This document shows, in pieces, positions 1 through 64,000 of a DNA stretch of 64,000 bases (the first letter of the stretch is position 1; each line of letters opens with the position of its first letter). Position numbers and translations under genes: made by a program. The notes below the pieces were generated by a model that did not search any database, had not been told where the DNA came from, and saw only the letters and a program-made list of their open reading frames with translations. The stretch spans positions 310,001 through 374,000 of the forward strand of contig NZ_SOGJ01000023.1 in NCBI RefSeq assembly GCF_004402375.1. The letters run 5' to 3'. The DNA comes from Cryobacterium breve (lineage in GTDB: Bacteria > Actinomycetota > Actinomycetes > Actinomycetales > Microbacteriaceae).

Positions 1-2166
1 ACCACCGACGATGAAGAGAACGTCACCGGGCAGGCGCAACCACTCAAGCACGGCGTTACCAGGTTCAGTGATGAAGTTCAGGCTGCGCGCCTCAAAGTAG
101 CCGTCGTTGATGGAGTGCCACAGCTGGATGACGCCGAGCGGCAGCAGAGTCGCGAAGGTCATCCAGGCCAAGCCGAGATTCAGGCACCAGAACGATAGCT
201 TTGCGAGCCGATCCGGCCAGCGCTCAGGTGGAATCAGGTAGCGAAGGGCGAACAGCGCCAGTCCGACCCCGAGCATCCCGTAGACCCCCATCATGGCCGC
301 GTGGGCGTGGTTGGCCGTTAGGGCTGTGCCGATCTCGTAATAGGAGATGATCGGCAGGTTGATCAGGAAGCCGAAGACGCCCGCACCCAGGAAGTTCCAG
401 AACCCGACAGCCACCAGAAACATGACCGCCCAGCGGTGCGGGAACGGGGCCGAGCTGCGGGACTCCTGTCGGGCACCGAGCTGCAAGAAACTCCACGCCT
501 CGATGGTCAGGAAGGTCAGCGGGATCACCTCGAGAGCGGAAAAGAACGCCCCAAGCGCCATGTGCTCCACGGGGGTTCCTGAGAAGTACAGGTGGTGCAT
601 GGTGCCAAGGATCCCGCCGGCGGAATAGAGGATGACGTCAAGGAGGATGATCTGCATGGCGATCTTGTGCTTGACCACGCCGAGCATCACGAAGATGTAC
701 GCGACCATGACCGTCGTGAACAACTCCAGGAAGTCCTCGACCCAAAGGTGCACCACCCAGAAGCGCCAGAATTCAGCCACGCTCAGATGTACCTCGGTGC
801 CGGCCAGCATCCCGACCGCGTAGAACGCTGGAATCGCCAGACCAGAGTAGAAGAACAGCCATGGCAGGTTGAAGCGGTGTTCAGACTTGAGCCGAGCCCG
901 GATGCCGCGGTAAATAATGACGATCCACAGGGTCAGGCCCACGACGAGCATGCCCTGCCAGACCTTGGGCAGATCGATGTACTCCCACTGCATGCCCCAG
1001 AAGATCGAGTCCTTGGCCGCTTCGACGCCGAACACGCTCATCGCCTCACCGACGAAGGAGCCGGCGATCACGACGGCGAGAGCTCCGAGCAGCGCGTAAG
1101 CGAGCCAGTGCTGGCGCTTGGGCTCCCGGCCGGATATATACGGCGCGAGAAAGATGCCCGCGGCCAAGAACGATGCGGCCGTCCAGAGCAGCGAGAGCTG
1201 CACGTGCCAAGTGCGGGCAAGGTTGAACGGCAGGACCTGGGCCAAGTCAATTCCGAAGAAGCTGGTGAGGTCCACCCGGTAGTGCTCGATTGCCGCTCCC
1301 AGGAACGCCTGGGCGAGAAACATCAAAGCGACAACGAAGAAGAACCAGGCCGTGGCGGACTGTGCCGGGGTCACCTTCACCTCTCCCGGCTGCCGGAACG
1401 ACAACGCCGGGGTCTCTTCCCCGTGCTGCCAGCCCATCTTTTTGCTCCACCGGCCATACAGGCCGAAAAGTGCGCCGAGGGCGACGAGCAGCGAGATGAG
1501 TGACAGTGCGCTCCACACAATGATGTCAGCGGTCGGCGCGTTGTCCACAAGCGGTTCGGCGGGCCAGTTATTCGAGTACGAGTAGTCGTGTCCCGGCCGT
1601 TCAGCGGCGGAGGCCCAGGCGGTCCAGGCGAAGAACGCCGTGAGCTCATGCACCTCGGCCTCGTCGGTGATCGCGTAGGGGATCAGCCCGTACTGCGTCG
1701 TCGGAGCTCCGAAGTAGTCAGCGTAATGCTGAGTGATCTCGTCGAACGCTTCAATCTGTAGGTCGGTGAAGACCAGATCGCCCGAGGTGGCGTCGTAGCG
1801 ATTGGTGCGCATCATCTCGACGAGTTCACCCTGGGGGTCCTGCACTCCGGAGGCGGTTAGGGCCTCGAGCACAAATTCGGAGGACCGGCGCAGATAGTCT
1901 GCCGTGTAGTCCGGGCCCAGATATCCTCCGTGGCCCATAATCGAGCCGTACTGCTGCAACCCGCGACCGGCGAAGATCTGCTGGCCGTCGGTGATCTCTG
2001 CGCCGGTGAAGACGACCTCGCCCTGCGAGTCGACCACCTGCTGGGGCTGCGGCATCGAGTCGGTGTATGTCCTCAGGGCGAGGAATCCCATGACGGCGAA
2101 CCCGAAGACCATGACCAGGGCAACGCCCTGAACCCACCCCTTGGAGACCATCAACTCCGATCGCAC
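1..2166 (-). CDS. norZ: Quinol-dependent nitric oxide reductase (qNor), C-terminus outside window
   Basis: Single-subunit heme-copper-type NO reductase of the cytoplasmic membrane; reduces 2 NO to N2O with electrons from quinol. About 722 codons are present and the reading frame runs off the window start, so the last few dozen residues are missing. Translating the minus strand gives an N-terminal TM segment followed by the soluble qNor domain (QQIFAGRGLQQYGSIMGHGG), then the multi-helix catalytic core with HLWVE and HHLY histidine motifs. I prefer the GTG at 2166 (AAGG eight bases upstream) over the ATG at 2151, which has no well-spaced SD. It lies downstream of nirK on the same strand but about 430 bp away, so it probably has its own promoter. 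Confidence 0.93.
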   Translation of the reverse strand, partial: MRSELMVSKGWVQGVALVMVFGFAVMGFLALRTYTDSMPQPQQVVDSQGEVVFTGAEITDGQQIFAGRGLQQYGSIMGHGGYLGPDYTADYLRRSSEFVLEALTASGVQDPQGELVEMMRTNRYDATSGDLVFTDLQIEAFDEITQHYADYFGAPTTQYGLIPYAITDEAEVHELTAFFAWTAWASAAERPGHDYSYSNNWPAEPLVDNAPTADIIVWSALSLISLLVALGALFGLYGRWSKKMGWQHGEETPALSFRQPGEVKVTPAQSATAWFFFVVALMFLAQAFLGAAIEHYRVDLTSFFGIDLAQVLPFNLARTWHVQLSLLWTAASFLAAGIFLAPYISGREPKRQHWLAYALLGALAVVIAGSFVGEAMSVFGVEAAKDSIFWGMQWEYIDLPKVWQGMLVVGLTLWIVIIYRGIRARLKSEHRFNLPWLFFYSGLAIPAFYAVGMLAGTEVHLSVAEFWRFWVVHLWVEDFLELFTTVMVAYIFVMLGVVKHKIAMQIILLDVILYSAGGILGTMHHLYFSGTPVEHMALGAFFSALEVIPLTFLTIEAWSFLQLGARQESRSSAPFPHRWAVMFLVAVGFWNFLGAGVFGFLINLPIISYYEIGTALTANHAHAAMMGVYGMLGVGLALFALRYLIPPERWPDRLAKLSFWCLNLGLAWMTFATLLPLGVIQLWHSINDGYFEARSLNFITEPGNAVLEWLRLPGDVLFIVGG

Positions 2167-2597
2167 ATGTTTTACCTTGGATCGTATTCGGACCACGGAT
2201 GGGCCCCTTTCCTGTTGCCTGACAATTCCCCGAATGGGGTACAGCATCGTGTCAAGGCTAGTGGGTATAAAGGACTATCGTGCTTTCTAATCGCATTTTT
2301 GCTTGACGACGATGAAGGCTCCCCCTGATCTCCCCAGTGACATGAAGGAAATGAGAGCTAGAACAACTGCAGACCGAACTCACCGGCGTGACCGTCGTTC
2401 GCGCCGGAATCAGTGGCGTCGCCACCGCCTACTTTCTGCACCGCAGCAACGGTGCTGGGGTTCAGATCACCGTGGTGACGGCACTGCCCGAGGATCTCGG
2501 TCTGGGCGGCGCGGCCCGAGGCCTGTACGCGCGGCCCGAGGCCTGTACGCGCGGACGGGAAAATCTTCGGCGTTCAGGACAACGACTCCATCGCTGC
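2167..2597. other. norZ-nirK gap with possible oxidoreductase gene remnant
   Basis: No intact gene. The part next to norZ must hold its promoter, but I see no clear -35/-10 pair. Plus-strand frame 2388-2540 reads RAGISGVATAYFLHR and then GVQITVVTALPEDLGLGGAA, which resembles a dinucleotide-binding beta-alpha-beta start of an FAD/NAD(P) oxidoreductase with the first glycine lost. It then runs into a tandem duplication and out of frame. A second short stretch, GKIFGVQDNDSIAA followed by a stop at about 2600, is in another frame. This looks like a decayed gene fragment, but similarity is by eye only. Confidence 0.3.
2509..2548. repeat. 20-bp perfect tandem duplication
   Basis: The 20-base unit beginning gcgcggcccgag and ending gcctgtac occurs twice back to back (2509-2528 and 2529-2548), followed by a partial third start. 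It lies inside the putative oxidoreductase remnant, and a 20-bp insertion shifts that frame, so it may be part of the decay. Confidence 0.9.
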
Positions 2598-5255
2598 CTA
2601 GGGCAGTACCTCGAGGACGCCGCGGGCACCCTTCTCGGCATCCGACATGATGTGGCTGACGAAGGGGTAGTGACCAGCCTCGGTGAAGTCAAGCTCCACA
2701 AAGCCGCCCTGCGCCACGGCAAGGTCGAGTACCTGAGCACCGCCGGTTCCGGTGCTGCCGCCTTCTGTCAGCGAGTAGTCGCCTTCTTTGAAGACGGTGT
2801 GGAACTGACCGCCGACGACGTGGAAGGCGCTGCCCACGTTCGGCCCGGCATCCAGCACCCAGATCCGCACACGCTCGCCCACTTTGGCCTGGAGTGGGCG
2901 GGCGGCGTACTGGTTGGCGTAACCGTTGAAGACCACCAGGTCCGGCGTCTGCGACTCAACCTTGGCCGCGTCCGCCTCGCCACCCCTGGCACCGAGGTAC
3001 AGTTCGGACTGTACGACGAGGTACTCGCGATCGACCTCGGCCAGGCCGGGAGGGTCGATGATGACGGCGCCGAACATCCCGTTGGCGATATGCATTGACA
3101 TGGGCATTGTGGAGCAGTGATACAACCAGATGCCGGACCGGGTAGCGGTGAACGTGTAGACAAGGCTTTCGCCGGGCTGAATGGTGCGCATCACGTCGTC
3201 CGGCGCAATGGAACCGGCGTGGAAGTCGATGGAATGACCCATTGTTCCCTTGTTCACCAAGGTGATCTCGAACACGTCACCCACCTTTCCGCGCAGGGTG
3301 GGGCCGGGCACGGCACCGTCGAAGGTCCATAGCGTCTGGGTGACGCCCGGGGCCACTTCGGTCTGAACATCCCGCACGACCAGGGTGCGTTCGTGCACGG
3401 TGGCGGATGTGGCGGGCGGCAACGTCGCATCCCTTGCCTCAAAATCGGTGCCGGGCTCGGCCATCGGGTCGAGGTCCTCCGCAGCGGAGGTCTCGCCGGC
3501 GACCAGCCCTCGGTCGGAGTCGTCGGTGGACATGCCTTCCCTGTCGTGCATCGCCGTGCTGTCGCTGTCGCCGGCCGTGGCGGAATCGCCCGATGCTCCA
3601 CCGACAGCGACGATACTGATCTCCATACCGAGCAATCGGTGGCCGGCGATCGAACACCAGCCTTCGATGCTCGCACCGATCACACCAAGGGCCACACTTT
3701 CACTCGCTCCCGCGGCGATCGACCCGGACACCACACCGGATTCGAGCACCAAGTTGTGCGCCATGTCGTCACTATTGGTGAGGGTGATCACGAGCTCGTC
3801 GCCCACGGGAACTTCGATGCGGTCAGGCACGAACCGGGTGTCCACCATGTCCACGGCGACCGTGGTGGTGTGCCCGGTGCTCGCGGCACCGGATGTCCCG
3901 GCCGGGGTTCCCGTGGCGAGGCCAAGCGATGTCGGGTCGGCGACGATGCCGACGGTCATCGTGAGTAGCAAAACGCCCGCGGCCGCGAGCATCCGCCCGG
4001 TCTGGCGCGGCCTAGCGGCAGGTAGTGCACGCTCCCCCGGAGCGATGCGCACCAGCGGGAGGGCACGCACCCGCCTGTTGGTGAACAGTGCGCGGGTGAA
4101 ATACACCAGGAAGCTGGTGAGGGTGACCACGATCAGCATCGAGAGGATCACCTTGAGGATGCTCGAGACCGGAAGCAGCGACAGGACGAGAGCACCGTTG
4201 ACGACCAGAACCCGGAATAGACCGCCCCGGTCGAGCTCGGCCGCAGTGGCCTTGATCGCGGCTGGACCGCCGCCGAGCACCACCGGGATCAGGTGGGAGA
4301 GGGCACCGAGCACAACCTGAGCGGCGAAGCCGGCAGTGAAGTAGGGCACCAGGGTTTCGACGCCGGAGGCCGCGATGGTCCAACTAGGGGCGAGGGCTAC
4401 CTGCAGCCCGAAGCCGAGGGTGCAAAGCGCGAACCAGACCTGCGAGGCGCCGAGGCTCCAAGCGGCGAACGTGAGGGCGGGCGCATGACGGAGCTGGCCG
4501 ACCGCCTCCCAGAGCACCCGGCCAAGGCCGGCCAAATAGATGAGGATGCCGAGCGATGCGATCAGTCGCAGGTCAGCCGCGCAACCAACCATGACGAGGA
4601 CGAGGCCTCCGAGGAGCACCGACAGGGTATGACCGGCGGCTACGGTGGCACCCTCGATCCGGGTGTGCAGCACCGTGGGCCACAGGAGTGCACTCGTGCC
4701 GATCACGGTAAGCCCCACCCAGCCGAGCAGGTTGAGGGCCAGGTGGCCGATGAAGAGGCGTTCGTAGGCCTCACCGCCTCCGTCGAGCCGGGCCATCAGG
4801 ATGCCCAGGACTACGCCGGCCGCCAGCGCAACCGCGCTGGCCACGTAGTAGCGCACGAGCGGGGCGAACCGGCCGGGCATCGCTCCGTGCGACTGCGACA
4901 CGATTACGACGGCGTGGGCCAGCGCGTTCAGACCCACCGCGATGCCGCCGACCAGCACGAGTGGGAAGGTGTCGAGGACCATGCCCGTCATCACAGTCAG
5001 GGCGCCCACTGTGTGCACGGTCAGGCGGAGCCCGAGCGACAGCTTGTTGCCGAAGGCCTTGCGTCGCAGCAGGGTGTCAGCGAAGTGCTGGCTCCAAATC
5101 AGGATAGCGGTGCTCACGGCACCGAGCAGAAGGATGTGCACCATCAGCCAACCGGCCGCGGGCGTTATGCGGTGCAGGAAAATGGCGACCACCGTGGCGG
5201 CTAACCAGGCGGGCACCAGGATGCCTGAGATTATGTTCCTGCGTCTTATTTTCAC
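2598..5255 (-). CDS. nirK: NirK copper nitrite reductase fused to NnrS-like membrane and cupredoxin domains
   Basis: Reduces nitrite to NO. From the GTG at 5255 it is 885 aa in three parts. Residues ~1-420 hold about 12 hydrophobic segments like the neighbouring NnrS-like protein. Residues ~450-550 form a cupredoxin with a type 1 copper set (His in AHNL, then CSIAGHRLLGM). Residues ~615-885 are a two-domain NirK: H674 and H679 in GHSIDFH, H713-C714 in HCSTMPMSMH, H722, M727 and a late His in GHYPFVSH fit the type 1 and type 2 copper ligands. The GTG overlaps the stop of the upstream gene (GTGA), which decides the start over longer upstream frames. The fused cupredoxin could pass electrons to the NirK type 1 site; this is inference. 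Confidence 0.93.
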   Translation of the reverse strand: MKIRRRNIISGILVPAWLAATVVAIFLHRITPAAGWLMVHILLLGAVSTAILIWSQHFADTLLRRKAFGNKLSLGLRLTVHTVGALTVMTGMVLDTFPLVLVGGIAVGLNALAHAVVIVSQSHGAMPGRFAPLVRYYVASAVALAAGVVLGILMARLDGGGEAYERLFIGHLALNLLGWVGLTVIGTSALLWPTVLHTRIEGATVAAGHTLSVLLGGLVLVMVGCAADLRLIASLGILIYLAGLGRVLWEAVGQLRHAPALTFAAWSLGASQVWFALCTLGFGLQVALAPSWTIAASGVETLVPYFTAGFAAQVVLGALSHLIPVVLGGGPAAIKATAAELDRGGLFRVLVVNGALVLSLLPVSSILKVILSMLIVVTLTSFLVYFTRALFTNRRVRALPLVRIAPGERALPAARPRQTGRMLAAAGVLLLTMTVGIVADPTSLGLATGTPAGTSGAASTGHTTTVAVDMVDTRFVPDRIEVPVGDELVITLTNSDDMAHNLVLESGVVSGSIAAGASESVALGVIGASIEGWCSIAGHRLLGMEISIVAVGGASGDSATAGDSDSTAMHDREGMSTDDSDRGLVAGETSAAEDLDPMAEPGTDFEARDATLPPATSATVHERTLVVRDVQTEVAPGVTQTLWTFDGAVPGPTLRGKVGDVFEITLVNKGTMGHSIDFHAGSIAPDDVMRTIQPGESLVYTFTATRSGIWLYHCSTMPMSMHIANGMFGAVIIDPPGLAEVDREYLVVQSELYLGARGGEADAAKVESQTPDLVVFNGYANQYAARPLQAKVGERVRIWVLDAGPNVGSAFHVVGGQFHTVFKEGDYSLTEGGSTGTGGAQVLDLAVAQGGFVELDFTEAGHYPFVSHIMSDAEKGARGVLEVLP

Positions 5256-6496
5256 GGCTGCGACCCTTTCAGGAGCGATGATGACGCGGTGGTGGGATCG
5301 GTTGGCACAGTGGATTTCTTCGGCGTGGCGGGCCCGCGCGGCACGCTCCGGGCCGGTTGTGCGGTGTTGCCGAGCAGCACCGAAACGACAGCGATCACGA
5401 CGAACAGGAGCACCGCGACGATGTTGAACACCCCACCCCACTGCACCAGCGCCGGCAAGCCGTAGGCATCGCCGAATAACACCCGGGCCAGCAGCGAGAG
5501 GTGTAGCAGCACCGCCGGTAGGTACATGATCGGACGGTACGGCAGCGGTCGCCGCAGTACTGCCGGCAGGATGGTGGGCGCGTGCGCCATGATCATCGAC
5601 ACCACGAATCCAAGGAATACCGCGTGCATCATGGCGTCGTAGCCGGGGCCGGAGTACACCGGGCCCTGCAGCAACCAGATGCCGCCGACAACAACCAGCC
5701 AGCCGTATCCGGCCAGCAGACAGCTAGCCATGAAACGGGGCAATCCGGTGGAACGCACCATTCGGGTGGCGATGTCGTGATTGAACAACCAGACCACCAG
5801 CGCGAGCATCCCGGCGCCCAGCAGGGGGTGGCCGGCGACCGGCCAGATCAGGGCCACGACGGCGCCGAAGCAGAGGGCCAGGCCGATGCCGAGCATCCAC
5901 GATTCGGCCCGATGGTCGACAGTGGGCGAAATGCGGGAGAGCTCGAGGCGCTCTCCGGCGATGGTGAGCACGAGATAAAGAATGAGCAGCGGTGCGATCT
6001 GCGGGATGCCGATTCCGCGCAGCCAGAAGACCGTGGCCATCAGACCAGCCAGCGCGCCGAGCACCTGGACACCAGTGGAGATCGCCGCCTGCTTGCGCCA
6101 AATCTCGGCGTAAATGGCCAGTAACATGACACAGCCGCCGATCAGGGCGCACTGACCCACGATCACGGGCAGCGGAGAGATGAGTGCGATGCCGCCGGTA
6201 CCGAGTAGGCCGGGCGAGAGGTAGGCCCAACCACGTCGCACGGCCACGGCTCGCTCGAGCACCACAACGGTGCCGACGAAGCCGAAGACCATCAGCGGGC
6301 CGTGCACCTCGGTCAAGCGCCTGCTGTCGACCGGGGCGGCCAGGCCGAGCAGCTGCAGGGCGCCGTTGAGACCGGCGAGCAGTGCGATGCCGCCCAGTAG
6401 CAGAAAGAGAAGTCGCCCGGAGACGTTAGGCCGCACCGTCGCCCCGGTGCCGCGCGCGGCGCTGCCGGCGCGGCGAAGTGGACTAAGGGTGTTCAT
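5252..6496 (-). CDS. NnrS-like multi-TM protein
   Basis: 414 aa, about 12 predicted membrane segments, followed by a polar Ser/Pro/Thr tail of ~35 residues. HGPLMVFGFVGTVVVLERA near residue 65 and HAVFLGFVVSMIMAHAPTIL near residue 290 match the NnrS/heme-copper-like pattern of conserved histidines in TM helices. NnrS proteins are heme- and copper-containing membrane proteins linked to nitrosative stress and denitrification; the exact activity is unsettled. Its stop overlaps the nirK GTG by four bases, so the two are translationally coupled. It also resembles the N-terminal domain of that NirK, suggesting a duplicated module. Confidence 0.8.
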   Translation of the reverse strand: MNTLSPLRRAGSAARGTGATVRPNVSGRLLFLLLGGIALLAGLNGALQLLGLAAPVDSRRLTEVHGPLMVFGFVGTVVVLERAVAVRRGWAYLSPGLLGTGGIALISPLPVIVGQCALIGGCVMLLAIYAEIWRKQAAISTGVQVLGALAGLMATVFWLRGIGIPQIAPLLILYLVLTIAGERLELSRISPTVDHRAESWMLGIGLALCFGAVVALIWPVAGHPLLGAGMLALVVWLFNHDIATRMVRSTGLPRFMASCLLAGYGWLVVVGGIWLLQGPVYSGPGYDAMMHAVFLGFVVSMIMAHAPTILPAVLRRPLPYRPIMYLPAVLLHLSLLARVLFGDAYGLPALVQWGGVFNIVAVLLFVVIAVVSVLLGNTAQPARSVPRGPATPKKSTVPTDPTTASSSLLKGSQP

Positions 6497-6526
6497 CGAC
6501 GAAATCAGGTCGGGCTGACGCTGGGC

Positions 6527-6865
6527 TTAGCTAGCGCGCGTGAGGCGAATGGTCCAGGTTTCAGGACCGTTCTCGAGGTAGGAGATGAGGAACTCGCCGG
6601 GGCGGTTGCTCTCGAGCTGGCCGAGCAGTGGCAACGGATTGTGTGACGCGACCAGATCGAGGGCGAAACCAGGCTTGATGGAGCCGAGGGCACCGAAAAT
6701 TGCCGCGTGCCGGATTGCATGCGGGATCGGGCGGGAATCTAAGACGATGTTGCCAGTGTCTTCGTGACCGCAAGCGCAGGCATGTCCGTCTGGAGCCGTA
6801 ATGGTTGCCTCGGCATCGACGGCACCGGGGCGGCTGGAGGACAGGCTGATCGGTTCGACGGTCAT
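6527..6865 (-). CDS. DUF2249 domain protein
   Basis: 112 aa, soluble. The C-terminal ~75 residues match DUF2249: LDSRPIPHAIRHAAIFGALG, then the PLPLLGQLE and WTIRLTR end strands. A short N-terminal leader carries a CACGHED cluster (two Cys and a His). DUF2249 proteins are common next to nitrite and NO reductase genes in bacteria but their biochemical role is not established. AAGGAG seven bases before the ATG at 6865 supports the start. It is the first gene of the minus-strand run DUF2249, NnrS-like, nirK; 30 bases separate it from the NnrS-like gene. Confidence 0.85.
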   Translation of the reverse strand: MTVEPISLSSSRPGAVDAEATITAPDGHACACGHEDTGNIVLDSRPIPHAIRHAAIFGALGSIKPGFALDLVASHNPLPLLGQLESNRPGEFLISYLENGPETWTIRLTRAS

Positions 6866-6994
6866 GGTTTTCTCCTTCTGGCCGGGTCGGATGACCCTCA
6901 GGAATTACTTTAGATGATATGTATCCTTTTAACCAAGACGATCGCCCGGTGGTGAATGCCGGAGTCGGAATCGAGCGGTGGAAAAGAGGATCAA

Positions 6995-7339
6995 GTGGCA
7001 ACCAGGGTGTGCGCGAAATCCGAGCTTGGGCTCGGCGAGGCAATCAGGGTAATGGTCGACGGCGTGGCGATAGCCCTGGTAATAGACAGTGTCGGCAATT
7101 GCTTCGCGCTCGGCGACATGTGCTCGCACGCCGACATTTCCCTGTCGGACGGCTTCGTGGAAGGCGACGAACTGGAGTGTTGGGCTCACGGCGGCCGGTT
7201 CGAACTCTCCACCGGTCGGGCCCGAACTCTGCCGGCGTCCGAACCGGTTCCGGTCTACCAGGTCACGATAGTGGACGGTGACGTCTACGTCGACGTAAAC
7301 AACCAGGTCGACATGTCGGCCTACCGGGCCTCGAGCTAG
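6995..7339 (+). CDS. Rieske-type [2Fe-2S] ferredoxin
   Basis: 114 aa from the GTG at 6995 (GAGGA just upstream); an ATG at 6956 would add 13 residues. CSHADISLSDG near residue 45 and CWAHGGRFEL near residue 63 give the Cys-X-His ... Cys-X2-His ligand set of Rieske ferredoxins of the NirD/biphenyl-dioxygenase type, with the usual FALGDMCSHA lead-in. It should carry electrons in the cytoplasm; the partner is not in the window. It is transcribed away from the DUF2249-NnrS-nirK operon across a short AT-rich divergent region (6866-6994), so it may share nitrosative control with it. Confidence 0.85.
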   Translation: MATRVCAKSELGLGEAIRVMVDGVAIALVIDSVGNCFALGDMCSHADISLSDGFVEGDELECWAHGGRFELSTGRARTLPASEPVPVYQVTIVDGDVYVDVNNQVDMSAYRASS

Positions 7340-7378
7340 GTTCTGCTCACACTCGATGCGGCTCGGCCGAGTTTCGGC

Positions 7379-8185
7379 TCAGCCAGGGATGGTTTCCGGC
7401 GCATCGGTCCAGTCCGACGGCAACTCCACAATGCATAGGTGCGGTTGCACGAATGGCCTCAAACGGATGTCGTCGCCGTCGTGGCCGAGCGACCGCGCGA
7501 GGCCCTTCATAAGGCCCAGATGCACTGAGCACACCACGGCGGGATTCTCCTTCGCTTCCGCCCGGAACGGGCACCCGGTCAGCACGATGGATCCCTTGCC
7601 AGCCTGCAACTCGGGCGCGAAGCCGATCTCTGTGAGCACACGCAGCAGCGGCGGAACCACGTCGGCGGCAGGCGTATCGGTGCCGAATGCTTGGGTGGCC
7701 GGCGCAACGGGAACCGGTACGCGGGTGGCCGACCCGTCAGTGGCCTGCTCGCGAGGGCCGGGCTTGCCGGCACCTGGCTCCGCGGGGATCACGGCATCCG
7801 CCACGGCCGCGTACTGCGCCGACCAGCGTTCGCCGGCCCGCACGGCTCGAGCACGGCCTCCGTCGTCGTCCTCGGCGATCACTGCGGCGAGGGCCTCCGT
7901 GAGCTGCTGCTGGGCGGTTTCGGTCGGTAGCGGCGCCGCGATCGCGCTGAAAAGCACGTGCGGGCGTCCCCGCCGCCCGGCTCTGGCAATGTGGCGTAGC
8001 ACGAGCCCGGCCGTCTCGAGGTGCTCCAGGTGAAAGCGCGCCGTGGTGATGTGCAGTCCCAGCGCCGTGGCAACCGTGCCGACGTCGAGGGGCACTGCAG
8101 ACTCGGTCAGGAGAGCCAGTGCACGACGGCGCGGCTCACTGGCCAGGGCGGCATGATGGGCGTCGTTCTGCGTGGTCGTAACCAT
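7379..8185 (-). CDS. Winged-helix regulator with C-terminal cysteines
   Basis: 268 aa. Residues ~10-75 form an ArsR/SufR-like winged helix (EPRRRALALLTES, then TARFHLEHLETAGLVLR). The C-terminal part has three cysteines spaced C-X13-C-X31-C, starting at GCPFRAEAKENPAVVC and ending at HLCIVEL. This recalls SufR-type regulators that bind an Fe-S cluster through C-terminal cysteines. Beside nitrite and NO reductase genes, an Fe-S or NO-responsive role is attractive, but cluster binding is not shown. It converges on the Rieske gene, ending 40 bases from it. A middle segment (~residues 130-175) is low-complexity and Ala/Pro-rich. Confidence 0.72.
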   Translation of the reverse strand: MVTTTQNDAHHAALASEPRRRALALLTESAVPLDVGTVATALGLHITTARFHLEHLETAGLVLRHIARAGRRGRPHVLFSAIAAPLPTETAQQQLTEALAAVIAEDDDGGRARAVRAGERWSAQYAAVADAVIPAEPGAGKPGPREQATDGSATRVPVPVAPATQAFGTDTPAADVVPPLLRVLTEIGFAPELQAGKGSIVLTGCPFRAEAKENPAVVCSVHLGLMKGLARSLGHDGDDIRLRPFVQPHLCIVELPSDWTDAPETIPG

Positions 8186-8725
8186 GCGTTTACAGTAGCA
8201 GCGTACGGTTAAAGCGTGGTGAGTTTGTGGTCACCAGTCGACGTGACACATCTTGGACAGGGCGAGCAGCCGTCAGTGCCCAGCGACTTGGCATTCACCA
8301 CAAGACAGACCCGTCGAATCTTCGAACCGCCGGCCCTATGCCGGGCTAGCCGACACCCCGTTGGATGCGTGACCAACTCGCGTTGGCTGACTGTTCCTGC
8401 CGTGGTGTGCGCCGGGGCCGAAATGTGCCGTCAGCGTGCCGCTGATGTTCACCCGCGGCGCGTTGGCATCCGAGCCGACCCCAGGTCGTGGCGATAGAAC
8501 GCAAACGCTTCTGGGTGTTAAGCTCCCGGGCAAAGGCCGACAAACCACTGCGTGTGGAAACATTTCGCCGGACGATATACTCGCGCTCATCGACCGGCTC
8601 ACCACCAGCGCTTCTGCATCGATCGAAGAGGAAACGGCGCGGGCTGTGTCTCTCGGTGGGGCGCGACCGCGGAGTCGTCTCTCCCGTTCGCACGGGGATG
8701 GCCTCGCCCTGACGTTCGCGCCCGT
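8186..8725. other. Gene-poor gap, possible hipA-like fragment
   Basis: No intact gene. The plus frame near 8565-8715 reads DDILALIDRL and then SLGGARPRSRLS, faintly like the GGARPKA motif of HipA kinases but without the rest of the protein. I treat it as at most a remnant. Nothing else in the gap is convincing. Confidence 0.2.
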
Positions 8726-9043
8726 TCATGGGCTCGAAACCGGGCCGTGTCCGGTGTTAGCCAGGCCGCCATCGATCGGAGATCGTTCACTATCGGCAGA
8801 TGATCCAGGCAGATACGAGCGCGCGATTGCGACACCGACGAGGAGGATCATAACCAGAGCGCTGATCGGGATGAGGTACATGGCTCCGAAGCCCACAACC
8901 GCCGGCCAGATCGGTTCAGGACCATTCAGGCTGGCCCACTGTTCACCGCGGGCCCAACCTATATCGACGTAAACATAGACCCCGAGCAGGGCGAATATGC
9001 TCAAGCCGAGTGCGCCTGCCACACCAATAATCCAAAGTTTCAC
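8726..9043 (-). CDS. Small two-TM membrane protein
   Basis: 105 aa from the GTG at 9043, which has a strong purine-rich SD (GGGGGAGGG) six bases upstream; longer frames start without one. Residues 2-24 and ~50-75 are hydrophobic segments, separated by an acidic/aromatic loop (YVDIGWARGEQWASLNG), with a polar tail ending in SSP. No family recognised. It stands alone between two gaps. Confidence 0.6.
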   Translation of the reverse strand: MKLWIIGVAGALGLSIFALLGVYVYVDIGWARGEQWASLNGPEPIWPAVVGFGAMYLIPISALVMILLVGVAIARSYLPGSSADSERSPIDGGLANTGHGPVSSP

Positions 9044-9282
9044 CGTCGACCCTCCCCCACCTGTTATTCCACACGATCGCATCGATCCATTGGGTTTTGC
9101 AAGCGACTACGCATGGGCCGATCGGACAGTGTACGCATACACGTTCTCTGAGGTGGAAGCAGGCACACACGTGCTGGATTCGAGGGGGTTGCGCTCATGC
9201 AAAGTGAATTGATGGAGAAGATCTTTGTGGATGACTAAGGTTCGCGGCGTCGACCGGATGATATTTTCGGTGGAGACTCACC

Positions 9283-9346
9283 GTCAGCAGGTCAGCAGGT
9301 CAGCAGGTCAGCAGGTCAGCAGGTCAGCAGGTCAGCAGGTCAGCAG
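9283..9346. repeat. 8-bp tandem repeat, eight copies
   Basis: The octamer gtcagcag is repeated eight times without interruption, then breaks into cagcggc. It sits in the gap between the small membrane protein and the GNAT gene, 130 bases after the end of the latter. Eight bases is not a multiple of three, so the array would shift frames if it were coding. It is a typical slippage-prone minisatellite and likely varies between strains. Confidence 0.97.
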
Positions 9347-9478
9347 CAGCGGCACGCGAGTAGGCAGCGACGGCGCTCGTCCAAGCCGGGATCGAGCGGG
9401 CCGCTGCGGAGCTCGCAGTACTTATATGCCTCCATGAGGCGGGAATACGCGAATTCTTGATTCGAGGTCTGCTGGTGA

Positions 9479-9907
9479 CTAGGCGCTGGGGTTGCCGATT
9501 CGTTCCATCCACGTCTCGGGGATACCCAAAGCGGTGAACCCTGATTTGGAATACAAGCCGTGCGCATCGTTGGTCGAGAGAGCGATGCGCCGCAGACCAA
9601 GCGGCTCGACCTCCTCCAAGACTCCCGCGATGAGGACAGAGCCAATGCCGCGGCCTCGAACCCGAGGGTCGACGAACACATCGCACAGCCATGCAAAAGT
9701 CACTCCATCCGTGACGACCCGCGCGTAGGCGACTTGCTTGTTCGATTCGGTGTCATAGACGCCGAAGTTCCGTGAGCCGTCTATGGCCGCATCCTGCCGG
9801 GCACGTGATCTCCCGGGCGCCCAATATGACTGTTCGCTGATCCAACGGTGCACCTGGTCACGGTCTATATCGGCAACGTCGGCTGAGAACCGATAATTCG
9901 AATCCAT
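9479..9907 (-). CDS. GNAT family N-acetyltransferase
   Basis: 142 aa, the usual size for a single GNAT domain. The acetyl-CoA loop is VDPRVRGRGIGSVLIAGVL near residue 80 (Q/RxxGxG/A type), followed by the beta-5 strand LRRIALSTNDAHGLYSKSGF typical of motif B. ATG at 9907 begins MDSNYRFS. Such proteins acetylate small molecules, antibiotics or proteins; the substrate cannot be told. Monocistronic. Confidence 0.85.
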   Translation of the reverse strand: MDSNYRFSADVADIDRDQVHRWISEQSYWAPGRSRARQDAAIDGSRNFGVYDTESNKQVAYARVVTDGVTFAWLCDVFVDPRVRGRGIGSVLIAGVLEEVEPLGLRRIALSTNDAHGLYSKSGFTALGIPETWMERIGNPSA

Positions 9908-10012
9908 CCAACCATCTAATCGGTCTTGAGCGGACTGCGCCCGACCAATCGCCGTGTCGCAAGGAGTATGCCCGCCCGTCGTTCGTTTCGCGCTCAGTGG
10001 GTGCAGCTAGCC

Positions 10013-10396
10013 CTAGACCGTTTCGCTAAGACTTTCCCGGTGTCTCTCTGCATCCAGAAGGACTCGCCGACGGCTGCTCCCCTGGACCAGCACCAAGCCA
10101 GCCGCGAGAACGAACGCAGCGGAAGTGGCGAGCATAGCGGTCAACACCAGATCAGGTTTCACGGTCATCGCCTTCCCGGTCATGGACGTGAATTCGCACT
10201 CCAGCCCCAGCGGGATCAACGTGATCCGGCCAACGATCGGCTCTCCGGGGTCTACGCTCTCGCGCAACGCCGGAAGTTCATCCACAACGCATGAATAGCT
10301 TGGATCGCGAACCGCGTATATCGCCACAGCAGGAGGCAATGCCATGAAGAGTGCCAGCCCGCACAACGCAGTAACCGCCCATACCCTCGTTTCCAT
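10013..10396 (-). CDS. Two-TM membrane protein, unknown
   Basis: 127 aa from the ATG at 10396. An N-terminal hydrophobic segment (residues ~5-28) is followed by an ~55-residue extracytoplasmic domain with two cysteines (SCVVDEL and LGLECEFTSM) that could pair, a second TM (~85-108) and a basic tail. The layout suggests a domain displayed outside the cell. No family recognised. Confidence 0.6.
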   Translation of the reverse strand: METRVWAVTALCGLALFMALPPAVAIYAVRDPSYSCVVDELPALRESVDPGEPIVGRITLIPLGLECEFTSMTGKAMTVKPDLVLTAMLATSAAFVLAAGLVLVQGSSRRRVLLDAERHRESLSETV

Positions 10397-10721
10397 TCGG
10401 CCATGCAACCACAGTCCCAGGCGCCTGACGGGACTATCTCCTCAAGTCGCGGGACGTGACCGCAGAGGGTTTCCAAACGCCATTCCCCGGAGACTTCGGA
10501 CCTTCGACGAATTAGTGGCGAATCTGCGTCCGTGGACGTCCCGCTACCGGGCATCCGTTGATAGGTACCGGTGAATCCGCTGGCACCCCCACCCAGATAG
10601 CCACCAGCGGACCAACAAGACCGGCGGTCGCAGATACCCTCAAGCAGCGATTGCGGGGAGTGCCCGTTCGAGGTGGTGATTCGGCTGGGAGCCGTGTTTC
10701 CGCTCTGTTGGACTATCGGTG

Positions 10722-11210
10722 TTACTGGTCAACGAAGAAGGCGGAGTCTGTTGGCCATAGGTCTCCGCCCATGGTCGTTTGGGCTTTGACGAGGTCTTGG
10801 GGATGTTCGCTACCGACGACCCACCTGGTCCCGACAAGGAAGAGACCGGGCTCGATGCTGTCGCTGTTGAGTTTGAGAAGAGCGTCGACGTCTGCCTGGG
10901 TGGCGAAAGTGCTGATGCCGTTTTCGCTGTCAGTGCAACGACCGGATGCGATTGTTCCGGACATGACGTTTTCTGTGACAACCCACTCACAAGATAATCC
11001 TGATGCCGTGTATTCCTGGTGCAGCTGGTCCAGGGACGCCGGTGTCGGCGGAGCCGAGGTGAGCGGCGTGGCAGTCGGCCCGGCCGCCGTTGACACAGAC
11101 TGCGACGGGGTGACAACCGGCGCAGCGCCCACCGCGTCCGCACATCCGGTGAGCGTCAGCGCGGCGGCTATGGCCACAATCACGGTAACTGATGAAGCGA
11201 TGCTTTTCAT
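10722..11210 (-). CDS. Lipoprotein, unknown function
   Basis: 162 aa from the ATG at 11210. Signal peptide with lipobox LTLTGC (lipid Cys near residue 22), then a Pro/Ser/Thr-rich linker of ~35 residues and a compact domain with two cysteines (SCEWVVTEN and GRCTDSEN), a pattern common in actinobacterial surface lipoproteins. A longer frame to 11282 exists, but the signal peptide fixes the start. No family recognised. Confidence 0.65.
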   Translation of the reverse strand: MKSIASSVTVIVAIAAALTLTGCADAVGAAPVVTPSQSVSTAAGPTATPLTSAPPTPASLDQLHQEYTASGLSCEWVVTENVMSGTIASGRCTDSENGISTFATQADVDALLKLNSDSIEPGLFLVGTRWVVGSEHPQDLVKAQTTMGGDLWPTDSAFFVDQ

Positions 11211-11453
11211 TGATTCCCCCACCGACAACCTAGGCGCAGCTGAACCTGTTAGCTCGATAGTGCCCCGCGTGTCCTCGCCCATGCCCCAGTACCTGGTATC
11301 GGCGGTCGACGGCCTGTGTCAGGACGTCTTGGCGTGGTTGCCGGATTGGAAGGGGGCCAAAGTGTCCGGTCGGGTGGAATCCGCACTCACGGCCCGCTGA
11401 TCTGTGCGGGTCTCTGCGACAAGGGCCAACGGACGTCGTGAGCAGCGCTCGTC

Positions 11454-11648
11454 TTAGATTGCCAACGCACGGCGATAGTTCGCCGCGTCGAGGTGCTCAA
11501 CACAACCTTCCACCGCAACGCCGTACTGCGCAGAGTCATCGTCGGGCAACTCAACGCGTGGACCAACCGTGCCCCTCGACACACCCCCAGTCGCTTCCCA
11601 GCCCAGATCTTCGAGGCAAGCGATCATGTCCAGCTGCCACGCAGACAA
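11454..11648 (-). pseudogene. Fragment of a small secreted/lipoprotein-type gene
   Basis: The frame reads DMIACLEDLGWEATGG and then PDDDSAQYGVAVEGCVEHL, the two-Cys pattern (CL..GW ... A..C) seen in many short actinobacterial secreted proteins. No signal peptide or ATG precedes it: the open frame runs back only to about 11720 with no good start, and 11648 is a TTG without SD. I read it as an N-terminally truncated remnant. The surrounding 11211-11848 holds nothing else I can support. Confidence 0.3.
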
Positions 11649-11848
11649 TTCCGCGGGGGCTCCGTAGTGTCGAGAGGACTGCTGGTCGCCGACGTGGGTG
11701 CGGCGGCTGGTGGCTCAGAGTTCGAATACCGGACACCAACAAAACCTGGCCCTGCTCGTGGCCCATGCGACCGGGACTATCAGTGGCCGCCTTCGCCCCT
11801 TTGGGAGCTGATGTCAAACCCTCCACACAGCACTGTCATCATTGGTAC

Positions 11849-12238
11849 GTGAATACCGAATGGCACTTTCCCATTATGATTGTCGCGACCTTACTGCTCT
11901 ATGTGGGTATTCTGCGATTGATTCTGGGGACGACCACTTTCAGGCGCCGGCTGTTCGCCGTCCTCCCGGTGGCAGTCGTCGTCGTCGTCGGTGGAATGCT
12001 CTTCGGTAAATACGGCGCGACTGTCTTCGGCTTACCTTGGTGGATCTACTATCCGATTCCGGCCGCGCTGACGGTGGTTGCCGTGCCTGTGATGTTCCGT
12101 CTTTCGCTGCTTCGAACTTTGGCTTATATCCTCCTGGCCGGGGTTTCGTCGCCGCTGATTCACCTCGGATTCTCGTTCCTTCTCGGCTGGAATGAGTACA
12201 TGCCGTTCTGGCCGGTGCCGAGCCTGACCGCCTGGTAA
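11849..12238 (+). CDS. Four-TM membrane protein, unknown
   Basis: 129 aa from the GTG at 11849; the frame is open far upstream, but that part is unlike protein and Arg/Ser-rich. Four hydrophobic segments (about 7-25, 34-52, 60-80, 88-112), ending in a Trp- and Pro-rich tail. Leucine- and valine-rich throughout. No family recognised; no SD is obvious, so the start is uncertain. Confidence 0.55.
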   Translation: MNTEWHFPIMIVATLLLYVGILRLILGTTTFRRRLFAVLPVAVVVVVGGMLFGKYGATVFGLPWWIYYPIPAALTVVAVPVMFRLSLLRTLAYILLAGVSSPLIHLGFSFLLGWNEYMPFWPVPSLTAW

Positions 12239-12402
12239 AACTGAGCCGCCATGGCTAGCGTGGGCTCACGGATGATCGACCCCTGAGAGATCGGCCTACG
12301 TGAGTTCAACCCGCCGCAGAACGATCACAGAACGACGCCAGTTAGCGATCAAGCCCACGGCGTGATGGCCACCCAGATAGTGCAACCCGGAGAGGATTCC
12401 CC

Positions 12403-13368
12403 TTAGGGGAGGTGGGTGCTGGACATCGCCCCGATTGATGATGATTGAACTGCACGATCCTCGGCGGAGCGTGTGAGTCTGACGCGCCCCCTACGTGTTC
12501 GAACGGCGAGGCCGGCGCAGAGGATGACCGCGATGCCGCCGATGATGGTCTGCCAAGTGAGCTCTTCGTGGAGTATGAGTGCAGCCCAGAGGATGCTGAG
12601 GACAGGTTGGGTGAGTTGCACCTGGCTGACCTGGGCCATGGGCCCGATGGCGAGTCCGCGATACCAGGCGAAGAATCCCAGGAACATGCTCACCACTCCG
12701 AGGTAGGCAAACGCCGCCCAATGGGTGAGCGTGCCCGTAGGCGGCCGATCGACGATAGCAATTGTCATCAGGGCGACCATGAGGGGCGCGGCCAGAATGA
12801 GGGCCCACGATACGGTTTGCCAGGATCCGATCTCCCGCGCGAGCAGGCCTCCTTCGGCATAGCCGATGGCGGCGGCCGCGACGGCACCGAAAAGAAGCAG
12901 GTCCGACCACTGCAAGCGGATGCCTCCGCCACCCTGCAGCGACGCGAAAGCCACAGCCACCAGCGCCCCGAGTGCGGCCGTGATCCAGAACGGCGGTAGT
13001 GGTCGCTCCCTTCCGCGGATTACAGCCATGACGGCGGTCGCTGCCGGAAGGAGCGCAATGACCACGGCGCCGTGGCTGGCTGACGCCGTGGTGAGGGCGA
13101 ATGAGGTGAGGAGGGGGAACCCGACGACGACGCCGCCCGCGACGACGGTGAGGCGAAGCCACTGGTTGCCGCGCGGAAGGTGTTGCCGGGTGATGATCAG
13201 GGCGGCCGTGGCAAGCACGGCAGCGATGACGGCGCGACCGGAGCCGATGAACAGTGGGGACATGCTCTCGACGGCGACGCGAGTGAAGGGAACGGTGAAG
13301 GAAAACGCGGCGACGCCGAGCAGCCCCCAGGCATAGCCACTTCGGGACGATGATAGCGGAGCGGGCAT
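12403..13368 (-). CDS. EamA/DMT-family transporter
   Basis: About 321 aa, ten TM helices arranged as two EamA repeats; the second ends LSILWAALILHEELTWQTII, a conserved EamA signature with the E before the last helix. Drug/metabolite exporters of this family move amino acids, nucleobases or vitamins. The start is placed at the ATG at 13368 (MPAPLSSSRSGYAWG). Another ATG at 13398 overlaps the divergent regulator start by two bases and is less likely. MocR regulators often control an adjacent transporter, so this exporter is the likely target of the neighbour. Confidence 0.8.
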   Translation of the reverse strand: MPAPLSSSRSGYAWGLLGVAAFSFTVPFTRVAVESMSPLFIGSGRAVIAAVLATAALIITRQHLPRGNQWLRLTVVAGGVVVGFPLLTSFALTTASASHGAVVIALLPAATAVMAVIRGRERPLPPFWITAALGALVAVAFASLQGGGGIRLQWSDLLLFGAVAAAAIGYAEGGLLAREIGSWQTVSWALILAAPLMVALMTIAIVDRPPTGTLTHWAAFAYLGVVSMFLGFFAWYRGLAIGPMAQVSQVQLTQPVLSILWAALILHEELTWQTIIGGIAVILCAGLAVRTRRGRVRLTRSAEDRAVQSSSIGAMSSTHLP

Positions 13369-13396
13369 CCGCTTGATAGCGCTACTATGATCTGAC

Positions 13397-14806
13397 ATGG
13401 ATAACGATAGCAGTCTTCGGATTGTGGCCGCACTTCGCGAGTGGATCGCCGCCCGCGCGCCGGGCGCCCGGCTGCCCACCAGCCGGATGCTCGTCGCCGA
13501 ATACGGGGCGAGCCCGGTTACGGTGCAGAAAGCACTGCGCACACTCGTGGCGCAGGGCCTGATCGAAACCCGGCCCGGTGCCGGCACGTTCGTTCGCGCC
13601 GTGCGTACCGCTCGTCCGCTCGACTTCAGCTGGCAGACCACGGCTTTGCGTTCCCCGAACAGTCACCTTGGCGGGTTGAGCCCCGCGCTACGTGCCGCTC
13701 CGCAGGGAAGCATCGCTCTGCATTCCGGGTATCCCGACCGAGAGCTGTTGCCGGAGCGGTTGGTCCGGTCAGCGTTGGGTCGCGCGGCCCGAAGCGAGGC
13801 GGCGCTGACGCGTTCACCCGTCGCGGGCCTTCCGGAGCTGCAGTCCTGGTTTGCTCAGGAGCTCGGCTCCGCGACACCGATCGGCATCACTCCACCCCTA
13901 TCCAGCGATGTCATCGTGCTGCCCGGAAGCCAAAGTGGGCTGGCCACGATCTTCCGTGCCCTGGTCACCGCTGGAGCGCCTCTTCTGCTGGAATCGCCCA
14001 CGTACTGGGGCGCGATTCAGGCTGCGGCTCAAGCCGGGGTCGACGTCGTCCCGGTTCCATCGGGACCCGAGGGCCCCGATCCCGGCGAGCTCGCTCGCGC
14101 GTTCCAGGAAACTGGTTCGCGCGTCTTCTATGCGCAGCCCACCTATGCGAACCCGACTGGCGCACAGTGGTCAGAGTCCACCACGACGCAAATCCTCGAC
14201 GTCGTTCGGGCGCACGGCGCCTTCTTGGTCGAGGACGATTGGGCCCATGACTTCGGCATCGATACCGACCCGCATCCTGTCGCCGCGCGGGATGACACCG
14301 GCCATGTCGTCTATGTGCGATCCCTCACGAAGAGCGTTTCGCCGTCCCTTCGCGTGGCGGCAATAATTGCCCGCGGTCCCGCCAGGAAACGCATTCTCGC
14401 CGACCGCAGCGCCGAATCGATGTACGTCAGCGGACTCCTCCAAGCCGCAGTACTCGACGTCGTCACCCAGCCCGGTTGGCAGACCCACCTCCGCAACCTT
14501 CGCCCGCAACTGCGGGCCCGGCGAGATCTGTTACTGACGAGTCTGCGCGAGCATGCACCCGACGCCCACATAACCACGGTTCCGGCTGGTGGTCTCAATT
14601 TGTGGGCGCGCCTGCCGGATGGGACGAACCTCGAGCGGCTGGTCGCAGACTGTGAAGCCAGCGGGGTCCTGATCGCGGCCGGCTCGAGTTGGTTCCCGGC
14701 CGAGGCCACCGGCCCCTTCATCAGGCTCAACTACTCCGGGCCGAGCCCAGGCGCATTTCCCGACGGAGCCCGAATCATCGGTCAAGCCCTATTGTCCAAC
14801 CACTGA
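13397..14806 (+). CDS. MocR/PdxR-type GntR-aminotransferase regulator
   Basis: 469 aa. Residues ~5-75 are a GntR winged helix (LPTSRMLVAEYGASPVTVQK). Residues ~110-465 are a class I aminotransferase fold with YAQPTYANPTGAQW, the EDDWAHDFG aspartate and the PLP lysine in VRSLTKSVSPSLRV. MocR proteins use bound PLP or its adducts to switch transcription, often of vitamin B6, GABA or transporter genes. Divergent from the EamA gene with only 28 bases between the likely starts, so both promoters must overlap there. Confidence 0.9.
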   Translation: MDNDSSLRIVAALREWIAARAPGARLPTSRMLVAEYGASPVTVQKALRTLVAQGLIETRPGAGTFVRAVRTARPLDFSWQTTALRSPNSHLGGLSPALRAAPQGSIALHSGYPDRELLPERLVRSALGRAARSEAALTRSPVAGLPELQSWFAQELGSATPIGITPPLSSDVIVLPGSQSGLATIFRALVTAGAPLLLESPTYWGAIQAAAQAGVDVVPVPSGPEGPDPGELARAFQETGSRVFYAQPTYANPTGAQWSESTTTQILDVVRAHGAFLVEDDWAHDFGIDTDPHPVAARDDTGHVVYVRSLTKSVSPSLRVAAIIARGPARKRILADRSAESMYVSGLLQAAVLDVVTQPGWQTHLRNLRPQLRARRDLLLTSLREHAPDAHITTVPAGGLNLWARLPDGTNLERLVADCEASGVLIAAGSSWFPAEATGPFIRLNYSGPSPGAFPDGARIIGQALLSNH

Positions 14807-14955
14807 CGGTGCCCGCGCCCGCGGCCCGCGAGCGTTGCCAGCTGGAGAGCACCGCGCATAGTTGGTGCCACCGCGGGACTGCTGTCTCAGCCTTCCCATA
14901 GGGGTTGCCAAAAGACAGAGCATCGGCATGCTCGGGCGCTGGGTAGGGTTGTGCC

Positions 14956-15258
14956 ATGACTTTCGCAAACGCGGGAACACTCGGTGTCGTCCCCGGTAAA
15001 CGTGATGAGCTGGTTGCTCATCTGACCCAGCGCAGCGACACCCTCAAACAGATCGGCTGCCTGGCGTATGAGGTAGGGGTCAGCGACGACGACCTCGACA
15101 CGGTGTTCGTCGTGGAACTATGGGACAGCGCCGAAGCGCATCAAGCTTCGCTCGCCTTGCCCGAGGTCCAAGCATCCATAGCGACCGCACGGCCGCTTCT
15201 GTCCGGCGCTTTTGGCGGGTTTCGCTTCAACGTCGTCGGATCACCACTACGCGACTGA
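14956..15258 (+). CDS. ABM-domain monooxygenase-like protein
   Basis: 100 aa, a full antibiotic-biosynthesis-monooxygenase (ABM) ferredoxin-like fold: GTLGVVPGKRDELVAHL, then CLAYEVGVSDDDLDTVFVVE and LWDSAEAHQASL. Small stand-alone ABM proteins such as YgiN act on quinones or unknown small molecules as dimers. It starts 150 bases after the MocR regulator and shows no coupling to a neighbour, so no specific substrate is suggested. Confidence 0.85.
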   Translation: MTFANAGTLGVVPGKRDELVAHLTQRSDTLKQIGCLAYEVGVSDDDLDTVFVVELWDSAEAHQASLALPEVQASIATARPLLSGAFGGFRFNVVGSPLRD

Positions 15259-15433
15259 ACCGTAGAGCTCCACGCGCACGCTCCACCGTCGGAGCTCCTC
15301 AGCCGTCCCAGAAACCGTTCGTTCTCCGAACGCGGCTCCGGCCCGCGCGGGCCAAGAACCGGCCGTGGATGTCATCATCTTTGGCGCCGCGACACGGTAC
15401 CGTCGGGACACGCAACAGGACTGGAGCGTGGGC

Positions 15434-15871
15434 ATGGTTCGTCTAAGGGTTCGGGCGGGCGCACTGATCTGCATGGCGGCTCTGGTCCTTACCGGATGCG
15501 CAGCCGATGATTCGATCTCTGAGATCCGAAGCTTCTTGGCTGCTGAGAGCGGCCCGGATGACGTGCTCCCATCCGGGGTCGAAGATGCGACGAGCGATCC
15601 CGAATCCAGCCGTTTCGTCGGCGAACTCGCTGGCGTCAGCTACTTCCTCACGAAGCACATCGATCCGGCCTCCGGGGCACCCGGCTACTGTCTCGTGATC
15701 TTCAACCCGTCGGAGGGCGCAGCATCAAGCTGCGCATCAGATGTCAATGCAACTCACTTGTGGGTTGGCAGCTCAGGGACGGGCAGCGCCAGAGTCGTGG
15801 TCGCCGACGACATCATCCCGGTCGGGTGGACGAAGCTCGGCGACTTCCTGATTGTCAATCCCGAAATGTGA
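15434..15871 (+). CDS. Lipoprotein, family A (paralogue at 60901-61305)
   Basis: 145 aa from the ATG at 15434; lipobox LVLTGC near residue 20. The mature domain carries PSG, RFVGEL, YFLTKH, a YCLV ... SSC cysteine pair and the end motif GWTKLGDFLIV. The same ordered landmarks (PSG, RFV, CL...C, GWSKAGENLRI) occur in the lipoprotein at 60901-61305, so these are members of one family, probably lineage-specific. Function unknown; anchored on the outer face of the membrane. Confidence 0.7.
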   Translation: MVRLRVRAGALICMAALVLTGCAADDSISEIRSFLAAESGPDDVLPSGVEDATSDPESSRFVGELAGVSYFLTKHIDPASGAPGYCLVIFNPSEGAASSCASDVNATHLWVGSSGTGSARVVVADDIIPVGWTKLGDFLIVNPEM

Positions 15872-16086
15872 CTTCCCTCGACCGTTGCACCAGCGCGCCA
15901 AAGGTTGCTCCAAGAAAATCGTCCGGGCACTGGGAACCGTCGAGGCTTCGGGATCACGACTCTGAAGGGACGAGCTGCGCCGATCCGTTTCAAAGTCGCT
16001 GCGGGCTGGCTGTGGTACGGCGAACTCATCACGACCAGCCCGCTCGCCTCACGGCTCGGGCTGATTTTCAATAGGCCAGGAGGCTC

Positions 16087-16269
16087 GTAACTGAGTACAT
16101 CAAGAAGTGCCTGTCGCTCGAAGACCAAATAGTGAAACTCGCGTCTCGCGGCGTCGAGGTGCGAGACCCAGAGAGCTGCCGGCAGATTCTCCATGCCGTT
16201 GGCGACCTGAACCCCGGCATCAAATCTCGGCTTCCACGATACGAACGGCCTGGGACACGCTTGCCGTAG
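16087..16269 (+). pseudogene. Possible small gene lacking a start codon
   Basis: Frame reads TEYIKKCLSLEDQIVKLASR, then VRDPESCRQILHAVGDL and a stop at 16267. A perfect AGGAGG at 16078-16083 lies at the right distance, but the codons after it are CTC GTA ACT GAG, with no ATG, GTG or TTG. Either the start codon has been lost or the frame is a remnant. The rest of 15872-16338 holds nothing I can support apart from the sequence shared with 63.0 kb. Confidence 0.3.
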
Positions 16270-16365
16270 CTTGCAACCGGCACAGCGTTGCCCTGAACAG
16301 CCACCGGGTCGTAGGCTCGCGCTAGATAGGGCAATCGAATGCCCACGAGTCGAGGGGTGGTCGGA

Positions 16366-16539
16366 ATGGAATTCGTTTCCTTGGCATGGTGGAACGTATG
16401 GGTGGTCGTTCAGGTTTTCCTCATGGCTGGGATGATCGTGGCTCTGGCGTTCTTTATCCGATGGGGACGGCGCAAGAGCGCGCTTCTGGACGCAAACACA
16501 TCCACAGACGGTCAGGGAGACGCTGGCCACGGACGGTAG
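16366..16539 (+). CDS. Small single-TM protein (paralogue at 63175-63345)
   Basis: 57 aa from the ATG at 16366 (a start at 16339 would add nine residues). MEFVSLAWWNVWVVVQVF leads into one TM helix, then FIRWGRRKSALLDA and a polar tail. It is nearly the same protein as the one at 63175 (WWN-W-VVQV, RWGRRKSA). The two also share upstream DNA, including a 16-base exact match in the region before the gene. Function unknown; positive-inside rule puts the tail in the cytoplasm. Confidence 0.65.
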   Translation: MEFVSLAWWNVWVVVQVFLMAGMIVALAFFIRWGRRKSALLDANTSTDGQGDAGHGR

Positions 16540-16604
16540 TGGGCGGGAGGAACCCCGCGGAGGGATCCAACTGCGACTCCCCCAGGACTCACCAACGTCG
16601 ACCA

Positions 16605-16751
16605 TGTGGTGCCGATTCTGCGTCCTGGGTCCGCCAGGACATCGAACCCGGTTTCGTGCGGTTGACCGAACTCGCCGAACAGTTCCTGACCGATGCTCGA
16701 AAATTGGGACTGTCACAGCTGGAGATCTGTCACCTGATTGAAGGAAGCTAG
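16605..16751 (+). pseudogene. C-terminal remnant of a GntR (YtrA-type) regulator
   Basis: Frame ends EPGFVRLTELAEQFLTDARK, then LGLSQLEICHLIEGS and a stop, matching the C-terminal helix of YtrA/YhcF-type GntR regulators. The winged-helix DNA-binding part is absent; upstream the frame is not protein-like. In many Gram-positives this regulator precedes a small membrane protein such as the one starting three bases later, which supports the reading. Probably non-functional. Confidence 0.5.
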
Positions 16752-16753
16752 CT

Positions 16754-17227
16754 ATGGATGCACACAGCTTCGGCCAAGCACGCGCGCGTGATGTCATCGC
16801 TGCCGTCACGCTGTGCGCCCCTCTCGTCGTGGTCGTCACGACCTGGCTTCACTGGCGTGCGGAGCTTCCAACCGAACTGCCACGTCAGTGGGACAGTGAT
16901 GGGGTCAGTTCGACCTGGCCGACAGGGTTCGCGATCGTTCTCTTTGCCTCCGTGTGCTTCGGTTCAGCCCTCGTCGCATCCTTCGCACTCCACAAGGGCG
17001 TGGCCGCCGGGCGCCGCAAGATTTTTCTGTGGAGCGGGTTCGCGGCCGGGCTGGCGTGCGGATCCTGGCTGCTAGTTGCCGGATCCGTCATCACCTCCAG
17101 CACCAGCACCGAACCGCACGTCGGTGCGTGGCCCCTGCTTCTCATGGCATTGATGGGGTACGGCCTCATCCCCTTCCTGATCGCGCATCCATGGGAGAAC
17201 GCTGAACCAGAACTGCTACCCAGGTGA
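16754..17227 (+). CDS. DUF1648-like membrane protein
   Basis: 157 aa with four hydrophobic segments. After the first TM the loop ELPTELPRQWDSDGVSSTW matches the short DUF1648 pattern (LP..lP.h....G). DUF1648 proteins often accompany GntR regulators; here the regulator just upstream is reduced to a stub ending two bases before the ATG. SdpI-like immunity proteins share this domain, but nothing local supports that role. Confidence 0.65.
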   Translation: MDAHSFGQARARDVIAAVTLCAPLVVVVTTWLHWRAELPTELPRQWDSDGVSSTWPTGFAIVLFASVCFGSALVASFALHKGVAAGRRKIFLWSGFAAGLACGSWLLVAGSVITSSTSTEPHVGAWPLLLMALMGYGLIPFLIAHPWENAEPELLPR

Positions 17228-17319
17228 GGTCGTACTTGTGCCGACCGCATCCAGCGTCGACGGCAAGGGCGAACCGCCGCATACCGAGGTATCCGGCGGT
17301 CCCCGCCCCGCAGGTGCTT

Positions 17320-17529
17320 CTACTGCGTGTTCGGCGGTTTCGATTGCGCCGGTGCGTCTTCTGGAACCCGCGTGCCATCTGGATTGAGACGAATCGCTCG
17401 CAGTCGAGCCGCGCACATCCGGTCGTCGTCCCACTCGGCGTCCGACGGGTTCGCCGTGAGACTTTGGTGGGCGACGGGCGCGGCCTCAGATTCGTGGGTC
17501 GGGTCAGGTTCAGGCGGCCGCGGCGTCAT
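17320..17529 (-). CDS. Uncertain short acidic ORF after the protease
   Basis: 69 aa from an ATG at 17529 that overlaps the end of the protease gene by about 20 bases. Pro/Glu/Asp-rich at the start, with DAEWDDDRMCAARLRAIRLN in the middle. No TM, no family. Codon use is plausible but the ORF may be chance. Confidence 0.22.
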   Translation of the reverse strand: MTPRPPEPDPTHESEAAPVAHQSLTANPSDAEWDDDRMCAARLRAIRLNPDGTRVPEDAPAQSKPPNTQ

Positions 17530-18490
17530 AGACACTCTCAATGACGGATCCCCAGTACGGCCCGAACATGGTGTTCGAGACGTTGTTGTAGCCGAAACTG
17601 TTGACCGAGTTCTGATAGCCGGCTGAACCGCTGCCGATGAACCACGGGCCACCGGATGATCCTCCAGTCATGTCGCAGGGGATGCCCTGCGATTCCGACT
17701 GGGCATACGGGTCGTCCGTAGCCACGCCGGAGCAGGACTGCAGGGTGTTTCCGGTGAACGGTGCTGCGGCGGGGTAGCCGAAGGCGGAGTATGTGAGCCC
17801 TCGGCCCTCATTGAAGGCCACGCCCGATGCACCGACCGTGTCGCTCAGGGTTGCCCCCGTAGGAGAAGAAACGATCGCGAATCCAGTGTCATAGGTGATG
17901 TCGCCGCCCGACGTCCACTGGGTCGGAGCGTAGAGTTCCGTCGCGTTCCACTGTCCGAAAGGTGCAGCACCGTTCTCGTAGGCCGGAACGAAGACCAGGC
18001 GAGATGCGAATGCCCCCGGGCCCTCGTTCACGCAGTGGCCGGCTGTCGCAACTGTGCTCTCGTTGGGCGCGGAGATTGCGTTGCCCGAGCACACGTAGTC
18101 GCTCCCGCCAAGCGTGAAGAACACCTTGCCGATGTGGTCGACGGGTGTTTGCTGAGTCGCCGTCGGTGTGACTTTCGGATTACGGGATTGCTTTGCCACC
18201 TTCTTTTCTTGCCCCACCTCGACGTCACTTCGGCCTGCGGATGCGACGTTGTCGCCGACCAGCACGTCGCCCGGAGTTGCGGCCCTCATTCGCTCGGCCG
18301 TCCAGTATTCGCCCCCCTGTCGGGTCTCGGGGACGACCCACCTATCGACATCCGTCGACTGCGTCGCTGCAGATGCACCGGCTGATGCGGACGTCACGAG
18401 ACCGCCCGTCACGAAAAGAGCACTGATGGCGAGGGCCGCGAGGGCGCCGGACCTGATTCTGATTCTGTTCACAGTCTTCACTCCAGTCAT
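17510..18490 (-). CDS. Secreted trypsin-like serine protease
   Basis: 326 aa with an N-terminal signal peptide (hydrophobic to about residue 35, ending SASAGASA) and a propeptide-like stretch. The catalytic triad is visible: His in TVATAGHC, Asp in DITYDTGFAIVSS and Ser in MTGGSSGGPW. Two likely disulfides: Cys in YVCSGNA with Cys of AGHC, and CSGV with PCDM. This is the chymotrypsin/V8-like family S1 layout common in Actinobacteria. Monocistronic and preceded by ~300 bp without genes. It degrades or processes extracellular protein; the specific target is unknown. Confidence 0.88.
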   Translation of the reverse strand: MTGVKTVNRIRIRSGALAALAISALFVTGGLVTSASAGASAATQSTDVDRWVVPETRQGGEYWTAERMRAATPGDVLVGDNVASAGRSDVEVGQEKKVAKQSRNPKVTPTATQQTPVDHIGKVFFTLGGSDYVCSGNAISAPNESTVATAGHCVNEGPGAFASRLVFVPAYENGAAPFGQWNATELYAPTQWTSGGDITYDTGFAIVSSPTGATLSDTVGASGVAFNEGRGLTYSAFGYPAAAPFTGNTLQSCSGVATDDPYAQSESQGIPCDMTGGSSGGPWFIGSGSAGYQNSVNSFGYNNVSNTMFGPYWGSVIESVYDAAAA

Positions 18491-18791
18491 CGATGGAATC
18501 CGCCGGACCTATCGCCGGTGGTAACGCGAGTGAACAGGGCGCTGTGAATACGCCGTCGATCCCGAAGAACTCTCTGAATTGCGCATTGCACCCCCGTTCA
18601 AGCGTGATTCAACACTGGACCTCCCCTGGGCCGGGACACTAGTCGGCGCTTGAGAGGACACGGGTTCGCGGCGGCAGGTCGCAGTACTCGCGCTGATCCG
18701 CCGGACCGCGCCGGCTTCGAACTGCTCTCAGCTCGCGGATTCAGAAGTTCCGACGTGTGTCCCCAGTGGCGACGACTTCTCGATTGTTTGT

Positions 18792-19451
18792 TTACCCCTT
18801 CGCCACCGGTTCAACACCTTCGGACTGTGACTGTCGTGCTGTCGGCCCTGCCTGATGTCCTCGTCCTGCATCCAGTGTGTGTTGGAGTCCCACGCGCACG
18901 GCGGGCCACTCACTCGCAATAATTGAAAAGACAACAGTGTCTCGTAGCGCACCGTCCGGGCCAATGGAGTGATTGCGAAGCACCCCATCTTCCTTCGCAC
19001 CCAATGCAGCTATCGCCTTCCTCGATTGGCGGTTGTGCCAGTGAGTGCGAAACTCCACTGCGATGCAGTGCAGGACGTCGAAGGCATAGGTGAGCTGCAT
19101 CAGCTTGGCCTCCCGGTTCGCCCCTGTTCCCTGAACGCTTGTGGCCAGCCAAGTCGAACCGATTTCCAGCCGCAACCCAGTGTCGCTCGGGTTCATGAAT
19201 GACGTCATTCCGACTACCTGCCTTGTGGACACAAGTCGGATCGCCCAGGGCAGCATGTGTCCCACAGATTGGAGACCGAGTCGGCGTTCAACCTCTTCAG
19301 CCATCGCGTCGGGGTGCGGCACCGCGGTGTACCACGAACGCCAGAGGTCACTCTCACCGGCCGCTAATCTGAGCTCAGCCACGTGATTGAGGGAGATGGG
19401 CTCAAGGGTCACGAGCGATCCAGTAAGCGTGGGCGTTACCGAGAGTTCCAT
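18792..19451 (-). CDS. RimJ/RimL-like GNAT acetyltransferase
   Basis: 219 aa. GSLVTLEPISLNHVAEL at the N-terminus, TWLATSVQGTGANREAKL (acetyl-CoA loop, residues ~105-120), AFDVLHCIAVEFRTHWHNRQ and SRKAIAALGAKEDGVLRNH are typical of RimJ/RimL-type N-acetyltransferases. About 35 extra residues at the C-terminus (from about HTLDAGRGHQAGP) are low-complexity and probably not part of the fold. Substrate unknown. Confidence 0.85.
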   Translation of the reverse strand: MELSVTPTLTGSLVTLEPISLNHVAELRLAAGESDLWRSWYTAVPHPDAMAEEVERRLGLQSVGHMLPWAIRLVSTRQVVGMTSFMNPSDTGLRLEIGSTWLATSVQGTGANREAKLMQLTYAFDVLHCIAVEFRTHWHNRQSRKAIAALGAKEDGVLRNHSIGPDGALRDTVVFSIIASEWPAVRVGLQHTLDAGRGHQAGPTARQSQSEGVEPVAKG

Positions 19452-19550
19452 GCCTCGACCCTAGGGCACCCAGCAATTCGAATAGATTCGACAGGTTTTC
19501 CGGCAGTGTCGTGCCGCGGGTAGTCAGGTGGAGGCTCGAATACCGCCCTG

Positions 19551-19918
19551 TCATCGCCGTCGCCCCCGCAGGGCCACAAACCTCACCAGCACGATGACAC
19601 CCGGCAGCAACGCCACCCCCACACGTAACTTCGCGGTCAGCGGCACGTGCGCCTCGCACGGTATGGGAAACCGGATGCCGTCGTCAACTTCTAGGCGTCA
19701 CAGCGCCTGACGGCCTCAAGCCACGCACTACCTGCGGTCAGCAACGACGGCCACGAGATGGTCGTGCATATGGACTCGACCCAGGCAGCGAACTCATCAG
19801 CGTTCCGGAAGAATCCACGTCTGGACACCCGAACGCCTCGGAATCGGTCGCCTATCTCCACGGTCGCAGGCAGACTCTCACGGCCTCCAGCGAGCTGACC
19901 TCGCCAGAGGAGGTTTCA
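19551..19918 (-). pseudogene. Frameshifted gene remnant, unknown family
   Basis: Two adjacent minus-strand frames look protein-like and meet at about 19692. The first reads VEIGDRFRGVRVSRRGFFRN, then ADEFAAWVESI and SLLTAGSAWLEAVRR. The second continues RLEVDDGIRFPIPCEAHVP, then a hydrophobic LRVGVALLPGVIVLVRFV and a stop at 19551. Neither has a proper start. One frameshift would join them into one ~115-residue product ending in a TM helix. The rest of 19452-20365 shows no gene. Confidence 0.27.
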
Positions 19919-20365
19919 TTCGTAGAGTACGAGTGTGATTCCGAGTACGTGTTCTAGGCCGCTGTTTTCTTGCGCATTACGTCAACGCAACAGATTGTGA
20001 TCTGAACTTACCCACGAAACGCACTCTCGCGGCGTCCACCTGGAGAGACGAGATCGACGCCAGGCAGGTGAGGGCCGGGACCGCGTCCAACGAAGCACCC
20101 GACACGCTCGGTCTCCACGGGTAGCAAAACCGCTGCGTTTGAGCCGCGAATCACAAGCGCTGCTTTGCAGGCGACGGCATTCCGTTACCTTCAGCGCGTC
20201 GTCTCGGCTGTCTCCGGGCCATGGTTGTGCACAGTCGCAGTGGTACTGTCGACTCGCCCAGGTGACGCACCCGCAGCGCTGGCGTCGGTCTGAAGACCGG
20301 AGAGGCTTATCGCTTATGCCCGAATTCGTGCCTGTCACCCGCTTCAATACCCGGGGCGATGAATT

Positions 20366-20833
20366 ATGATTCGTGATGCGTCGCTGCGGCGCATGTACGC
20401 GGGTGGGCGCCCGAACCGGTGGGCCCGTTTTCTGAACCGGATCAGTGCGATCGTGTTTTCCCTCGGTATCGTCGGCCACGGCGCCGTGACTCTCGAGACT
20501 GTCAATCCGAAGTCGGGGACCCTGCTGACCCTGCCGCTTGTGGTTGCCCGCTACGAGGACGGTGAGTACGCGGTATCGATGCTGGGACAGGGCTCGCGGT
20601 GGGTTCGCAATGTGCGGGCCGCAGGTGGAAAAGCCATCATCCACGCGGGGCGAAGGCGTTCAGTGATCCTCAGAGAGGTTCCGGCGGATGCGCGGGCGCC
20701 AATTCTCAAGGCCTACCTGGCGCAAGCACCCGGCGCCCGACCACACATCCCTATCGATCCGTGGGGGCCGGTCGCCGCCTTTGAGGCCATTGCAGCCGAC
20801 TTCCCGGTGTTCAATATTCGGGATGACCGCTAG
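20366..20833 (+). CDS. Deazaflavin (F420)-dependent nitroreductase family protein
   Basis: 155 aa. Matches the Ddn-like deazaflavin-dependent nitroreductase family (DUF385): LPLVVARYEDGEYAVSMLG and WVRNVRAAGGKAIIHAGRRR, then the RAPILKAYL end helix and DFPVFNI. These split beta-barrel proteins bind F420 and reduce quinones or nitro compounds; F420 use also fits an actinomycete. An alternative ATG ten codons in (MYAGGRPNR) is possible. Stands alone after a ~900 bp gene-poor stretch. Confidence 0.85.
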   Translation: MIRDASLRRMYAGGRPNRWARFLNRISAIVFSLGIVGHGAVTLETVNPKSGTLLTLPLVVARYEDGEYAVSMLGQGSRWVRNVRAAGGKAIIHAGRRRSVILREVPADARAPILKAYLAQAPGARPHIPIDPWGPVAAFEAIAADFPVFNIRDDR

Positions 20834-20884
20834 GGGTCAAGTGCGTCACTGGTCGTTGCGCACACAAATTATTTGAACCGCTGT

Positions 20885-21085
20885 CTACTGCTTACGCAAG
20901 CGCTCCTTGACCCCGTGTTCGACGAGCACGGGAACAAAGTCACGGATCGGGCGACCGGAGAACGTCTCGTGCTCCTCACGGACAGCTCTTTCAACGCTCG
21001 ATCGCGGCAGATTGGGGAATCGTTCCGTGAGTCGATCCACTATTTTGTCGACAGCCTGCAATTCATCGTCAAGATTCACAAGCAT
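20885..21085 (-). CDS. Three-helix-bundle small protein (DUF3562-like)
   Basis: 66 aa. VDKIVDRLTERFPNLPRSSV, then IRDFVPVLVEHGVKERLRK matches the small actinobacterial three-helix bundle domain with its invariant R-DFVPVLVE ending. Role unknown. Its ATG overlaps the stop of the upstream basic ORF as TAATG, which ties the two together. Confidence 0.75.
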   Translation of the reverse strand: MLVNLDDELQAVDKIVDRLTERFPNLPRSSVERAVREEHETFSGRPIRDFVPVLVEHGVKERLRKQ

Positions 21086-21270
21086 TATTGTCCCACCGTT
21101 GAGAGCTCCGTATCAATGCGGGCTTTCTCATATACATCCTTCTGACGAGCCTGCCGATTCTGATCACGACGCTCGTGCAGATAATCCTCGACGAACCGGC
21201 GTTGTGAATGTTTGTGATTCCGATCGTTATAGTTGCGGCACGACGAGCGACCGTAGCTGCTGGTCCGCAC
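21085..21270 (-). CDS. Short basic protein coupled to the three-helix protein
   Basis: 61 aa from a GTG at 21270; a TTG at 21285 would add five residues. Arg/Lys/Asn-rich and highly charged: RFVEDYLHERRDQNRQARQK, then DVYEKARIDTEL, likely one long helix. Its stop overlaps the next start (TAATG), the main reason to believe it is real. Base composition is lower in GC than neighbours. No family recognised. Confidence 0.45.
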   Translation of the reverse strand: MRTSSYGRSSCRNYNDRNHKHSQRRFVEDYLHERRDQNRQARQKDVYEKARIDTELSTVGQ

Positions 21271-21403
21271 AAAACAACCGGTCAATCTCTGTTGCCGGCA
21301 ACCTTCGACCCAACTGGACCCGCCGTAGTTTGCCGGCTGTTCACCGCCGACGGGCTTTACACCCGCAGTCGCTGTAGCCAGCGCCAGGGCGGGATCACCG
21401 GGG

Positions 21404-21631
21404 TCAGGACGGCTCGCTCACGGACCAGCCGTCAATCCTTCGGGCCACTTCGTGCAGCCGTGCCAGTGCGCTCGGGATCGAGTCGAAGCTGCCGATCAAC
21501 TTCGTCTCATTGTTCTGCACGACGAAGCCCCGTGGTGTGCGTTGGATAGTGCGGACCAGGTCGACCGTGATCTTACGACAGTCTTCCCAGACCGCCAGCC
21601 AGCCTCGACGAAGAAGAAGTCAGCCTCTGTG
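21404..21631 (-). pseudogene. Start-less ORF fragment
   Basis: Frame reads GWLAVWEDCRKITVDLVRT, then TPRGFVVQNNETKLIGSFDS and ALARLHEVARRIDGW before the stop at 21404. It is clearly protein-like, but an in-frame TGA precedes it at about 21632 and no ATG, GTG or TTG lies in the first half. Either it lost its N-terminus or a frameshift separates it from an upstream start. Family not recognised. Confidence 0.35.
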
Positions 21632-21642
21632 CGTCACTGCGC

Positions 21643-21888
21643 CTATCCCGGACGCGAAGTGACGAAATGCATGATTGCACGTTCCAGATTCCCGAAGCGG
21701 GCATATTCGACGGGATCGACGAACTCCATAACCTCGTAGACGCCGTGGTTCTCATCGATGAAACCGATGAGCGAAAGACCGTCGTCTGTCGCAATCCGAC
21801 CATCGCTGATCCTCCATTCACGTTTCGACAGGGCAACCACCCGGATATCGTCTCGGCTGCGAGTGTGCAATCGACCAGTGATCATCAC
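21643..21888 (-). CDS. Conserved-looking small protein, unknown
   Basis: 81 aa. DIRVVALSKREWRISDGRIA, then LIGFIDENHGVYEVMEFVDP and LERAIMHFVTS, a compact alpha/beta pattern with a well-defined hydrophobic core that I take to be a real family, though I cannot name it. It ends just before the start-less fragment at 21631. Confidence 0.65.
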   Translation of the reverse strand: MMITGRLHTRSRDDIRVVALSKREWRISDGRIATDDGLSLIGFIDENHGVYEVMEFVDPVEYARFGNLERAIMHFVTSRPG

Positions 21889-22484
21889 GATTCCTCTCGT
21901 TCGGCTTCGAGGATGGTACCGGTCACAGGTTGCGACTTCGTAGCGAGAAGGAGAAGAACGGGATTCTGTACGGGCTGGTCAGGCGCCCTAACAACTCCTC
22001 GGTCGTTCACACCCAGTGATTCAGTTTTGAGCCTGATTCGGAGTGACGAGCCGTGAGCGACATGTGTCCGACACCCGCGTTCATAAGGCCCATACTCTCT
22101 GTCTTGATGGTCCCGGCCCCATCTGTGAATGTGGGACTGAACTCCCGGCATGTGCATCCCATGATGATGAACCTTCACTCCTCTTACGCGTCCACCCTCC
22201 GGGATCGATCTCGGCTGCGGAACGGGAAACCACCCACACCTGCTCGCTGAGCCGACCCACCGCTGCCCACGGGTTGTCGGTGACTGGGGAACGGCCGCCC
22301 ACCCGTTTTCCCCATCGTCGCGCTGCGGCGGGGCTGAAGACGGTGCGCTTAGGAATGAGCGACGGACGGAGGCCGACGAGGGCCGAAAGGGCCGCGATAG
22401 CCACGAAAACGCGGTTGTCGGAGGAGATCAGGGTTTATGGCTGCGCCGGTAGACTCCCCCCTGTCGGCCAGAATCCGCTGTCAG
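21889..22484. other. Gap without a supported gene
   Basis: Several open frames on both strands exist but are Arg/Ser/His-rich and lack domain-like patterns. The right end is the promoter region of the TetR gene. I see nothing else here. Confidence 0.5.
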
Positions 22485-22498
22485 ACCGACCGGTCGGT
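22485..22498. promoter_or_regulatory. TetR-type operator, perfect 14-bp palindrome
   Basis: ACCGACCGGTCGGT, a perfect palindrome ending 20 bases before the TetR start. The PuACCGACCGGTCGGT type is a classic TetR/AcrR-family operator. Autoregulation of the downstream two-gene operon is the simplest reading. Confidence 0.75.
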
Positions 22499-22517
22499 TC
22501 TCATGTAGGGTAACTCC

Positions 22518-23051
22518 ATGGATCGTCGGACACTTATTCTTAACGCAGCCCGAAACCTCACTCTCGAGCGCGGTATTGTGCCGTCTTTGAACAACACCGC
22601 GAGTGCTGCTGGGGTCTCAAAAGGCGGTCTCATCCACTACTTTCCCTCCCGCGCCGCGCTCGTGCAGGGCTTGGCCATAGGAGCGTTGGAGGAGCTCGAC
22701 GCAGCGATGCGTGCGGCATCCATCGATGGCCGGGCTGCGGAGGTCTGGCTCAGGCTTTCTGTCCCGACGGGTGACGACGTGGCTCTGTTCCGAGCATTAG
22801 TGATCGCGCACCGTGCGGTTGAGTCGCCGGGTGATGACGTCGCTGTCGCCGCACAGGAAGCCGGCTCTCGGTGGGAGGCGATGATCCAGAAGGAAACGGG
22901 CGACGCCACGCGCGCGCGGGTGATCCGCCTAGTCGGTGACGGACTCGCCGCCAACATGATCGCCGGCATAGAGCCTGCCCCCACCTCGGCACAACTCGAC
23001 ACGCTCCTCGACGCCCTGATCCCTCGACCCATTGGTGCGTCACAACAATGA
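22518..23051 (+). CDS. TetR-family repressor
   Basis: 177 aa. N-terminal helix-turn-helix ILNAARNLTLERGIVPSLNN, then AASGVSKGGLIHYFPSR-type recognition helix (here ASAAGVSKGGLIHYFPSRAA). The C-terminal ligand domain is short. The stop overlaps the next ATG (ATGA), so regulator and transporter are one operon, and a perfect operator lies just upstream. Ligand unknown; probably something handled by the downstream membrane protein. Confidence 0.88.
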   Translation: MDRRTLILNAARNLTLERGIVPSLNNTASAAGVSKGGLIHYFPSRAALVQGLAIGALEELDAAMRAASIDGRAAEVWLRLSVPTGDDVALFRALVIAHRAVESPGDDVAVAAQEAGSRWEAMIQKETGDATRARVIRLVGDGLAANMIAGIEPAPTSAQLDTLLDALIPRPIGASQQ

Positions 23052-23716
23052 ATGGGGCGCTACTCGGCGCGATTGCCGGCTTGGCGGCCCTCGACGCGTT
23101 CAATCCGGCGACCATTGTCGCCGTCGCACTTATCCTGCTCGCCGCACCCAATCGGTCCGGGCTAACGGCTTTGGTGACCATTCTCGGCGCGGCCACAACC
23201 GTGTTCACGGCTGGTGCAGCGCTGTTTCTCGGTGCTAGTGCTGCCGCAGGCGCTGTAGGAGGCATTGTGCTGGCGCTGCGCTACGTCGCCTTCGGGGCAG
23301 CGGGAGTCGCGGTGGTCATCGCTGGCGTTCGACGCTTCCGAACCCGACCTCGAAAGCCCATCGAATTGCCCGCCTGGTTCACCCCATGGACTGCATTCCC
23401 TTTTGGCGCACTGCTCACCGCCGCCGATCTGCCCAACGCGTTCCCCTACTTCATCGCTATCGAGAGGCTCCTCGACGCACAAGCCCGCACGGGTGAAGCG
23501 CTCCTGGTGCTCGTTGGGTATACGGTCATCTACTGCATACCCTGTCTCCTGCTCTTAGTCATTGGCCTGCTCTCGCGCCAACCAACCCGAACGCTCCTGG
23601 CCCGAATCACGAATAGGCTTGGAACCGGAGCCGTCCCAGCGTCGCTTCTCTGGGCATTCACGCTCATGATGCTTGGTCTTGTCATCGGGACCCTGCCCCT
23701 CTGGGCCTTCAACTAA
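23048..23716 (+). CDS. GAP (Sap)-family LysE-like membrane protein
   Basis: 222 aa, six TM helices. LAALDAFNPATIVAVALILL at the start, LTAADLPNAFPYFIAIERL in the middle and LVGYTVIYCIPCLLLLVIG fit the GAP/Sap (sulfolipid-addressing) branch of the LysE superfamily, which includes mycobacterial lipid-export partners. Translationally coupled to the TetR gene. Substrate unknown; a lipid or small amphiphile is possible. Confidence 0.8.
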   Translation: MNGALLGAIAGLAALDAFNPATIVAVALILLAAPNRSGLTALVTILGAATTVFTAGAALFLGASAAAGAVGGIVLALRYVAFGAAGVAVVIAGVRRFRTRPRKPIELPAWFTPWTAFPFGALLTAADLPNAFPYFIAIERLLDAQARTGEALLVLVGYTVIYCIPCLLLLVIGLLSRQPTRTLLARITNRLGTGAVPASLLWAFTLMMLGLVIGTLPLWAFN

Positions 23717-24133
23717 CGCAACCACCCCTTTTCCAGGAGTTTGAGCGATTCGGGACCGGCGCACTGCGGGTTCGGTGAGTGGCGCGATTTCTTACTCTGC
23801 GCGATCAGCCACACACCTGCGTGTTGTCGAAGGCGAGCTGACGGAGGGTCGTTTCGGCGATCTGCCCGATCCCGTGCGGTGGCCCCTGGATCGCCCCGAA
23901 CAGGGTCAGCGGCACGTCGGTGATCGCCGGCGGGTCGCATCAGGACAACCGGTCCGCTCTCTCTCAAACGTCCTCAGATTGCGGGGGGTCGGCGTCGAAA
24001 GTAGCACTATCGGGTCTCCGCCGGGTATGGGATCCGGTCGGAACGGACGGATCGCGGATGCCCACAATCACGATTTGCCCGAACCGGAGCAGGTGTTCCT
24101 CCTCGACCAAGCTGACCGACCCGGTCGCGCCGG
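23717..24133. other. Gap with short protein-like minus-strand fragments
   Basis: Minus frames read IAIFVTGATGSVSLVEEEHL (24150-24090), then, after stops, DVPLTLFGAIQGPPHGIGQI (about 23920-23830). They are broken by stops and frame changes and have no starts, so I treat the stretch as decayed sequence downstream of the MarR gene. Confidence 0.3.
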
Positions 24134-24598
24134 TCACGAAGATCGCGATCCGCCCTTCACCTGCACGAGCAGTCTTGCAAGGTCGGTCAGCGCATCGTCA
24201 GTAAGCGTGTCAAACCATGGCGCGGAGCGTTGAATGGCGCGGGACTCGAACGCCTCGACCTGGGAGCGCGCATCATCGGTGAGCCTGAGGAGCCGCACCC
24301 GTCCGTCCTGGTCAGAAGCGAACTGCTCCACTAGGTCATGCTCACGCAGTTGGTCCACGAGCTGCGTGACGGCACCCCGGGTCACCTGCAGAGGAGCGGC
24401 GAGCTGGCCCGGAGCGACGGCGTCCGGCTCGTGAGCGAGGAGGAAGAGAACGTCCAGTTGGGTGCGAGTGAGAACCGTGCTGCCAAACGGCGTCGATCGC
24501 GGGCTCGCAAGCAACCGCGACAAACGGACGACCGCCGCCAACACCTCCCCCACCTGGATCGACCGATCAGACGTGAGCATGGGCGCTGTCGGTGTCAT
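24134..24598 (-). CDS. MarR-family regulator
   Basis: 154 aa. Winged helix with TRTQLDVLFLLAHEPDAVAP, then LQVTRGAVTQLVDQLREHDL and the wing SDQDGRVRLLRLTDDARSQ. Typical dimeric MarR layout. The start overlaps the stop of the upstream NmrA-like gene by four bases (ATGA), so it is the second gene of a two-gene unit and probably controls it. Confidence 0.88.
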   Translation of the reverse strand: MTPTAPMLTSDRSIQVGEVLAAVVRLSRLLASPRSTPFGSTVLTRTQLDVLFLLAHEPDAVAPGQLAAPLQVTRGAVTQLVDQLREHDLVEQFASDQDGRVRLLRLTDDARSQVEAFESRAIQRSAPWFDTLTDDALTDLARLLVQVKGGSRSS

Positions 24599-25227
24599 GC
24601 GCTGATGAACGGCATTTGCCCAATGAAGGTGCGATCCTCCACCTGGGTGAGGATGAAGTCCGCGAGATCATCTCGACTGATGTTGGTGCTGGCATCAACG
24701 CCCACCCAGCCCACACGGTAGGTGCCGGTGCCTGGCCTCTCGGACAACCGTGGACCACGCACGACTGTCCACTCCAGCCCGGCTGCTTTGAGCACCCGAA
24801 GGTGCTCCTCTGCGTCGGCAAGTACAGGCCCAGACAAGGTCTTCAGCACGAACCTGATCGCGCGATCTGCGGGACCAGGTCGGTCCAGAGGAGGGGATAG
24901 GCCGCCGCCGGATAGGCTGACGATCCGTTTGACGTCGTGCCGCCGCATGGCGTCCACGATGATCTGGGTGCCCTCGGCCTGAAGCGTCGGCGGTGAACCC
25001 TTTACCTGCCCGAACAGGCTGAGCACTGCATCTGAGCCCGACACCGCTTGATCCACAGCAGTCGAATCCAACACGTCACCACGGATATCCGTCAGAGTCG
25101 GCGACGTCATTGCGAGCCTGCCCGGATCACGAACGAGAGCCCGGACCTCGTTTCCCGCGGCAAGAGCGCGCGCCACCACGCGACGACCGGTCTTGCTGGT
25201 CGCACCAAACAACGCATTCACTGTCAT
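24595..25227 (-). CDS. NmrA-like NAD(P)-binding protein
   Basis: 210 aa from the ATG at 25227 (MTVNALFGATSKTGRRVVAR); a longer frame to 25374 is not protein-like. The GATSKTG loop is the NAD(P)-binding glycine motif of atypical short-chain/NmrA proteins, followed by VRALVRDPGRL and DIRGDVLD (the Asp contact). KRIVSLSGGGLSPP replaces the usual YxxxK region, so it may be a sensor or a reductase. Operon with MarR. The preceding 25228-25519 shows no gene. Confidence 0.82.
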   Translation of the reverse strand: MTVNALFGATSKTGRRVVARALAAGNEVRALVRDPGRLAMTSPTLTDIRGDVLDSTAVDQAVSGSDAVLSLFGQVKGSPPTLQAEGTQIIVDAMRRHDVKRIVSLSGGGLSPPLDRPGPADRAIRFVLKTLSGPVLADAEEHLRVLKAAGLEWTVVRGPRLSERPGTGTYRVGWVGVDASTNISRDDLADFILTQVEDRTFIGQMPFISA

Positions 25228-25519
25228 GTCATTTAGTTCAGTCGCTAAACGATATCGCGGGCTGAAACGCCCGCCACTCGGTGCGACCAGGCCTGACGTC
25301 GCACGGCGTGAGTGGGTCCCCACCCGAAAAGCGGACAGCACGTCATCTGTGCCCTCCGAAACGATCGGCATCAAGCGCTAGCGGAACACCTGCGGTTCGG
25401 GATGCCTTGCCATCATTCGCGATATCGTACCCACTCCGCTGGGTGTCCGGCAGGCGCTCACACAGTCCTCAAGAGGAAGCGAACCAGCACCTGCCCGCGG
25501 ATCGGATGTACACGCTGGT

Positions 25520-25714
25520 TCAGACGCCGCGGAGGAGCCAGTCGTTGTCCGGGTTCCTACCACCCTCGGGATCAGGTGCGTCCGAAGCCGACACAGACGT
25601 GCTCTGCTCGTCCACTCGCACCCGCGCCGGCAGGGAACGCCAGCGGTCCAGTGGGGCAGCGACAGCAGGACCAGGTTCGTCCTCCTGAACGATTTCGTTC
25701 GGGTCGACGATCAT
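25520..25714 (-). CDS. Short acidic protein, unknown
   Basis: 64 aa from the ATG at 25714 (MIVDPNEIVQEDEPGPAVAA). Continues PLDRWRSLPARVRVDEQSTS and ends DNDWLLRGV. Soluble, low complexity in part, with an overall look of a small actinobacterial protein. No family recognised. Confidence 0.5.
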   Translation of the reverse strand: MIVDPNEIVQEDEPGPAVAAPLDRWRSLPARVRVDEQSTSVSASDAPDPEGGRNPDNDWLLRGV

Positions 25715-25780
25715 ATGTCCCACCTTCCAGTTGTCAATCTCAGCGATCAAATGTGTGATCCATCCAGCCGCCGGTGACGC

Positions 25781-26080
25781 TCATCGCTCGAGCGACCGCC
25801 TCCCCCAGTGCTGCGAACCGGCTGACCGACCGACCCAAAACGGCACCGTTCTGCCTTGATGCTGAGTGTACGCCCCTCGTCTAGCCGGCATCCCGGCGCG
25901 AATCTTGAGGGCAAATCGACAGACACGAGCGGGCGGGCGCATTGCACGCCATGAGATCCAGGCGTCGACGCCCGGCGAATATATGGTGAACACCTCTGGT
26001 CGGCAACCACCGCACACCTCGAGCCGCGAACCCCCGGGCGAATGAAAGCGGTCACCTTCCGTGAAAACCCAGTCAGGCAC
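25781..26080 (-). CDS. Uncertain ORF with a Cys-Gly-Gly-Cys motif
   Basis: 99 aa from a GTG at 26080 with a loose GGTAGGAAA upstream. The first 35 residues look real (VFTEGDRFHSPGGSRLEVCG, then GCRPEVFTIYSPG); the rest is Arg-rich. Overlapping frame 26120-26330 on the same strand has FECSVCGAVQPYIVELPDKY, also protein-like. A frameshift may separate two parts of one gene in 25751-26347, but I cannot assign a family. Confidence 0.3.
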   Translation of the reverse strand: MPDWVFTEGDRFHSPGGSRLEVCGGCRPEVFTIYSPGVDAWISWRAMRPPARVCRFALKIRAGMPARRGAYTQHQGRTVPFWVGRSAGSQHWGRRSLER

Positions 26081-26347
26081 GGCTGGGAACGTCGTTTCCT
26101 ACCTCGCCTCGAACTGGTCCGGCTTGCGGCAGCCTTCACGGCGATTGCCCCGCTGCCAAAGTCTTGATGCCAGGGACGCGCGAAGTAGCGGGTGGTCACT
26201 GTGGCTTGACCGACGTATTTGTCGGGCAACTCCACGATGTAGGGCTGCACAGCGCCGCACACTGAGCACTCGAAATTGACGGACTCCGCGGTACGGGTGC
26301 CCACAGGTTGGTGCCTCCTATTCGGCTGACGGTCTCCCACTACCGGC

Positions 26348-27037
26348 CTAGCCGCGTGGGTCGCCGGTTCTCTCATCGAGTGGCTTGTCGACGTCATCCT
26401 CAACCATGTCGCTGAAAACTTCGAATGGTGACTCGACGTCACCGCGCCATGCTTCGATGCCTTCGCGGATCGCGAGCACAGCGACGATGAGAGCCGCAGC
26501 GGAATCGGCCCAGGCCCAGCCGAAGAGGCTGTTGAGCAGCAGGCCGATGAGGACGGTTCCAGAGAGATAAATGCACAGCATGAGTTGCTTGGCATCGGCC
26601 ATTACGCTTTTTGAGCCGAGTTCGCGGCCGGTCCCGAATTCGAACCAGGCCAGCATTGGCATGACCAGCAGGCTGAGGGTCGCAATGCCAATACCGAGCG
26701 GGCTGTGGTCCACGTCTTGCGCCCCGGTGAGCGCGAGTACGGAGTCCGTGATCACATACGCGGCTAAGGCAAAGAACGCAATCCCGATCACGCGGACTGT
26801 CGCCTTCTCCCAGCGCTCCGGGTCTTTCCGGGTGAACTGCCACGCAATGGCTAGAGCCGAGCCCACTTCTACGATCGAATCGAGGCCGAATCCGATCAGT
26901 GCCGCGGATGACGCCAGCGCGCCGGCCCAGATTGCTACGACAGCTTCGATCACGTTGTAGGTGATCGTGAAGGCGACAATGAACCGTACCCGGCGGTGGA
27001 GGACTGCCCGGCGGGCATCGGTCATCGAGATGATCAT
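26348..27037 (-). CDS. Cation diffusion facilitator-type metal exporter
   Basis: 229 aa, six TM helices, without the cytoplasmic C-terminal domain of full-length CDFs. ALIGFGLDSIVEVGSALAIA holds the conserved Asp of TM2 and LLNSLFGWAWADSAAALIVA the TM5 Asp pair region, as in the short CDF-related proteins that accompany ArsR sensors in Actinobacteria. Likely exports Cd/Pb/Zn-type ions. Its ATG overlaps the stop of the CmtR-like sensor (ATGA). Confidence 0.82.
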   Translation of the reverse strand: MIISMTDARRAVLHRRVRFIVAFTITYNVIEAVVAIWAGALASSAALIGFGLDSIVEVGSALAIAWQFTRKDPERWEKATVRVIGIAFFALAAYVITDSVLALTGAQDVDHSPLGIGIATLSLLVMPMLAWFEFGTGRELGSKSVMADAKQLMLCIYLSGTVLIGLLLNSLFGWAWADSAAALIVAVLAIREGIEAWRGDVESPFEVFSDMVEDDVDKPLDERTGDPRG

Positions 27038-27387
27038 CGGGTCTCCTCACAGCAGCCGGCGATCGAGCAGGCCGGGTCGACGCAGGGTGCGTTCTCCCTA
27101 ACGGCCAGCGTCACGTCGACCAGCGCGGTAAGCGCACGGCCAAGGTGTGGGTCTGCGATTTCGTAACGAGTCTGTCGCCCCTCAGGTTCTGCCACGACGA
27201 TGCCGCAGTCTCGCAGGCACGTGAGGTGGTTGGACACGTTTGAGCGGCTGAGTCCAAGGTCACGTGAGAGCAGGGCCGGGTAGCTCGGGCCATCCAAGAG
27301 GGTCACAAGGATGCGAGAACGCGTAGGGTCCGCCATTGCGCGACCAAGCCGGTTCATCACGTCAATACGAGTAGCAATAGTCAGCAT
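27034..27387 (-). CDS. cmtR: CmtR-like ArsR-family metal sensor
   Basis: 117 aa from the ATG at 27387, giving the CmtR-type start MLTIATRIDVMNRLGRAMAD. The recognition region RSNVSNHLTCLRDCGIVV has the two cysteines of the alpha-R site that bind Cd/Pb in mycobacterial CmtR, and the C-terminus adds CVDPACSIAGCC, supplying further thiols. Metal binding should release DNA and induce the exporter coupled downstream. A dyad lies 10 bases upstream of the start. Confidence 0.87.
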   Translation of the reverse strand: MLTIATRIDVMNRLGRAMADPTRSRILVTLLDGPSYPALLSRDLGLSRSNVSNHLTCLRDCGIVVAEPEGRQTRYEIADPHLGRALTALVDVTLAVRENAPCVDPACSIAGCCEETR

Positions 27388-27396
27388 CCGATGACT

Positions 27397-27414
27397 ATAC
27401 ATCGGTCGCTGTAT
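27397..27414. promoter_or_regulatory. Candidate CmtR-type operator
   Basis: ATACA-N8-TGTAT inverted repeat immediately upstream of the cmtR-like start, the size and AT-type arms expected for an ArsR/SmtB-family site. Autoregulation inferred. Confidence 0.5.
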
Positions 27415-27872
27415 CAACTGGTGCGGAATGGGCCGATGTGCGGCGCGACCACTCATGCGGAATGCCGTTTTCCGTCGCGGAAGGTCCCTGCGATCGCGGA
27501 TCGTCGGAGGCGTTCGCGGTCGACTTGATGCCCAGCGAAGGACGCTAATGCGGTCACACTGAACACGGGATCACCGTGTTTACCGAGCACAAGGGCAACC
27601 ATGAGAGAGGCACCGCTCTGTGGGGATATAGGCCACTGCGGTCGTGAGATGCGCCTCAATGTCCGGGGCGTCGGCCGGGTGGCGGACCGGTCGACGGAAT
27701 CCCTGCCAATGTCCGTGCGCAGGTCCCACGGGTCAGGTCGCTTGCCTAAGGTTCGTGTCGTACTGACGGCGGACCTGGCTACCCCCTCCCCCCATCTGTC
27801 AGAGTCTCGTAATGTATCGATCGTTGTGCTCGACGCGCGATGTGGCTTGAATGATCCCGTCGAGAGGAATCC
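27415..27872. other. Gap between cmtR and the rSAM operon
   Basis: No supported gene. Long open frames on both strands are Arg/Ser-rich. It must contain the promoter of the following operon; I see GAGAGGAA as SD just before the first ATG but no clear -35/-10 pair. Confidence 0.45.
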
Positions 27873-28409
27873 ATGTCCACAGCGGCAAACCCACTGGTCG
27901 ACGCCCCGGTGGTGGCACGCTCCACGAGGATTATGATCGCTGCGCTCCGCTGCGGCGTCGCACTCATGTGGATCCAAAATGTTGCGTGGAAGGTGCCACC
28001 GGACTTTGGCCGGGCGAACAACGACGGCTTGTACTTCTGGGCCAGCCAGGCGGTTTCCCATCCGGTTTTTGCACCATATTCAACCTTCGTCGACGTGGTT
28101 GTGCTGCCGAACATCGTTGTCTTTGGATGGTTCACGCTCCTTATCGAGGGCGGGCTGGGTGCCTTCCTACTCATCGGCCTCGCGACCAGGTTCTGGGCCG
28201 TCGTCGGTATCGGCCAAACACTGGCAATCACACTTTCGGTTCTGTTCGCCCCCCATGAGTGGCACTGGTCGTACTATCTGATGGCGCTCGCGCACTTAGC
28301 GCTCTTCGCAACTGCAGCCGGGCGTTGCTACGGAGTCGACGGGCTCCTGCGCCGGTCGTGGTCGGCGTCTTCCGGACGTCCCTCGCGGCTCATGTTGTGG
28401 GTGTCGTGA
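27873..28409 (+). CDS. DoxD/DoxX-like membrane protein
   Basis: 178 aa, four TM helices. LRCGVALMWIQNVAWKVPPD at the start, then a large loop with NNDGLYFWASQAVSHPVFAP, and LLIEGGLGAFLLIGLATRFW, match the DoxX/DoxD-like family (DoxD is the small subunit of thiosulfate:quinone oxidoreductase; DoxX-like proteins also join thiol redox complexes). First gene of a run of six; a GTGA overlap couples it to the next. SD GAGAGGAA supports the ATG. Confidence 0.75.
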   Translation: MSTAANPLVDAPVVARSTRIMIAALRCGVALMWIQNVAWKVPPDFGRANNDGLYFWASQAVSHPVFAPYSTFVDVVVLPNIVVFGWFTLLIEGGLGAFLLIGLATRFWAVVGIGQTLAITLSVLFAPHEWHWSYYLMALAHLALFATAAGRCYGVDGLLRRSWSASSGRPSRLMLWVS

Positions 28410-28798
28410 ACGGCACAGTGAGTACCTACGACCGCGGGGCGGTCGTGATCGGTATTGCCGCGATCCTTTTTGCGGGTTTCGTGTTCGGCACCACACTCCC
28501 CACACAGTTTCGTTTCGTGAACATCGGACCTGTCGGCGCAAGTGTCCTCATGGCCGGTGGCATTCTCTCGATCGTGGGCGGCATCATCCGGCGAAGGCTG
28601 TTGCGCTTGATCGCAGGCGCGCTGCTCACGGGAGCATCCCTTGTCCAACTCGTGGGGCTCGCCCTATCGGTCCGGCCACTCGGCGGTGACGCCTCGGCGA
28701 TGGCGGTGGCCGGCGGCATCGGCATCGGACTTCTCGCACTTTCGTTCTCACCACCTCCCCCAGCCCAGCCGCACGAACCGACGAAAGGCAGACCGTGA
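28406..28798 (+). CDS. Small four-TM membrane protein of the rSAM operon
   Basis: 130 aa from the GTG at 28406 (overlaps the preceding stop, GTGA). Four hydrophobic segments separated by short Arg-containing loops (GGIIRRRLLRLIAGALL in the middle), ending in a Pro-rich tail. No family recognised. Its last bases overlap the GTG of the acyl-CoA dehydrogenase-like gene, so it is locked between two translationally coupled genes. Confidence 0.75.
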   Translation: MNGTVSTYDRGAVVIGIAAILFAGFVFGTTLPTQFRFVNIGPVGASVLMAGGILSIVGGIIRRRLLRLIAGALLTGASLVQLVGLALSVRPLGGDASAMAVAGGIGIGLLALSFSPPPPAQPHEPTKGRP

Positions 28799-29970
28799 TC
28801 GACGTTGTCGAACTACTGGATCCCGTTGTGGAGATCGCCCGCAAGCATGCGCATGACGTGGATGCTGCGGGCCGTTTTCCCGAGGAAGCGGTCGCCGCGC
28901 TGCGGTCATCGGGACTGCTCGGACTAACGCTTCCGACCGAGGTCGGCGGGCTGGGCGGAGGACCGCGGGAGCTTGTGCTGGTGGCCGGCGCCCTCGCCGG
29001 AGCATGCGGGTCGACCGCGATGATCTACCTCATGCACGTGAGCGCCGCGATGCCGGTCGCTGCGGCGCCGCCCACTGGGATGCCGGGACTGCTCGAGAAT
29101 CTCGCGAGCGGCCGCACGCTCGCCTCGCTGGCATTCTCCGAAGCGGGTTCGCGCTCCCACTTTTGGGCGCCCGTTTCGCGAGCAACAACGAGGCCAGGAG
29201 GCATCCAGATTTTCGCGAAGAAGAGCTGGGTCACGTCGGCCGGCCACGCGGACGTCTACGTTCTCTCCACGGGCACACCGGATGCGGAGGGTGTGGACCT
29301 CTTCGCGATCCCCGCCGGTACGACCGGCCTTTCGATCGATCGCCCATGGAAGGGCATGGGATTCCGTGGGAACTCCTCGAGTCCGATGACCGTTGACGTC
29401 GACACGACTGAAGGCTTCCGCTTGGGCGCGGCGGGCGGGGGGTTCGATCTGATGATGGGTCATGTTCTTCCGTGGTTCAACCTGGGCAACTCTGCCGTGT
29501 CGATCGGTCTCAGCCGTGCTGCGGTCGATGCCGCGGTGCGGCACACGATGGGAGCGCGGCTCGAGCACCTCGATGAGAGCCTGTCATCATTGCCGACCAT
29601 CCGGGCACAGCTCGCGAAAATGTCGATTGACCTCGCCAATGCGAGCGCCTACCTCGACGTGGCCGCGGGAAAGGTCGCCGCTCCCGAAGAAGACACCCCA
29701 CTTTTCGTACTCGGCAGTAAGGCCTCGTCAAACGATGCTGCACTACGTGTCACGGATGTCGCGATGCGCGTGTGCGGCGGCGCGGCGTTCTCTGAGCACC
29801 TGCAGATCGACCGCTACTTCCGCGACGCGCGAGCGGGACACGTGATGGCCCCGACATCCGACGTGCTCTACGAGTTCTACGGGCGGGCGATCACCGGCAG
29901 ACCCCTCTTCGATGTACCGAAGGCTGCTTCCGGGGCCCCACAGGCTGAGCAGGCCGGGGCCGCAGCATGA
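28795..29970 (+). CDS. Acyl-CoA dehydrogenase-fold flavoprotein lacking the catalytic Glu
   Basis: 391 aa, full-length ACAD fold: N-terminal helices, the LAFSEAGSR and AKKSWVTSAGHADVYVLST FAD/substrate regions, and a C-terminal four-helix bundle with CGGAAFSEHLQIDRYFRDAR. In ordinary ACADs the segment after this carries the catalytic Glu (YEGTS); here it reads AGHVMAPTSDVLYEF, with Ala at about 352. This is how ACAD-fold flavin monooxygenases of the DszC/N-hydroxylase type look, so oxygenation rather than alpha,beta-dehydrogenation is likely. GTG start overlaps the previous stop. Confidence 0.85.
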   Translation: MIDVVELLDPVVEIARKHAHDVDAAGRFPEEAVAALRSSGLLGLTLPTEVGGLGGGPRELVLVAGALAGACGSTAMIYLMHVSAAMPVAAAPPTGMPGLLENLASGRTLASLAFSEAGSRSHFWAPVSRATTRPGGIQIFAKKSWVTSAGHADVYVLSTGTPDAEGVDLFAIPAGTTGLSIDRPWKGMGFRGNSSSPMTVDVDTTEGFRLGAAGGGFDLMMGHVLPWFNLGNSAVSIGLSRAAVDAAVRHTMGARLEHLDESLSSLPTIRAQLAKMSIDLANASAYLDVAAGKVAAPEEDTPLFVLGSKASSNDAALRVTDVAMRVCGGAAFSEHLQIDRYFRDARAGHVMAPTSDVLYEFYGRAITGRPLFDVPKAASGAPQAEQAGAAA

Positions 29971-30779
29971 CCACGCCACTCGTCATCGGCTCCGTTGCCT
30001 ACTCGCCCAACGTCATACCGATCTGGGAAGGGTTGCGAGACTACTTCGCCGAGACGACGACACCGATCGACTTCGTGTTGTTCTCCAACTACGGCAGACA
30101 AGTTGATGCTCTCATCTCCGGGACTCTCGATCTGGCTTGGAACACAAATCTCGCCTGGGTGCGCACCGTCGCCCAGACCGACGACGCCTGCCGTGCACTC
30201 GCATCGCGGGACACGGATCTCAACTTCAAGACGGTGTTCGTGGCCCGAACGGGGAGCGGATTCACGTCGCTGCAGAGCCTTCAGGGCCGCCGCCTTGTTC
30301 TGGGATCGCGTGATTCGGCCCAGGCGGCGATCCTTCCGGTTCACTTCCTCCGCGAGGCCGGCCTCAGCGAGGGAGACATCAGGATCACCCGGATCGACAG
30401 CGACGTGGGAAAACACGGTGACACTGGTCGAAGTGAACTCGATGCTCTGCGCGCAGTACTCGACGATCGAGCAGATGCCGCCGCGATCGGCATCAACACG
30501 TGGAATGCCATCGGGCGGGGCGAGTTGCTGCCCGGGGCATTCGAATCGTTCTGGACGTCGCCCGAATACAGCCACTGCACCTTCACAGCGATGCCATCGC
30601 TCGCGATCGAGCGTGCGGATCCATGGGTTGCCAATCTGCTCGCCATGGATTGGAAGAATCCCCAGCATCGACCGATCATGGAGATGGAAGGCCTGCAGGC
30701 CTGGGTACCTCCGAGACTCGAGGGCTACGCGTCCCTCGTCGCAGCCGTTAGCGAGCAGAGAATTGCCCCGAGATGGTGA
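29967..30779 (+). CDS. PhnD/PBP-II-fold protein without signal peptide
   Basis: 270 aa. The fold is that of PhnD/SsuA/NrtA-type binding proteins: LVIGSVAYSPNVIPIWEGLR, LISGTLDLAWNTNLAWVR, LQGRRLVLGSRDSAQAAILP and ALRAVLDDRADAAAIGINTW. It begins directly with the first beta strand, without signal peptide or lipobox, and no ABC permease or ATPase follows, so it should act in the cytoplasm. The desulfinase DszB is a known enzyme built on this fold, also without export. No obvious nucleophilic Cys near the N-terminus. ATGA-coupled to the ACAD-like gene. Confidence 0.78.
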   Translation: MTTPLVIGSVAYSPNVIPIWEGLRDYFAETTTPIDFVLFSNYGRQVDALISGTLDLAWNTNLAWVRTVAQTDDACRALASRDTDLNFKTVFVARTGSGFTSLQSLQGRRLVLGSRDSAQAAILPVHFLREAGLSEGDIRITRIDSDVGKHGDTGRSELDALRAVLDDRADAAAIGINTWNAIGRGELLPGAFESFWTSPEYSHCTFTAMPSLAIERADPWVANLLAMDWKNPQHRPIMEMEGLQAWVPPRLEGYASLVAAVSEQRIAPRW

Positions 30780-31819
30780 CCACGAGCTCACTCGTGAGTC
30801 CATCGACTGCCGAACACACCGCGATGGGCGTCGTGCTCGACCTCATTGAAGGCATCGGGCGCGTACCGACCGGCGGAACGGTGACTGTCGGATTCGGGCA
30901 CGCGCACCGTGTTGCCGCCCTTGACCTCGTTGAGGCGTGGTGTGCCGCGACCGGCAATGAGATCGCAGTTGCCGCGCAATTGACCGTGACCGTTCGTCAC
31001 GGGCGAGCTCCCGACCCGCTCGCACAGCTCGACCCTGCTCAACGACCCGGGGCGCGGGTGTGGGTGTACACGAACTTCGACTGCAACCTCGCCTGCGACT
31101 ACTGTTGCGTTCGCTCGTCCCCGAAAGCGGCACGGCGGGCGATCGGCGCCGACCGGCTCCAGCAAATCGCGAGTGAGGCCGCCGACGCGGACGTCAGCGA
31201 ACTCATCCTCACGGGAGGCGAGCCGTTCCTTCTGAACGACCTCGATGATCTAGTGAACTCGTGCACCGACCGACTCCCGACGACACTGCTCACCAACGGA
31301 ATGCTGTTTCGCGGAACACGACTCGAGCGCTTGCGCCGAATGGATCGGTCTCGGCTGACCCTCCAGGTCAGCGTCGATTCGGCCACTCCGGCTATCCACG
31401 ACAGCCACCGCGGAACCGGGTCGTGGGCGAAGGCCGTCAACGGCATCCGCATCGCCCACGAGGAGGGGTTCCGCGTAAAGGTTGCTGCGACCCTCCCAGC
31501 CGATCAGATGCACGAGCTCGACCCATTCCACGTATTTCTCGACACCCTCGCAATCTCACGCGAGGATCAGGTCATTCGCGCGCTTGCGCACCGAGGAGTC
31601 TCCGACTCCGGCATCGAGCTCACGGTCAACTCGCTGATCCCCGAGGTGACGATCACAGCCGACGGTGTGTATTGGCATCCGGTGGCGGCCGATCACGACG
31701 ACCAGTTCGTGACCCGCGACATCTTCCCCCTTGCCGACGCGATCGCCGAAATCACCCGTCGGTTCGTCGCACACCGCCGCGCGGCTGACAGCGCCGCGGA
31801 GTGGTTCCCCTGTGCCTAG
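30773..31819 (+). CDS. Radical SAM protein with TusA-like N-terminal domain
   Basis: 348 aa. Residues ~15-75 resemble a TusA/SirA sulfur-carrier fold (DLIEGIGRVPTGGTVTVGFG, then LDLVEAWCAATGNEIA) but without the usual N-terminal CP motif. The radical SAM domain follows: C104-NLA-C108-DY-C111 is the CxxxCxxC [4Fe-4S] motif, with ELILTGGEPFLLND and LLTNGMLF. The C-terminus ends EWFPCA. Reductive cleavage of SAM would start a radical reaction; the substrate is unknown. ATG overlaps the end of the PBP-fold gene by seven bases. Confidence 0.87.
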   Translation: MVTTSSLVSPSTAEHTAMGVVLDLIEGIGRVPTGGTVTVGFGHAHRVAALDLVEAWCAATGNEIAVAAQLTVTVRHGRAPDPLAQLDPAQRPGARVWVYTNFDCNLACDYCCVRSSPKAARRAIGADRLQQIASEAADADVSELILTGGEPFLLNDLDDLVNSCTDRLPTTLLTNGMLFRGTRLERLRRMDRSRLTLQVSVDSATPAIHDSHRGTGSWAKAVNGIRIAHEEGFRVKVAATLPADQMHELDPFHVFLDTLAISREDQVIRALAHRGVSDSGIELTVNSLIPEVTITADGVYWHPVAADHDDQFVTRDIFPLADAIAEITRRFVAHRRAADSAAEWFPCA

Positions 31820-31831
31820 GTCGCCCGACCG

Positions 31832-32482
31832 ATGACAACTCTTGTTGTCATCGCCAAGGAGTGTCTGCCTGGCCGGGTCAAGACCCGACTGCACCCTGCA
31901 CTCACCTATGAGCAGGCCGCCGAACTCGCCGCCGCGAGCCTGGACGACACCCTCGCTGTCGCGCTTGCCCTCCCTGCGAACCGCCGAATTCTCGCCTTCG
32001 ACGGGGTTATCCCGCCGCCCGCCGCTGCAGACTTTGAGATCGTTCCCCAGATTTCCGGCACCCTCGACGAGCGTCTCTCGGCCATCTTCGATTCCCTCTC
32101 GGATTCGGTACTCCTCATCGGAATGGATACCCCGCAGTTGACCGCGGACCTGCTCGACCCGGTCTTCACCGAGTGGGACGACTCAACGGACGCCTGGTTC
32201 GGGGCAGCGCACGACGGAGGGTTCTGGGCTCTCGCCCTCGGCAAACCCACCCCAGGACTCCAGCGAGGCCATCTGATCCGTGGTGTCCCGATGTCCCGTC
32301 CTGACACCGGCGACCGCCAGCTCGCCCGTCTGCGCAACGCGGGACTGCGCGTACGTCACCTGCCATTGCTCACCGACGTCGATACGATTGAAGACGCTGA
32401 TGCCGTTGCGCGCGTTGCCCCGCACAGCCGGTTTGCGGCCACCTTCTTGGCGATGCGGCTCGAGGAGCCTGATATTGAATAG
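31832..32482 (+). CDS. DUF2064 glycosyltransferase-like protein (rSAM-associated transferase 1 type)
   Basis: 216 aa. VIAKECLPGRVKTRLHPALT is the start signature of the DUF2064/TIGR04282 family, named for its link to radical SAM/selenodomain proteins; LIGMDTPQLTADLLDPVF and GAAHDGGFWALAL hold the metal-binding Asp and the GG-W motif of this GT-A fold. It starts 12 bases after the radical SAM stop. The frame stays open after its TAG stop for another 62 codons ending in a TM-like stretch (see 32485-32671). Confidence 0.87.
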   Translation: MTTLVVIAKECLPGRVKTRLHPALTYEQAAELAAASLDDTLAVALALPANRRILAFDGVIPPPAAADFEIVPQISGTLDERLSAIFDSLSDSVLLIGMDTPQLTADLLDPVFTEWDDSTDAWFGAAHDGGFWALALGKPTPGLQRGHLIRGVPMSRPDTGDRQLARLRNAGLRVRHLPLLTDVDTIEDADAVARVAPHSRFAATFLAMRLEEPDIE

Positions 32483-32484
32483 TC

Positions 32485-32671
32485 GGTATCTGATACGAAA
32501 TTTCCTAAAGTCGCAGCCTCCGATTCGCTCGATCGGAAGCGCGCCGCCTTCCAGATATCCGCTCTCGACTTCGAGCTGAGCGAGCTGTTCACTGCCGAGA
32601 AGGCACGCCTGGTCCTGGACGGGATTGCATTCATCGCGGGCATCGTGCTGGCCATCGCTGGTGCCGTCTGA
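32485..32671 (+). pseudogene. In-frame continuation after the DUF2064 stop, no start codon
   Basis: Directly after the TAG at 32480 the same frame reads KVAASDSLDRKRAAFQISAL, then DFELSELFTAEKARLVLDG and a TM-like IAFIAGIVLAIAGAV before TGA. It is protein-like, but no ATG, GTG or TTG opens it. It may be the C-terminal remnant of another membrane protein or a former tail of the transferase. The remainder of 32672-32931 has no gene. Confidence 0.33.
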
Positions 32672-32931
32672 TTCCGGCGGCATTCCGCCGTGCACCGAAG
32701 GATTCATCCATGACGGCACATTGCATCCGGTTGGGCACCTCACGTCGACCCTGCCCCGTTCGCGGTCCCTCGGCGGGCGATATACCGCTTCTCCTTCCGT
32801 TGATTGCGCACGATGACTGCACGGCCTCCTGACATCAATTGCGATTCGCGCCGTGGGGATAAAGTGGGGCCAACGATGGTCGCCTGGCATCACACCCACG
32901 TGTGAACGGTCAAGGGACTGGGAGGCAACCG

Positions 32932-34353
32932 ATGGACACCTTCCTCAGCACATTCCTCTCTGATGCCGCGGAACTTTCAGACCTAGCCACGCGCGTTCGC
33001 ACGGCCGGGCCGGTGCCGCTCGCCTCGCCACTTCCAGTCGCGGACCTTGCCCGAGACAGCATCGCGGCAGCCAAGCTCATGGCCTCCTTGCTTCATGTTG
33101 TCCGCACGGGAGCGCGTGATCCGAAGGCGAGCGAAGTCCCGCGGGTGAGCATTTCGCCTCACCTCGTCGCCGGCGCCTACCAGAGCGACAGACTGTTCCG
33201 GTGGAACGGGAGGCCCGCGCCAGCGTGGGCGCCCCTGTCTGGATTCTTCGCCTCGAGCGACGGCTGGGTTCGCACCCATGCAAACTATCCTCACCACGAA
33301 GCAGCTTTGCGCTCAGTTCTGGGGCTGGACGTTTTCGGAACCGCCGAGGCTGTCGCTCACGCGATTTCGCGCCGCAGCGCCCTCGACCTGGAGGATGAAG
33401 CAGCAGCTTCTGGTGCGCTCATCAGCTCGGTTCGCAGCCCGAGCAGTTGGATAGGACATCCTCAAGCCCAAAGCCTGACAACGGACCCCTTCATCAGCCT
33501 GAAGCAGCAGGCGGCAGACTCGTGCCTCCATAGCTTGGGATCGGCCGACAGTTTTGCTCCGCTGGAGGGCGTTCGGGTGCTCGACTTGACCCGGGTCATA
33601 GCCGGTCCGGTGGCCACTCGCAGTCTCGCCTTCTTCGGGGCAGATGTTCTGCGCCTCGACAGCCCCCGCATGCCGGAACTTCCGTGGCAATACCTCGATA
33701 CCGGGCAGGGGAAGCGGTCCGCTCTTCTCGACCTTGGATACAAACCAGATCGAGACTGCTTCGAACGACTGCTCATGCAAGCCGACGTTGTTGTTACGGG
33801 ATACAGGCCGAATAGCCTCGACCGGTTCGGCCTCTCTCCGGTCGAACTCCACGACCGCCATCCAGGACTCGTTATCGGGCGGGTGAGTGCGTGGGGCATG
33901 AACGGACCGTGGGCCGAGCGCCGAGGATTCGACAGTATTGTCCAAGCAGTCAGCGGCATCGCCCAGATCCACGCAGACGAAGCAGGTAGACCCGGTGCTT
34001 TGCCTGCCCAGGCTCTGGATCATTCCGCCGGGTACCTACTTTCCGCCGGGATCATGTCAGCACTTCGGCGTCGGCATCTGGACGGGCATGGTTGGACAAT
34101 CGACATTTCACTGGCCCGGGTCGCTCAAGAGCTACTCGCCCAGCCTCAATCCCCGCCAGCCGAAGGCGGCCGTTACGAGATCCGCACCGTGGTGGCGGAG
34201 ACGCCAGACGGGACTGTCACCTGTGCCGCACCTGCGATCAGCATCAAAGGCGGTCCGAATCGCTACGGGTGGATCGGCCGTCCGTGGGGCGCAGACCCGC
34301 CGGAATGGGCCGAGCCACGCCCCGCCGCAGGACCGGACGGGCCCATGAGCTGA
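32932..34353 (+). CDS. Class III (CaiB/BaiF) CoA-transferase
   Basis: 473 aa from the ATG at 32932 (GGGAGG eight bases before it). Residues ~10-190 form a degenerate first half containing GFFASSDGWVRTHANYPHHE; residues ~215-440 carry the conserved family core LEGVRVLDLTRVIAGPVATR, FGADVLRLDSP, GKRSALLDLG and ADVVVTGYRP. Such enzymes move CoA between acids or act as racemases. It follows the rSAM operon on the same strand but after ~450 bp, so membership is not assured. Confidence 0.83.
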   Translation: MDTFLSTFLSDAAELSDLATRVRTAGPVPLASPLPVADLARDSIAAAKLMASLLHVVRTGARDPKASEVPRVSISPHLVAGAYQSDRLFRWNGRPAPAWAPLSGFFASSDGWVRTHANYPHHEAALRSVLGLDVFGTAEAVAHAISRRSALDLEDEAAASGALISSVRSPSSWIGHPQAQSLTTDPFISLKQQAADSCLHSLGSADSFAPLEGVRVLDLTRVIAGPVATRSLAFFGADVLRLDSPRMPELPWQYLDTGQGKRSALLDLGYKPDRDCFERLLMQADVVVTGYRPNSLDRFGLSPVELHDRHPGLVIGRVSAWGMNGPWAERRGFDSIVQAVSGIAQIHADEAGRPGALPAQALDHSAGYLLSAGIMSALRRRHLDGHGWTIDISLARVAQELLAQPQSPPAEGGRYEIRTVVAETPDGTVTCAAPAISIKGGPNRYGWIGRPWGADPPEWAEPRPAAGPDGPMS

Positions 34354-34404
34354 ATGAACAGGTGCCCCCCACGGCCAGGCTCTGCCGGGGATAAGGGTCG
34401 CTAG

Positions 34405-34857
34405 TCATTCACGCGAAGTTCCCAGCGTTCCATGGCGTGGCGTGAGGTCCACCGCGTGCGGTGGTTGGGGAATGAAGTGGCAGACGGTGTCTGCTCCGCA
34501 GTCGGCCGGGTCGAGGCCTTGACTCGCGCTGATGAGGCGCTGAAGCTCTGCTTCGAGGAGCACGAGTGCGTGTTGTTGGCGGTGCACATCGTCAAGTTTC
34601 GTGAAGAGGAGGGTGGAGACGTGCTCGCACGGCACGTCACCGGCTTGGCGGATAGTGATGATGCTGCCGATTTCTGCCAGCGTCAAGGCTGCCATCTGGG
34701 CGGAACGGATGAATCTGAGCCGGGAGACGGCCGTCTCGTCGTACTGGCGGTAGCCATTGCCCTCACGGGCGGGGACGGGCAGCAGGCCGCGGCGTTCGTA
34801 GAACCTGATGGTTTGTGCGGTCACGCCGCTCGCGACGGCGAGGTCTCTAATCTGCAT
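34405..34857 (-). CDS. MerR-family metal-responsive regulator
   Basis: 150 aa from the ATG at 34857 (MQIRDLAVASGVTAQTIRFY). N-terminal MerR winged helix with YERRGLLPVPAREGNGYRQY, a long dimerisation helix and metal-site cysteines at VPCEHVSTLL and DPADCGADTVCHF (one upstream Cys, then C-X5-C), like the soft-metal MerR sensors. Divergent from the thioredoxin-like gene, with a MerR-type promoter of 19-base spacing between them. Ligand probably Hg, Cd, Pb or another soft metal. Confidence 0.87.
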   Translation of the reverse strand: MQIRDLAVASGVTAQTIRFYERRGLLPVPAREGNGYRQYDETAVSRLRFIRSAQMAALTLAEIGSIITIRQAGDVPCEHVSTLLFTKLDDVHRQQHALVLLEAELQRLISASQGLDPADCGADTVCHFIPQPPHAVDLTPRHGTLGTSRE

Positions 34858-34873
34858 ACTCTCATTCCACCAC

Positions 34874-34905
34874 TTGACCTTGCATCCCGGTGCAATGTTT
34901 ATGTT
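34874..34905 (+). promoter_or_regulatory. MerR-type promoter with 19-bp spacer and dyad
   Basis: TTGACC (34874-34879), then exactly 19 bases to TTATGT; the spacer contains the inverted repeat TTGCA-N6-TGCAA (34880-34895). The long spacer and central dyad are the hallmark of MerR-activated promoters. The ATG of the next gene is at 34912, so the transcript is nearly leaderless. Confidence 0.75.
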
Positions 34906-34911
34906 GAGTAC

Positions 34912-35232
34912 ATGGAGATCACATTGCAGTATTTCGACGGGTGCCCGAATTGGTTGGTCGCGGCCGAAAGGCTGGCGATAATCGCGGCAGAACAACCCGA
35001 TGTAATCGTGAAGCGTCGGTTGGTCGGCAATGTGGACGACGCGGAGGCTATCCACTTCCGGGGGTCACCTAGCATCCTCGTCGGCGCACTAGACCTCTTT
35101 CCCGATCCCTCGGCCGCAGTGGGACTCTCCTGTCGCATCTATGCCACCTCCGCTGGATTCGCTGGCGCCCCGACGCTTGACCAAATGCGCACAGCCATTG
35201 CCGCGAAACGAGTGCGTATTGAACCGCTGTAG
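34912..35232 (+). CDS. Thioredoxin-like protein of MerR loci (annotated alkylmercury lyase-like)
   Basis: 106 aa. ITLQYFDGCPNWLVAAERLA at the start, IHFRGSPSILVGALDLFPD and GLSCRIYATSAGFAGAPTLD are the signature of the small thioredoxin-fold proteins found next to MerR regulators in Actinobacteria. Single Cys at GCPNW rather than CxxC, plus a Cys in GLSCRIY. Such proteins are sometimes labelled alkylmercury lyase, but they lack the MerB catalytic set, so metal-thiol binding is a safer call. Controlled by the dyad promoter just upstream. Confidence 0.75.
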   Translation: MEITLQYFDGCPNWLVAAERLAIIAAEQPDVIVKRRLVGNVDDAEAIHFRGSPSILVGALDLFPDPSAAVGLSCRIYATSAGFAGAPTLDQMRTAIAAKRVRIEPL

Positions 35233-35291
35233 TTGGCGACGCACCATCCTCTGCCGAGGCGCGCATTGACTCTCACCTGAATTAAAAGCAA

Positions 35292-35308
35292 TACTATTGT
35301 AAATAGTA
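35292..35308. promoter_or_regulatory. BlaI/CopY-type operator 1 (TACTAT-N5-ATAGTA)
   Basis: Perfect TACTAT-N5-ATAGTA dyad (central part extends to TACTATT/AATAGTA), 29 bases before the YVTN protein start. It overlaps a candidate -10 (TACTAT) with TTGACT at 35266 upstream. Same 17-bp site as at four other promoters in the island. Confidence 0.75.
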
Positions 35309-35336
35309 GTTGCTTGACACTATTGATGGGAGTGCA

Positions 35337-36434
35337 ATGAACAGACGACGTGCAGTGGCTATGGGTGCAATCCCCCTTGTAATCGTGGCAGCCGGGGCAG
35401 CAATTCTGATGAGCACAGCCGATGACCCGGATGCCCGGGCAGCCCTCCATAAGGGCCTCGTGTCTGGGACGGTCTGGGTCGCCAACGAAGACGGATCCAG
35501 TCTGACTCTGATCGACACGGCGACGAACAAGGTTTCAACAACCCTGACCGGTCTCAAAAGCCCGCACAACGTTCAGGCCACAGCCGATGGGGATTCCGTA
35601 TGGGCTGTCAGTGGCACCACGTCCATGGCGATCAAGCTCGACGCTTCAACGCTGGCCGTCACGGGAATGGTCGCCACCGGCACCATGCCTGCTCACGTTG
35701 TCATCACTCCGGATCTCGCCACAAGTTACATAACCAACAACGCCGACGACTCCGTGACGGCAGTGAATGCCTCGACGATGCAGCCGATAACCACCATTCC
35801 CGTCGGAACAGGCCCCCACGGGCTTCGACCGAGTCCCGACGGAAAATGGATCTATGTCGCCAATATCGGCGGAACGACTTTGAGCGTCATCGATACCGCT
35901 ACCAACTCACAGGTCGCAGAGATTGAAGTCGGGACTGCGCCCGCCCAAGTGGCATTCTCGGCGGATGGCCGCTTCGTCTACGCCTCGCTCAGTGGGGAGG
36001 ACGCCATTGCCAAGGTAGACGTCTCCACCCGCTCCCTGGTAGGGAAGACCGCGGTCGGCCCCGGACCGATCCAAACGTTCGTGAGCCCGGACAACAAGTA
36101 CTTGCTCGTAGCCAACCAGGGCACGGACGACAAACCGGGCACAACAGTCTCGGTCCTCAGCGTCGATACGTTCGCAGTTGTGAAGAGCGTGAACACCGGT
36201 GACGGCGCTCACGGCGTCGTCATCGATCCGTCCAGTCGACACGCGTACATCACCAACATGGCGGCAGACACGGTCGCCGTCCTCGACCTGAAATCGCTTG
36301 CCGTCGTGGCACGTATCCCGGTCGGAGCCACACCGAATGGAATCAGCTTCTCCACGCAGACCCTCAAACCGACCTCGGAAACGAAGCTCGACCTCCCGGT
36401 GGAGTCTGGCAACTCGTCGACGATGGAGCATTAG
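35337..36434 (+). CDS. YVTN beta-propeller protein, membrane-anchored
   Basis: 365 aa. After a TM or signal segment (AVAMGAIPLVIVAAGAAILM, residues ~5-27) the protein consists of about seven YVTN-type repeats of ~42 residues, each with a variant of GT.P..V..SPDG...YV.N...(T)VSVIDT (e.g. GLRPSPDGKWIYVANIGGTT). Such propellers are surface or periplasmic scaffolds and are common in metal-resistance loci, sometimes with redox partners. First gene of the copper island and preceded by a BlaI-type operator. Confidence 0.88.
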   Translation: MNRRRAVAMGAIPLVIVAAGAAILMSTADDPDARAALHKGLVSGTVWVANEDGSSLTLIDTATNKVSTTLTGLKSPHNVQATADGDSVWAVSGTTSMAIKLDASTLAVTGMVATGTMPAHVVITPDLATSYITNNADDSVTAVNASTMQPITTIPVGTGPHGLRPSPDGKWIYVANIGGTTLSVIDTATNSQVAEIEVGTAPAQVAFSADGRFVYASLSGEDAIAKVDVSTRSLVGKTAVGPGPIQTFVSPDNKYLLVANQGTDDKPGTTVSVLSVDTFAVVKSVNTGDGAHGVVIDPSSRHAYITNMAADTVAVLDLKSLAVVARIPVGATPNGISFSTQTLKPTSETKLDLPVESGNSSTMEH

Positions 36435-36701
36435 GCAGTGTCGGGCGTTGGTTGCGCATTGTTTCCGGGAGGTTAAGACCGGACCAGGGGCGCGATTGCT
36501 TTTGACGCTTCCTGGATCTTGGCGTCGCCCTCTTCCCCGCCGGCAGCGACAGCGGCAACAATGCGGTAGCTCGTATGGGCCTGTGCCGCTCGATCCTGGA
36601 TTCCCGTTCGCCAGTGGCCGTGCCTCGTATTTTCGTGATTTTCCCCCGGGTGGTATGCCTCGAGTGCGAAGACCCACGCGGTGAAGCGCGCTGCGCCCAT
36701 G

Positions 36702-36752
36702 TTGACCGAGTACCCCCCTGGGGTATACCCTAAATGTACCCCCTGGGGGTAC
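36702..36752 (+). promoter_or_regulatory. copZA promoter with two CsoR-like operators
   Basis: TTGACC (36702) with TATACC 16 bases later. The spacer holds GTACCCCCCTGGGGTATAC (36710-36728). A second, perfect palindrome GTACCCCCTGGGGGTAC lies at 36736-36752. The C-run/G-run dyad with TAC/GTA ends is the CsoR (Cu(I)-sensing repressor) operator type. No csoR gene is in the window, so the repressor acts from elsewhere. Confidence 0.8.
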
Positions 36753-36793
36753 GTCCCGGCGGTTGCTTCGATCGCCGAGGAACGAAAGGAATC

Positions 36794-37123
36794 GTGAACA
36801 TTTTGTCGACGTTGACCGGGAAAAACCTTGGCCTTACCGACTCTTCCTGCTCTTGCGAGTCGCACGGGCACACATCCGAGCGCACTGCGGAACCCACCGG
36901 CATGACCACCACTTTCCAGGTGGCTGGAATGACCTGTTCTCACTGCGTGAACAGTGTGACGGCTGAAGTGGGCCAGGTTGCCGGAGTCGAAGCCGTGGTC
37001 GTTGACCTTGTTCCGGGCGGCGTCTCTGTGGTAACCGTCTCCAGCTCCGAACCCATTGATCCAGTCGCCGTGGCCGCCGCCATCGACGAGGCCGGTTACG
37101 AATTGGTCACGGCGACCCCATGA
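36794..37123 (+). CDS. copZ: CopZ-like copper chaperone (HMA domain)
   Basis: 109 aa from the GTG at 36794 (GAAAGGAA upstream); an upstream start at 36734 would lie inside the operator. A ~40-residue leader rich in Cys/His/Ser ([10 protein letters not shown]) precedes one HMA domain with the Cu(I) site GMTCSHCV and the EAGYELV end. It should hand Cu(I) to the coupled ATPase (ATGA overlap). The extra Cys/His leader is unusual for CopZ and may bind metal itself. Confidence 0.88.
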
Positions 37124-39411
37124 GCGGGGAGCAGGTCGACCTTCTCGTCGGCGGCATGACCTGCGCCTCCTGTGCGTCGCGCATAGAGAAGAAGCTCAAC
37201 CGCATGCCGGGGGTCGAGGCATCCGTGAACTACGCCACCGAGAAGGCCAGCGTGTTCATTCCAGCTGGCACCACGGTGGAGGAGGCCATCTCGGTGATCG
37301 AGGAGACCGGCTACACGGCTGCACGTCCGAAAGCGCCGGAGGCGCCGGCACCCGATGTACCCACGGATCAGGACCGTGAAGTGGCCAGTCTTCGCCAGCG
37401 GCTAATCCTGTCCGCCGTGCTCGCCGCGCCCGTGCTCCTACTCTCGATGATCCCCCCGCTGCAATTCACCAACTGGCAGTGGTTGGCCCTCACCCTTGCC
37501 GCCCCGGTCGCCGTCTGGGGAGCATGGCCGTTCCATCGCGCTGCCTGGCTGAATGCGCGCCACGGTGCTGCGACCATGGATACCCTGATCAGTATCGGGG
37601 TGCTCGCCGCACTCGGCTGGTCGCTGTACGCCCTCTTCTTCGGCATGGCTGGAGTCCCGGGCATGACCATGGCCTTCAGCTTTACCGCCTCCCCGGGAGG
37701 TGGAGCCGATGAAATTTATCTCGAGGTCGCATCCGCCGTCACGGTGTTCATTCTGGCCGGCCGCTACTTCGAGGCCCGTGCCAAAAAACAGTCCGGAGCA
37801 GCGCTGAAGGCACTGCTTGAACTCGGGGCGAAAGTGACGACCCTTCTGCGGGATGGTGTCGAGACCACCGTCCCCACCTCGTCGCTGGTCGTGGGCGACC
37901 AGTTCGTCGTTCGTCCCGGTGAGAAGATCGCTACCGACGGAACCGTTCTGGAAGGCAACTCGGCCATCGACGCCAGCATGCTCACCGGCGAATCCGTTCC
38001 GGTCGAAGTCGGGCCCGGCGCAGCAGTGGTCGGAGCCACCCTGAACTCAGGCGGTCGCCTGGTCGTGCAGGCCACCCGCGTCGGTGCGGACACGCAGCTC
38101 GCCCAGCTAGGCCGCTTGGTCGAACAGGCGCAGACCGGCAAGGCCGAGGTACAGCGCCTCGCCGACCGGGTCTCAGCGATCTTCGTCCCGATCGTGATCG
38201 GGCTGTCGCTGGCCACCCTTATGGTCTGGCTGCTGCTCGGGGCAGGCACCGTCGTCGCATTCACCGCGGCCGTGGCAACACTCATCATCGCGTGCCCGTG
38301 CGCGCTCGGTCTGGCGACCCCTACCGCACTGCTCGTGGGCACCGGGCGTGGAGCACAGTTGGGCATCCTGATCAAGGGACCCCAAATTCTCGAATCAACC
38401 CGCCGGGTAGACACCATCGTGCTCGACAAGACCGGCACGGTCACGACCGGCCGGATGACGCTCGTGGCCGCCGTTCCCGTTACCGGCGGCGACGAGCAGC
38501 TCCTGCTTCACCTCGCCGGGGCGGCCGAAACGGGTTCCGAACATCCCATCGCCCAAGCAATTGTGTCTGGTGCCCGGGAACGCGCCGGCGAACTACCGCC
38601 ATCCGAGTCCTTCGCTTCGACGGACGGTCTCGGCGTTCAGGCCCTGGTAGCCGGTCGGGTCGTTCTCGTGGGGCGTCCACGCTGGCTGACGGAGCAGTGG
38701 ACTATCCCACTTCCGTCCGAGCTCCAGGCTGCCTTGGCCGCCTTCGAGACGCAGGGTCGAACCGCGGTCGCCGTCGCCTGGGACGGCCAGGCCAGGGGAA
38801 TCCTCGCCGTCTCTGACGTCGTCAAAGACACCAGCGCCGCCGCGATCGCGGAGTTTCGTCGCCTGGGCCTGCAGCCAGTGCTCCTCACCGGCGACAACGA
38901 GACCGTCGCGGCCTTCGTCGCATCTGAAGTCGGTATCAGCGACGTTCGTGCCGGTGTGCTGCCGGCCGAGAAGGCGCAGATCATCCGGGAGCTGCAGAGC
39001 GAGGGACGCGTGGTTGCCATGGTCGGCGACGGCGTCAACGACGCTGTGGCACTAGCCACCGCGGACCTGGGTATTGCGATGGGAACGGGAACGGACGTCG
39101 CCATCGAGGCCAGCGATCTGACCTTGGTCAGAAGCGACCTGATAGCAGCGGCGGACGCGATCCGACTCTCCCGGCGCACCCTGTCGACCATCAAGGCCAA
39201 CCTGTTCTGGGCCTTCGCCTACAACGTGGCGGCGATCCCACTCGCCATGCTCGGCTTGCTCAACCCATTGATCGCCGGTGCGGCCATGGCGCTGTCGTCG
39301 GTTTTCGTAGTGAGCAACAGCCTGCGGCTGCGCGGCTTCCGCGGGCTCACCGTGTCGGGTGCTCCGACGTCCACTGGCGTGCTCACGGTGCAACCCGTGA
39401 CCATCGGGTGA
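37120..39411 (+). CDS. copA: Cu(I)-exporting P1B-type ATPase, CPC type
   Basis: 763 aa. One N-terminal HMA domain ([13 protein letters not shown], residues ~10-22), TM helices, TGE in the actuator ([10 protein letters not shown]), the metal-site CPC at ~391-393 ([14 protein letters not shown]), the phosphorylation Asp at ~435 in [18 protein letters not shown] nucleotide site, and [14 protein letters not shown] hinge. All hallmarks of CopA. ATG overlaps the copZ stop; both are under the CsoR-like promoter. Exports Cu(I) from the cytoplasm. Confidence 0.96.
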
Positions 39412-39452
39412 CCTGGAAGATCGCATTCACAGGTCGAGCGGTGTGAGAGTGG

Positions 39453-39469
39453 ATACTGTAGGGGGGTAT
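39453..39469. promoter_or_regulatory. Weak CsoR-like half-palindrome
   Basis: ATAC-TGTA-GGGGGGTAT: right arm as in the CsoR-like sites, left arm without the C run. About 40 bases before the DUF6153-like gene. Possible but weak site. Confidence 0.3.
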
Positions 39470-39510
39470 GTGCGGGAACCGACCGCGCCAGTCACGGAAC
39501 CGGAGGTGAC

Positions 39511-39972
39511 ATGAAGCTGGATACCACAACACACATCGCTCCCCCCAGAAGGCCTGTCCTCCTGTCCGGTTTGGTGGCGTTGGTCGCCCTGGCCGCACTT
39601 CTGTTCGGTGTGCTCGCCATGAACTCCACGCATGCCGGTCACGAGACTGGTGGGACCGCGGTTGCATCTGACCCCACCGCGCAGGTCGGTGTCTCCCCCG
39701 TCGTCATGGCGGGCGCTGTCTCGGCGGTTTCCGTTATCGCACACACCGGTCTCGGCCCCGTCGATTGTTCCGATTGCATGTTGGACTGTGCGATCCTCGC
39801 GATGACCTGCACCATCCTGCTGGTGATCGCATCGCTGATCCTTCTGGCTCGGTTACCGTCAACATACCGACGACTGCTCGACGCAGGCGGACACATCGCT
39901 CGACTCTCTCACCGCCTCGTCCTGGATATTCACAGGCCGAATCTGACCGTTCTCTCTATTAGTCGCATTTAG
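39511..39972 (+). CDS. DUF6153-like Cys-rich membrane protein
   Basis: 153 aa. First TM (residues ~17-37), an extracytoplasmic stretch, then CSDCMLDCAILAMTCTILLV, a thiol- and Met-containing segment leading into the second TM, and a basic tail. The layout matches the DUF6153-type proteins found in actinobacterial copper loci; function unknown. The thiols suggest Cu(I) binding at the membrane. Confidence 0.65.
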   Translation: MKLDTTTHIAPPRRPVLLSGLVALVALAALLFGVLAMNSTHAGHETGGTAVASDPTAQVGVSPVVMAGAVSAVSVIAHTGLGPVDCSDCMLDCAILAMTCTILLVIASLILLARLPSTYRRLLDAGGHIARLSHRLVLDIHRPNLTVLSISRI

Positions 39973-40067
39973 ACCGAACCGCCGCCGACGCGCCCTCGCG
40001 GACGCGCGGCATCCTCGCGCCCGCCGGCGCCTCGGTTTCTCAGGTCTGACTAATGAACGGAAAAACA

Positions 40068-40673
40068 ATGCGCAAATCACGTACGTACCTTCTGACGGGG
40101 GCGGCCATCGCCGCCGTGCTCACACTCAGCGCTTGCACCAACGGGACGGAACCCAGCAGTTCGTCCGGGTCATCCAGCTCTCCCACGGCGTCCGCCTCCT
40201 TTGCGCCAGCTGATGTCACGTTTGCGCAGATGATGATCCCCCACCATGAGCAAGCCGTCGAGATGAGCGAGGACATCCTTGCCAGAGACGGGGTCGACGT
40301 TCGCATTACCGATCTTGCCACCCAGATCACGGCCGCCCAAGAGCCAGAGATCGAGCAGCTCAGAGACTGGCTCGCCGAGTGGGGCACCGATGAGACCAGC
40401 ACCGGCGGCATGGATGGGATGTCGGGAATGGGTGACGGTTCCGACGGAATGATGTCCGACGACGACATGATGGCCCTCGAGAATGCGTCGGGGCCGCAGG
40501 CCGGCGAGCTGTACCTGGAACAGATGATCGTCCACCATCAGGGCGCGATCATGATGGCTGAACTGGAACTGGATGAGGGCCAGAATGAGGACGCCAAGGC
40601 CATGGCGTCGAACATCGTCACGAGCCAGACCAATGAGATCGATGTCATGAAGGACATCCTCTCCACCCTGTAG
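40068..40673 (+). CDS. DUF305 copper-type lipoprotein
   Basis: 201 aa from the ATG at 40068 (a start five codons earlier at 40053 is possible). Lipobox LTLSAC, Ser-rich linker, then two DUF305 halves: FAQMMIPHHEQAVEMSEDIL and YLEQMIVHHQGAIMMAELEL, each with the HH and Met pattern of this ferritin-like fold, joined by a Met-rich GMDGMSGMGDGSDGMMSDDD segment. DUF305 proteins are common in copper-resistance loci and are thought to bind copper outside the membrane. A terminator-like hairpin follows. Confidence 0.92.
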   Translation: MRKSRTYLLTGAAIAAVLTLSACTNGTEPSSSSGSSSSPTASASFAPADVTFAQMMIPHHEQAVEMSEDILARDGVDVRITDLATQITAAQEPEIEQLRDWLAEWGTDETSTGGMDGMSGMGDGSDGMMSDDDMMALENASGPQAGELYLEQMIVHHQGAIMMAELELDEGQNEDAKAMASNIVTSQTNEIDVMKDILSTL

Positions 40674-40687
40674 GGCGTCCCACCACC

Positions 40688-40710
40688 CGGGGACCGCATT
40701 GCGGTCCCCG
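40688..40710 (+). terminator. Hairpin after the DUF305 gene
   Basis: Perfect 10-bp stem (CGGGGACCGC / GCGGTCCCCG) with a 3-base loop, 15 bases after the DUF305 stop. No T-run follows, so it may terminate weakly or protect the 3' end. Confidence 0.6.
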
Positions 40711-40790
40711 CTCACTGTCGTGAGCTCACGCGCCGCGAACCCTCGCTGAGGTTTCGCCGCCCGGCGCCATCGCCACAAGGAACACCAGTC

Positions 40791-41630
40791 ATGAACACTC
40801 CCCCAGACACATCTCGTCGCCTTCTGCGAGCAGCTGAAGAACACCGGCGTCAGCAGCAGCGCCGCAGGCCGACCCTCAAGTCGCATCTGCGACAGTCCGA
40901 CCGCCCGGCGCCGCCACCAATACGGCAACGGTTGCTCGGCGTCGGGGCGATGGCATTCGTCGCACTTTTCGCCGTCAGCGTCTCACTCCCCGCTCTCGCG
41001 GTGAACCCCGGCTCGGCCACGGCGACTCGGCAGAGTCAGCCGGTCTCTGACGCACCCCAAGACTTGCCGGTCAACGAAGTGGAGGCCGTCACCATCCTCC
41101 GCGACGGATTCACCGTGGGCCGAGTGCCGAAGCCGTCCTTGCCTGGCGCGTACACCCAAACGGCAGGCACCTATGTCAATGACGTGACTTCGCCGGTCCA
41201 GTGGCCGTTCACAGTCGGGGTTCCGATCACGACGGACTTCGGTCCGCGTGTGCCGCCCTGCGACGGCTGCTCAAGCTTCCACAAAGGCCTGGACATGAAT
41301 CCCGGAGTGAACACTCCGATCCAGGCAATCGCGGACGGCATCGTGAAGGGTGTCTCGGCAACCGACGACAGCGGCCTCGGCGTGTACGCCGTCATCGAGC
41401 ATCTGATCGACGGCCGCCTGGTCAGCAGCCTCTATGCCCACATGTCGGAAGGCACCCTGGCTCTCGAAGTCGGCCAGCCCGTACTCGTCGGCCAGCTCGT
41501 CGGCAACGTCGGCAGCACCGGTCAGAGCACCGGTCCACACCTTCATTTCGAGATCCTACTCGGCGGTTCACAGCCGACAGACCCATTTACCTGGCTCACA
41601 GAAAGAGTTCGCCCCAATGACGCAGACTGA
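40791..41630 (+). CDS. M23 family metallopeptidase, membrane-anchored
   Basis: 279 aa. Basic N-terminus, TM at ~46-70, linker, then a LytM/M23 domain: FHKGLDMNPG (His and Asp zinc ligands), the SLYAHMSEG active-site His, and the HLHF zinc/catalytic motif (GPHLHFEILLG). Should cleave peptidoglycan cross-bridges outside the membrane. The next gene, another M23 protein, starts before its stop (ATG 41617, stop 41630), so the pair is coupled. Confidence 0.88.
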   Translation: MNTPPDTSRRLLRAAEEHRRQQQRRRPTLKSHLRQSDRPAPPPIRQRLLGVGAMAFVALFAVSVSLPALAVNPGSATATRQSQPVSDAPQDLPVNEVEAVTILRDGFTVGRVPKPSLPGAYTQTAGTYVNDVTSPVQWPFTVGVPITTDFGPRVPPCDGCSSFHKGLDMNPGVNTPIQAIADGIVKGVSATDDSGLGVYAVIEHLIDGRLVSSLYAHMSEGTLALEVGQPVLVGQLVGNVGSTGQSTGPHLHFEILLGGSQPTDPFTWLTERVRPNDAD

Positions 41631-42885
41631 ATTACGACCTCGACACCCTCTTCTCCTGAAGTGGGCTGGAGCGACGGTGGCCACTCTTACCCTTCTCGCC
41701 CTCATCGGTGTCGCACCGCGTGCGGCTGCAGCCGAGTACCCGTCATGGTCGGACGTGGAGACCTCCCGTTCAACCGAGACGGCGAAGCAAACTCAAATCA
41801 CAGTGCTCAAGAACCTCGTCGCCGGGCTGACGACCGAGGTCGCTGCGGCCCGTGACCTGGCCACGCGCCGGGGCGCTGAATACGAGCACGCTCAAGGCGC
41901 ATTCGACGAGGCCACCTACCGTGCCACGACGCTCCAGGGACAGGCCGATGAGGCCACCCAACGCGCCGACATTTCACAAAAGCAAGCCGGTCGATTGGCG
42001 GCCATGCTGGCGCGGGCGGGTGCCTCCGACCTCTCGATGAACATCTTCCTTCAGGGAGAAGAATCCGACGCGTTGCTCTATCAGCTCGGTGCCATGAGCA
42101 AGCTCACCGAGCGTTCAAGCACGATCTATGACCAGGCCGCAGCTGACCGGAACTCCGCGTCCTCGCTGACCGACCAGGCGAATGTTGCACAGAAGGCACT
42201 TGGCGCGTTGGCCAAGAAAGCGGAGACGGCTCTGACCGACGCCACCACAGCCAGCTCCGATTTGGAGGCCAAGCTCGCCGAACAGGAACAGAATTCGGGC
42301 ACCCTCCAGGCACAACTAGCGGTCCTGACGGAAAATCGTGCGGCGACAGAGGCCGACTTTGCCACGGGCGAAGAAGTACGACGAACGGCAGCAGCGGCAG
42401 CGGCAGCAGCCGCAGCAGCCCCTGGCACCGGCGGCAGCTCTGGGGCCGCGGACCGTGACTCCGGTCAGCTCAGCGGTCAGGGATGGGCGCTTCCGGTGGC
42501 CGGATGGATCAGCGATTCCTTCGGCCCCCGCCCCTCCAAACCTGTCGCCGGTGTCGGAGCCTTTCACTACGGCACCGACATCGCTGCCGGGTGCGGGCAG
42601 GCGGTCTCGGCGGCCACCAGCGGCACAGTCATCTACTCCGGTTATCTCGGCAGTTACGGGAACTGGGTTCTCCTCGATCACGGCAACGGCGTGCAGACCG
42701 GCTATGCCCACAACAGCCAGATCCTTGTCGGCAACGGCCAGAGCGTGGCAGCCGGCGAGACGATCGCCCTCGTGGGCACGACCGGGGCGTCCAGCGGTTG
42801 CCATTCGCACTTCGAGACTCGGGTTGATGGAGCGCGCATTGACCCGGCACCCTTCATGAGCGCACGAGGCATCACCCTTGGCTAG
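41617..42885 (+). CDS. EnvC/NlpD-like M23 peptidase with coiled coil
   Basis: 422 aa. TM/signal segment (residues ~15-37), a long coiled coil of Ala/Gln/Glu/Thr heptads (~55-270) with a poly-Ala stretch, then a C-terminal M23 domain with FHYGTDIAAG, TGYAHNSQI and SGCHSHFETRV. The layout matches EnvC-like peptidases or RipC-like partners, where the coiled coil often binds FtsX-type regulators. Start at 41617 overlaps the preceding gene by 14 bases. Its place in a copper island is probably passenger or wall-repair. Confidence 0.87.
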   Translation: MTQTELRPRHPLLLKWAGATVATLTLLALIGVAPRAAAAEYPSWSDVETSRSTETAKQTQITVLKNLVAGLTTEVAAARDLATRRGAEYEHAQGAFDEATYRATTLQGQADEATQRADISQKQAGRLAAMLARAGASDLSMNIFLQGEESDALLYQLGAMSKLTERSSTIYDQAAADRNSASSLTDQANVAQKALGALAKKAETALTDATTASSDLEAKLAEQEQNSGTLQAQLAVLTENRAATEADFATGEEVRRTAAAAAAAAAAAPGTGGSSGAADRDSGQLSGQGWALPVAGWISDSFGPRPSKPVAGVGAFHYGTDIAAGCGQAVSAATSGTVIYSGYLGSYGNWVLLDHGNGVQTGYAHNSQILVGNGQSVAAGETIALVGTTGASSGCHSHFETRVDGARIDPAPFMSARGITLG

Positions 42886-42919
42886 CCCCGGCCGGCGTTG
42901 CGAAGCCGCACGGCAACAT

Positions 42920-43166
42920 CCGTCGAGCTCTCACCTTGCGCTTCTTCTCGTTTGCAGGCGCCCTGGCGGCGCTGTCGTCATCCGGCACACTGTGCGTCAA
43001 TACAACCTGCGCTGGGGGGAACCCTTTCTGCCTCTATCTGATCGGGTATGGGGCAGGTCGCACCTGGTTCGAATCGTTCCGTTGGGATCCCACCGAATTC
43101 GAGGTATCGGGCTTGAAAATCAATGCGCCCGTCGCCGCTTCCGTTGCGCTCATCGGATTGATCTAA
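42920..43166 (+). pseudogene. lgt: lgt remnant, frameshifted
   Basis: GNPFCLYLIGYGAGRTWFES, then LKINAPVAASVALIGLI and a stop matches the C-terminus of prolipoprotein diacylglyceryl transferase (YxxGYxxGRFWxE ... LRxN). Upstream the other frame carries QYNLRWG, and the two frames meet at a run of six G (43014-43019). The catalytic N-terminal two thirds are missing. Lgt-like genes occur in actinobacterial copper islands, so this is likely a deleted former member. 43167-43550 has no gene I can support. Confidence 0.7.
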
Positions 43167-43550
43167 TCGTCGGCCAAGCCCGCCGCTCTCGGGAAGCTGG
43201 GACAAACCCCTATCCACCGGGCTCCGGAGCCTCTACCCGTGGAGCACCCGTTCACATTATCCAAGCGCTGGCTAGTGCCTGATACTCACCACGACACCAA
43301 GCTGGTCAAAGGTGACGAGGGAATCAGAGTCAATTTGCTCACGGAGGGCTAGTTGGCCACGCTCACGACTCTGAACCGAAGCGTCGCTGATCTCGGAAGA
43401 CGGGCCTTCGAGATACTCCGCGCCTCGATTGCACTCGAAAACGTCCAGGCGGTCACCTCTGCGGCCCCTCCGAGGGTCGTCATTGCGGGACGAGCGCCAG
43501 CATTCAGGAATCATTTTCGGCCGTAAGGTAAACGCTCAGCCAGGCTGAAA

Positions 43551-43567
43551 TACTATGAGAGATAGTA
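43551..43567. promoter_or_regulatory. BlaI/CopY-type operator 2
   Basis: Perfect TACTAT-N5-ATAGTA, 41 bases before the ccdA-like start. Places the four-gene redox operon in the BlaI regulon. Confidence 0.8.
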
Positions 43568-43607
43568 GTTCGGGAAGTGCCCGACTAGGAGTGATTGGAG
43601 CTCGTTC

Positions 43608-44609
43608 ATGGGGCAGGTCTTGCTCTCGACGACGATCCTGGCAGCGTTTCTCGGCGGTGTGGTGGCCCTCCTGGCCCCGTGTTGCGCCTCCGTCATGTTG
43701 CCGGCGTTCTTCGCTTCCAGCTTCCGCAGCCGGAGCCAGATCCTCGGCATGACCCTGGTGTTCGCCGCCGGGGTCGGTACCATCATCCTCCCCATCGCTG
43801 TGGGCGCTGCAATCCTCAGCCGCATCCTGTTCCAGTACCATTTCGGAATTTTCAGTGTCGTCGGCCTCGCGATGGTGGCAGTGGGTGTTGCCACACTAGC
43901 GGGCTCGAAAATGATGCTGCCAATGCCGTCTGGACGCGGTGGCGGAACGGGGATCGGCTCTGTGTACGGACTCGGAGTGTTCTCCGGTGCCGCCAGTGCA
44001 TGCTGCGCTCCAGTCCTTGCCGGGGTTGCGGCGCTGTCAGGCGCCGCTTCATCCTTCCCGGCCGCTGCAGCAGTGGGCGTTGCCTACGTTTTCGGGATGG
44101 TCGCTCCCCTGTGCGCCTTGGCGTTGGTGTGGGACAGGAGAGACTGGGGTGCCAGCCACCTGTTCTCGGCAACGACCATTCAGATCGGACCTGGAGCCCG
44201 CTGGCGGTTGCCGCTGGGAACAGTGCTCTCAGGTGGATTAATGATGGCCATGGGCGTGATCACCGTCATTCTCGCCGTGCGGGGACCGGGTATGGCACCG
44301 GATGGGTGGCAGGTAGAACTTGCCGCTGCACTGGGTCACTGGGCAGCCACTATCCAACAGTTCCTATCCTTCATTCCGGGGTGGATCTCGACGCTCGCCG
44401 TCTTCACCACACTCGGCGCGTTGGTCTGGATGGCGCTCCGCAGCCGCAGGAACACAGCAGGGCAGGCCACTACTGCCATCACAGCAGGGCCCTGTGACTC
44501 GTGCGATGACGAGCACACCAATGCATCAACACCGTCGACCACCCCAGCCGCCTCCGGCGATCGGCCCGACCATGCGCATGAGCGCATGCAACGAGAGGAG
44601 CCAGAGTGA
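43608..44609 (+). CDS. ccdA: CcdA/DsbD-type thiol-electron transporter
   Basis: 333 aa with about eight TM helices. APCCASVMLPAF in TM1 and SACCAPVLAG in TM4 supply the conserved membrane cysteines of CcdA, which pass electrons from cytoplasmic thioredoxin to the outside. A His/Asp/Cys-containing tail (GPCDSCDDEH, residues ~300-310) may bind metal. GTG of the next gene overlaps its stop. Reduces the thioredoxin-like partner encoded next and could help handle Cu-oxidised thiols. Preceded by a BlaI-type operator. Confidence 0.88.
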   Translation: MGQVLLSTTILAAFLGGVVALLAPCCASVMLPAFFASSFRSRSQILGMTLVFAAGVGTIILPIAVGAAILSRILFQYHFGIFSVVGLAMVAVGVATLAGSKMMLPMPSGRGGGTGIGSVYGLGVFSGAASACCAPVLAGVAALSGAASSFPAAAAVGVAYVFGMVAPLCALALVWDRRDWGASHLFSATTIQIGPGARWRLPLGTVLSGGLMMAMGVITVILAVRGPGMAPDGWQVELAAALGHWAATIQQFLSFIPGWISTLAVFTTLGALVWMALRSRRNTAGQATTAITAGPCDSCDDEHTNASTPSTTPAASGDRPDHAHERMQREEPE

Positions 44610-45283
44610 TGGCATCACGAGAGAACGGCCGTCTGGGCGCGGGCCGGCAATCACGCGTCAAGCGCACCGGATTGCGGCGGACAGTTATGACACTGGGCAT
44701 CATGGCAGTGGCAGCAACCGTCCTGGTCTTCATGGAGACCACCTGGAACGAGCCCCCCGCGGCGGTGGACGACACCGCCTCCGTCAGCTACGCCGTGGGT
44801 GCTCCCGGCCCGGGCGCGGAAGCGCCCGACTTTTCTCTCGCATCCACGGCGGGTGGGACGGTCAATCTGAGCGACTACCGGGGCGAGTCCGTTCTGCTCT
44901 TTTTCCATGAGGGGATCGGGTGCCAGCCGTGCTGGGATCAGATCCGCGATCTGGACGCCGCCCAGACGGAACTGCAGTCTGCCGGCGTCGATCAGCTCCT
45001 CACCATCACCAGCGGGCCGGTAGATCTGATTGCCCAGAAGATGACCGACGACAGGCTGACAGCGGTCGCCTTGGCCGACACCCGTCTGGATGTCTCCGTG
45101 ACCTACCAGACCAACAAGTACGGAATGATGGGCGAATCCCGTAACGGACACAGCTTCGTTCTGGTGGGGCCGACTGGGGAAATTGAGTGGCGCGCCGACT
45201 ATGGTGGCCCGCCGAACTACACCATGTACGTGCCGGTAGACGAGATCGTCACCCAAATGCAGGCTGGCCGGACCGACGCCTAA
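44606..45283 (+). CDS. TlpA/peroxiredoxin-like membrane-anchored thioredoxin-fold protein
   Basis: 225 aa. TM at ~27-45, then a thioredoxin fold: APDFSLASTAGGTVNLSDYR, the active site EGIGCQPCWDQI (CxxC), and GHSFVLVGPTGEIEWRADYG with the thioredoxin-like cis region. Sits outside the membrane and is the natural partner of the CcdA protein before it. Its start (GTG then ATG at 44606) overlaps the ccdA stop. Confidence 0.88.
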   Translation: MMASRENGRLGAGRQSRVKRTGLRRTVMTLGIMAVAATVLVFMETTWNEPPAAVDDTASVSYAVGAPGPGAEAPDFSLASTAGGTVNLSDYRGESVLLFFHEGIGCQPCWDQIRDLDAAQTELQSAGVDQLLTITSGPVDLIAQKMTDDRLTAVALADTRLDVSVTYQTNKYGMMGESRNGHSFVLVGPTGEIEWRADYGGPPNYTMYVPVDEIVTQMQAGRTDA

Positions 45284-45606
45284 TGCGAATCACCATACTG
45301 ACGCAAGCCTCGTGCCATGCCTGCGATCAAGCCAAGCTGGTGCTGTCCAGGCTCGCCGCGGACTATTCCTTCCGGGTCGAGACGATAGGCCTGGACACCG
45401 ATGAGGGCCGGGCTCTTGCCGCTCGGAACGGTGTCATGTTCGCCCCCGGCGTCCTGATCGACGGCGTCATGTTCAGCTACGGGCGCCTTTCGGAGAAAAG
45501 GCTTCGGCGCCATCTGTCCCGCTCTGCCGTGGACACTCCTGGACAGCCGGGGCCGGACCGCCGGCGACCCAGCGCAGCCGCGCATCACAACGAACTACAC
45601 AAATAG
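45283..45606 (+). CDS. Glutaredoxin-like thiol protein
   Basis: 107 aa from the ATG at 45283, which overlaps the previous stop (TAATG). ITILTQASCHACDQAKLVLS gives a CxxC active site right after the first strand, GVMFAPGVLIDGVMFSYGRL has the cis-Pro of the fold, and a Pro/Arg/His-rich tail of ~30 residues follows. Cytoplasmic; likely feeds electrons to or from the CcdA system. Confidence 0.82.
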   Translation: MRITILTQASCHACDQAKLVLSRLAADYSFRVETIGLDTDEGRALAARNGVMFAPGVLIDGVMFSYGRLSEKRLRRHLSRSAVDTPGQPGPDRRRPSAAAHHNELHK

Positions 45607-45620
45607 ATTGGACCGTCCGA

Positions 45621-46259
45621 ATGAGAGACTCGAGCAATAAAGACAGTGAACACCGGCAGGCGATCGTTGCGGCCGCACGAGCAGAGATGAAGCGGAGCAA
45701 GCGGCGTCGAAGTCTCTGGACCTACGGCTCGGGGGCCATCATTGCGATCGCCCTCGTGGTGGGCGTGGTCTCCATCTTCATCGTTGATCAGAAGGACCAG
45801 GATGCAGCCAGGACGGCAGCAGAGCAGCCGATCAGTGGCGTGGAGAGTTTCGATGGGTTGAGCCGAGACCACGTGGTCAACGAGGTTGCGTTTCCGACGC
45901 TTCCCCCTGTCGGCGGAGGTCATTCCGCCGAGCTGACGAACTGTGGCGTGTATAAGAAGCCGGTTGATTCCTGGCGTGCCGTGCACTCCCTCGAGCATGG
46001 CGCCGTTTGGGTCACCTACCGGTCCGATCTGCCGCAGGAGCAGATTGACACCCTGACGGCGGATGCGGCGTCGAACCCATACGAGTTGCTGAGCCCGTAT
46101 CCCGACCTCCCCGCCCCGATCATCGCCAGCGCCTGGGGAAAACAACTTCAACTGGACAGTGTGGATGATCTCCGTCTGCGGCTGTTCCTGCAAACCTACC
46201 TGCAGGGCCCGCAGACACCCGAACCAGGTGCACCCTGCTCTGGTGGCGTCCAGGGCTGA
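45621..46259 (+). CDS. DUF3105 membrane-anchored protein
   Basis: 212 aa. Basic N-terminus, TM ~34-56, then the DUF3105 domain: PPVGGGHSAELTNCGVYKKP, SLEHGAVWVTYRSDLPQEQI, and PIIASAWGKQLQL with GAPCSGG near the end. The conserved H, C and EHG residues suggest metal binding. DUF3105 proteins often occur in copper loci; role unknown. Last gene of the ccdA operon, 14 bases after the glutaredoxin-like gene. Confidence 0.88.
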   Translation: MRDSSNKDSEHRQAIVAAARAEMKRSKRRRSLWTYGSGAIIAIALVVGVVSIFIVDQKDQDAARTAAEQPISGVESFDGLSRDHVVNEVAFPTLPPVGGGHSAELTNCGVYKKPVDSWRAVHSLEHGAVWVTYRSDLPQEQIDTLTADAASNPYELLSPYPDLPAPIIASAWGKQLQLDSVDDLRLRLFLQTYLQGPQTPEPGAPCSGGVQG

Positions 46260-46298
46260 TCTTCACAGGAACTCGCGGGCGCAGCAGAGACTGTACGT

Positions 46299-46315
46299 TA
46301 CTATGGAAGTTAGTT
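46299..46315. promoter_or_regulatory. BlaI/CopY-type operator 3 (blaI promoter)
   Basis: TACTAT-N5-TTAGTT: left arm perfect, right arm 4 of 6 matching ATAGTA. 47 bases before blaI, consistent with autoregulation. Confidence 0.55.
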
Positions 46316-46361
46316 GATTAGGGGTACTTCGATACCATCAGAGCGCAGAAGGGAGCCACCC

Positions 46362-46742
46362 ATGGTGCGTCCACTCGGCACGCTGGAACAGCTGGTCATG
46401 GATCGCATGTGGTCGTGGGGCCACCCCGTCGCCGTCCGCGAGGTGTTGGAAGATCTCCAGCGCGAACGCACACTCGCCTACACGACGGTAATGACGGTTA
46501 TGGACAACCTGCGCCGCAAGGGCTTGCTGACCCGGGCGAAGGATGGCCGGGCCTACGTCTACCGACCTGCGCAGACTCGCGAGCAGCACACCGCCGCGTT
46601 TATGGGGGAAGTCCTTGCCGGAGGTGCTGACACGTCAGTGACACTCTTGCACTTCCTTGACCATATTCCGCCAGAGGAAGTCGCCAGCCTTCGTCTCGCC
46701 CTTGACACGCATCTTCAGGGTCGCACAAGCACCACGCCATGA
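46362..46742 (+). CDS. blaI: BlaI/MecI/CopY-family repressor
   Basis: 126 aa from the ATG at 46362 (GAAGGGAG seven bases before). Winged helix typical of the family: LGTLEQLVMDRMWSWGHPVA, then TLAYTTVMTVMDNLRRKGLL and KDGRAYVYRPAQTREQ, followed by a dimerisation helix. In Firmicutes, CopY members sense copper through C-terminal cysteines; this one has none, so it is more likely inactivated by proteolysis, as BlaI is, by the M56 peptidase encoded next (ATGA overlap). Confidence 0.92.
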   Translation: MVRPLGTLEQLVMDRMWSWGHPVAVREVLEDLQRERTLAYTTVMTVMDNLRRKGLLTRAKDGRAYVYRPAQTREQHTAAFMGEVLAGGADTSVTLLHFLDHIPPEEVASLRLALDTHLQGRTSTTP

Positions 46743-47707
46743 TTGCTCCAGCCGTGTTGATGGTCCTCACTGTGATGCTGACCGTCATGGGGCCAGCACT
46801 CCTGCGCCGGATTTCGTGGCTCGAGCGGTCCCCCCGGATCGGGATCGCGGCTTGGCAAACGCTGAGCGTCTCAATTGTTTTGGCGGTGCTGCTTGCCGGT
46901 CTGAGCCTGGCCGTCCCCGCGATTCCCTGGACCATCAATCTCGCCGACTGGATCCGAACCTGCGCGATGGCTCTCCTCGCGCAGTACTCCACGCCGGGCG
47001 GGGCCGTTGTCAGTGCTACCGGGGCCGCCGCCGCAGGTGCCATCATCGTTCGAGTCACATACTGCTTGGCCGTGGACCGGGCAGTCGCAGCCCGCACCAG
47101 GAGAACGCAAGTGAACGCCCTGGCCCTTATTGCCCGACCTCACCTGCACTACGACGCTCTCGTCATCGACCATGCCGCGGCCGCCGCGTACTGCCTACCG
47201 GGCAGGGTCCGTCAGATCGTTCTGACCAGTGCCGCCCTGTCGGCGTTGGATCACAATCAGCTCCTCGCCGTTCTGGCCCACGAACGGGCCCATCTGCGGG
47301 GACGTCACGACCTCATCCTCGCGGCGGCCGACGCGCTACAGCATGCGTTCCCCCGTGTCACAATATTCCGAACCGCACGCAGAGAACTGGGGCGGCTCGT
47401 CGAGATGCTGGCCGATGACAGTGCAGCGCGTCACAGTGACCGGACTACGGTGGCCACCGCCCTGGTGCGCCTGGCCGAACACGGCCTGACCCCCGCGGCC
47501 GCCCTCGGTGCGGGCGGAGAGTCAGCCCCCAGTCGAGTCAGGAGGCTCATTTCACCGTTTCGGCCTCTCGGCGCCGGCAGATCAACCGTCGCAGTTTTGG
47601 CTATGGGGCTCTTAGTCGCATCGCCTATATTCCTCGCCATGGCCCCCGCGTCCGCAGCAGGAACAATGGACCCGTGCCCGAAGGACACGCAGTCTATGAC
47701 CATGTGA
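46739..47707 (+). CDS. M56 family (BlaR1-like) membrane metallopeptidase
   Basis: 322 aa, four TM helices. The zinc site is LAVLAHERAHLRGRHDLILA (HExxH) with the downstream EMLADDSAARH Glu, as in BlaR1/MecR1 and the actinobacterial M56 proteins. It lacks a penicillin-binding sensor domain; after the last TM it ends in MDPCPKDTQSMTM, a short outer tail with a Cys and two Met that could contact copper. Coupled to blaI (ATGA), so repressor and its probable protease are co-made. Confidence 0.9.
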   Translation: MIAPAVLMVLTVMLTVMGPALLRRISWLERSPRIGIAAWQTLSVSIVLAVLLAGLSLAVPAIPWTINLADWIRTCAMALLAQYSTPGGAVVSATGAAAAGAIIVRVTYCLAVDRAVAARTRRTQVNALALIARPHLHYDALVIDHAAAAAYCLPGRVRQIVLTSAALSALDHNQLLAVLAHERAHLRGRHDLILAAADALQHAFPRVTIFRTARRELGRLVEMLADDSAARHSDRTTVATALVRLAEHGLTPAAALGAGGESAPSRVRRLISPFRPLGAGRSTVAVLAMGLLVASPIFLAMAPASAAGTMDPCPKDTQSMTM

Positions 47708-47792
47708 TCTCCACCGAGCATTCGACCAGGAAGCCCGGATCACTCCGTACCTGCCCTCACGGCCACCACACATGATCCGTTCAGGCAGAAAA

Positions 47793-47824
47793 GACCCCAA
47801 TCCGGCAGTCGCCGGATTGGGGTC
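47793..47824 (-). terminator. Intrinsic terminator between convergent operons
   Basis: Perfect 14-bp stem (GACCCCAATCCGGC) around AGTC. On the minus strand TTTT follows the stem, so it ends the small-protein operon (stop at 47835) and may also stop read-through from the M56 gene. Confidence 0.85.
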
Positions 47825-47834
47825 CAAGTCAGCC

Positions 47835-47999
47835 CTATGCTCGCAAAGCAGCGACTTCCTTGCGCAAACGGGCACGCTCGGCCAGCTCCACGATATTGGG
47901 GCTGCCGCACCTATCCCTCAGCATCGGGCGAATGCAGAAGAAATAGGTGAAGGACAATGATGCCAACAAAACGGCCGCGGGGAGGATGAGCTCACTCAC
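47835..47999 (-). CDS. 54-aa single-TM protein, third gene of small-protein operon
   Basis: 54 aa, GTG at 47999 overlapping the upstream stop (GTGA). ELILPAAVLLASLSFTYFFC is a TM helix, then IRPMLRDRCGSPNIVELAER and a basic helix ARLRKEVAALRA. Two Cys near the membrane. No family recognised; the coupled start, membrane layout and immediate terminator make it a convincing gene. Confidence 0.75.
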   Translation of the reverse strand: MSELILPAAVLLASLSFTYFFCIRPMLRDRCGSPNIVELAERARLRKEVAALRA

Positions 48000-48211
48000 C
48001 TGGCGCTCGCATCCGACTGTTGCGCTGACTTCACGCCACTCTCCCGCAGCTGGTCCACCTCGGCGCGCAGCGCTGTCAACTCCGTTTCATCGGCCGCCGA
48101 CAGCGTCTTCGGCGCATCAACTGTCTTCTTCCCTTGCATCATGAACCACATCATCAAGCCCATAGCGACTGGGCAGGCCAGGAGAGCCAGACCATAGAGT
48201 GCCGCACTCAC
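47996..48211 (-). CDS. 71-aa Met-rich single-TM protein
   Basis: 71 aa, GTG at 48211 overlapping the upstream stop (GTGA). LYGLALLACPVAMGLMMWFM holds a TM helix with Cys and four Met in the last half, followed by MQGKKTVDAPKTL and a helical, charged tail (ELTALRAEVDQLRESG). Similar small MMWF-type membrane proteins are typical of copper loci. Middle gene of a three-gene operon. Confidence 0.78.
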   Translation of the reverse strand: MSAALYGLALLACPVAMGLMMWFMMQGKKTVDAPKTLSAADETELTALRAEVDQLRESGVKSAQQSDASAR

Positions 48212-48537
48212 CGTTGCACCTCCGGGCTTCCGCCGCCAGCCTCCGTCGACGCCTCGCCAGCCGGGTGATGGGCCATCATCTGCTCGTGCATTTTCGCCAT
48301 GCCGGGTGCGCCGGCGATCACAGCGGCCGTGTCGGACATCCCGGCCATCATCTGCTCGTGCATCTTCACCAAGCCGGGCGCTCTGTGCATGGCAGCCATG
48401 TGACCGCGGACGTTGTCCTCGGTCTGACTGGCCGGTGCCGAGGGGGCATTGCCCTCGACCGCGTAGGCCGGAGCGACGGTGCCTGCTGCAAGCAACGCAC
48501 CAACGGCCAGGGAGGTAATCCAGATTCGTGAGCGCAT
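48208..48537 (-). CDS. Secreted Met/His-rich protein
   Basis: 109 aa. Signal peptide ending APAYA (residues ~1-25). The mature part has two copies of a KMHEQMMAG/KMHEQMMAHHP motif plus HMAAMHRAPG, i.e. clustered Met and His suited to Cu(I)/Cu(II) binding outside the cell. Ends in a Gly/Glu-rich tail. First gene of the three-gene minus-strand operon; a perfect BlaI-type operator lies 20 bases upstream of its ATG. Confidence 0.85.
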   Translation of the reverse strand: MRSRIWITSLAVGALLAAGTVAPAYAVEGNAPSAPASQTEDNVRGHMAAMHRAPGLVKMHEQMMAGMSDTAAVIAGAPGMAKMHEQMMAHHPAGEASTEAGGGSPEVQR

Positions 48538-48556
48538 GAGCGCCTCCTTCTTTGTC

Positions 48557-48573
48557 TACTATCTTTCATAGTA
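48557..48573. promoter_or_regulatory. BlaI/CopY-type operator 4
   Basis: Perfect TACTAT-N5-ATAGTA, 20 bases upstream of the Met/His-rich protein gene (minus strand). The following 48574-48835 carries no supported gene. Confidence 0.8.
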
Positions 48574-48835
48574 GTCGCCGGAGTTGGCTGCCGACACAGC
48601 TTTGCGCCGTAACACAGGAAAGTCACCGGTAGCAGCCCTCGTGATCGGGGATGTGTCAGTGATGGACAGTTCGACCGGCGAAGTCATCGACCCGACGCGG
48701 TCGCGAATAGGTAGTCGCCGTCGTCCAACGGAGAAATATGCAATCCGTGCAGGTGCAGATCGCTTGGTTCGTTGAGGCCGTTCTCCAGCCACCTCGAGCC
48801 TCCGAGCGGAAGAGCGCTTCGACGACTGAGAGGCT

Positions 48836-49087
48836 TCAGTACTTGTCATCGCCCAGGACTGCGCGCTGTTCGCGGTACTGCTCTGCGGTCAACTCACCCC
48901 GGGCAAATCGTTCGTCGAGGATCTGGCGCGCGCGGCTCGGCTCGACTTCTCCCCCCAGTTTCTGCCCGGCACTACGGTCACCAGAAAAGAGCCGAACCAG
49001 GAGCACGACCAGCAACGAGATGCCAACGATTGCCAGCAGCCCGAAGAGCCAGTACAGCCCCATATTTCCTCCATAGCCCCACATCAT
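48836..49087 (-). CDS. SHOCT-domain membrane protein
   Basis: 83 aa. Starts MMWGYGGNMGLYWLFGLLAI (TM to about residue 33), then a polar linker and a C-terminal SHOCT motif: ARQILDERFARGELTAEQYR, EQRAVLGD. SHOCT is a short helical C-terminal motif of membrane or secreted proteins, frequent in copper loci. Its promoter has a consensus TATAAT overlapping a CsoR-like operator. Confidence 0.88.
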   Translation of the reverse strand: MMWGYGGNMGLYWLFGLLAIVGISLLVVLLVRLFSGDRSAGQKLGGEVEPSRARQILDERFARGELTAEQYREQRAVLGDDKY

Positions 49088-49134
49088 GATCAGACTCCTT
49101 CGCCTCGTTGACCGAGAATAGACAATCCCTAAAA

Positions 49135-49153
49135 ATTATACCCCTTGGGGTAT
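49135..49153 (-). promoter_or_regulatory. SHOCT gene promoter with CsoR-like operator
   Basis: ATACCCC-TT-GGGGTAT dyad (49138-49153); the minus-strand -10 TATAAT (49140-49135) overlaps its edge. Binding would block the promoter. Same operator type as upstream of copZA. Confidence 0.75.
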
Positions 49154-49294
49154 TTTTGACATCACAGCGGCGCACGCCACCCCGCACGTGCGCATGGTGC
49201 ACTCGGGCAGTGGGTGATGATTCAGTGTGCGTTACATCATCCTGGGTGGCACCAGGCGACAAACGAACCGCGAGTCGAGAGGAGCAGGCCGGAA

Positions 49295-49311
49295 TACTAT
49301 CTATCCTAGTA
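49295..49311. promoter_or_regulatory. BlaI/CopY-type operator 5
   Basis: TACTAT-N5-CTAGTA, one mismatch from the perfect dyad. Lies in the 376-bp leader of the second P-ATPase gene, 70 bases before a CsoR-like site. Confidence 0.65.
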
Positions 49312-49380
49312 GCCCTGCCAGCCTGGTGTCATAGGAGTTCGTCGGCAGCCTCCCGCCGACGAGGCAGATCACCGTCATAC

Positions 49381-49397
49381 ATACCCCCCCTGGGTAT
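49381..49397. promoter_or_regulatory. CsoR-like operator upstream of the CPD-type ATPase
   Basis: ATACCC-N5-GGGTAT, 67 bases before the ATPase start. Together with operator 5 it gives this promoter both repressor site types. Confidence 0.65.
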
Positions 49398-49463
49398 AGG
49401 GTGAAAGTGTTCCACGGGAGAGCTTGTCGCTGTGGCGCCGATTTTTCAGAATGGAAGATGCAC

Positions 49464-51851
49464 ATGACTCTAGAAACTGAGACAACCGTCCTCGAAGTGC
49501 AGGGCGTTCAGTGGGCGTCCTCGCAGGCAATCGTAGAGTCGGTGCTCGGCCGCCGCCCCGGCGTTTTGAGCGTTGATGCGAATCCGGTAGCCCAAACCGC
49601 GAGTGTGACCTTCGATCCCGGCCAGACCTCCGTCACTGATTTGACGAAATGGATCCGGGAATGCGGATACCACTGCTCTGGACGCTCCGTGCCTGATCAC
49701 ATCTGCGATCCGATGGCGGAATCCGCCACCGACCGCACCGCCCCTGGCATGCAAGCCGGGCAACCGCCTCGAACCATGCAGGAGACTATGGGACATGGCG
49801 GCTCGCACGAGAACATGTCCATGGTCGGCATGATCCGGGACATGCGCAACCGGTTCGTTATCGCGGCGATCCTGTCGGTTCCGATCACTCTGTGGTCGCC
49901 GATCGGACGGGACGTCTTCGGTTTCGCGGCACCCGCTCCGTTCGGGATGCGGGATGACGTTTTCGCGTTGATTCTGTCTCTTCCGGTGATTTTCTATTCG
50001 GCTTGGATATTTTTCGATGGAGCCTTCCGGGCGCTGCGGGCCCGAACCCTGGACATGATGGTTCTGGTCGCCGTCGGTGTCGGAGCAGGCTGGCTCTATA
50101 GTCTGTCTGTCACACTGACCGGGGGCGGGGAGGTTTTCTACGAGGCTGCGACCGTTCTGACCAGCTTCGTCCTCTTAGGCCATTGGTTCGAAATGCGGGC
50201 TCGAGGCGGAGCCAACGATGCCATCCGCACGCTGCTCGAGTTGGCACCATCACTGGCATTCGTCATCCGGGACGGAGAACCGGTCGAGGTCCCGACCGCG
50301 GAGGTTGTCCCGAACGACCTGCTCCTTGTGCGGCCCGGTGCAAAAATTCCAACCGACGGAATTGTGGAGGACGGCGAGTCCGACATTGACGAATCCATGG
50401 TCACCGGGGAAAGCCTTCCCGTCGCCAAGAGCATCGGATCCAAGGTGATCGGCGCAACCGTGAACACCACGGGAACCTTGCGCGTGCGCGCGACTCAGGT
50501 CGGCGCCGATACCGCGCTCGCGCAGATCGTGGCCCTGGTCCAGGAAGCGCAGAACTCCAAGGCACCCGGACAACGACTGGCCGACCGTGCGGCGTTCTGG
50601 CTCGTGCTCGTGGCCCTGATCGGCGGTAGTGTCACCCTGGGTGCGTGGCTCTTCGCCGGCGCAAGCCTTCCGACCGCAATTCTGTTTGCGATCACGGTCG
50701 TCGTCATCACCTGCCCGGATGCGCTGGGCCTGGCGACACCGACTGCCATCATGGTCGGCACCGGCCTGGGCGCCAAACGCGGAGTGCTCTTCAAAACCGC
50801 AACCGCGTTGGAGACCTCAGCTCGCATCGACACGGTCGTCCTGGACAAGACGGGAACACTGACCAAGGGCGAACCAGAGGTGACGGACTTCATTGCTGTC
50901 GAGATAGCCGAGGTCGAGCTGTTGGCCCTGGTCGCTGCAGTGGAACGGGAGTCCGAGCATCCCCTCGCCGCAGCCGTCGTCAGCTATGCCGTCGGACGCG
51001 GCGCACAGCCGTTGGAAGCAACCGCGTTCCGCAATGTTCCGGGACACGGTGCGGGTGCCAGAGTCGCGGGGCACCAGGTGTTTGTCGGCAACAGAAAACT
51101 CATGGTCACCCAGGGCATCGACATTGATCCGGTGGCCGCACAGCGGCAGACGCTGGCTGCGACGGGACGGACGGCGGTCCTCGTCGCCGTCGATGGGAAG
51201 GCCGTTGGGGTCATCGCCCTAGCAGACGCCGTTCGTGAGACCGCGGCGACCGCCGTTGCCACTCTTCACGAAACGGGCATTAAGGTCGTCATGCTCACCG
51301 GCGACAACGAGGCGACCGCGCAGAGGATTGCTTCCATGCTCCAGATCGACAGTGTGATCGCCGAGGTACTCCCGGAGGACAAAGCCGCAAAGATCAAGGA
51401 ACTGCAGGCCTCCGGCAAACGAGTTGCGATGGTCGGCGACGGGGTCAACGACGCTCCGGCCTTGGCACAGGCGGACTTGGGCATCGCCATCGGGGCGGGA
51501 ACGGATGTCGCCATCGATACGGCTGACGTGGTTCTGATGCGGTCCGACCCATTGGACGTCTCCGTCGCACTGCGCATCGGGAAAGGCACCGTGCGCAAGA
51601 TGCGCCAGAACCTCGCCTGGGCGGTCGGCTACAACGCGATCGCGCTCCCCATTGCTGCCGGCGTTTTCTTCCCGACGTTCGGTATCCGGCTCAGTCCCGA
51701 GATCGCGGCCATCTCCATGTCAGGCTCTAGCGTCATCGTCGCGGTCAACGCGCTGCTGCTCAAGCGGCTACGCCTGCCGCTCCAGCCTGAAAGCACAGTG
51801 GCAACCGCTGGGGATGGTGAAACCGGAAATGAAGCCGCAGGTTCAGTCTGA
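49464..51851 (+). CDS. P1B-type heavy-metal ATPase with CPD metal motif
   Basis: 795 aa from the ATG at 49464 (GGAAG seven bases upstream; an ATG two codons earlier is possible). The N-terminal HMA fold has lost its Cxx[21 protein letters not shown] replaces GMTCxxC. The linker is Met/His-rich ([19 protein letters not shown]). TM metal motif is CPD at ~417 ([13 protein letters not shown]) rather than CPC or CPH; phosphorylation Asp ~461 in [25 protein letters not shown] hinge. Probably exports copper or a related ion with changed selectivity. The gap 51852-52133 shows no gene. Confidence 0.94.
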
Positions 51852-52133
51852 TCTGGTGGTAGAGCGTAGGGGTGACACGACCGAAGCCGGCTCCCTGCCC
51901 TGTCGACCTTCTGGGTCGCTCTAGCCTCCTCGGTCTCTGTGATCTCGGCTTCGCCGGCGTCTTGGCTGGCCATGAGTGGGTTCACCCACGGCCGCTCATC
52001 AAGCCACGGTCGACACGGGCCGACCGGTGTTGATTACCAGCCTGACGGCCTCGTCCGTAAATTCGGGAGTGAACTCCCCGCGGGTGCTTCCCATGGTGAA
52101 CGCCCGTACTCGTGAGGAGTACACCATCCGCGG

Positions 52134-52604
52134 TCACAGCCAGAGTCGGGCTGTGGGAGTGTGCGTTTGGATGGGTTTGCCGATTCCGAGAATGGCCCCG
52201 TGCAGTGCGGGTGGGACGTCGCCTGCTGGCATGTCGATGGGTGGTGGACCGCCGGATGCTATCCAGCTCAGGAGGGCAATGAGCGTGTCGGGGTGGTCCA
52301 TGCCGCCTAGCCAGAGTGCCGGCCCAGTCATTCCGGTGGTTCCGTCGCGGCGGGCCACCGCGGCCACCGCGCCGTGGGCGCAGGCTCCCAGGCATTCTGT
52401 GGAGAGAAGGACTGCACCCTTGCCAGTCGCGATTGTTGACCGCAACCGGTCGGAGCCGTCCTGGCCATCCGCAAGCCGGTGGAGCGCGTTGCAGCGGTGT
52501 CCCGCGCACAGTGCTACGAGCGGACCGCTGGCACCCTGGCCGGTCGGGGATGAAACGTCTGTGTGCTTCATGGCGGGTATCCGTTCTGTCGGAGTGGATG
52601 TCAT
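52134..52604 (-). CDS. [2Fe-2S] thioredoxin-like protein
   Basis: 156 aa. PLVALCAGHRCNALHRLADG and LLSTECLGACAHGAVAAVAR give the C-X4-C ... C-X3-C set of thioredoxin-like [2Fe-2S] ferredoxins (the NuoE/Shethna-like fold). ATG at 52604 overlaps the stop of the COG0523 GTPase gene (ATGA). Placed in the putative Zur regulon; it may serve as an electron carrier or metal donor during zinc shortage. Confidence 0.75.
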   Translation of the reverse strand: MTSTPTERIPAMKHTDVSSPTGQGASGPLVALCAGHRCNALHRLADGQDGSDRLRSTIATGKGAVLLSTECLGACAHGAVAAVARRDGTTGMTGPALWLGGMDHPDTLIALLSWIASGGPPPIDMPAGDVPPALHGAILGIGKPIQTHTPTARLWL

Positions 52605-53644
52605 GTGGTGGGGCTGGAGTCGCTCTCGACGTTCCAGCCCGGGAACGGGTCAGCGAGGCATTTCCATTCGATCGGGCCGCCGACGAATTCGCGATTGGTG
52701 AGCAGGCACGCGTCGAGGTTCGCGGTGAGCAGGGCAGCGTCGAGGTCCTTGCCGAAGAATGCGATCTCCTGACCCCAGGGCGATTCGGGATCGTGGCTTC
52801 CCATGCTCGTCGGTTCGAAGCCGATGGTCGGGCCGGCGCTGTTCCACGAGCCGACGATGTGAGGACGGGATGCAAGACGGAAGAGGCCGCGGGAGCGCAG
52901 GATCTCCCCCGATTCTGTGGTCCGTGTGCTGAGGAAGTCAGCCAGCCGGCCCGGGTGGAATGGTCGGGGGTCACGGTAGACGACACATCCGAGCCCGGTC
53001 CGGCTCGAGGTGAGCAGCCCTTCACCGTTCAGCTGCCGAACCCAACCGGGACTTTGTTGCAGCCAGGTCAGCATGTTGTCCCTGGGTGGGAGCCACGGAC
53101 CAGTCGAGCTGCGCCCGTGCCGGGCGAACACGACGTGGCTGGCAGGGTTGAGCAGCCGCACGAAGTCACGCAGGTCAGCGCTGTCGGCGGCGGACGACAG
53201 GTCGGTCTTATTGATGACCACGACGCTGGCCCATTCGATCTGCTCGACGAGCGCATCGGCAATCGTGCGGTCATGCTCGCCATGAGTGGCACAGGGAACG
53301 GGAGGAAGCGGCGCGAGAGCGTCGCTACGGATGTCCGCCCAGAATGTGGACGCATCCAGCACGCTGACGAAATTGCCGATGCGGAGTGCTTCGCTTCCGG
53401 AGCGCAATGCTCTGTCGTCACTGGCAGCGACGACAGAAATCGCCACCTCGATCGGGACTGCGGACGGGTGGATCTCCAGCATCAATTCGGCCGGGGTGAC
53501 GCGGGCAATGGCGTCGCGGACGACGCTGTGGTCGGATCCGTCGAGGCTGATGCTGGTGGTGCCGTTGGCCCTGGCGGTGGACGATTTACCGACTCCGGCA
53601 AGTCCGCTGACGAGGTTCACTGTGAGAAAAGGCGACATGGTCAT
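52601..53644 (-). CDS. COG0523/CobW-family GTPase
   Basis: 347 aa. Walker A GLAGVGKSS near residue 14, VVVINKTDLSS (NKxD guanine motif) near residue 150, and a CobW C-terminal domain with EWKCLADPFPGWNVES at the end. Zinc-starvation COG0523 members act as zinc chaperones or allocate metal to essential enzymes. The usual CxCC metal-binding motif of this family is not obvious, which may mean altered metal handling. A Zur-like box lies in the divergent promoter, with a C-minus L36 gene on the other side. Confidence 0.88.
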   Translation of the reverse strand: MTMSPFLTVNLVSGLAGVGKSSTARANGTTSISLDGSDHSVVRDAIARVTPAELMLEIHPSAVPIEVAISVVAASDDRALRSGSEALRIGNFVSVLDASTFWADIRSDALAPLPPVPCATHGEHDRTIADALVEQIEWASVVVINKTDLSSAADSADLRDFVRLLNPASHVVFARHGRSSTGPWLPPRDNMLTWLQQSPGWVRQLNGEGLLTSSRTGLGCVVYRDPRPFHPGRLADFLSTRTTESGEILRSRGLFRLASRPHIVGSWNSAGPTIGFEPTSMGSHDPESPWGQEIAFFGKDLDAALLTANLDACLLTNREFVGGPIEWKCLADPFPGWNVESDSSPTT

Positions 53645-53659
53645 GACTGCTACCCTAAT

Positions 53660-53674
53660 TGATATTCATTCTCA
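53660..53674. promoter_or_regulatory. Zur-like box
   Basis: TGATATTCATTCTCA, whose complement TGAGAATGAATATCA fits the actinobacterial Zur pattern TGAnAATGAnTnTCA. It lies between the COG0523 GTPase gene and rpmJ2, both of the kind Zur represses, so zinc limitation should derepress both directions. Confidence 0.75.
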
Positions 53675-53691
53675 TTAGGAAAGAGTTGGCC

Positions 53692-53814
53692 ATGAAAGTT
53701 CGCAATTCACTCAAAGCACTGAAGAAGCTCCCAGGCGCACAGGTCGTGCACCGACGGGGCCGGGTCTTCGTAATCAACAAGAAGAACCCGCGGTTGAAGG
53801 CTCGACAGGGTTAG
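53692..53814 (+). CDS. rpmJ2: Zinc-independent ribosomal protein L36 (bL36, C-minus)
   Basis: 40 aa. [20 protein letters not shown], then [20 protein letters not shown]: a complete bL36 without the C/C/C/H zinc ribbon. C-minus copies replace zinc-containing L36 when zinc is short, releasing zinc. The Zur-like box upstream agrees. Too short for ordinary ORF cut-offs. Confidence 0.95.
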
Positions 53815-53815
53815 C

Positions 53816-54940
53816 GTGAGGGACGATCCTGCAATCCTCGACACGCTCGATATCGGTGCAGGGCCCGCCGGCATTGGGACCGCACTTGCGCTTCAGGCCG
53901 TGGAAGGGCTGGTCCAGGGGGCAGTCGAGCGTGGCCAACTGGGGGAAACGTTCCTGCAGTGGCCCGAACATGTGACTTTCCTGACCCCGTCCTTCACGGG
54001 CAACGGATTCGGGGCGACGGACCTGAAATCCGTGCACCCGGACACATCCCCGGCGTTCAGTTTGGGTGTTGACTACCCGACCGGCGCCCAGTACGCCTGG
54101 TACCTCCGAGGGCTCGCCAAGCATTTCGCGGTGCCCGTCATGCCCAATACCGAAGTCACCACCATCACCGCCACGGCTGAAGGGTTCTCTCTGGCAACGA
54201 GTAAGGGCTCGGTTGTGGCGCGCACCGTGGTCTGGGCGGGCGGTGAATTTCACAACCCGCGTCAACCAAGACTGGCCGGCGGCGAGCACGCCGACCATTC
54301 CGCGACCGCGGCGGCCTGGGCGGCCCGATCAGGCCGGATCGTGATTGTCGGCGGATACGAGTCCGGCCTGGACGTCGCCTGTCACCACGTGGCCGGGGGC
54401 GCCAGCGTCACGGTCGTCGACCCGGACCATCCGTGGCAGGCCGGGAACGGATCTGATCCGTCTTTCCGCCTGTCTCCGCGCACGCGTCAGCGCGTCAAGG
54501 CGGCTCTTGCCACCGGTCGGCTGATCCTGTCGGACGCCGGCCGGGCAACGGGAATCAGGCCGGATGCCAAGGGTCTCTATACGGTGGCCATTGCCGGTGG
54601 AACTGCCGTGACGGCTGACTCCCGGCCCATCCTGGCAACAGGATTTGGACCGGGACTGGGCCCGGCCACGCACTTGTTCGAGGATCGTGGGAACGGTTGG
54701 CCACTGCTGGATGACAACGACGAATCCACCCTGACCCCCGGGCTCTTCCTCACGGGGGCGGCGCTGCGCCACGAGAGTCTGAAGTTCTGCTTCGTCTACA
54801 AGTATCGGCAGCGTTTCGCACATGTTGCCCGGGTGATCGGAGAACGACTTGGCCGGGACTGTTCTGGATTGGAAGCGTGGCGCACGGCCGGAATGCTGAC
54901 CGACGATCTGAGCTGCTGCGGCGTGGAATGCGCCTGCTGA
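53816..54940 (+). CDS. FAD-dependent oxidoreductase with Cys-rich tail
   Basis: 374 aa from the GTG at 53816, one base after the rpmJ2 stop. Glycine motif DIGAGPAGIGTALAL at ~12, a second nucleotide site IVIVGGYESGLDVACHHVAG at ~180, and ILATGFGPGLGP near 280 are typical of two-dinucleotide-binding flavoproteins (CzcO/YpdA-like). The C-terminus ends SCCGVECAC, five Cys in the last nine or so residues, suggesting a metal- or thiol-transfer role. Likely co-transcribed with rpmJ2 under Zur. Substrate unknown. Confidence 0.85.
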   Translation: MRDDPAILDTLDIGAGPAGIGTALALQAVEGLVQGAVERGQLGETFLQWPEHVTFLTPSFTGNGFGATDLKSVHPDTSPAFSLGVDYPTGAQYAWYLRGLAKHFAVPVMPNTEVTTITATAEGFSLATSKGSVVARTVVWAGGEFHNPRQPRLAGGEHADHSATAAAWAARSGRIVIVGGYESGLDVACHHVAGGASVTVVDPDHPWQAGNGSDPSFRLSPRTRQRVKAALATGRLILSDAGRATGIRPDAKGLYTVAIAGGTAVTADSRPILATGFGPGLGPATHLFEDRGNGWPLLDDNDESTLTPGLFLTGAALRHESLKFCFVYKYRQRFAHVARVIGERLGRDCSGLEAWRTAGMLTDDLSCCGVECAC

Positions 54941-56052
54941 GCCCCACCAGCGCACCGCCCTCGCCCTTCGCCTTCGCACGCACGCTCGGGAAGACACCGT
55001 GGGCGCTCACGGCGCTGCTGCTGGCTGCGATCGTGGCTGGCTCCATTCTCGGGACCGTCAGCCCACGCACGGGCGAGGTGTTCAGTGGAGGGGTCGACGC
55101 CACCGTGCTCACGTTGATGTGCCTGCTCCTGTTCGAGGTGCATTTCTCCGATATTCGGCGGATGCGCGCGGCACCGCGATTCCTCATGGTCGCCTGGTGC
55201 GCGAATTTCATTCTGATCCCCATTGTCGGGTTGGCCATCGCCTCCCTCTTTCTGGCGGCAGAACCCTTGCTGTTCACCGGTCTGCTGATTTACTTCCTGG
55301 CCCCGTGCACGGACTGGTTTCTCGGGTTCACCCGACTGGCCGGAGGTGACACGGCGCTCGGCACCGTTCTCTTGCCGGTGAACCTCATCACCCAGCTCGC
55401 ACTGTTTCCGATAGTCCTCATGCTGTTCTCCCGCACGGCCTCCGCAGCGGGTCCCGGCACAATGCTCGAGACGATCGGCTTGTGGTTCGCCGTTCCGGCG
55501 ACCATCGCCGTCGGCACCCGCGCTGTGCTCACCCGGTATCTCTTAAAAGCGGCTTTCGACCGGCTCCTCCGCGTTGTCGGCGCCACCATTCCCTGGATCC
55601 TGGCCGTGGTGATCGTCGAGATCTTCGCAGCCCATATCGGCGAGATCCTCGGCCGGGCTGACGCGTTCGCGTCCATCCTCACCGCCGTCGTGGTCTTCTT
55701 CACCCTCACCTTTCTTCTCGGCCACACACTCTCGAAGATCTTCAGATTCCGTTACCCGGAGCATGCTCTGCTCACGATGACGACTGCGGCCCGAAACGCG
55801 CCGCTCATGCTCGCCCTGACCATGATCGCCCTGCCCGATCAGCCCCTGATCTACGCGGCCATCATCATCGGCATGCTGGTCGAGTTCCCCCACCTGACCA
55901 TCATCCGGGCACTCCTGATCCGCAGCCGACGGTCCACCGAGAACCCACCATCCGGCTTCGTCGCGCCCAGGCTCAGGACCGACCGGTGCACACCACACGT
56001 CGCGGGGCAGCTCTCGAGCGGCGATGTCGGACACCAGCAACGAGCACCGTGA
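54928..56052 (+). CDS. BASS/ACR3-like transporter
   Basis: 374 aa from the ATG at 54928, overlapping the flavoprotein by 13 bases. Ten TM helices. LIYFLAPCTDWFLGFTRLAG, then VLLPVNLITQLALFPIVLML is the conserved ACR3/BASS region (the Cys of LAPCTDW aligns with the arsenite transporter Cys). A polar tail of ~35 residues follows the last TM. Arsenite export is one option, but the zinc-linked operon suggests transport of a metal chelate or organic acid instead. Confidence 0.82.
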   Translation: MRLLSPTSAPPSPFAFARTLGKTPWALTALLLAAIVAGSILGTVSPRTGEVFSGGVDATVLTLMCLLLFEVHFSDIRRMRAAPRFLMVAWCANFILIPIVGLAIASLFLAAEPLLFTGLLIYFLAPCTDWFLGFTRLAGGDTALGTVLLPVNLITQLALFPIVLMLFSRTASAAGPGTMLETIGLWFAVPATIAVGTRAVLTRYLLKAAFDRLLRVVGATIPWILAVVIVEIFAAHIGEILGRADAFASILTAVVVFFTLTFLLGHTLSKIFRFRYPEHALLTMTTAARNAPLMLALTMIALPDQPLIYAAIIIGMLVEFPHLTIIRALLIRSRRSTENPPSGFVAPRLRTDRCTPHVAGQLSSGDVGHQQRAP

Positions 56053-56167
56053 TGCGGCAGACCCCGGTGATCGCGCTGACGGGACACCTCGGTGCGGGCT
56101 GACGCGACCGGTGGCCGGGACGGAGCGGTGCCCGAGCACGGCTGGCCTTATGTGGGACAGGGTACGG

Positions 56168-56743
56168 TCATGCCCGCGCCGTTACGGCTGCGGTCGTGCC
56201 AAAGCCCCGCACAATGAGCCAGATGGCGAAGAATAGCTCGAACAGGCCACCCGGAACGGTGGAAACGAGGCTGGCACCCACTACGCCGGCGAGTTCGAGA
56301 ACGCACCCGCCCGCGAACAACGCGTAGCCGATAAATCCCCACACGGCCAGGAACCGTGGCACGAGGCGTGAGCGGTAGAGCGCAATGCAGAACAGCAGGC
56401 TACCGACGCCAAGGCCCGCCATCGCAATGTTGTATGCGAGGAAGTTGGTGCCGCCCATTCCGGCGAGTAGCGCGACCGCGCCGACCGCCAAAATCCCACC
56501 CTCGAAGATCCGGGTGGCGAGGTAGGTGGCCGCGATTACTGGAGCGTGTGGCCGAAGGACAGGAAGCAGGACCGCTCCGATCGTGACCACGGCCACCGAG
56601 TTCAACACCATGAGCACCACTCCTGCGGTTAGGAGGCCGCCGGGGGAAGCGGTCGTCGCGATAGAGCTTCCAATGAAATAAAGGACAAAGGCGGCAAGCA
56701 TCAGCGTGCCGACGGTGCGGGCGATTGTGCGTGTATTACCCAT
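56168..56743 (-). CDS. DUF4386 membrane protein
   Basis: 191 aa, about six TM helices. ATYLATRIFEGGILAVGAVA and YRSRLVPRFLAVWGFIGYAL are the family signature. DUF4386 proteins are of unknown role and often sit next to TetR regulators, as here, where two operators lie in the divergent promoter. Likely target of that regulator. Confidence 0.87.
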   Translation of the reverse strand: MGNTRTIARTVGTLMLAAFVLYFIGSSIATTASPGGLLTAGVVLMVLNSVAVVTIGAVLLPVLRPHAPVIAATYLATRIFEGGILAVGAVALLAGMGGTNFLAYNIAMAGLGVGSLLFCIALYRSRLVPRFLAVWGFIGYALFAGGCVLELAGVVGASLVSTVPGGLFELFFAIWLIVRGFGTTAAVTARA

Positions 56744-56767
56744 ACGTTTCTCATCTCCAGTCGTCGC

Positions 56768-56816
56768 ACCATACGGTGTATGGTGAATAGTGTGAAAGTA
56801 CCATACGGCGTATGGT
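56768..56816. promoter_or_regulatory. Two 17-bp palindromic operators between DUF4386 and tetR
   Basis: ACCATACGGTGTATGGT (56768-56784) and ACCATACGGCGTATGGT (56800-56816), differing only at the centre and 32 bp (three helical turns) apart. They flank the promoters in both directions and end eight bases before the TetR start. Near-perfect dyads of TetR type. Confidence 0.85.
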
Positions 56817-56823
56817 GGTGTCT

Positions 56824-57504
56824 ATGGCGAAGCTTGAAGATAGAACACCGGTCACCCGTGAGCGAGCGGTCAGGGTCGCCATGGCCCTTGCTGATGCCGT
56901 CGGGATAGAGTCGCTCAGCATGCGCAAGCTGGCCGCCGAACTCGACATAACGGCCATGTCGCTCTACTACCATTTAAAGGACAAGGAAGATCTTCTCGAC
57001 GGGATGCTCGACATCGTGCACTCCGAATTCGCCACGCCGAGTGCCGGGGACGAGTGGCGAGCGGCCATGTGGAAGCGGGCGGGGTCGACGCGCAGTGTCC
57101 TGGCACTGCATCCCTGGGCCATCAGCATGAAGGCCCGCACATCGCCTGGACCGGCGACCCTTCGTCACCTCGATTCCGTCATCGGCTGCTTAACGGCTGC
57201 GGGCTTCTCGATGGCCATGACGGGCCACGCCATGTCGATCCTGGACAGTTACGTACTGGGCTTCGCCCAGCAGGAGGCCTCACTACCGCTCGACCCGTCC
57301 GGCGACATCGGCGACGCGACCGAAGCCATTATGGCGCAGCATGAAGCCATGGCCGACTCCTTCCAGAACCTCGCCGCGATGGCAGTATCGCTGATCCTGC
57401 AGCCCGGATACGCCTTCGGCAACGAATTTGGCTTCGGTCTCGAACTGATTCTCGACGGCCTCGACGTAGCCCTTCTGAGTGACTCCGTTCCTCCTAATCA
57501 GTAA
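56824..57504 (+). CDS. TetR-family repressor (TetR_C type)
   Basis: 226 aa from the ATG at 56824. HTH residues ~10-58 (TRERAVRVAMALADAVGIES, then KLAAELDITAMSLYYHLKDK), followed by a TetR_C-type ligand domain with LHPWAISMKARTSPGPATLR. The second operator ends just before the start, so the gene is autoregulated and controls the DUF4386 gene on the other strand. The gap 57505-57736 holds nothing clear. Confidence 0.88.
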   Translation: MAKLEDRTPVTRERAVRVAMALADAVGIESLSMRKLAAELDITAMSLYYHLKDKEDLLDGMLDIVHSEFATPSAGDEWRAAMWKRAGSTRSVLALHPWAISMKARTSPGPATLRHLDSVIGCLTAAGFSMAMTGHAMSILDSYVLGFAQQEASLPLDPSGDIGDATEAIMAQHEAMADSFQNLAAMAVSLILQPGYAFGNEFGFGLELILDGLDVALLSDSVPPNQ

Positions 57505-57736
57505 CGTTCGGCGGCGCTGCCCGAATCCGGCGCATCACCGCCAGCGGCCTTCGTCGATGGGCACCCGGTGTGGTGCCCACCGCCACCTATAGAACCCCAC
57601 TAATGCCACGGCCAGGCGTGCACTAATCGGGGGGCAGGCGGCGCGGCCTTGACTCCGGAGAGTAGACACGGGGTGAGCGGCGAATTGGATCTCTACGGGG
57701 CTGTCCGGTTTCATTTCGTAGGATCCGCAGCAATCG

Positions 57737-58519
57737 GTGACCGAGCACGGTGAAACCCGCTTCTACGAGCGCGTCGGCCTACCGCACGTCCGTCGCGAAG
57801 ACACCGGCAGCTTCACCGTTCTCGAGCCAAGCGGTACTGAGACGCGAAGGCTGCACCCGAGTCAGATGGTGCTCACAGCTTCTACGATTGGAACCGACCT
57901 CCTTTTTCCTGCATGGTGGCGCATTGTCGACAACCTCTTTCCTGCGCCACAAGTGGTTACTGCTTACCATCACGGTTCGCGGGGCGTGCTCGAAGGTTCG
58001 GTATCGTCAGCGATCGCAGTCGTCGAGCATCTCCACGGGCTGGTGGGGAAAACGCAGACCCGCTTCCCCGAGGGCTTCCTTGCGGCAAAAGACAAGGAAC
58101 TGAAAAAGTTCTGTCCCGGACCAGAGAACGCCGAGTTCAGGGCGTTTTTACACGAGTCGCTCCGCAACGACAGACCAACGCTTACGACTCGCCCTAACGA
58201 GGTGGTGGGCCAGGTCACAGTGGATCGGCTGAAGCTCATTGGAATCGACGAGCTGCGATGGATCGAGGGCGTGAAGGACATGCGAGACAAGCTCGCCCAC
58301 ACAGCATCGCACGTCGACCGACGACACCGGGACGCTAGTGACAAACTCGATCGGGTAAACGCGGAGACGCGCGCCATTATTGTGATGCTCATCCTTGAAC
58401 AGTTAACCGTTTCGGCCGAGGCGCTGGATGACGCTGCTCGCGTGATCGCCTCCGAGATCCGCCACTTCAAGCCGTTGTACTGGCGCCTAGTCTCGCGCAG
58501 CGCTGGAGTCGTTCTATGA
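57737..58519 (+). CDS. ApeA-type HEPN protein, probably N-terminally truncated
   Basis: 260 aa from a GTG at 57737; an in-frame stop lies 15 bases upstream. LFPAPQVVTAYHHGSRGVLE leads into a C-terminal HEPN domain (~90-255) with VKDMRDKLAHTASHVDRRHR, whose RDKLAH is the R-X4-H motif of HEPN ribonucleases; SAEALDDAARVIASEIRHF follows. ApeA proteins (anti-phage HEPN RNases) are normally ~500-600 aa with an N-terminal sensor domain, which is missing here. Another frame just upstream (DLYGAVRFHFVGS) may be what is left of it. Confidence 0.62.
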   Translation: MTEHGETRFYERVGLPHVRREDTGSFTVLEPSGTETRRLHPSQMVLTASTIGTDLLFPAWWRIVDNLFPAPQVVTAYHHGSRGVLEGSVSSAIAVVEHLHGLVGKTQTRFPEGFLAAKDKELKKFCPGPENAEFRAFLHESLRNDRPTLTTRPNEVVGQVTVDRLKLIGIDELRWIEGVKDMRDKLAHTASHVDRRHRDASDKLDRVNAETRAIIVMLILEQLTVSAEALDDAARVIASEIRHFKPLYWRLVSRSAGVVL

Positions 58520-58707
58520 GGAGAGAACCGAACCGGAGCGCGAGCCTGCCCGCAGTGCGTTCGTCCATTGCCTACGTAGGACCCGGTTGTTTGAGGCTGG
58601 ACGTCCCGCGCAATGACTGCAACACTCGATACATGTTCCTTCGATAAGCGTGCAAATCCATGTCGACGAATCGACCTAGCCACTTGTCTGAATCGAGGAA
58701 CACTGTC

Positions 58708-59196
58708 ATGACCTTGCATATCCGCGATGCTTCAACTGAGGACATCGATTTTCTCGCTGCGATGCTGTTAGAAGCAGTGAACTGGCGCCAGGACCGGCAG
58801 ACTGCGACTCTGCAATCGATCATGAATACCCCCGACCTGTGGCACTACCTCTCCGATTGGAAACGGAGCTCAGATTTCGGTTTCCTTGCACACGAGGCGG
58901 ACAAGCCGGTCGGTGCCGCGTGGGTGAGGTTCATGACCGCCGAAGATCCTGGGTATGGATTCGTTGACGAGGACATCCCCGAGCTGGGCATGGGCGTAGT
59001 GAGCACTCATCGAGGCCAGGGCGTGGGCCGCGTTCTTCTTGAGCGGACCGTACGGGCCTCAGCGGATCGTGGCCTCCGGGGACTGAGCTTGAGTGTCGAG
59101 GATGAAAACGAGCGAGCCCGCGCTCTATATGTGAGCAACGGATTCGCGGTCGCGGGACGATCCGGCAATTCGGACACGATGGTCTTAAGGTTTTGA
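58708..59196 (+). CDS. GNAT family N-acetyltransferase
   Basis: 162 aa from the ATG at 58708 (MTLHIRDASTEDIDFLAAML); an ATG-less upstream extension is not needed. Acetyl-CoA loop VVSTHRGQGVGRVLLERTVR, then GLRGLSLSVEDENERARALY, VSNGFAVAGRS, the classic motifs A and B with the conserved N-ARALY. Substrate unknown; monocistronic. Confidence 0.88.
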   Translation: MTLHIRDASTEDIDFLAAMLLEAVNWRQDRQTATLQSIMNTPDLWHYLSDWKRSSDFGFLAHEADKPVGAAWVRFMTAEDPGYGFVDEDIPELGMGVVSTHRGQGVGRVLLERTVRASADRGLRGLSLSVEDENERARALYVSNGFAVAGRSGNSDTMVLRF

Positions 59197-59237
59197 CCCG
59201 CTGAAGGTTGGGCTAGCGGGCGAAGGAGGGGGCCCTT

Positions 59238-59579
59238 TCAGTTGCCTGAACTGCCCGGATCGGGCAATCGTTGCTGGCTGGCAGCTTGACGTTGACCGAA
59301 CATCCAGCCGGCACCGAATGCGAGCACTGCCAGCCCGACAATGAACAGCGCGATCCCGATCTGACTCCGTGGCGAAAGTTGTAGGCCTATTGGAGAGAAC
59401 GTCGTGTTGCTGAGCGGCGCGTAGGCGAACCAGCCGAAGCTCGCTTGGTCACTCGGCACGACAAGGAACACGAGTCCGATGACGGCAGCCACGGCGCCGA
59501 GGACGACCATGGAAACGCTCACCCGACGCCAGCGGTTTGAGCTGAAAACTCCGCCTTGCCCAGCCTGTATCTCGCCCAT
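59238..59579 (-). CDS. Two-TM membrane protein, unknown
   Basis: 113 aa. Basic N-terminus, TM ~22-42, an outer loop of ~28 residues with aromatic residues (FGWFAYAPLSNTTF), TM ~72-92 ending FGAGWMFGQRQ, and a Gln/Pro/Ser tail. No family recognised; layout similar to many actinobacterial small membrane proteins. Confidence 0.6.
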   Translation of the reverse strand: MGEIQAGQGGVFSSNRWRRVSVSMVVLGAVAAVIGLVFLVVPSDQASFGWFAYAPLSNTTFSPIGLQLSPRSQIGIALFIVGLAVLAFGAGWMFGQRQAASQQRLPDPGSSGN

Positions 59580-59787
59580 GTGGCCATGCTAGATGACACA
59601 CCGGTTCCACGATGTGACAGAGCGCACAGAGGGTTAGCAATTACCGGGTTTGCTCTCGCGGTGGCGATCACGGATTGACACCGCTTGACCGGCAGGTTGC
59701 ATCAGGCCGAGGCAGTCCTCGTCCCGCGCACGGTTGCCTGCCTCAACAAGTCCACCCAGCCCGGCCAGGAAACGGACCTGGCAGCCG

Positions 59788-60252
59788 TCATGAGCGGCGC
59801 AACTCACGTCGATGAGATGAAATCGACTTTGAATAGGCGAGTGATTCTGGCAACCAGAGCAGCACACAACCGAGCACAGTGAGGAGCGACGATAGCACTC
59901 CCAACACGGGCGACAACCCGATCGTAAGTACCTGAGTCACTGCGAACACGGTCAGATAGATCACTGGCCAGCGACGCCCCCTAGTCGCAAGAAGCCCGGC
60001 TACAACGGGCAGCACAACAAACCACACACTAGCCACGGCGAAGCTCACGGCCACCAAGATTATGGTTACGGCCTGCGCTGTAGCCCACGGCGCATTGACG
60101 AGTCCCCCTGTCGCGACGATGAAGGCTAGACCAGCGCCTGCCGTGATCGAAAGAAAGGCGTAAGTCACCGCCGCTGGCCTAGCCAGTTGCCCGGAAGCTG
60201 GCGACCCTGCCTTCAAGACCCGGTTGGATTGCTGCATTCGCTTCTTATGCAT
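59788..60252 (-). CDS. Four-TM membrane protein, unknown
   Basis: 154 aa. Four hydrophobic segments (about 27-48, 59-84, 95-112, 115-135) and basic ends (MHKKRMQQSNRVLK at the N-terminus). Gene and coding pattern look real. No family recognised. Confidence 0.6.
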   Translation of the reverse strand: MHKKRMQQSNRVLKAGSPASGQLARPAAVTYAFLSITAGAGLAFIVATGGLVNAPWATAQAVTIILVAVSFAVASVWFVVLPVVAGLLATRGRRWPVIYLTVFAVTQVLTIGLSPVLGVLSSLLTVLGCVLLWLPESLAYSKSISSHRRELRRS

Positions 60253-60359
60253 CGACGTTTGACCTCAATTTTCTTTCCCCATGGGCGCCGCTAGGACCTG
60301 GGCTAAGCACCGCTCATCCTCCACACTCTCCCGAATTTGTCCGGATGCACCGACGCTTC

Positions 60360-60836
60360 TCAGCCTTTGTGAATCAGGTCTACGAGTTCCTGGGCGTTGT
60401 CGTCTGGAGAGACGCTGATCTGCACCTGATCACCCTCCATGGCCCCCATCACCACGACGGCAGCCTGTATCTCCCCGCCGATCTTGATAATCAGGCGCGC
60501 CGAATCCCCGGCTTGGACGGCCTTCACCGTGAGGGCATAAAAGACGACCGCCCCGTCTTCGGTGAACGTCACGACAACCGCGTTCTGCCCCTCACCTTCG
60601 GCGATGGTGGCTTCCTTCACTCCAGCTCGCTCAAGTGCGGATGGGAGAACAACATTTTCGCCATTGACCTGAACGCATTGCGGGGCCACCCCATCAGCGC
60701 AAGTCTGCGATACCGCCAACTCGATCGCTCCCCCGGCAACCGACGCTGAATCACCGGTGCCAACTCCAGCCGAACACCCACTGAGGGCCAACACGACAAG
60801 TACGACCAGAGAGAGCCTAGGTGTTCGAGAAGCCAT
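60360..60836 (-). CDS. Lipoprotein with SecD P1-head-like domain
   Basis: 158 aa from the ATG at 60836 (longer frames precede the signal peptide). Lipobox LALSGC. The mature part resembles the SecD/SecDF P1 head: VNGENVVLPSALERAGVKEA, then YALTVKAVQAGDSARLIIKI with GGEIQAAVVVMGAMEGDQVQ and NAQELVDLI, as in the strands that bind exiting preproteins. Proteins with only this subdomain are known as orphan lipoproteins; role unclear. Followed on the same strand by no gene nearby. Confidence 0.75.
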   Translation of the reverse strand: MASRTPRLSLVVLVVLALSGCSAGVGTGDSASVAGGAIELAVSQTCADGVAPQCVQVNGENVVLPSALERAGVKEATIAEGEGQNAVVVTFTEDGAVVFYALTVKAVQAGDSARLIIKIGGEIQAAVVVMGAMEGDQVQISVSPDDNAQELVDLIHKG

Positions 60837-60900
60837 GAATATCCTTCCTTCGACGCGGGGGCTGAGGACCGGCAAAGCTTCCCTTTCGGCAACGCTGGAC

Positions 60901-61305
60901 CTACTGGTCCTTGATGCGGAGGTTCTCGCCTGCCTTGCTCCAGCCCTTTCGATTGGGCATGCCATCCTGAACAACCATGACTTCAAAGCTTGGCGACTTC
61001 ATGGTCGTCATGTTCGAGCCGCACGCTCCTTGCCAGTCAGTGGCCGTCCTGTAGGCGAGCAGGCACACCGGGTAGTCGCGCCCTCGTGCCAAGTACAGCC
61101 GGGTGCCGTCAACGGCATTTACAAACCTCAGGCTGCCGGGGTCGAAATCGTCTAATGCGTAGTCAGGAAGGCCGCTTGGGATGGCATCCTCAGCACTGGG
61201 CGTTCTACTCAGGTCGGAGAAGCCATTAGCAGGCGAACAGCCCATCAGGGTGAATACCGTGGCCGACACGACGACCAACCACACAAACGTCCACTTGTCG
61301 GCCAT
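60901..61305 (-). CDS. Lipoprotein, family A (paralogue of 15434-15871)
   Basis: 134 aa; lipobox FTLMGC. Shares ordered motifs with the lipoprotein at 15434-15871: PSGLPDYALDDF, LRFVNAVDG, YPVCLLAY, QGACGSN and the closing GWSKAGENLRI. Identity outside the motifs is low. Outer-face lipoprotein of unknown role; ends 65 bases before the SecD-P1-like gene starts, so the two probably form one transcript. Confidence 0.72.
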   Translation of the reverse strand: MADKWTFVWLVVVSATVFTLMGCSPANGFSDLSRTPSAEDAIPSGLPDYALDDFDPGSLRFVNAVDGTRLYLARGRDYPVCLLAYRTATDWQGACGSNMTTMKSPSFEVMVVQDGMPNRKGWSKAGENLRIKDQ

Positions 61306-61472
61306 ATATCTCCCCCAATTTAGGCAAACCTATCGGTTTACGAAATCGGACCACAAGGGGTTCGTCCTGCGCGCCCCCAGAGCTGAACAATTCAGCCTCA
61401 ATCCGTTAGAATCCACGCCACGGAGTACCACTCGACCCGAGGCAAGCCTCGACGAACCGACAGCGGCGATGA

Positions 61473-61958
61473 TTGACTGATCAAGTGGAAAACGATGAAC
61501 TGAATCCGGTCAAGGTGTTCATGCGTGAGGTCCCCAGCGACTCGCTCCCGGCTGACATGCACCAGGAGATGGCCGTCAGTCTGGTCTGGGAGGATCGTGC
61601 TCAGGTCGCGCTCCAGGTGAACCTCGCACCGGACGTCATCGCACTGCTCGTCCATGATGCCGAGGCGACAGTAAGACACATGCTCTACAACCTCCACAGA
61701 GACATCCCCTCGGCCCTCCTGGAAGCGGTGCTCGATCAACATCCCGAGGATGCTCCCAAGATCGCCTTCCAGATCAACGCACCACTCACCGCACTGCGAT
61801 TGAAGCCTTTCAACTTTGCCTCCCCCAACGACATTGACCGGTATCTCACCGGGACCGGAGCCGAAACAGACCGAGCACGCGCATTTCGTTCAACCCCCAA
61901 GACGTCCGACAACGGATCCCTCACACTGGACGCCCTGATGCAAACCATCTCCCGCTGA
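61473..61958 (+). CDS. Hypothetical soluble protein
   Basis: 161 aa from a TTG at 61473; a GTG four codons later is equally possible. VKVFMREVPSDSLPADMHQE, LQVNLAPDVIALLVHDAEAT and ALLEAVLDQHPEDAPKIAFQ give an alternating helix/strand pattern of a compact domain. No TM, no family recognised. Followed closely by another hypothetical gene on the same strand. Confidence 0.55.
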   Translation: MTDQVENDELNPVKVFMREVPSDSLPADMHQEMAVSLVWEDRAQVALQVNLAPDVIALLVHDAEATVRHMLYNLHRDIPSALLEAVLDQHPEDAPKIAFQINAPLTALRLKPFNFASPNDIDRYLTGTGAETDRARAFRSTPKTSDNGSLTLDALMQTISR

Positions 61959-61972
61959 GGGTTCCTCTGGGA

Positions 61973-62323
61973 ATGACCCTGGCTCGTAGAGTACTGAGCA
62001 TGCGAGCAACAGAAACAGTGCATGCCGAGCCGCGCGACTCCATTGACTCGCCTGCCTATCGCGTGAACTTCTGGCAACGGCCCTCACCCGAGCATGGATG
62101 GAATCTGGACGCCTACGTCCTCACAGACGTCGAGGACATCACCGAAGTACTCCAATGGGTGGACGAGCACGCAGCCGGACGCCGTTTCGAGGTATTTGTG
62201 GAGATGAACGAGGAACCAGAGCGCTCGTTCCAGAGCCCGCGAATGACTGGGCTCATTCGGATGCTTGGAAGCAACCCCAATGCTGGCGAAACCGTTGAGA
62301 TCGTCCGCCTCCAAAAGATGTAG
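61973..62323 (+). CDS. Hypothetical soluble protein
   Basis: 116 aa; start is uncertain (ATG at 62000, nine codons in, is an option). YRVNFWQRPSPEHGWNLDAY, VLTDVEDITEVLQWVDEHAA and GRRFEVFVEMNEEPERSFQS, then LIRMLGSNPN: a small alpha/beta domain. Spaced 15 bases from the preceding gene, so probably co-transcribed. No family recognised. Confidence 0.65.
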   Translation: MTLARRVLSMRATETVHAEPRDSIDSPAYRVNFWQRPSPEHGWNLDAYVLTDVEDITEVLQWVDEHAAGRRFEVFVEMNEEPERSFQSPRMTGLIRMLGSNPNAGETVEIVRLQKM

Positions 62324-62356
62324 CTTCTGGCGATTCAGGTGCTCGGGCGCCCGCAG

Positions 62357-62391
62357 GACGTTCGGCGTTCGGCGTTCGGCGTTCAGCGTTC
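62357..62391. repeat. 7-bp tandem repeat, five copies
   Basis: GACGTTC, three exact GGCGTTC, then AGCGTTC, uninterrupted, in the gap between the hypothetical gene and grpB. Slippage-prone. Confidence 0.95.
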
Positions 62392-62450
62392 CCTGCTGGC
62401 GGACTTCAATGAGGCCTCAACGGTCGAGTCTGTCGTGCCAGACTCGCTGG

Positions 62451-63017
62451 ATGGACCAGGCAAGAGGCACGGAACTCGACACCATCCTGATCGGCGGTCG
62501 TGAGCCACGAGCGATCGTCATCGTCGATTACAACGACACATGGCCCGCGAAAGCCGCTTCCATGGCCCACAAGATCCAGGGCTCCTTGGGCCCGGCTGCG
62601 CTGTCGGTCGAACACATTGGCTCGACCTCAGTCTCTGGACTGGCTGCGAAACCGGTGATCGACATGCTTCTTGTCGTGGCCGACATTGACGACGAGGAGT
62701 CCTACCTTGTGCCCCTGGAATCCATCGGGTTGCGGCTCCGTGTTTGAGAAGACGGCCACCGGATGCTCCGCACGGCGGAGTTGGACTTCCACGTGCATGT
62801 TCTTCCGCCAGAGACCGCCGAGCGGACCGACTATCTCGACCTCCGCGACTGGCTCCGGGTCAGCGCGGCAGACCGTGCACTCTACGAATCCACAAAGCGG
62901 ACGCTCGCGGCCAACACATGGAGCGACATGGACCACTACGCCGACGCCAAGAGTGCAGTCATCCAGCAGATATTGACCCATGCACGCAACTGGCGAGCAG
63001 GCCAGCCCACCAGCTGA
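62451..63017 (+). pseudogene. GrpB-family gene interrupted by one in-frame TGA
   Basis: Reading from the ATG at 62451, IVIVDYNDTWPAKAASMAHK and LSVEHIGSTSVSGLAAKPVI are the GrpB (nucleotidyltransferase-like) signatures. At 62745 a TGA interrupts LRLRV; the same frame continues EDGHRMLRTAELDFHVHVLP and LRDWLRVSAADRALYESTKR to a normal stop at 63017. The TGA sits where relatives have an Arg, so a CGA-to-TGA change is the simplest cause. Both halves are otherwise intact, which suggests a recent event. Confidence 0.85.
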
Positions 63018-63174
63018 ACCGTCCCAAAGCAACCAAGTCCCGGCGAGGGTTCCGTCTGGCGAGCTGCTCCGGACTGGCCAGGCAATCGACGGCGTATTGC
63101 CCCGAACGACCACGCGGTCGTAGGCTCGCGCTAAGTAGGGCACTCAGGTGTCCGCGAATCGAGGGGTGGTCGAG

Positions 63175-63345
63175 ATGGAATTCAGTGCTCTTTTTTGGTG
63201 GAACTTCTGGGTGGTAGTCCAGGTTCTCATTGTGGTTGGGGTCGTCGTGGCTCTGGGGCTTTTCATCCGCTGGGGGCGGCGCAAGAGCGCCATTCTTGAG
63301 GCGAGCCAACCCACGGAAGGTCACCGGCCCGCTGCCGGTAAGTAG
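63175..63345 (+). CDS. Small single-TM protein (paralogue of 16366-16539)
   Basis: 56 aa from the ATG at 63175 (a start at 63148 would add nine residues). MEFSALFWWNFWVVVQVLIV, one TM, then FIRWGRRKSAILEAS and a polar tail. Nearly the same protein as at 16366, with shared upstream DNA (GTCGTAGGCTCGCGCT exact). Function unknown. Confidence 0.65.
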   Translation: MEFSALFWWNFWVVVQVLIVVGVVVALGLFIRWGRRKSAILEASQPTEGHRPAAGK

Positions 63346-63547
63346 CGAGTGGAAGTCCCCCGCAGGGGGTTCCTCATCGCCACTCCCCCGAGACTTCGGA
63401 ACCTCGACGGGTTGGCGCCGAATCGGCCTCCAGGTGCTTTGAGGTGCCGCGATTCTGAACCTGCGATTCACTCTGTCTCTCTCGCCAGCAGTGGTGCAAC
63501 ACGCGTGGCGTATGCAAACGTGGTCACATCAGGCTGATGGCACCGCC

Positions 63548-63904
63548 ATGAGTGCCCCGATTGTGCGTAGAAGGCCCCCGATGTCTGAAACTGCGCCGAA
63601 GCATCCCGCTCGGCTCCACCTATTCTGGGCTCTTCCGATTCCGGTGGTTTTCAGCTCGGTCCTTCTGATCAGCGCGCTTTGGGACTTCTGCGGAATCAGC
63701 GGATGCACGGGTGGCGGATTTGGAATCAGCCGGGATATCGACGGCACGATCGGCAACCTTCTGCCAATCCCATTTCTGATCGGACTGCCCATCTTCCTCG
63801 TTCCCTGGTCGCCCAACCGCTGGGTCAGGGCCGTTGTGGCACTCGTGATCGGAGTCGCTTTCGCGGGACTCGGATTCGGACTTCTCATGTCGATGGCCTC
63901 GTGA
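63548..63904 (+). CDS. Three-TM membrane protein, unknown
   Basis: 118 aa from the ATG at 63548; an ATG eleven codons later (MSETAPKHPA) is also plausible. TM ~30-50, an outer loop with DFCGISGCTGGGFGIS (two Cys that may pair), TM ~68-86 and ~92-112. No family recognised. Confidence 0.6.
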   Translation: MSAPIVRRRPPMSETAPKHPARLHLFWALPIPVVFSSVLLISALWDFCGISGCTGGGFGISRDIDGTIGNLLPIPFLIGLPIFLVPWSPNRWVRAVVALVIGVAFAGLGFGLLMSMAS

Positions 63905-63962
63905 AGCGTTCCGCGTGTGGACAGCTTGATCGGGTCTTGGCAGTCCAAGGCAGTCTCGGCTA

Positions 63963-63976
63963 GATTATCGATAATC
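63963..63976. promoter_or_regulatory. Perfect 14-bp palindrome before a gene outside the window
   Basis: GATTATCGATAATC, followed 13 bases later by CCAGGAGG, a strong SD. A gene most likely starts just after the window end, with this dyad as its operator. Confidence 0.5.
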
Positions 63977-64000
63977 GTTAAGTAGCCAGGAGGGTCACTA

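What the first reader, a model, noticed from the sequence alone, without database searches (positions are those of the whole stretch)
27873..32482. Six-gene coupled operon: DoxD-like, membrane protein, Glu-less ACAD, cytosolic PhnD-like, TusA-radical SAM, DUF2064 transferase
Four junctions overlap by 4-7 bases and the fifth is 12 bases, so the set is made as one unit. The ACAD-fold protein lacks the catalytic Glu (DszC-like flavin monooxygenase look), the binding-protein-fold protein has no signal peptide (the DszB desulfinase uses that fold), the radical SAM has a TusA-like sulfur-carrier domain, and the DUF2064 family is named for rSAM/selenodomain association. Together these suggest an undescribed sulfur- or selenium-handling pathway making or breaking an organic S/Se compound. 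The substrate is inference.
Basis: partly seen in the sequence, partly recalled or inferred. Interest (0 to 1): 0.8.

Follow-up and report, generated by a model that had tools for sequence, protein, structure and literature searches.

The report
Radical-enzyme operon tied to sulfur sugar
A gene set that tuberculosis bacteria also carry under misleading names lies, in a quarter of the related bacteria examined, beside genes like those that make a rare sulfur-containing surface sugar, which gives this unexplained set a first testable job.

Summary
In detail: six + strand genes at 27873-32482 with overlaps of 4, 4, 4 and 7 bases and a 12-base gap. The genome is a Cryobacterium. Genes 2-5 exceed curated NCBIfam cut-offs of families named after M. 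tuberculosis Rv1678-Rv1681: the core is known by name, and I found no account of its function (listings only). The core recurs: in the 80 best relatives the binding-protein-like gene accompanies the radical SAM gene in 80, the ACAD in 71, DoxD in 67. DUF2064 is not fixed; here it is a second copy from within the genus. New: one or more of MTA phosphorylase, sugar epimerase, GT2, DUF2064 and GT87, a set resembling the mycobacterial methylthioxylose (MTX) pathway, lie within 10 kb in 20 of 80 loci, in varied orders. The window genome holds such a cluster elsewhere, its MTA phosphorylase just under the family cut-off. Best reading: an accessory module acting on the same 5-thiopentose sugar; the chemistry is inferred. 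Selenium is not supported (no SelD over the cut-off), TusA only weakly, Dsz kinship not by sequence. 60 of 80 loci show no link.

The parts
27873..28409 (+). DoxD/DoxX-like membrane protein (N-terminal half of Rv1678; apparently fused with the next gene in mycobacteria)
   Evidence: PF04173 33.6 bits > 22.7; single frames of about 300 aa in mycobacterial loci
28406..28798 (+). small membrane protein, Rv1678 C-terminal family; proposed GTG start overlapping the DoxD stop by 4 bases
   Evidence: NF049986 92.6 bits > 50 (on the frame from 28259); sequence
28795..29970 (+). ACAD-fold flavoprotein without the catalytic Glu, Rv1679/FadE16 family
   Evidence: NF049984 651 bits > 600; MAPT replaces YEGT
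29967..30779 (+). cytosolic PhnD-fold protein, Rv1680 family; invariant GKHGD (148-152) and H203-C204
   Evidence: NF049985 483 bits > 400; alignment of 26; model pLDDT 92 and Foldseek
30773..31819 (+). radical SAM protein, Rv1681 ('MoeX') family, CX3CX2C at C104/C108/C111, small N-terminal domain, near-invariant C57, C112, C164, C347
   Evidence: NF049973 527 bits > 380; alignments; model pLDDT 87
31832..32482 (+). DUF2064 nucleotidyltransferase-like protein, second copy beside that of the genome's MTX-like cluster
   Evidence: PF09837 63.9 bits; tree; other copy in L170 8937-9704

Best explanation
The core operon (DoxD + membrane partner, FadE16-type flavoprotein, Rv1680-type PhnD-fold protein, Rv1681-type radical SAM enzyme) is an accessory module of a pathway that turns 5'-methylthioadenosine (MTA) into a 5-thio-pentofuranose decoration of surface glycans (the MTX pathway of mycobacterial lipoarabinomannan, or one like it). 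Proposed working: MTA phosphorylase releases a 5-substituted ribose-1-phosphate; the three cytosolic enzymes of the operon alter the substituent or the sugar; a DUF2064 nucleotidyltransferase (the window carries its own second copy) activates the product; the shared GT2 (MtxS-like), epimerase and GT87 load it on a polyprenyl carrier and move it to the outside; the DoxD pair handles electrons at the membrane. Shown: gene set, recurrence, linkage in part of the loci, co-occurrence, loss of the ACAD base, second DUF2064 copy. Inferred: every chemical step, the substrate, and the product.
For: One or more MTX-type genes within 10 kb in 20 of 80 loci, 17 with two or more (profiles and thresholds were made here from these loci). 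On a radical SAM tree of 78 of the 80 loci, the window and L129, 'two or more near' changes at least 14 times. In the neighbour survey GT2 (12 loci) and epimerase (11) head the non-core list; DUF2064 had been labelled beforehand and was not ranked. Arthrobacter L099: ACAD-SBP-rSAM-DoxD-MEM-GT2-DUF2064-GT87-MTAP, then a short epimerase match; M. pyrenivorans L103: operon between MTAP-epimerase and GT2-DUF2064; distant L129: ACAD-SBP-rSAM-EPIM-GT2-DUF2064-GT87-DoxD with MTAP on the other strand (MTAP 353 bits > 306). L136, L138 and L139, without ACAD and SBP, pair rSAM + DoxD with GT2 and DUF2064. In M. simulans, M. simiae and M. attenuatum DUF2064 lies about 18-20 kb from the rSAM gene. The GT2 reaches 200 bits in 44 of 50 rSAM genomes against 55 of 396 phylum genomes (51 at 225, counted from rows). 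The window genome has the cluster. Four of those 50 genomes hold two or three strong GT2 copies; none of the 26 does.
Against: 60 of 80 loci show no MTX-type gene within 10 kb, though 30 of the 80 are shorter than 20.5 kb; of the 50 longer ones 36 show none. Of the 50 genomes, six stay under 200 bits: four without a match (G449, G457, G460, G462), a 145-bit fragment (G459) and 141 bits in Bradyrhizobium (G486). Two Saccharomonospora isolates (G457, G460) and one MAG (G449) have the core but neither the GT2 (E 1e-25) nor DUF2064 (E 1e-8). The MTX-like GT2 occurs without the operon in 8 of the 15 Cryobacterium genomes that have it. All seven rows of the GT2 profile come from genomes with the operon, so scores lean towards such genomes. 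Against genomes of the same family, order or class it is 44 of 50 versus 22 of 37 at 200 bits, p 0.002, uncorrected for kinship. In the phylum sample 5 of 14 rSAM genomes lack the strong GT2. The window operon carries only DUF2064. In L152 an amino acid permease, not a GT87, stands beside DUF2064. No enzyme was assayed.
Confidence: 0.45

Rival explanations
1. The core operon is an independent cytosolic redox or catabolic pathway (for example of an organosulfur or xenobiotic compound); MTX-type genes lie beside it in some lineages because both are accessory genes collected in the same regions.
For: Core present without MTX-type GT2 or DUF2064 in two Saccharomonospora isolates and one MAG; 60 of 80 loci unlinked; patchy in Cryobacterium, 11 of 25 genomes.
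Against: Linkage recurs in different orders and far-apart lineages; a second DUF2064 copy stands at the end of the window operon; L136, L138 and L139 keep the glycosyl genes but not ACAD/SBP.
Confidence: 0.25
2. One reading: a DszC-like monooxygenase oxidises a thioether or sulfone and a DszB-like desulfinase frees sulfite, with radical SAM help.
For: ACAD fold without the base; DszC and SfnB are distant profile relatives; a few loci have TlpA (6 of 80), CcdA (5) or ArsR-rhodanese (4) genes nearby.
Against: DszC profile 42 bits against 850, SfnB 73 against 431; the listed nearest folds of the binding protein are PhnD, PtxB, ArrX, AioX and the like, no DszB in the 50 shown; no uptake system recurs beyond an ABC ATPase in 9 loci.
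Confidence: 0.12
3. An arsenosugar- or selenosugar-like pathway: the radical SAM enzyme adds 5'-deoxyadenosyl to arsenic or selenium, then phosphorylase, DUF2064 and GT2 build the sugar.
For: DUF2064 and GT2 are relatives of the families named for arsenosugar synthesis, TIGR04282 and TIGR04283; Bradyrhizobium L124 DUF2064 is over the TIGR04282 cut-off, 157.6 against 134; the Miltoncostaea relative lies beside selA, selB and selD.
Against: ArsS profile 41 bits against 300, TIGR04282 106 against 134 in the window; no SelD over the cut-off in the window genome. Arsenite methyltransferase was not searched for there.
Confidence: 0.08

Closest known systems
M. tuberculosis Rv1678-Rv1681 (NCBIfam NF049986, NF049984, NF049985, NF049973; 'FadE16', 'MoeX')
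   Same: Four families over curated cut-offs, in the numerical order of the loci
   Different: Rv1678 is split in two genes here; an extra DUF2064 gene ends the operon; no function for the family was found
Methylthioxylose (MTX) capping pathway of lipoarabinomannan: MTA phosphorylase Rv0535, MtxS Rv0539, MtxT Rv0541c (Angala 2017 itself not held)
   Same: MTA phosphorylase, GalE-like epimerase, GT2, DUF2064 and a GT87 recur beside or inside the operon in some loci, and as a cluster in the window genome
   Different: The operon itself holds only DUF2064; its radical SAM, ACAD and PhnD-fold genes are not mentioned in the MTX passages read; no M. tuberculosis sequence was compared; Cryobacterium is not known to make lipoarabinomannan (recalled)
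Arsenosugar biosynthesis (ArsS, TIGR04282, TIGR04283)
   Same: radical SAM enzyme with DUF2064 and GT2
   Different: window proteins below the ArsS and TIGR04282 cut-offs; GT2 of L129 50 bits against 182
Three-component pentofuranose systems (PMC11127046, passages read)
   Same: polyprenyl-linked pentofuranose, epimerase, GT-C
   Different: the MTX donor comes from MTA, not PRPP; no radical SAM enzyme in the passages read

Membership tests
Rv1678-Rv1681 operon families (NCBIfam) | scores over curated cut-offs, adjacent order | tested here: met
   92.6>50, 651>600, 483>400, 527>380
MTX-type 5-thiopentose pathway | DUF2064 orthologous to the copy in MTAP-EPIM-GT2-DUF2064 clusters | tested here: met
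   window copy falls among Cryobacterium cluster copies, SH-aLRT 83-94 on a quick tree, none of these branches starred
MTX-type 5-thiopentose pathway | MTA phosphorylase, MtxS-like GT2, epimerase and GT-C in the same genome | tested here: inconclusive
   G000:C20 (L170) has all four kinds, but its MTA phosphorylase scores 276.8 against 306 and 254.8 against 274.85, so that one is only probable
MTX-type 5-thiopentose pathway | those genes inside the window operon | tested here: not met
   only DUF2064 there
MTX-type 5-thiopentose pathway | 5-methylthio-pentose on a surface glycan | not testable with these tools
   needs glycan analysis
Acyl-CoA dehydrogenase | catalytic Glu | tested here: not met
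   MAPT for YEGT, invariant in 23 sequences
TusA sulfur carrier | CPxP cysteine motif (recalled) | tested here: not met
   alignment A11
TusA sulfur carrier | fold | tested here: inconclusive
   hhalign 21%, P 0.001; 1pav E 0.25, seventh of 23; a-b-a-b-b
Molybdopterin enzyme MoaA ('MoeX' name) | MoaA family score | tested here: not met
   TIGR02666 56.9 against 284
Selenophosphate-dependent pathway | SelD in the genome | tested here: not met
   two hits under the cut-off of 125; the better (56 bits) is ThiL
ArsS arsenosugar radical SAM | TIGR04167 score | tested here: not met
   41 against 300
ABC-transporter binding protein | export signal and linked permease/ATPase | tested here: not met
   no signal sequence by eye; none of the ten window proteins scanned is an ABC permease or ATPase; an ABC ATPase within 8 kb in 9 loci

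The most novel reading that the evidence does not exclude
The operon makes a new, so far unseen 5-substituted pentofuranose (not MTX itself) by radical chemistry on an MTA-derived sugar or nucleoside, feeds it through a dedicated DUF2064 into the shared MTX machinery, and mycobacteria carry the same hidden tailoring step behind the names FadE16 and MoeX.
Probability: 0.3. Interest if true: 0.85.

Novelty: new variant of a known kind. Interest (0 to 1): 0.66.

Why it matters
Rv1678-Rv1681 carry names (acyl-CoA dehydrogenase FadE16, molybdopterin protein MoeX) that the residue and score tests here do not support, and Rv1681 has been proposed as a TB urine marker and called unique to the M. tuberculosis complex (PMC4202705, passages), while relatives occur across Actinomycetota and in Bradyrhizobium. 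A genetic tie to 5-thiopentose synthesis would give the set a substrate class to test. It also bears on a stated open point, whether MTX modification exists outside lipoarabinomannan assembly (PMC11127046, passage): an MtxS-like GT2 is in 51 of 396 phylum genomes at 225 bits or more, and five MTX-like genes lie together in 5 of 6 Cryobacterium stretches fetched.

Tried and rejected
Literature: no paper holds two of Rv1678-Rv1681 or three of moeX/fadE16/radical SAM/mycobacteri. One search found 326 papers with at least one of six terms and listed 40, many on the drug moexipril or other chance matches; of those naming these genes I read passages of two and saw the others only in the listing, so absence of a described function is not proven. 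Angala 2017 is not held; MTX gene roles come from passages, a figure legend and a reference title in other papers. Rejected: selenium by selenophosphate (the SelD-like hit is ThiL), TusA carrier, DszB kinship, MoaA function. Plasmid relatives (23 records) add one close case (L127), one distant complete set (L126), one partial match (H2, not opened) and weaker hits; L125 and L128 gave only distant radical SAM matches. The greedy gene caller (one search ended in an error) calls some wrong-strand genes; profile scans replaced it. DUF2064 in 8 of 8 mycobacterial and Rhodococcus genomes says little alone. Orthology with Rv0535-Rv0541c rests on locus numbers in papers and gene order in relatives. 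The second-copy comparison is weak: one search scored only 7 candidates a genome.
Full report
What is there. Six genes run on the + strand from 27873 to 32482 with overlaps of 4, 4, 4 and 7 bases and a last gap of 12; the GTG start of the second gene is my choice. The genome belongs to a genus whose named relatives are Cryobacterium. Four of the six proteins exceed the curated cut-offs of NCBIfam families named after M. tuberculosis Rv1678 (C-terminal part), Rv1679/FadE16, Rv1680 and Rv1681; the first is DoxD-like and the last DUF2064. So the core is a known, named set for which I found no function. Two peptides of Rv1679 printed in a proteomics paper (PMC5017210, passage) resemble the window protein at the matching places, by eye.

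Does it recur. A scan of one genome per species found 329 relatives of the radical SAM protein; the best 80 were kept. In these 80 the PhnD-fold gene is present in 80, the ACAD in 71, DoxD in 67; of the 50 loci of at least 20.5 kb the numbers are 50, 47 and 48. Gene order varies: a second group, with Cryobacterium, Arthrobacter and others, has ACAD-SBP-rSAM-DoxD. In 11 of 25 Cryobacterium genomes the radical SAM gene is over the cut-off. A Bradyrhizobium locus (L124) carries the set too. It is accessory and probably moves between lineages (inference).

DUF2064 is not a fixed member. Within 10 kb it is seen in 20 of 80 loci and not in the two nearest relatives of the window (L045, L050), whose genomes hold one copy each, in G441 next to the GT2. 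The window copy, with L047 and L049, branches among the DUF2064 genes of Cryobacterium MTX-like clusters, nearest to that of another species (G005) rather than to the window genome's other copy (quick tree, support 83-94). So it is a copy from within the genus, by duplication or transfer. The other copy lies at G000:C20 (L170).

The unexpected partner. In the neighbour survey within 8 kb the families that recur most outside the labelled genes were a GT2 (12 loci), a GalE-like epimerase (11), an ABC ATPase (9), a response regulator (8) and a histidine kinase (7). A phosphorylase in some of these clusters is S-methyl-5'-thioadenosine phosphorylase over the cut-off in L129 and L091. Together with DUF2064 and GT87 this resembles the methylthioxylose (MTX) pathway: Rv0535 is MTA phosphorylase (title in a reference list), Rv0539 MtxS forms polyprenyl-linked MTX and Rv0541c MtxT transfers it (figure legend), and the pathway starts from MTA (passage). 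In the eight mycobacterial and Rhodococcus genomes examined MTAP, EPIM, GT2 and DUF2064 follow in that order: L152-L158, and for the eighth L103 with L159. No M. tuberculosis sequence was compared.

How strong is the link. 17 of 80 loci hold two or more MTX-type genes within 10 kb, 20 one or more (the profiles were built from these loci and the thresholds set by me). A one-copy gene would be expected in less than one of 80 (independence assumed). On a tree of 78 of the 80 loci (L113 and L117 left out) plus the window and L129, that state changes at least 14 times, 18 for any MTX-type gene. In L099 the core, GT2, DUF2064, GT87 and MTAP form one run, followed by a short epimerase match; in L103 the operon sits between the two parts of the cluster; in L054, L061 and L062 next to it, L054 without ACAD. 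The distant L129 has ACAD-SBP-rSAM-EPIM-GT2-DUF2064-GT87-DoxD with MTAP on the other strand. Of the deep relatives without ACAD and SBP fetched, L136, L138 and L139 combine rSAM and DoxD with GT2 and DUF2064; L135 and L137 show rSAM and DoxD only, on contigs of 5.4 and 13 kb. Of L130-L134, where the radical SAM domain is part of a longer frame (a phosphoesterase-like domain read by eye for the genomes of L131-L134), only L132 has DUF2064 next to it. Miltoncostaea L126 has DoxX, rSAM, a GT2-GT87 fusion, a DUF2064-Nudix fusion, ACAD and SBP.

Co-occurrence. The MtxS-like GT2 reaches 200 bits or more in 44 of 50 genomes with the operon (43 at 225; 46 have a match at E 1e-25; the 50 were chosen by me from the 80 loci). 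In the phylum sample it is in 55 of 396 at 200 bits and 51 at 225, and at 225 in 9 of the 14 genomes with the radical SAM gene at E 1e-60 (counted from the rows). Fisher p is 6e-6 within the phylum sample; against the 37 genomes of the same family, order or class it is 44 of 50 versus 22 of 37, p 0.002. None of these is corrected for kinship, one of the 37 (G187) has the operon itself, and the seven rows of the profile all come from genomes with the operon. Within Cryobacterium 15 of 17 genomes have the GT2, 7 of 7 with and 8 of 10 without the radical SAM gene, which is no test. Two Saccharomonospora isolates and a MAG have the core but neither GT2 nor DUF2064 at the limits used.

Enzymes. The ACAD-fold protein has lost the catalytic Glu: MAPT stands for YEGT, invariant in 23 sequences. 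The PhnD-fold protein is nearest to phosphite, phosphonate and arsenate binders but keeps invariant GKHGD and H203-C204, which suggests an enzyme or specific binder rather than transport (inference). The radical SAM protein has the CX3CX2C motif, and C57, C112, C164 and C347 conserved in at least 90% of 33 sequences; its nearest solved folds, at TM-scores of about 0.5, are peptide maturases first and also BlsE, DesII, viperin, MoaA and AbmM, several of which act on sugars or nucleotides (substrates recalled). Its N-terminal domain is a-b-a-b-b, at best weakly TusA-like, without the TusA cysteine. The window genome has its one TusA match beside a TsuA-like transporter gene that scores under the family cut-offs, away from the operon, and no SelD over the cut-off.

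Conclusion. The best reading is an accessory tailoring module of an MTX-like 5-thiopentose pathway; recurrence and partial linkage are shown, the chemistry is not. The sharpest counter-evidence is that 60 of 80 loci are unlinked and that the core survives without the MTX-like genes in Saccharomonospora. The paper searches in which I saw no account of this link were made, in open-licence PMC papers and capped listings only.

Noticed in passing
window 26348-27456, 34405-37123: Cation-efflux protein (PF01545), a small regulator-like ORF, a MerR-family regulator, a YVTN beta-propeller protein and an HMA-like ORF flank the operon (the small regulator and HMA by eye): possibly a metal-response region.
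   Followed up: no
L170 6522-7784 and 8248-8940 (G000:C20): The window genome's MTX-like cluster also holds a molybdopterin-binding oxidoreductase with a cytochrome b561 domain and a methyltransferase.
   Followed up: partly
L126 3733-18056 (Miltoncostaea oceani plasmid): A distant version of the whole set lies beside selA, selB and selD, with an AhpD-like gene and a radical SAM/SPASM gene.
   Followed up: partly
L035-L039: In deep-branching Actinomycetota the radical SAM domain follows a phosphoesterase-like domain in one frame (named by eye).
   Followed up: no
L127 1443-12960 (Mycolicibacterium vanbaalenii plasmid): The operon sits with AhpD-like, deiodinase-like, glutaredoxin and MFS genes, CcdA, and a TrsS/Tes-like radical SAM gene with a methyltransferase.
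   Followed up: partly
L143 6317-9429 (G000:C26): ThiL, a TsuA/YeeE-like transporter gene (under the family cut-offs) and the genome's one TusA match lie together.
   Followed up: partly
window 32902-34353: Class III CoA-transferase gene downstream of the operon.
   Followed up: no
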